This document shows positions 1-7,219 of a stretch of DNA of 7,219 bases, piece after piece. The DNA is from Lachnospiraceae bacterium (lineage in GTDB: Bacteria > Bacillota_A > Clostridia > Lachnospirales > Lachnospiraceae). Numbering within the stretch: position 1 is the first letter of the stretch; the number at the start of each line of letters is the position of its first letter. The position numbers and the translations under genes were made by a program. The stretch is taken from the NCBI GenBank assembly GCA_024699595.1, contig JAILPG010000186.1, forward strand, positions 1 to 7,219, given 5' to 3'. The notes below the pieces were generated by a model. The model had not been told where the DNA came from and made no database searches. It saw only the letters and a list, made by a program, of their open reading frames with translations.

Positions 1-1131
1 TGCCTCGTTAAACCTCCTGAACCGGTTCATATCCTTAAATAACAATTGTATACTGTAAGAGAAGTTGCTAAATACACCCGCTTTGTACAGATTGATAACG
101 ATCATTCCTATGGGCACCGCAAGGATAAGTCCAATCGGACCTCCGACCCTGAAACCTACATATAACAGGATTATTGTGGGGATCGGAGCTATTCCCATGC
201 TGTCTCCGACAAATTTGGGCTGTATGAACTGTCTCACGGCCTGAGTTATAGCCCACAGTATCAGTATTCCTGCGCCCATCCTGTAATCCTGCTGTATGAA
301 TTTGATGATCGCCCAGGGCAGCATTACGGTACCGGTACCAAGAAACGGCAGGAAATCAAGCATCGCAATGATTATGCCGATAAGAGGGGCATATTTGGCC
401 TTGAGTATCAGCAGGCCTATCAGAAGCATCACATAGATGACGCCCATTATTTTAAATTGTGCTGCAAAATATGCGCCTACAGCGTTCTTCATGGTCGATA
501 ATACTATCTCGCTTCGCTTCATTATACTTGAGGGAAGAAGCTTCTTTATGGTCGCCTGCATATAATCCCTTTCAGCTATAAAGAGATATGATGCTATGAT
601 TCCCATTATCGTTCCGATGAACACAAGTGCAACGTTGGAGCTGCTTCCCGCTTCCTCGGTCTGCAGCGTTACATTGCTTGCCCCCTGCAGCCAGTTGGTC
701 ACGGATGTACCGAAGTTGTCAAAGAACTGGTTTACCCAGTTTCTTGCAGGCCCCGGAAGTCTGCTTAAATACCCCTGCAGCTCATCCATCGCGCTTCTCA
801 AGGCTGCATTTGTGTTTCTCCAAAGCTCCGGAGCCAGCTCCATAAAGCCTATTATCTCAGCAACGAGCCAGTTGATGATAAGATACAGCACAAAGACTAT
901 TGCTGCCACAACGATTATGATGATTATCGCAGTTCCGGCCTTTCTGTTTACCTTAAGCTTCTTTTCCATGAACCTTACGACCGGATTTGCAATAAGTGCA
1001 ATGATGCCGGCAACAACAAAGGGCATAAAATAAACTATGAGTTTCGGAAGTATCACTATAAAAAAGACGAGCAAAAATGCCATTACTAACAGATTAATCG
1101 TTATCTTCAAGTATTTGGTCGATTTTTTCAT
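1..1131 (-). CDS. AI-2E family transporter, YtvI-like membrane protein (C-terminus cut by window edge)
   Basis: Polytopic inner-membrane protein of the AI-2E transporter family (PF01594 type). 377 codons are visible with no stop. Hydrophobic segments lie near residues 9-30, 32-50, 66-88, 160-185, 225-260 and 285-350, with a soluble stretch at about 90-155 between the third and fourth, as usual in this family. Family hallmarks are the DFLPFLGTGTVMLPW segment (259-273) and QPKFVGD (304-310), followed by a glycine/proline-rich last helix pair. The TGTVMLPW signature resembles the sporulation-associated YtvI branch, but members differ in substrate and the true role is unknown. I chose the ATG at 1131, giving MKKSTKYLK. 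It has AAGGGAGGG just upstream (1141-1149 on the plus strand), and an internal Met at 1083 lacks such a site. The start overlaps the engB end by 38 nt, so translation is probably coupled. At 377 residues the protein is near the family's usual length, so few residues should be missing. Confidence 0.88.
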   Translation of the reverse strand, partial: MKKSTKYLKITINLLVMAFLLVFFIVILPKLIVYFMPFVVAGIIALIANPVVRFMEKKLKVNRKAGTAIIIIIVVAAIVFVLYLIINWLVAEIIGFMELAPELWRNTNAALRSAMDELQGYLSRLPGPARNWVNQFFDNFGTSVTNWLQGASNVTLQTEEAGSSSNVALVFIGTIMGIIASYLFIAERDYMQATIKKLLPSSIMKRSEIVLSTMKNAVGAYFAAQFKIMGVIYVMLLIGLLILKAKYAPLIGIIIAMLDFLPFLGTGTVMLPWAIIKFIQQDYRMGAGILILWAITQAVRQFIQPKFVGDSMGIAPIPTIILLYVGFRVGGPIGLILAVPIGMIVINLYKAGVFSNFSYSIQLLFKDMNRFRRFNEA

Positions 1132-1687
1132 ATATCTCTTCCCTCCCTTCCTTATTAAGTGATGAGAACGGTATGATGACCGTTCCTTCTTTTACATTGA
1201 GAGTATTTTTTATAAGCTTTAACTGCTTATCCTTCATGCTTCTCTTTATCTTGTCGGATTTAGTGGCAATGATGATTGGATCATACCCCTTTGACACGAT
1301 CCAGTCATACATCCTGATATCATTTTCTCCGGGCTCATGCCTGATATCTATGAGCAGAAAGACTGCCTTAAGCATCTTTGAGGTATTTAAATACCTCTCT
1401 ATAAGCTTACCCCACTTTTCCTTCTCCGCTTTGGACACTTTTGCATAGCCATATCCCGGAAGATCCGTAAAATATATGGTGTTATTAATATTGTAATAGT
1501 TTATCGTCTGTGTCTTTCCCGGCACCGATGAGGTTCTCGCAAGAGATTTCCTGTTCATGAGAGCGTTTATTAATGAGGATTTCCCCACGTTGCTCTTTCC
1601 CGCAAAGGCTATCTCCGGAAGTGTATTTTCGGGGAGCCTGCTGGTAACGCCGCAGACCGTTTCCAGACTGACCTGCTTTATCTTCAT
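1094..1687 (-). CDS. engB: Ribosome biogenesis GTP-binding protein EngB/YsxC/YihA
   Basis: Small TRAFAC-class GTPase of 197 residues, the standard length, needed in known bacteria for late assembly of the 50S ribosomal subunit. All G motifs are readable: G1 P-loop GKSNVGKS (30-37), a G2-region threonine in PGKTQTINYY (56-65), G3 DLPGYGYA (75-82), G4 TKSDK (142-146) and G5 SS (175-176). The basic residues after G2 and the YGYA after G3 are typical of the EngB family. The start at 1687 (MKIKQVSLE) is preceded by a modest AGTAGG about 10 nt away. It follows clpX by 70 bp containing a strong hairpin, and its 3' end overlaps the next gene by 38 nt. Expression probably depends on read-through from the clpX side, since I see no convincing promoter in the gap. 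Confidence 0.97.
   Translation of the reverse strand: MKIKQVSLETVCGVTSRLPENTLPEIAFAGKSNVGKSSLINALMNRKSLARTSSVPGKTQTINYYNINNTIYFTDLPGYGYAKVSKAEKEKWGKLIERYLNTSKMLKAVFLLIDIRHEPGENDIRMYDWIVSKGYDPIIIATKSDKIKRSMKDKQLKLIKNTLNVKEGTVIIPFSSLNKEGREEIYEKIDQILEDND
1141..1149 (-). promoter_or_regulatory. Shine-Dalgarno site for the AI-2E family gene, inside engB
   Basis: The minus strand reads AAGGGAGGG, 9 nt before the ATG at 1131. It lies within the last codons of engB and decides the upstream start over the internal ATG at 1083. Confidence 0.6.
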
Positions 1688-1710
1688 TTATTAAATACCT
1701 ACTGTTATAA

Positions 1711-1741
1711 ATGCCGCCATGAAATGGCGGCATCTTTTTTT
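1711..1741 (+). terminator. Intrinsic-terminator-like hairpin, T tract on the plus strand
   Basis: Perfect 10-bp stem ATGCCGCCAT / ATGGCGGCAT with a GAA loop (1711-1733), followed by C and seven T (1735-1741). Read on the plus strand this is a textbook Rho-independent terminator, yet no plus-strand gene ends here. On the minus strand the stem is preceded by seven A and followed only by TTATAAC, so it would be a weak terminator or an RNA-processing or stabilising hairpin between clpX and engB. Confidence 0.7.
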
Positions 1742-1757
1742 GCATGGACACTTGTTA

Positions 1758-3026
1758 TTAATTTGCTTCCTTCAGGTTCCCTTCGCCTTTTCTGATAATG
1801 ATCGGTTCACTCTTTCCGTCAACCGCTGCCTTGGTCACGACAACCGATTCGATCGTATCATCAGAAGGTATCTCAAACATCAGATCCATCATTACATTTT
1901 CCATTATGGACCTGAGTCCTCTGGCTCCCGTCTTTTTTTCATAAGCAAGGCGGGCTATCTCGTTAATGGCGTCTTCCTCGAATGAAAGCTTTACACCGTC
2001 AAGCTCAAACAGCCTCTTGTACTGCTTGGTAATAGCATTTCTCGGCTCCTTCAATATCCTTACAAGAGCTTCTTCATCCAGGCCTTCCAAAGATACGCAT
2101 ATCGGAACTCTTCCGACAAACTCCGGGATCATTCCGAATTTGATCAGGTCTTCAGGCTGTACCTGTGCAAACAGTGTGCTTAAGTCCTGCTCGTTCTTGG
2201 TCTTTATCTCGGCGTTAAAGCCTATCGACTTTCTGTCAAGTCTCGTCTCTACTATCTTTTCAAGTCCGTCAAAGGCTCCACCGCAGATAAAGAGTATGTT
2301 GGTGGTATCTATCTGTATAAGCTCCTGATGAGGATGCTTTCTGCCGCCCTGCGGAGGTACCGATGCATTGGTCCCTTCTATGAGCTTTAAAAGCGCCTGC
2401 TGGACACCCTCGCCCGATACATCTCTTGTTATCGACACATTCTCCGATTTTTTGGTTATCTTGTCGATCTCGTCTATGTATACGATCCCGAGCTGGGCTC
2501 TTTCCACATTAAAATCAGCAGCCTGTATCAGCTTTAACAGGATGTTCTCAACATCCTCGCCCACATAACCTGCCTCGGTAAGTGTCGTGGCATCAGCTAT
2601 GGCAAAGGGCACGTTAATGATCTTTGCAAGAGTCTGGGCAAGCAGCGTCTTTCCCGAACCTGTGGGGCCGAGCATTATGATATTGCTCTTCTGCAGCTCC
2701 ACATCGGAATTCCTGTTGTTTGATGTGACTCTTTTATAATGATTGTAGACAGATACCGCAAGAACCTTCTTTGCCGCTTCCTGTCCCACCACGTTCTCAT
2801 CAAGGAAATTCTTTATCTCTACGGGCTTTAGCAGATTGATGTCAAGCTCGTTTGTTTCCGGCTCTTCAAAATTATCAAGCTCATCCTCTATGATATCGGC
2901 ACATATAGCCACGCACTCGTCGCAGATATATATCCCTCCGGGGCCGGATATCAGTTTTCTAGCATAATTCTGGGATTTGCCGCAGAAAGAGCAGCATATC
3001 TCCTTACCGTCTTTTTTACCAGCCAT
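1758..3026 (-). CDS. clpX: ATP-dependent Clp protease ATP-binding subunit ClpX
   Basis: AAA+ hexameric unfoldase that recognises substrates, unfolds them and feeds them into ClpP in the cytoplasm. At 422 residues it is of normal length. The N-terminal C4 zinc domain uses Cys12, Cys15, Cys35 and Cys38. The AAA+ core shows Walker A GPTGSGKT (120-127), pore-1 loop GYVG (153-156), Walker B IVYIDE (181-186), the RKH pore motif (229-231), the ClpP-docking IGF loop (268-270), arginine finger R306 in PEFVGR, and sensor-2 GAR (367-369). The start lies 3 nt after the clpP stop, and its Shine-Dalgarno (AGGGA) is inside the clpP 3' end, so the two genes are translationally coupled. The gene ends in tandem TAA TAA stops. 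No missing key residue was found. Confidence 0.99.
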
Positions 3027-3029
3027 GTC

Positions 3030-3614
3030 TTATTCCCTGTTAGTGATTATCTTGTCAATGAGGCCATACTCCAGAGCTTCCTCTGCAGTCATCCAGTTAT
3101 CTCTCTCGGTATCTCTTGCGATCTCCTCGATCGGGCGTCCCGTGTTTTCAGCAAGGATCCTGTTGAGATTCTGCTTGGTCCTTAATATCTGCTTGGCAGC
3201 TATCTCGATCTCGGTAGCCTGACCCTTTGCTCCTCCGAGGGGCTGATGGATCATTACCTCGGCATTGGGAAGCGCAAATCTCTTGCCCTTCTGTCCGCCC
3301 GCAAGCAGGAAGGCTCCCATGGAAGCAGCCATTCCCATACAGTAAGTGGCAACATCGCATTTTACGTAATGCATGGTATCGTATATCGCATATCCGTCGG
3401 ATACCGATCCGCCGGGCGAGTTGATATAAAAATGTATGTCCTTGTCAGGATCCTCTGCCTCAAGAAACATCATCTGTGCCACTATGAGGCTTGAAGTGGT
3501 CGGATTGACCTCCTCACCGAGGAATACGATCCTTTCCTTTAAAAGCCTTGAGAAGATATCATACGAACGCTCTCCTCTGCTCGTCTGTTCTATGACATAA
3601 GGTACCAAACTCAT
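3030..3614 (-). CDS. clpP: ATP-dependent Clp protease proteolytic subunit ClpP
   Basis: Serine peptidase that forms the tetradecameric barrel of ClpXP, a cytoplasmic protein quality-control protease. At 194 residues it has the usual length. The catalytic triad is visible as Ser98 in GMAASMGA, His123 in MIHQP and Asp172 in RDNWM. The oxyanion/handle region INSPGGSV is at 64-71. The N-terminus [16 protein letters not shown] is the typical processed-loop sequence that contacts ClpX. The start at 3614 is preceded by AAGGGAG about 9 nt away. It sits 23 bp after tig and 3 bp before clpX, so it is clearly part of one operon. All motifs are intact and I consider the identification certain. Confidence 0.99.
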
Positions 3615-3637
3615 AAGTCATTACTCCCTTCCGGATA

Positions 3638-4927
3638 TTATTTTTCCTTTGCCGAATCCACGATAAAATCAACTGCCTTCTGGATCTTTATATCCTTCTC
3701 GATCCCTTCTCTGGAACCCTCGTCCATAAGGCCCTTAAGCTTGTCAAGCTCCATATCGTATTCTGAAGCCATCTTTTCAAGCTCTGCCTCATACTCCTCA
3801 TCGGTGACCTTGAAATCCTCAGCATCTACTATCGCTTCGAGTACAAGAGAAGTCTCAATCCTCTTTACTGCCTGCGGTCTTATCTGCTCAGTGAACTTGT
3901 CCATGTCAAGATTTGTGAACATGAAATACTGATCAAGTGAAAGACCCTGCTGCTTAAGCCTCTGGGAGTAATCGGATATCATGCGCCTTGTATGCTCATC
4001 GATCATCGCATCGGGAATATCCATTTTGGAATCCTTTACGATCGCTTCTATTACCTTGTCTTCCTTTTCCCTCTTGGCGTTCTCGGCTTTTCTCTCCTCT
4101 AGCTGCTTCCTTACGGAATCCTTGTACTCGGCAACTGTCTCGTAATCGGATACTTCGCTTGCAAACTCGTCATCAAGATCGGGAAGCTCTTTTTCCTTGA
4201 TCTCCCTTACTGTAACCTTGAATACGGCATCCTTGCCCTTCAGATCCTCTGCCTGGTAATCCTCGGGGAAGGTAACGTTTATTTCCTTTTCCTCATCTAT
4301 ATTTGCACCGATGAGCTGCTCTTCAAATCCGGGGATAAACGAATGGGATCCAATGGTGAGCGGATGATTCTCTCCCTTTCCGCCCTCAAAAGGTACACCG
4401 TCCAAAAAGCCTTCAAAATCGATTATCGTCATGTCGCCGTCCTTAACGGGTCTGTCCTCAACCGATATGGTACGTGCATTTCTGTCTCTCTCGGCATTTA
4501 TCTCCTTCTCGACCTCTTCATCGGTTACAGCCGTGTCTATTTTGTCGATCTTGACGCCCTTGTATTTTCCAAGCTCCACCTCGGGCTTAAGAGCAACCTT
4601 TGCAGTAAAAATGAACGGTTTTCCCTTCTCAAGCTGGGTGATATCGATATCAGGCCTTGATACGACCTCAAGCTCTTTATTATCGTCAAGCTCTTTGCGA
4701 AGCCCCACCTCTATGAGCTCATCCGCTGCATCATTATAGAAGACCTCGGGGCCGTACATCTTCTCGATCATTGCCCTCGTAGCCTTGCCTTTTCTGAAGC
4801 CCGGGATATTGAATCTGTTTTTATTCTTCCTGAAAGCATTGTTTAATGCATTTTCAACCTCTTCAACAGGCACCTCTATGGTAAGATTTGCCATATTGTG
4901 TTCCAATTTTTCTACCTGTAGACTCAT
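3638..4927 (-). CDS. tig: Trigger factor (ribosome-bound chaperone and peptidyl-prolyl isomerase)
   Basis: Chaperone that docks at the ribosomal exit tunnel, shields nascent chains and carries a prolyl isomerase domain. It is 429 residues, normal for the family. The N-terminal ribosome-binding domain has the signature GFRKGK (43-48) that contacts the large subunit. The FKBP-type domain runs roughly 161-245 (VKDGD, IDFEGFLDG, IPGFEEQLIG). The rest is the acidic/basic helical C-terminal substrate-cradling domain. The start at 4927 (MSLQVEKLE) is preceded by GGAGG about 11 nt away. It is the first gene of the minus-strand operon, with a sigma-A promoter about 60-90 bp upstream and a palindrome in the presumed leader. 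Many related bacteria have the same tig-clpP-clpX order. Confidence 0.99.
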   Translation of the reverse strand: MSLQVEKLEHNMANLTIEVPVEEVENALNNAFRKNKNRFNIPGFRKGKATRAMIEKMYGPEVFYNDAADELIEVGLRKELDDNKELEVVSRPDIDITQLEKGKPFIFTAKVALKPEVELGKYKGVKIDKIDTAVTDEEVEKEINAERDRNARTISVEDRPVKDGDMTIIDFEGFLDGVPFEGGKGENHPLTIGSHSFIPGFEEQLIGANIDEEKEINVTFPEDYQAEDLKGKDAVFKVTVREIKEKELPDLDDEFASEVSDYETVAEYKDSVRKQLEERKAENAKREKEDKVIEAIVKDSKMDIPDAMIDEHTRRMISDYSQRLKQQGLSLDQYFMFTNLDMDKFTEQIRPQAVKRIETSLVLEAIVDAEDFKVTDEEYEAELEKMASEYDMELDKLKGLMDEGSREGIEKDIKIQKAVDFIVDSAKEK

Positions 4928-4952
4928 CTAAGTAACTTCCTCCGTATTCTCT

Positions 4953-4973
4953 ATGATGTCACCGTGACATCAT
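4953..4973. promoter_or_regulatory. Perfect palindrome in the tig leader, candidate operator
   Basis: ATGATGTCAC and GTGACATCAT are perfect 10-bp arms around a single central C. The element lies about 11 to 31 nt downstream of the predicted tig transcription start and just before the Shine-Dalgarno. Such a symmetric site is typical of a dimeric repressor. It can also fold as an 8-bp RNA stem with a 5-nt loop. It does not match the CtsR heptad repeat (GGTCAAA) or the HrcA CIRCE element that often control clp genes, so the regulator is unknown. Confidence 0.5.
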
Positions 4974-4990
4974 TGTATAAACAACTTAAG

Positions 4991-5020
4991 ATTCTACCAT
5001 ATTCCGCGAAAAAGTGTCAA
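4991..5020 (-). promoter_or_regulatory. Sigma-A type promoter for the tig-clpP-clpX operon
   Basis: On the minus strand the -35 is TTGACA (plus coordinates 5015-5020). An 18-nt spacer follows, then TAGAAT as -10 (4991-4996), preceded by TGG, an extended -10 feature. The predicted start is near 4984, giving a leader of about 57 nt before tig. Confidence 0.75.
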
Positions 5021-5035
5021 TGAAACAGGCACTTT
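5009..5035. repeat. Inverted repeat overlapping the tig -35 region
   Basis: AAAAAGTGTC is followed, after the 7-nt spacer AATGAAA plus CA, by GGCACTTTTT. The arms pair over 10 positions with one G-T mismatch/wobble. The left arm includes the -35 hexamer of the tig promoter. It could be a second operator or a coincidental A/T-flanked repeat. T runs lie within the stem rather than after it, so a terminator is unlikely. Confidence 0.35.
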
Positions 5036-5047
5036 TTATGCTTATTT

Positions 5048-5069
5048 TATACTATTTTTATGTTATCAT
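5048..5069 (+). promoter_or_regulatory. Tentative -10 region for the DJ-1 family gene
   Basis: Two -10-like hexamers lie upstream of the gene: TATACT (5048-5053) and TATCAT (5064-5069), the latter preceded by TGT as in an extended -10. Neither has a recognisable -35 at 16-18 bp, so the exact promoter is undecided. The two genes are divergent, so a plus-strand promoter must lie in this 192-bp gap or read in from elsewhere. Confidence 0.3.
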
Positions 5070-5107
5070 TGAGAAGTAAATTAAAAAAATGAAAACAGCA
5101 TAACAGC

Positions 5108-5114
5108 AGGAGGT
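5108..5114 (+). promoter_or_regulatory. Strong Shine-Dalgarno of the DJ-1 family gene
   Basis: AGGAGGT, 5 nt before the ATG at 5120, fixes the start codon. Confidence 0.8.
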
Positions 5115-5119
5115 ATTCA

Positions 5120-5683
5120 ATGGACAGAACATGTTATGTATTTTTGGCGGAAGGATTTGAGGAGATAGAAGCTCTTACTGTAGTCGATCTGTTAAGGAGA
5201 GCCGGGATCAAGTGCACCACCGTATCGATAAACGACGCCGATCAGATAACGGGATCCCACAGCATCACCGTCGCCTGTGATGCGCATATTTCCGATATTA
5301 ACATTGAAGGTGAGGACGTACTCATCCTTCCCGGCGGGATGCCCGGCACATCAAATCTTGCAGCCTGTGAGACGCTTTCGGATATGCTTATAAAGGCAAA
5401 TGAAAACAAGCAGATGATCTGTGCGATCTGCGCGGCTCCCACTGTTTTAGGCGGGCTAAAGCTGTTGGACGGGAAAAAGGCAACCTGTTATCCGGGATGT
5501 GAGGACCGTGTGGGCAAGGCCATCTGTGTAGAGGATGAAGTGGTAACCGACGGTAACATAACTACGTCCAGAGGAATGGGCACTGCAATACCTTTTGGGA
5601 TAGAACTGATAAGACTTCTCATAAATGATTATGAAGCTCTTGCCATGGAAAACAAAATCGTATATAAATCATCAAATTCATGA
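5120..5683 (+). CDS. DJ-1/PfpI (ThiJ) family protein
   Basis: Single-domain flavodoxin-like protein of 187 residues, the usual size for the DJ-1/YajL branch. Visible family marks are AEGFEEIEA (10-18), with Glu17 aligned to human DJ-1 Glu18; LPGGMPG (70-76); the nucleophile elbow AICAAP with Cys104, equivalent to DJ-1 Cys106; and TSRGMGTA near the C-terminus. Known relatives act on methylglyoxal/glyoxal or serve as oxidative-stress protectors, and a protein deglycase role is debated. The motif order fits DJ-1 better than PfpI proteases, because the catalytic His of PfpI type is not evident after Cys104 (here AAP). The substrate cannot be read from sequence. It is transcribed divergently from tig, and the long region after it contains no clear same-operon partner. 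Confidence 0.93.
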   Translation: MDRTCYVFLAEGFEEIEALTVVDLLRRAGIKCTTVSINDADQITGSHSITVACDAHISDINIEGEDVLILPGGMPGTSNLAACETLSDMLIKANENKQMICAICAAPTVLGGLKLLDGKKATCYPGCEDRVGKAICVEDEVVTDGNITTSRGMGTAIPFGIELIRLLINDYEALAMENKIVYKSSNS

Positions 5684-5685
5684 TA

Positions 5686-5802
5686 TTAATTCTGAGACCG
5701 CTGCGACTGACCGGGTCAAATGTGTGGACTGACCCGTCAGGTCATAATTGCAAAGTTACTGTAATCATGCGGGATATCAGGCAAATACCATTTCAGAATT
5801 AA
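5686..5802. repeat. Long-range inverted repeat downstream of the DJ-1 family gene
   Basis: TTAATTCTGA (5686-5695) and TCAGAATTAA (5793-5802) are perfectly complementary 10-bp arms 97 bp apart. They enclose the stem-loop at 5707-5740. A second pair, GTTACT-GTA-ATCAT (5755-5768) and ATGATAGTAAC (5803-5813), straddles the right arm and would be an alternative or pseudoknotted pairing. Confidence 0.45.
5707..5740 (+). terminator. Possible terminator hairpin of the DJ-1 family gene
   Basis: CTGACCGGGTCA (5707-5718) pairs with TGACCCGTCAG (5730-5740) over 11 bp with one bulged C and an 11-nt loop, 23 nt after the stop codon. The tail is GTCATAATTG rather than a run of T. It is therefore a weak intrinsic terminator candidate, or an RNA-stabilising stem. 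Confidence 0.4.
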
Positions 5803-5804
5803 AT

Positions 5805-5952
5805 GATAGTAACGTTGTATATCAATGTTCCGTATTTATGTTATATAACATTGTTGTTATAACAAAATAATCATTACAGCGTTACATATCCATGTTATAT
5901 AATGTTGTTATGTATGGAAAAGATTAGATATCGATGTTATATATCATTGATA
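5805..5952 (-). repeat. Left array of degenerate 13-bp AT-rich repeats (minus orientation)
   Basis: Read on the minus strand, this stretch breaks into units close to TAACATYRATATR. Examples are TAACATCGATATC (5927-5939), TAACAACATTATA (5898-5910), TAACATGGATATG (5885-5897) and TAACATAAATACG (5831-5843). The phase is less regular than in the right array: a 3-nt and a 2-nt slip and several poor units are present. The consensus is the same as at 6008-6124 but on the opposite strand. No gene is supported here. Confidence 0.6.
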
Positions 5953-5974
5953 TTTTATTCTGTAAGTTTACATA

Positions 5975-6005
5975 ATTGCAGGATTCTAAGCCTCTTTCCT
6001 GCAAT
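5975..6005. repeat. Hairpin at the switch point between the two 13-bp repeat arrays
   Basis: ATTGCAGGA (5975-5983) and TCCTGCAAT (5997-6005) form a perfect 9-bp stem with a 13-nt loop. Neither side carries a T tract, so it does not look like a terminator. The repeat units point away from it on both sides. A further imperfect inverted pair flanks it: 5875-5898 against 6007-6030, 20 of 24 positions complementary. Confidence 0.6.
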
Positions 6006-6007
6006 AA

Positions 6008-6124
6008 TAACATCATTATGTAACGCTGTTGTATAACGTCTATATGTAACATCATTATATATCATTGTTGCATATCATCATTATGTAACATCGCTATATA
6101 ACGTTGATGCATAACATCAATATC
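6008..6124 (+). repeat. Right array: nine in-phase degenerate 13-bp tandem repeats
   Basis: Nine consecutive 13-bp units without any phase slip. The first is TAACATCATTATG, the second TAACGCTGTTGTA, the fourth TAACATCATTATA and the ninth TAACATCAATATC. By my count T1, A2, C4 and T10 are invariant, and the consensus is TAACRTYRWTRYR. Most substitutions at positions 5, 6, 7, 11 and 12 are transitions. Units 2, 5 and 8 resemble each other, so there is a higher-order period of 39 bp: 30/39 and 31/39 identities between adjacent 39-mers. The array ends about 150 bp before the CYTH gene and carries in-phase stop codons, so it is not coding. Confidence 0.8.
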
Positions 6125-6147
6125 TATAGGTTGTACAGAGCCGAAAA

Positions 6148-6168
6148 GAGGACACAAGTGGAAAATCC
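6148..6168 (+). repeat. First copy of a GAGGAC/GTGGAAA/TCC hairpin motif
   Basis: GAGGAC, four bases, then GTGGAAA and TCC, within 21 nt. The flanks AGGA and TCCT can pair around the loop. A second version lies at 6220-6240. Confidence 0.35.
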
Positions 6169-6188
6169 TGTCAGATGTTTCTTCACTG

Positions 6189-6240
6189 CCCTCGCGGTCC
6201 CGGACATAAAAATAAAAGCGAGGACCTGTGGAAACGGTCC
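6189..6240 (+). promoter_or_regulatory. Candidate structured leader of the CYTH gene
   Basis: CCTCGC (6190-6195) can pair with GCGAGG (6218-6223), and GGACC (6222-6226) can pair with GGTCC (6236-6240). The two stems share bases, so they are mutually exclusive. GGTCC at 6196-6200 offers a further partner for GGACC. The second GAGGAC/GTGGAAA/TCC copy (6220-6240) lies within this element. There is no T tract before the gene, so control, if any, would be at translation: the Shine-Dalgarno starts 13 nt later. It matches no riboswitch class that I recognise. Confidence 0.3.
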
Positions 6241-6252
6241 GATCATTTCATC

Positions 6253-6259
6253 AGGAGGT
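6253..6259 (+). promoter_or_regulatory. Shine-Dalgarno that decides the CYTH gene start
   Basis: AGGAGGT about 12 nt before the ATG at 6272. It shows that the open frame running upstream to 6104, through repeats and leader, is not translated as part of this protein. Confidence 0.75.
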
Positions 6260-6271
6260 GTAAATATTCAT

Positions 6272-6733
6272 ATGGGAGTAGAGATCGAAAGGAAATTTCT
6301 GATAAGCAAACTGCCGGATAACATAGATGACTATGAATATCATCTGATAGAACAGGCTTACCTTACCACAGATCCTGTTATCCGCATTAGAAAGGAAGAT
6401 GATAATTATTATCTGACTTACAAAGGCAAGGGCCTGCTTGCCAGGGAAGAATACAACCTGCCGATTACAAAAGAGGCGTATGACACTCTGATACATAAGG
6501 CGGATGGAAATATCATCTCAAAAAAAAGAGTGCTCATCCCCTACGATAAGCACCTTATAGAACTCGATATGTTTGATGAACCGTTTGCTCCCCTTATCCT
6601 TGCAGAGGTGGAGTTTTCCTCGATCGAGGATGCGGATTCCTTTGTCGTCCCCGAATGGTTTTCAGAGGATGTCACCAATGATACGGCTTATCACAACTCC
6701 ACAATGAGCAGGCAGGTATTTAAGGCTGACTGA
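6272..6733 (+). CDS. CYTH domain protein (triphosphate tunnel metalloenzyme)
   Basis: Single CYTH domain of 153 residues, the usual length for compact bacterial members such as the Clostridium thermocellum tripolyphosphatase. The diagnostic ExExK is E4-I-E6-R-K8 at the very N-terminus. Other expected tunnel residues are R38 and R40 (IRIRK), K51 and K53 (YKGKG), R58 and E60 (REEYN), K84/K85/R86, E97 and D99 (IELD), and E112 and E114 (AEVEF). The family hydrolyses triphosphates with Mg or Mn. Related enzymes are tripolyphosphatases, thiamine triphosphatases or class IV adenylate cyclases, and the sequence does not decide which. The start at 6272 was taken because AGGAGG lies just upstream and the ExExK must be N-terminal. 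The upstream extension of the frame is low-complexity sequence. No convincing promoter was found. The gene converges on the next one with 8 bp between stops. Confidence 0.92.
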   Translation: MGVEIERKFLISKLPDNIDDYEYHLIEQAYLTTDPVIRIRKEDDNYYLTYKGKGLLAREEYNLPITKEAYDTLIHKADGNIISKKRVLIPYDKHLIELDMFDEPFAPLILAEVEFSSIEDADSFVVPEWFSEDVTNDTAYHNSTMSRQVFKAD

Positions 6734-6741
6734 CCGTATTA

Positions 6742-7219
6742 CTAACCATTTATCTTTATATTTGTAAGAACACACTGGTCGCCGGTGAGCGCCGCATAAA
6801 GGGTGCCTCTGTCATCCTTTATCTTCGTCTGGTTTCTTATGTATATTCCGTTGTTTTCGGTCATGGTTATCACTGTATTGCCGGTACGCTCAAAGCTTAC
6901 TTCGCAGTCAAAGCCTTCTTTGTTCTGTTTTTTCCATGAATCCCAGCTTTCAAAGGCCTCCGTTTTATTTACGATGATGCGGTTGTCTGCTGCCTGATCC
7001 ATCCCGGATGACTCGCCGTCAAGTCTAATCAGCGCATATTCCGTATAATCCGGTCCTCCGACCTTTTTATCCTGCGAAGAAAAGAGTACTATATGCGGAC
7101 AATGCCAGATAAGCCTTGATGTCGGAAGGCTCTTTGTATGAAATGACAGCTTTAATCTTTCATTTACGGGAACACCGATGGTGGTATCGCTTCTCTGACC
7201 GTTTATCTGGATATTTGGT
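6742..7219 (-). CDS. C-terminal part of an uncharacterised protein (N-terminus beyond window)
   Basis: The minus-strand frame is open from the window edge to the TAG at 6742-6744, giving 159 visible residues. A Met codon at 7002 lies in mid-domain and should not be taken as the start. The sequence is rich in alternating hydrophobic/polar strands: RLKLSFH, RLIWHCPHIVLFSS, EYALIRLDGES, NTVITMTENNGIYIRN, TLYAALTGDQCVLTNIKI. It has few helices, suggesting a beta-sandwich domain of the carbohydrate-binding or lectin-like kind. The motif W-D-S-W-K-x-x-N-K-x-G-F-D and the C-terminal ALTGDQ-LTNI look like conserved domain features. No transmembrane segment or catalytic motif is visible in this part. 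I do not recognise the full protein, and the function must be read from the missing N-terminal portion. Confidence 0.75.
   Translation of the reverse strand, partial: PNIQINGQRSDTTIGVPVNERLKLSFHTKSLPTSRLIWHCPHIVLFSSQDKKVGGPDYTEYALIRLDGESSGMDQAADNRIIVNKTEAFESWDSWKKQNKEGFDCEVSFERTGNTVITMTENNGIYIRNQTKIKDDRGTLYAALTGDQCVLTNIKING

Follow-up and report, generated by a model that had tools for sequence, protein, structure and literature searches.

A 13-bp repeat array in a DJ-1/CYTH gene junction

The stretch of DNA analysed here (hereafter the window) comprises 7219 nt of contig JAILPG010000186.1 from a Lachnospiraceae bacterium. Its forward strand carries a DJ-1/PfpI family gene at 5120–5683 and a CYTH-domain gene at 6272–6733, both recognized by domain match, the second preceded by AGGAGG at about 6253–6258. 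Much of the junction between the two is occupied by an array of 13-bp repeats, and a ytvI-ysxC-clpX-clpP-tig cluster adjoins. On the reverse strand, a 158-aa ORF (6742–7218), open at the window end, has no Pfam or NCBIfam match at E 0.001. The next best matches to the window CYTH protein are at most 79% identical, and 12 of the 14 records found with it are labelled Lachnospiraceae or Blautia. Genome G430 is the sister of the window both in a YsxC tree (89% identity, eight chosen relatives) and in a YtvI tree (82% identity, seven chosen relatives). The genus containing G430, sampled here as 37 species genomes, is termed below the nearest genus.

The main block of the array (6007–6123, forward strand) consists of nine abutting 13-bp units. 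The original prediction had described nine units at 6008–6124, following one another without a gap and invariant at positions 1, 2, 4 and 10; we confirm the gapless run and, in that register, the invariance of these positions in all nine units. Lag-13 identity is 0.61, compared with 0.30 ± 0.05 in 5000 dinucleotide shuffles, and lag-39 identity is 0.78, compared with 0.30 ± 0.06. Neither value was equalled in the 5000 shuffles, whichever period between 5 and 39 was taken. This was the control that the original prediction had proposed; shuffled sequence never gave comparable 13-bp periodicity. Tandem Repeats Finder reports the region as 39 bp × 3.0 and as 13 bp × 7.4. The natural register of the unit begins one base earlier, at 6007, where each unit becomes a 13-bp near-palindrome with ideal form ATAACA-N-TGTTAT and general form RTAWC-NNN-GWTAY; because of this symmetry the units can be read on both strands. 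In the profile the half-sites are conserved and the centre is variable, the pattern of palindromic half-sites at fixed spacing that is looked for in a TetR operator.

The array extends well upstream of the main block. A matrix built only from TetR-gene promoters of other genomes (the promoter-anchored matrix, described below) scores the nine main-block units at 6.9–12.6 bits each, and with it the whole array covers 5806–6123 (318 bp), with 17 units of at least 6 bits spanning 5819 to 6123 and one weaker unit of 4.2 bits at 5806. The additional units are in phase inside each of three upstream blocks. The first (5806–5857) has four units, with starts at 5806 (the weak one), 5819, 5832 and 5845, mostly in the opposite half-site orientation; the second (5873–5911) has three, with starts at 5873, 5886 and 5899, and the top three-unit score of the array (31.7 bits); the third (5928–5953), found in the matrix scan, has two, ATATCGATGTTAT and ATATCATTGATAT. 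Among the 17 units 13 of the 16 spacings are exactly 13, the remaining three being 28, 29 and 66. Window-wide, five lone sites of at least 6 bits lie outside the array (162, 707, 5262, 5286 and 6318), and are taken as chance. The spacer before the main block holds a short inverted repeat (5972–6008) with 12-nt arms and a 13-nt loop, which we do not call a terminator.

Promoter-like matches in the junction are not above chance (2, against a shuffle mean of 4.6). One of these, TTGATA-18-CATAAT at 5947–5976 on the forward strand, agrees at 10 of 12 letters and overlaps the unit at 5941; it could be a masked CYTH promoter.

Arrays across the nearest genus

Within the nearest genus, CYTH matches best in G419 and G440; both carry 13-bp arrays at this DJ-1/CYTH junction as well, and in G428 a clean array of five units occupies a different place. 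From these we built a DNA-only three-unit model, R1, using 15 stretches (five from the window and ten from G419, G440 and G428) and their reverse complements. R1 matched 36 of the 37 genus genomes at E ≤ 0.1, and 34 of them at 1.1e-4 or better; the matches in G429 (E 0.09) and G430 (E 0.03) are weak, and G414 had no match at E ≤ 0.1. In the 654 094 bases of the 40 array loci examined, 58 array blocks were counted in forward sequence and 3 in reversed (not complemented) sequence, a difference biased by the choice of these regions with R1.

Of these 40 loci, 19 have the array directly upstream of one and the same TetR-family gene of about 185 aa (at L107 judged by coordinates). The remaining arrays precede genes for a zinc-ribbon membrane protein, a MaoC-Sir2 pair, a YfhO protein, a CobW protein or the CYTH protein. 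Some junctions carry arrays recurrently in several species, namely DJ-1/CYTH, c38-c11 and c55-c56. Several conserved junctions have long arrays of the same operator in the gap that separates a gene from the start of its neighbour: c11 (L096, L099, L102, L106, L110, L115 and L118), MaoC-Sir2 (L089, L095, L097), YfhO (L101, L116) and CobW (L088, L109). Together these make a candidate regulon.

Junctions with and without arrays can be compared directly. G429 has no array at DJ-1/CYTH, and 28 bp there separate the stop of the first gene from the start of the second. The array-free gap before c11 is 58 bp in G432, where c38 precedes it, and 66 bp in G425, where a different gene does; at the seven c11 loci with an array the gap is 141–537 bp. 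With such short gaps where arrays are missing, the arrays therefore occupy apparent operon junctions. The similar array of G431 has the end of DJ-1 on one side and a convergent gene on the other. The G419 DJ-1/CYTH junction also contains, after its 13-bp arrays, a different tandem repeat of 105 bp × 2.9 with 86% matches (L048:1091–1388).

Spacing and growth by whole units

The 13-bp phase is kept throughout the genus. Among the 352 neighbour spacings of at most 60 bp in 41 loci, which the array model had selected, 313 equal 13 exactly and, of the remaining 39, 20 equal 26, 39 or 52; the earlier suggestion that spacing is preserved while sequence drifts thus extends from the window to its relatives. 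The longest unbroken run is 17 units (L116), and the L125 junction has 26 units in several blocks.

The 39-bp super-period that had been noted in the window is real there, as its lag-39 identity shows, but it does not characterize the arrays in general; lag 3 is the best of lags 1–5 in only 7 of the 32 blocks of at least seven units at the loci examined. We read the window super-period as a local duplication. Comparable events are visible elsewhere: L101 has an exact 45-nt run at lag 39, which by its sequence is a recent three-unit duplication, and L088 has an exact 28-nt run at lag 13. From such sequence comparisons, the arrays appear to grow and shrink by whole units.

Exact copies of this kind raise the possibility that the array is a passive satellite whose units multiplied in operon junctions through slippage or unequal crossing-over and persist with little function. 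The duplications in L101 and L088 favour this, as do the array-free DJ-1/CYTH junction of G429 and c38-c11 gap of G432. However, the divergence of most units is too great for recent copies, while their half-sites and 13-bp phase (the 313 of 352 spacings) are kept, and conservation tracks the operator rather than the entire unit. We regard passive expansion as improbable.

Units at the promoter of a TetR-family gene

The TetR-family gene found beside so many arrays allowed a test anchored on promoters rather than on the repeats. We read the upstream regions of 32 of its 35 orthologues in the genus. In 31 of the 32 a TTGACA-N17/18-TATAAT-like promoter could be placed without use of the motif (that of G440 was unplaced). 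A first unit, ATAAC-NNN-GTTA[TC], begins on the last two bases of the −10 box in 28 of these 31 promoters, those of G414, G419 and G442 being out of register. Further units follow downstream every 13 bp, with at least three consecutive in 26 of the 31 and up to eight. These arrays start, and often end, with a symmetric unit and have asymmetric units (TAAC..GATA) all pointing one way in between, a =>>>>>= pattern seen for example at L104:9963–10053 and L108:10012–10102.

The promoter-anchored matrix was made from 93 position-anchored units of these TetR promoters, with zero window data. At nine placements a full three-unit stretch of the window array receives 28.6–31.7 bits from it; values within the array are lower where the stretch leaves a block, and nowhere else in the window does a site exceed −0.3. 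An earlier matrix of 113 promoter units reached 34.2 bits on the window, while 1000 shuffled versions of the intergenic region gave at most 8.1, and it scored positive in the array phase only; it is less independent, its units having been chosen by means of a matrix that had the window and its relatives as seed.

Closest to the window the promoter arrays are short. The TetR promoters of G414, G419, G429, G430 and G431 have one or two units only (in G430 one full and one partial unit), and that of G440 has at most degenerate units; G419, G431, G440 and the window have their long array at DJ-1 and not at the TetR promoter. Because the near-window TetR promoters have so few units, long arrays and autorepression are separable.

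The TetR-family regulator

Orthologues of the regulator (at least 45% identity) are present in 35 of the 37 genus genomes, two of them as fragments. In the other two, the draft genomes G415 and G425, arrays are present, yet only paralogues of about 33% identity were found. The protein has a conserved length of 182–191 aa, and its segment STQPIFR is invariant across 115 homologues. Pfam TetR_N and TetR_C_33 match it just below their cut-offs. Its structure model (pLDDT 87.8) predicts a TetR fold, and a structure search with this model returned 39 matches at E ≤ 0.001 to solved TetR-family structures, the best at 9.3e-5. The 50 structure matches listed are TetR itself or regulators, most named as TetR-family; some of these regulators we take to be members of that family. 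A sequence profile search of the PDB matched TetR chains distantly (best E 1.3e-4). By model, PDB and profile matches, then, the regulator is predicted to have the TetR fold expected of a cognate regulator.

The gene has the same clpX-clpP-tig neighbourhood in G419, G431, G429, G430, G414, G442 and G142, and in G440 it is on a separate contig. The window contig is without it; in G430, the nearest relative of eight compared, it is in syntenic position, and alignment to G430 would put the copy of the window genome about 6 kb beyond the left end of the window.

Sites outside the genus

Two tests outside the genus ran in opposite directions, one from DNA to protein and the other from protein to DNA. 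R1 was applied to 397 genomes of the family and matched 49 at E ≤ 0.001, two of them in the genus. For the first test we took the 28 best extra-genus R1 loci, one per genome (L158–L185). The R1 locus is directly upstream of a TetR-family gene in 26 of the 28, where chance would give about 0.02 of 28 loci (based on 341 TetR_N matches in these 28 genomes, about 90 Mb). Of the 26 genes, 3 belong to the regulator's own subfamily, 19 were confirmed by Pfam (19 of the 20 proteins scanned), and 4 were assigned by the coordinates of PF00440 matches (L159, L170, L172 and L178). The regulator's own subfamily is absent nearby in 25 of the 28 loci, and 23 of these 25 are upstream of other TetR-family genes. 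The two loci that are not upstream of a TetR gene are L160 (G254) and L176 (G033). L176 has two units and precedes an ABC transporter gene, and a TetR_N match lies on its opposite side at a distance of about 0.5 kb; the transporter gene is possibly a TetR target. Among 19 further R1-matching extra-genus genomes, G263, G192 and G107 have a TetR homologue adjoining the match, by coordinates.

For the second test, the 28 best extra-genus TetR homologues were chosen by protein similarity alone (L188–L215). RTAAC-N3/4-GTTAY (at least 9 of 10 letters) occurs within 220 bp upstream of 24 of the 28, where shuffles lead one to expect 1.9. The centre is three bases long in 5 of these 24 sites and four bases long in 19. 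The four-base form with the same half-sites, ATAAC-N4-GTTAT, is found upstream of TetR genes of the MARKE/MPRKE type and of some of the MPPK type (L189–L214), and spacer length seems to follow protein subgroup.

Extra-genus R1 loci mostly consist of two abutting 13-bp units, for example ATAACAGTGTTATATAACACTGTTAT, and the TetR genes beside such two-unit sites mostly encode proteins of about 205–215 aa. The two-unit form is probably a widespread operator form in Lachnospiraceae, and our conclusion from these comparisons is that the nearest genus stretched it into chains.

Nature of the units

Since the window array matches a matrix drawn from TetR promoters, and since R1 loci outside the genus lie upstream of TetR genes, we interpret the units as TetR-type operators, a reading that we hold to be highly probable. 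The original prediction had offered an array of protein-binding sites or an RNA fold as the object of selection on spacing, and the match of the units to TetR-family operators strongly supports the first of these.

The second, in which the units would form hairpins between one another on the transcribed strand, is very unlikely. The forward strand at 5795–6135 does fold better than shuffles (z −7.9), a result that is unavoidable because the units are palindromic. In six classes of non-promoter loci the units mostly face one way with respect to the gene that follows, as an RNA element would; the DJ-1/CYTH class, however, is mixed or opposite, and since this class does not run forward we do not count the orientation bias in favour of RNA. 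Selection for RNA pairing should favour G.U over A.C, and at the paired positions of the palindrome A.C is as common as G.U (201 versus 172 in sense orientation in 294 non-promoter units), so that such selection is unsupported; promoter units show the same (63 versus 54 in 113 units). Neither the RNA fold nor the wobble pairing that had been read into the transitions between units is thus borne out. Also, the first unit at the regulator promoter overlaps the −10 box and is hence at least partly untranscribed, and the array has no Rfam match at gathering thresholds. An RNA element was accordingly rejected, as a sequence that folds well but without wobble preference.

A still slimmer chance attaches to a chromosome-organizing or segregation site, matS-like or a centromere of the ParR/omega type, bound by a protein other than TetR. 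The palindromic 13-bp unit, with its RNY centre, resembles matS (GTGACRNYGTCAC), the site of MatP, the consensus differing on inspection at positions 3 and 11, and tandem arrays resemble plasmid centromeres; against this, two independent tests place the units at TetR promoters, the sites are at gene junctions and are few per genome among the matches listed, and there is no plasmid match. An iteron or centromere of a plasmid or phage was rejected, with no plasmid match and weak matches to four Staphylococcus phage records (best E 0.03).

What the arrays may do

If the units are operators, one 13-bp unit RTAWC-NNN-GWTAY would be the site of one dimer, and the roughly 17 tandem operators of the window would be bound by the window genome's copy of the conserved TetR-family regulator. 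Dimers would then sit every 13 bp (about 1.24 helical turns), because the units abut without gaps. At the regulator's own promoter, a first unit on the −10 box with more units downstream would be a standard autorepression layout.

At DJ-1/CYTH, repressor-coated DNA may uncouple CYTH from DJ-1 by acting as a roadblock or silencer; alternatively, the repressor may mask a weak CYTH promoter inside the array. Binding of the regulator to the units, and any effect on CYTH, we infer from sequence. A roadblock or silencer is suggested by the combination of a junction without a promoter above chance and the 28-bp junction of the relative G429, although the same lack of a promoter makes the regulatory effect of the junction array a guess. 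Granted that the units are operators, we rate the chances of a roadblock or silencer as about even, and in our judgement it ranks first among the functions considered, with a repressor sink second and passive expansion third.

A sink rivals this reading in function only, the units remaining operators. By titrating free repressor, long arrays away from the TetR promoter would determine the threshold of the autoregulated circuit, with neighbouring genes unaffected. Such arrays do lie at unrelated places with no promoter obvious by eye, including the convergent junction of G431, and they share their unit consensus with the promoter arrays, as far as units picked with the matrix can tell. Titration of a factor by decoy sites is moreover an established principle (PMC7826281, in part). 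Several species, however, have arrays at the same junctions, for which a pure sink has no need, and several genomes show the promoter array only, among the matches listed. We consider a sink rather unlikely as the main function, if less so than passive expansion.

The roadblock or silencer reading can be taken further. A more tentative proposal, less likely than not in our estimation, is that in one Lachnospiraceae lineage long operon-junction chains carry a continuous lattice of TetR dimers that would serve as a promoter-independent roadblock or as a chromatin-like silencer, with array length an evolvable dial. The geometry of such a lattice would be regular, as at a 13-bp pitch four dimers come close to five turns of DNA.

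Comparison with known systems

The unit variant ATATCATTGATAT contains TATCATTGATA, which we take to be the tetO core. The system also resembles TetR-tetO and other TetR-family operators made of a single palindrome in having a palindromic site at the regulator's own promoter and a regulator with a predicted TetR fold and HTH. TetR binds one 15-bp palindrome per dimer (PMC4482099, in part); here, in contrast, 13-bp palindromes abut in large numbers, with unbroken runs of up to 17, and the regulator is only distantly related. QacR binds 28 bp as a tetramer (same source, in part), that is, as two adjacent dimers, and the two-unit form outside the genus (about 26 bp) is of similar scale. However, QacR uses one 28-bp palindrome, whereas the sites here are two abutting separate palindromes, and many units in the genus.

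EthR reportedly sits on its operator as an octamer. Multiple copies of EthR bind the operator, whose motifs are larger, complex and non-classical (PMC4482099, in part). The likeness would be that several dimers bind one operator cooperatively; the difference is that EthR involves about four dimers and a non-classical motif, whereas here there is a regular 13-bp lattice, with up to 17 unbroken units and 26 at L125. Engineered tetO and lacO arrays, used for chromosome tagging in live cells, are also long chromosomal chains of operators of the TetR type; unlike these, the present arrays are natural and degenerate, have a 13-bp pitch and lie at conserved gene junctions.

To our knowledge, known TetR-family operators accommodate one, two or about four dimers. 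Within the open-licence PMC literature, covered mostly at the level of abstracts, such operator arrays are not described, and long natural chains of TetR-family operators, some in operon junctions, look new. If the interpretation is right, unbroken natural chains of as many as 17 operators, kept at operon junctions, would be a new mode of repression and a natural counterpart of the synthetic chromosome-tagging arrays. Array length as the tuner of a roadblock, sink or silencer becomes directly testable.

Few bacterial regulators are as common as repressors of the TetR family, and the doublet upstream of extra-genus TetR genes would supply an operator motif for many uncharacterized regulators of gut bacteria. 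Arrays longer than the doublet are also seen in G254, of another genus, with three units at L227:9467–9505 and four plus three units at L228:9341–9444. Neither of these is at a TetR gene, and the L228 array lies just before a corrinoid adenosyltransferase gene.
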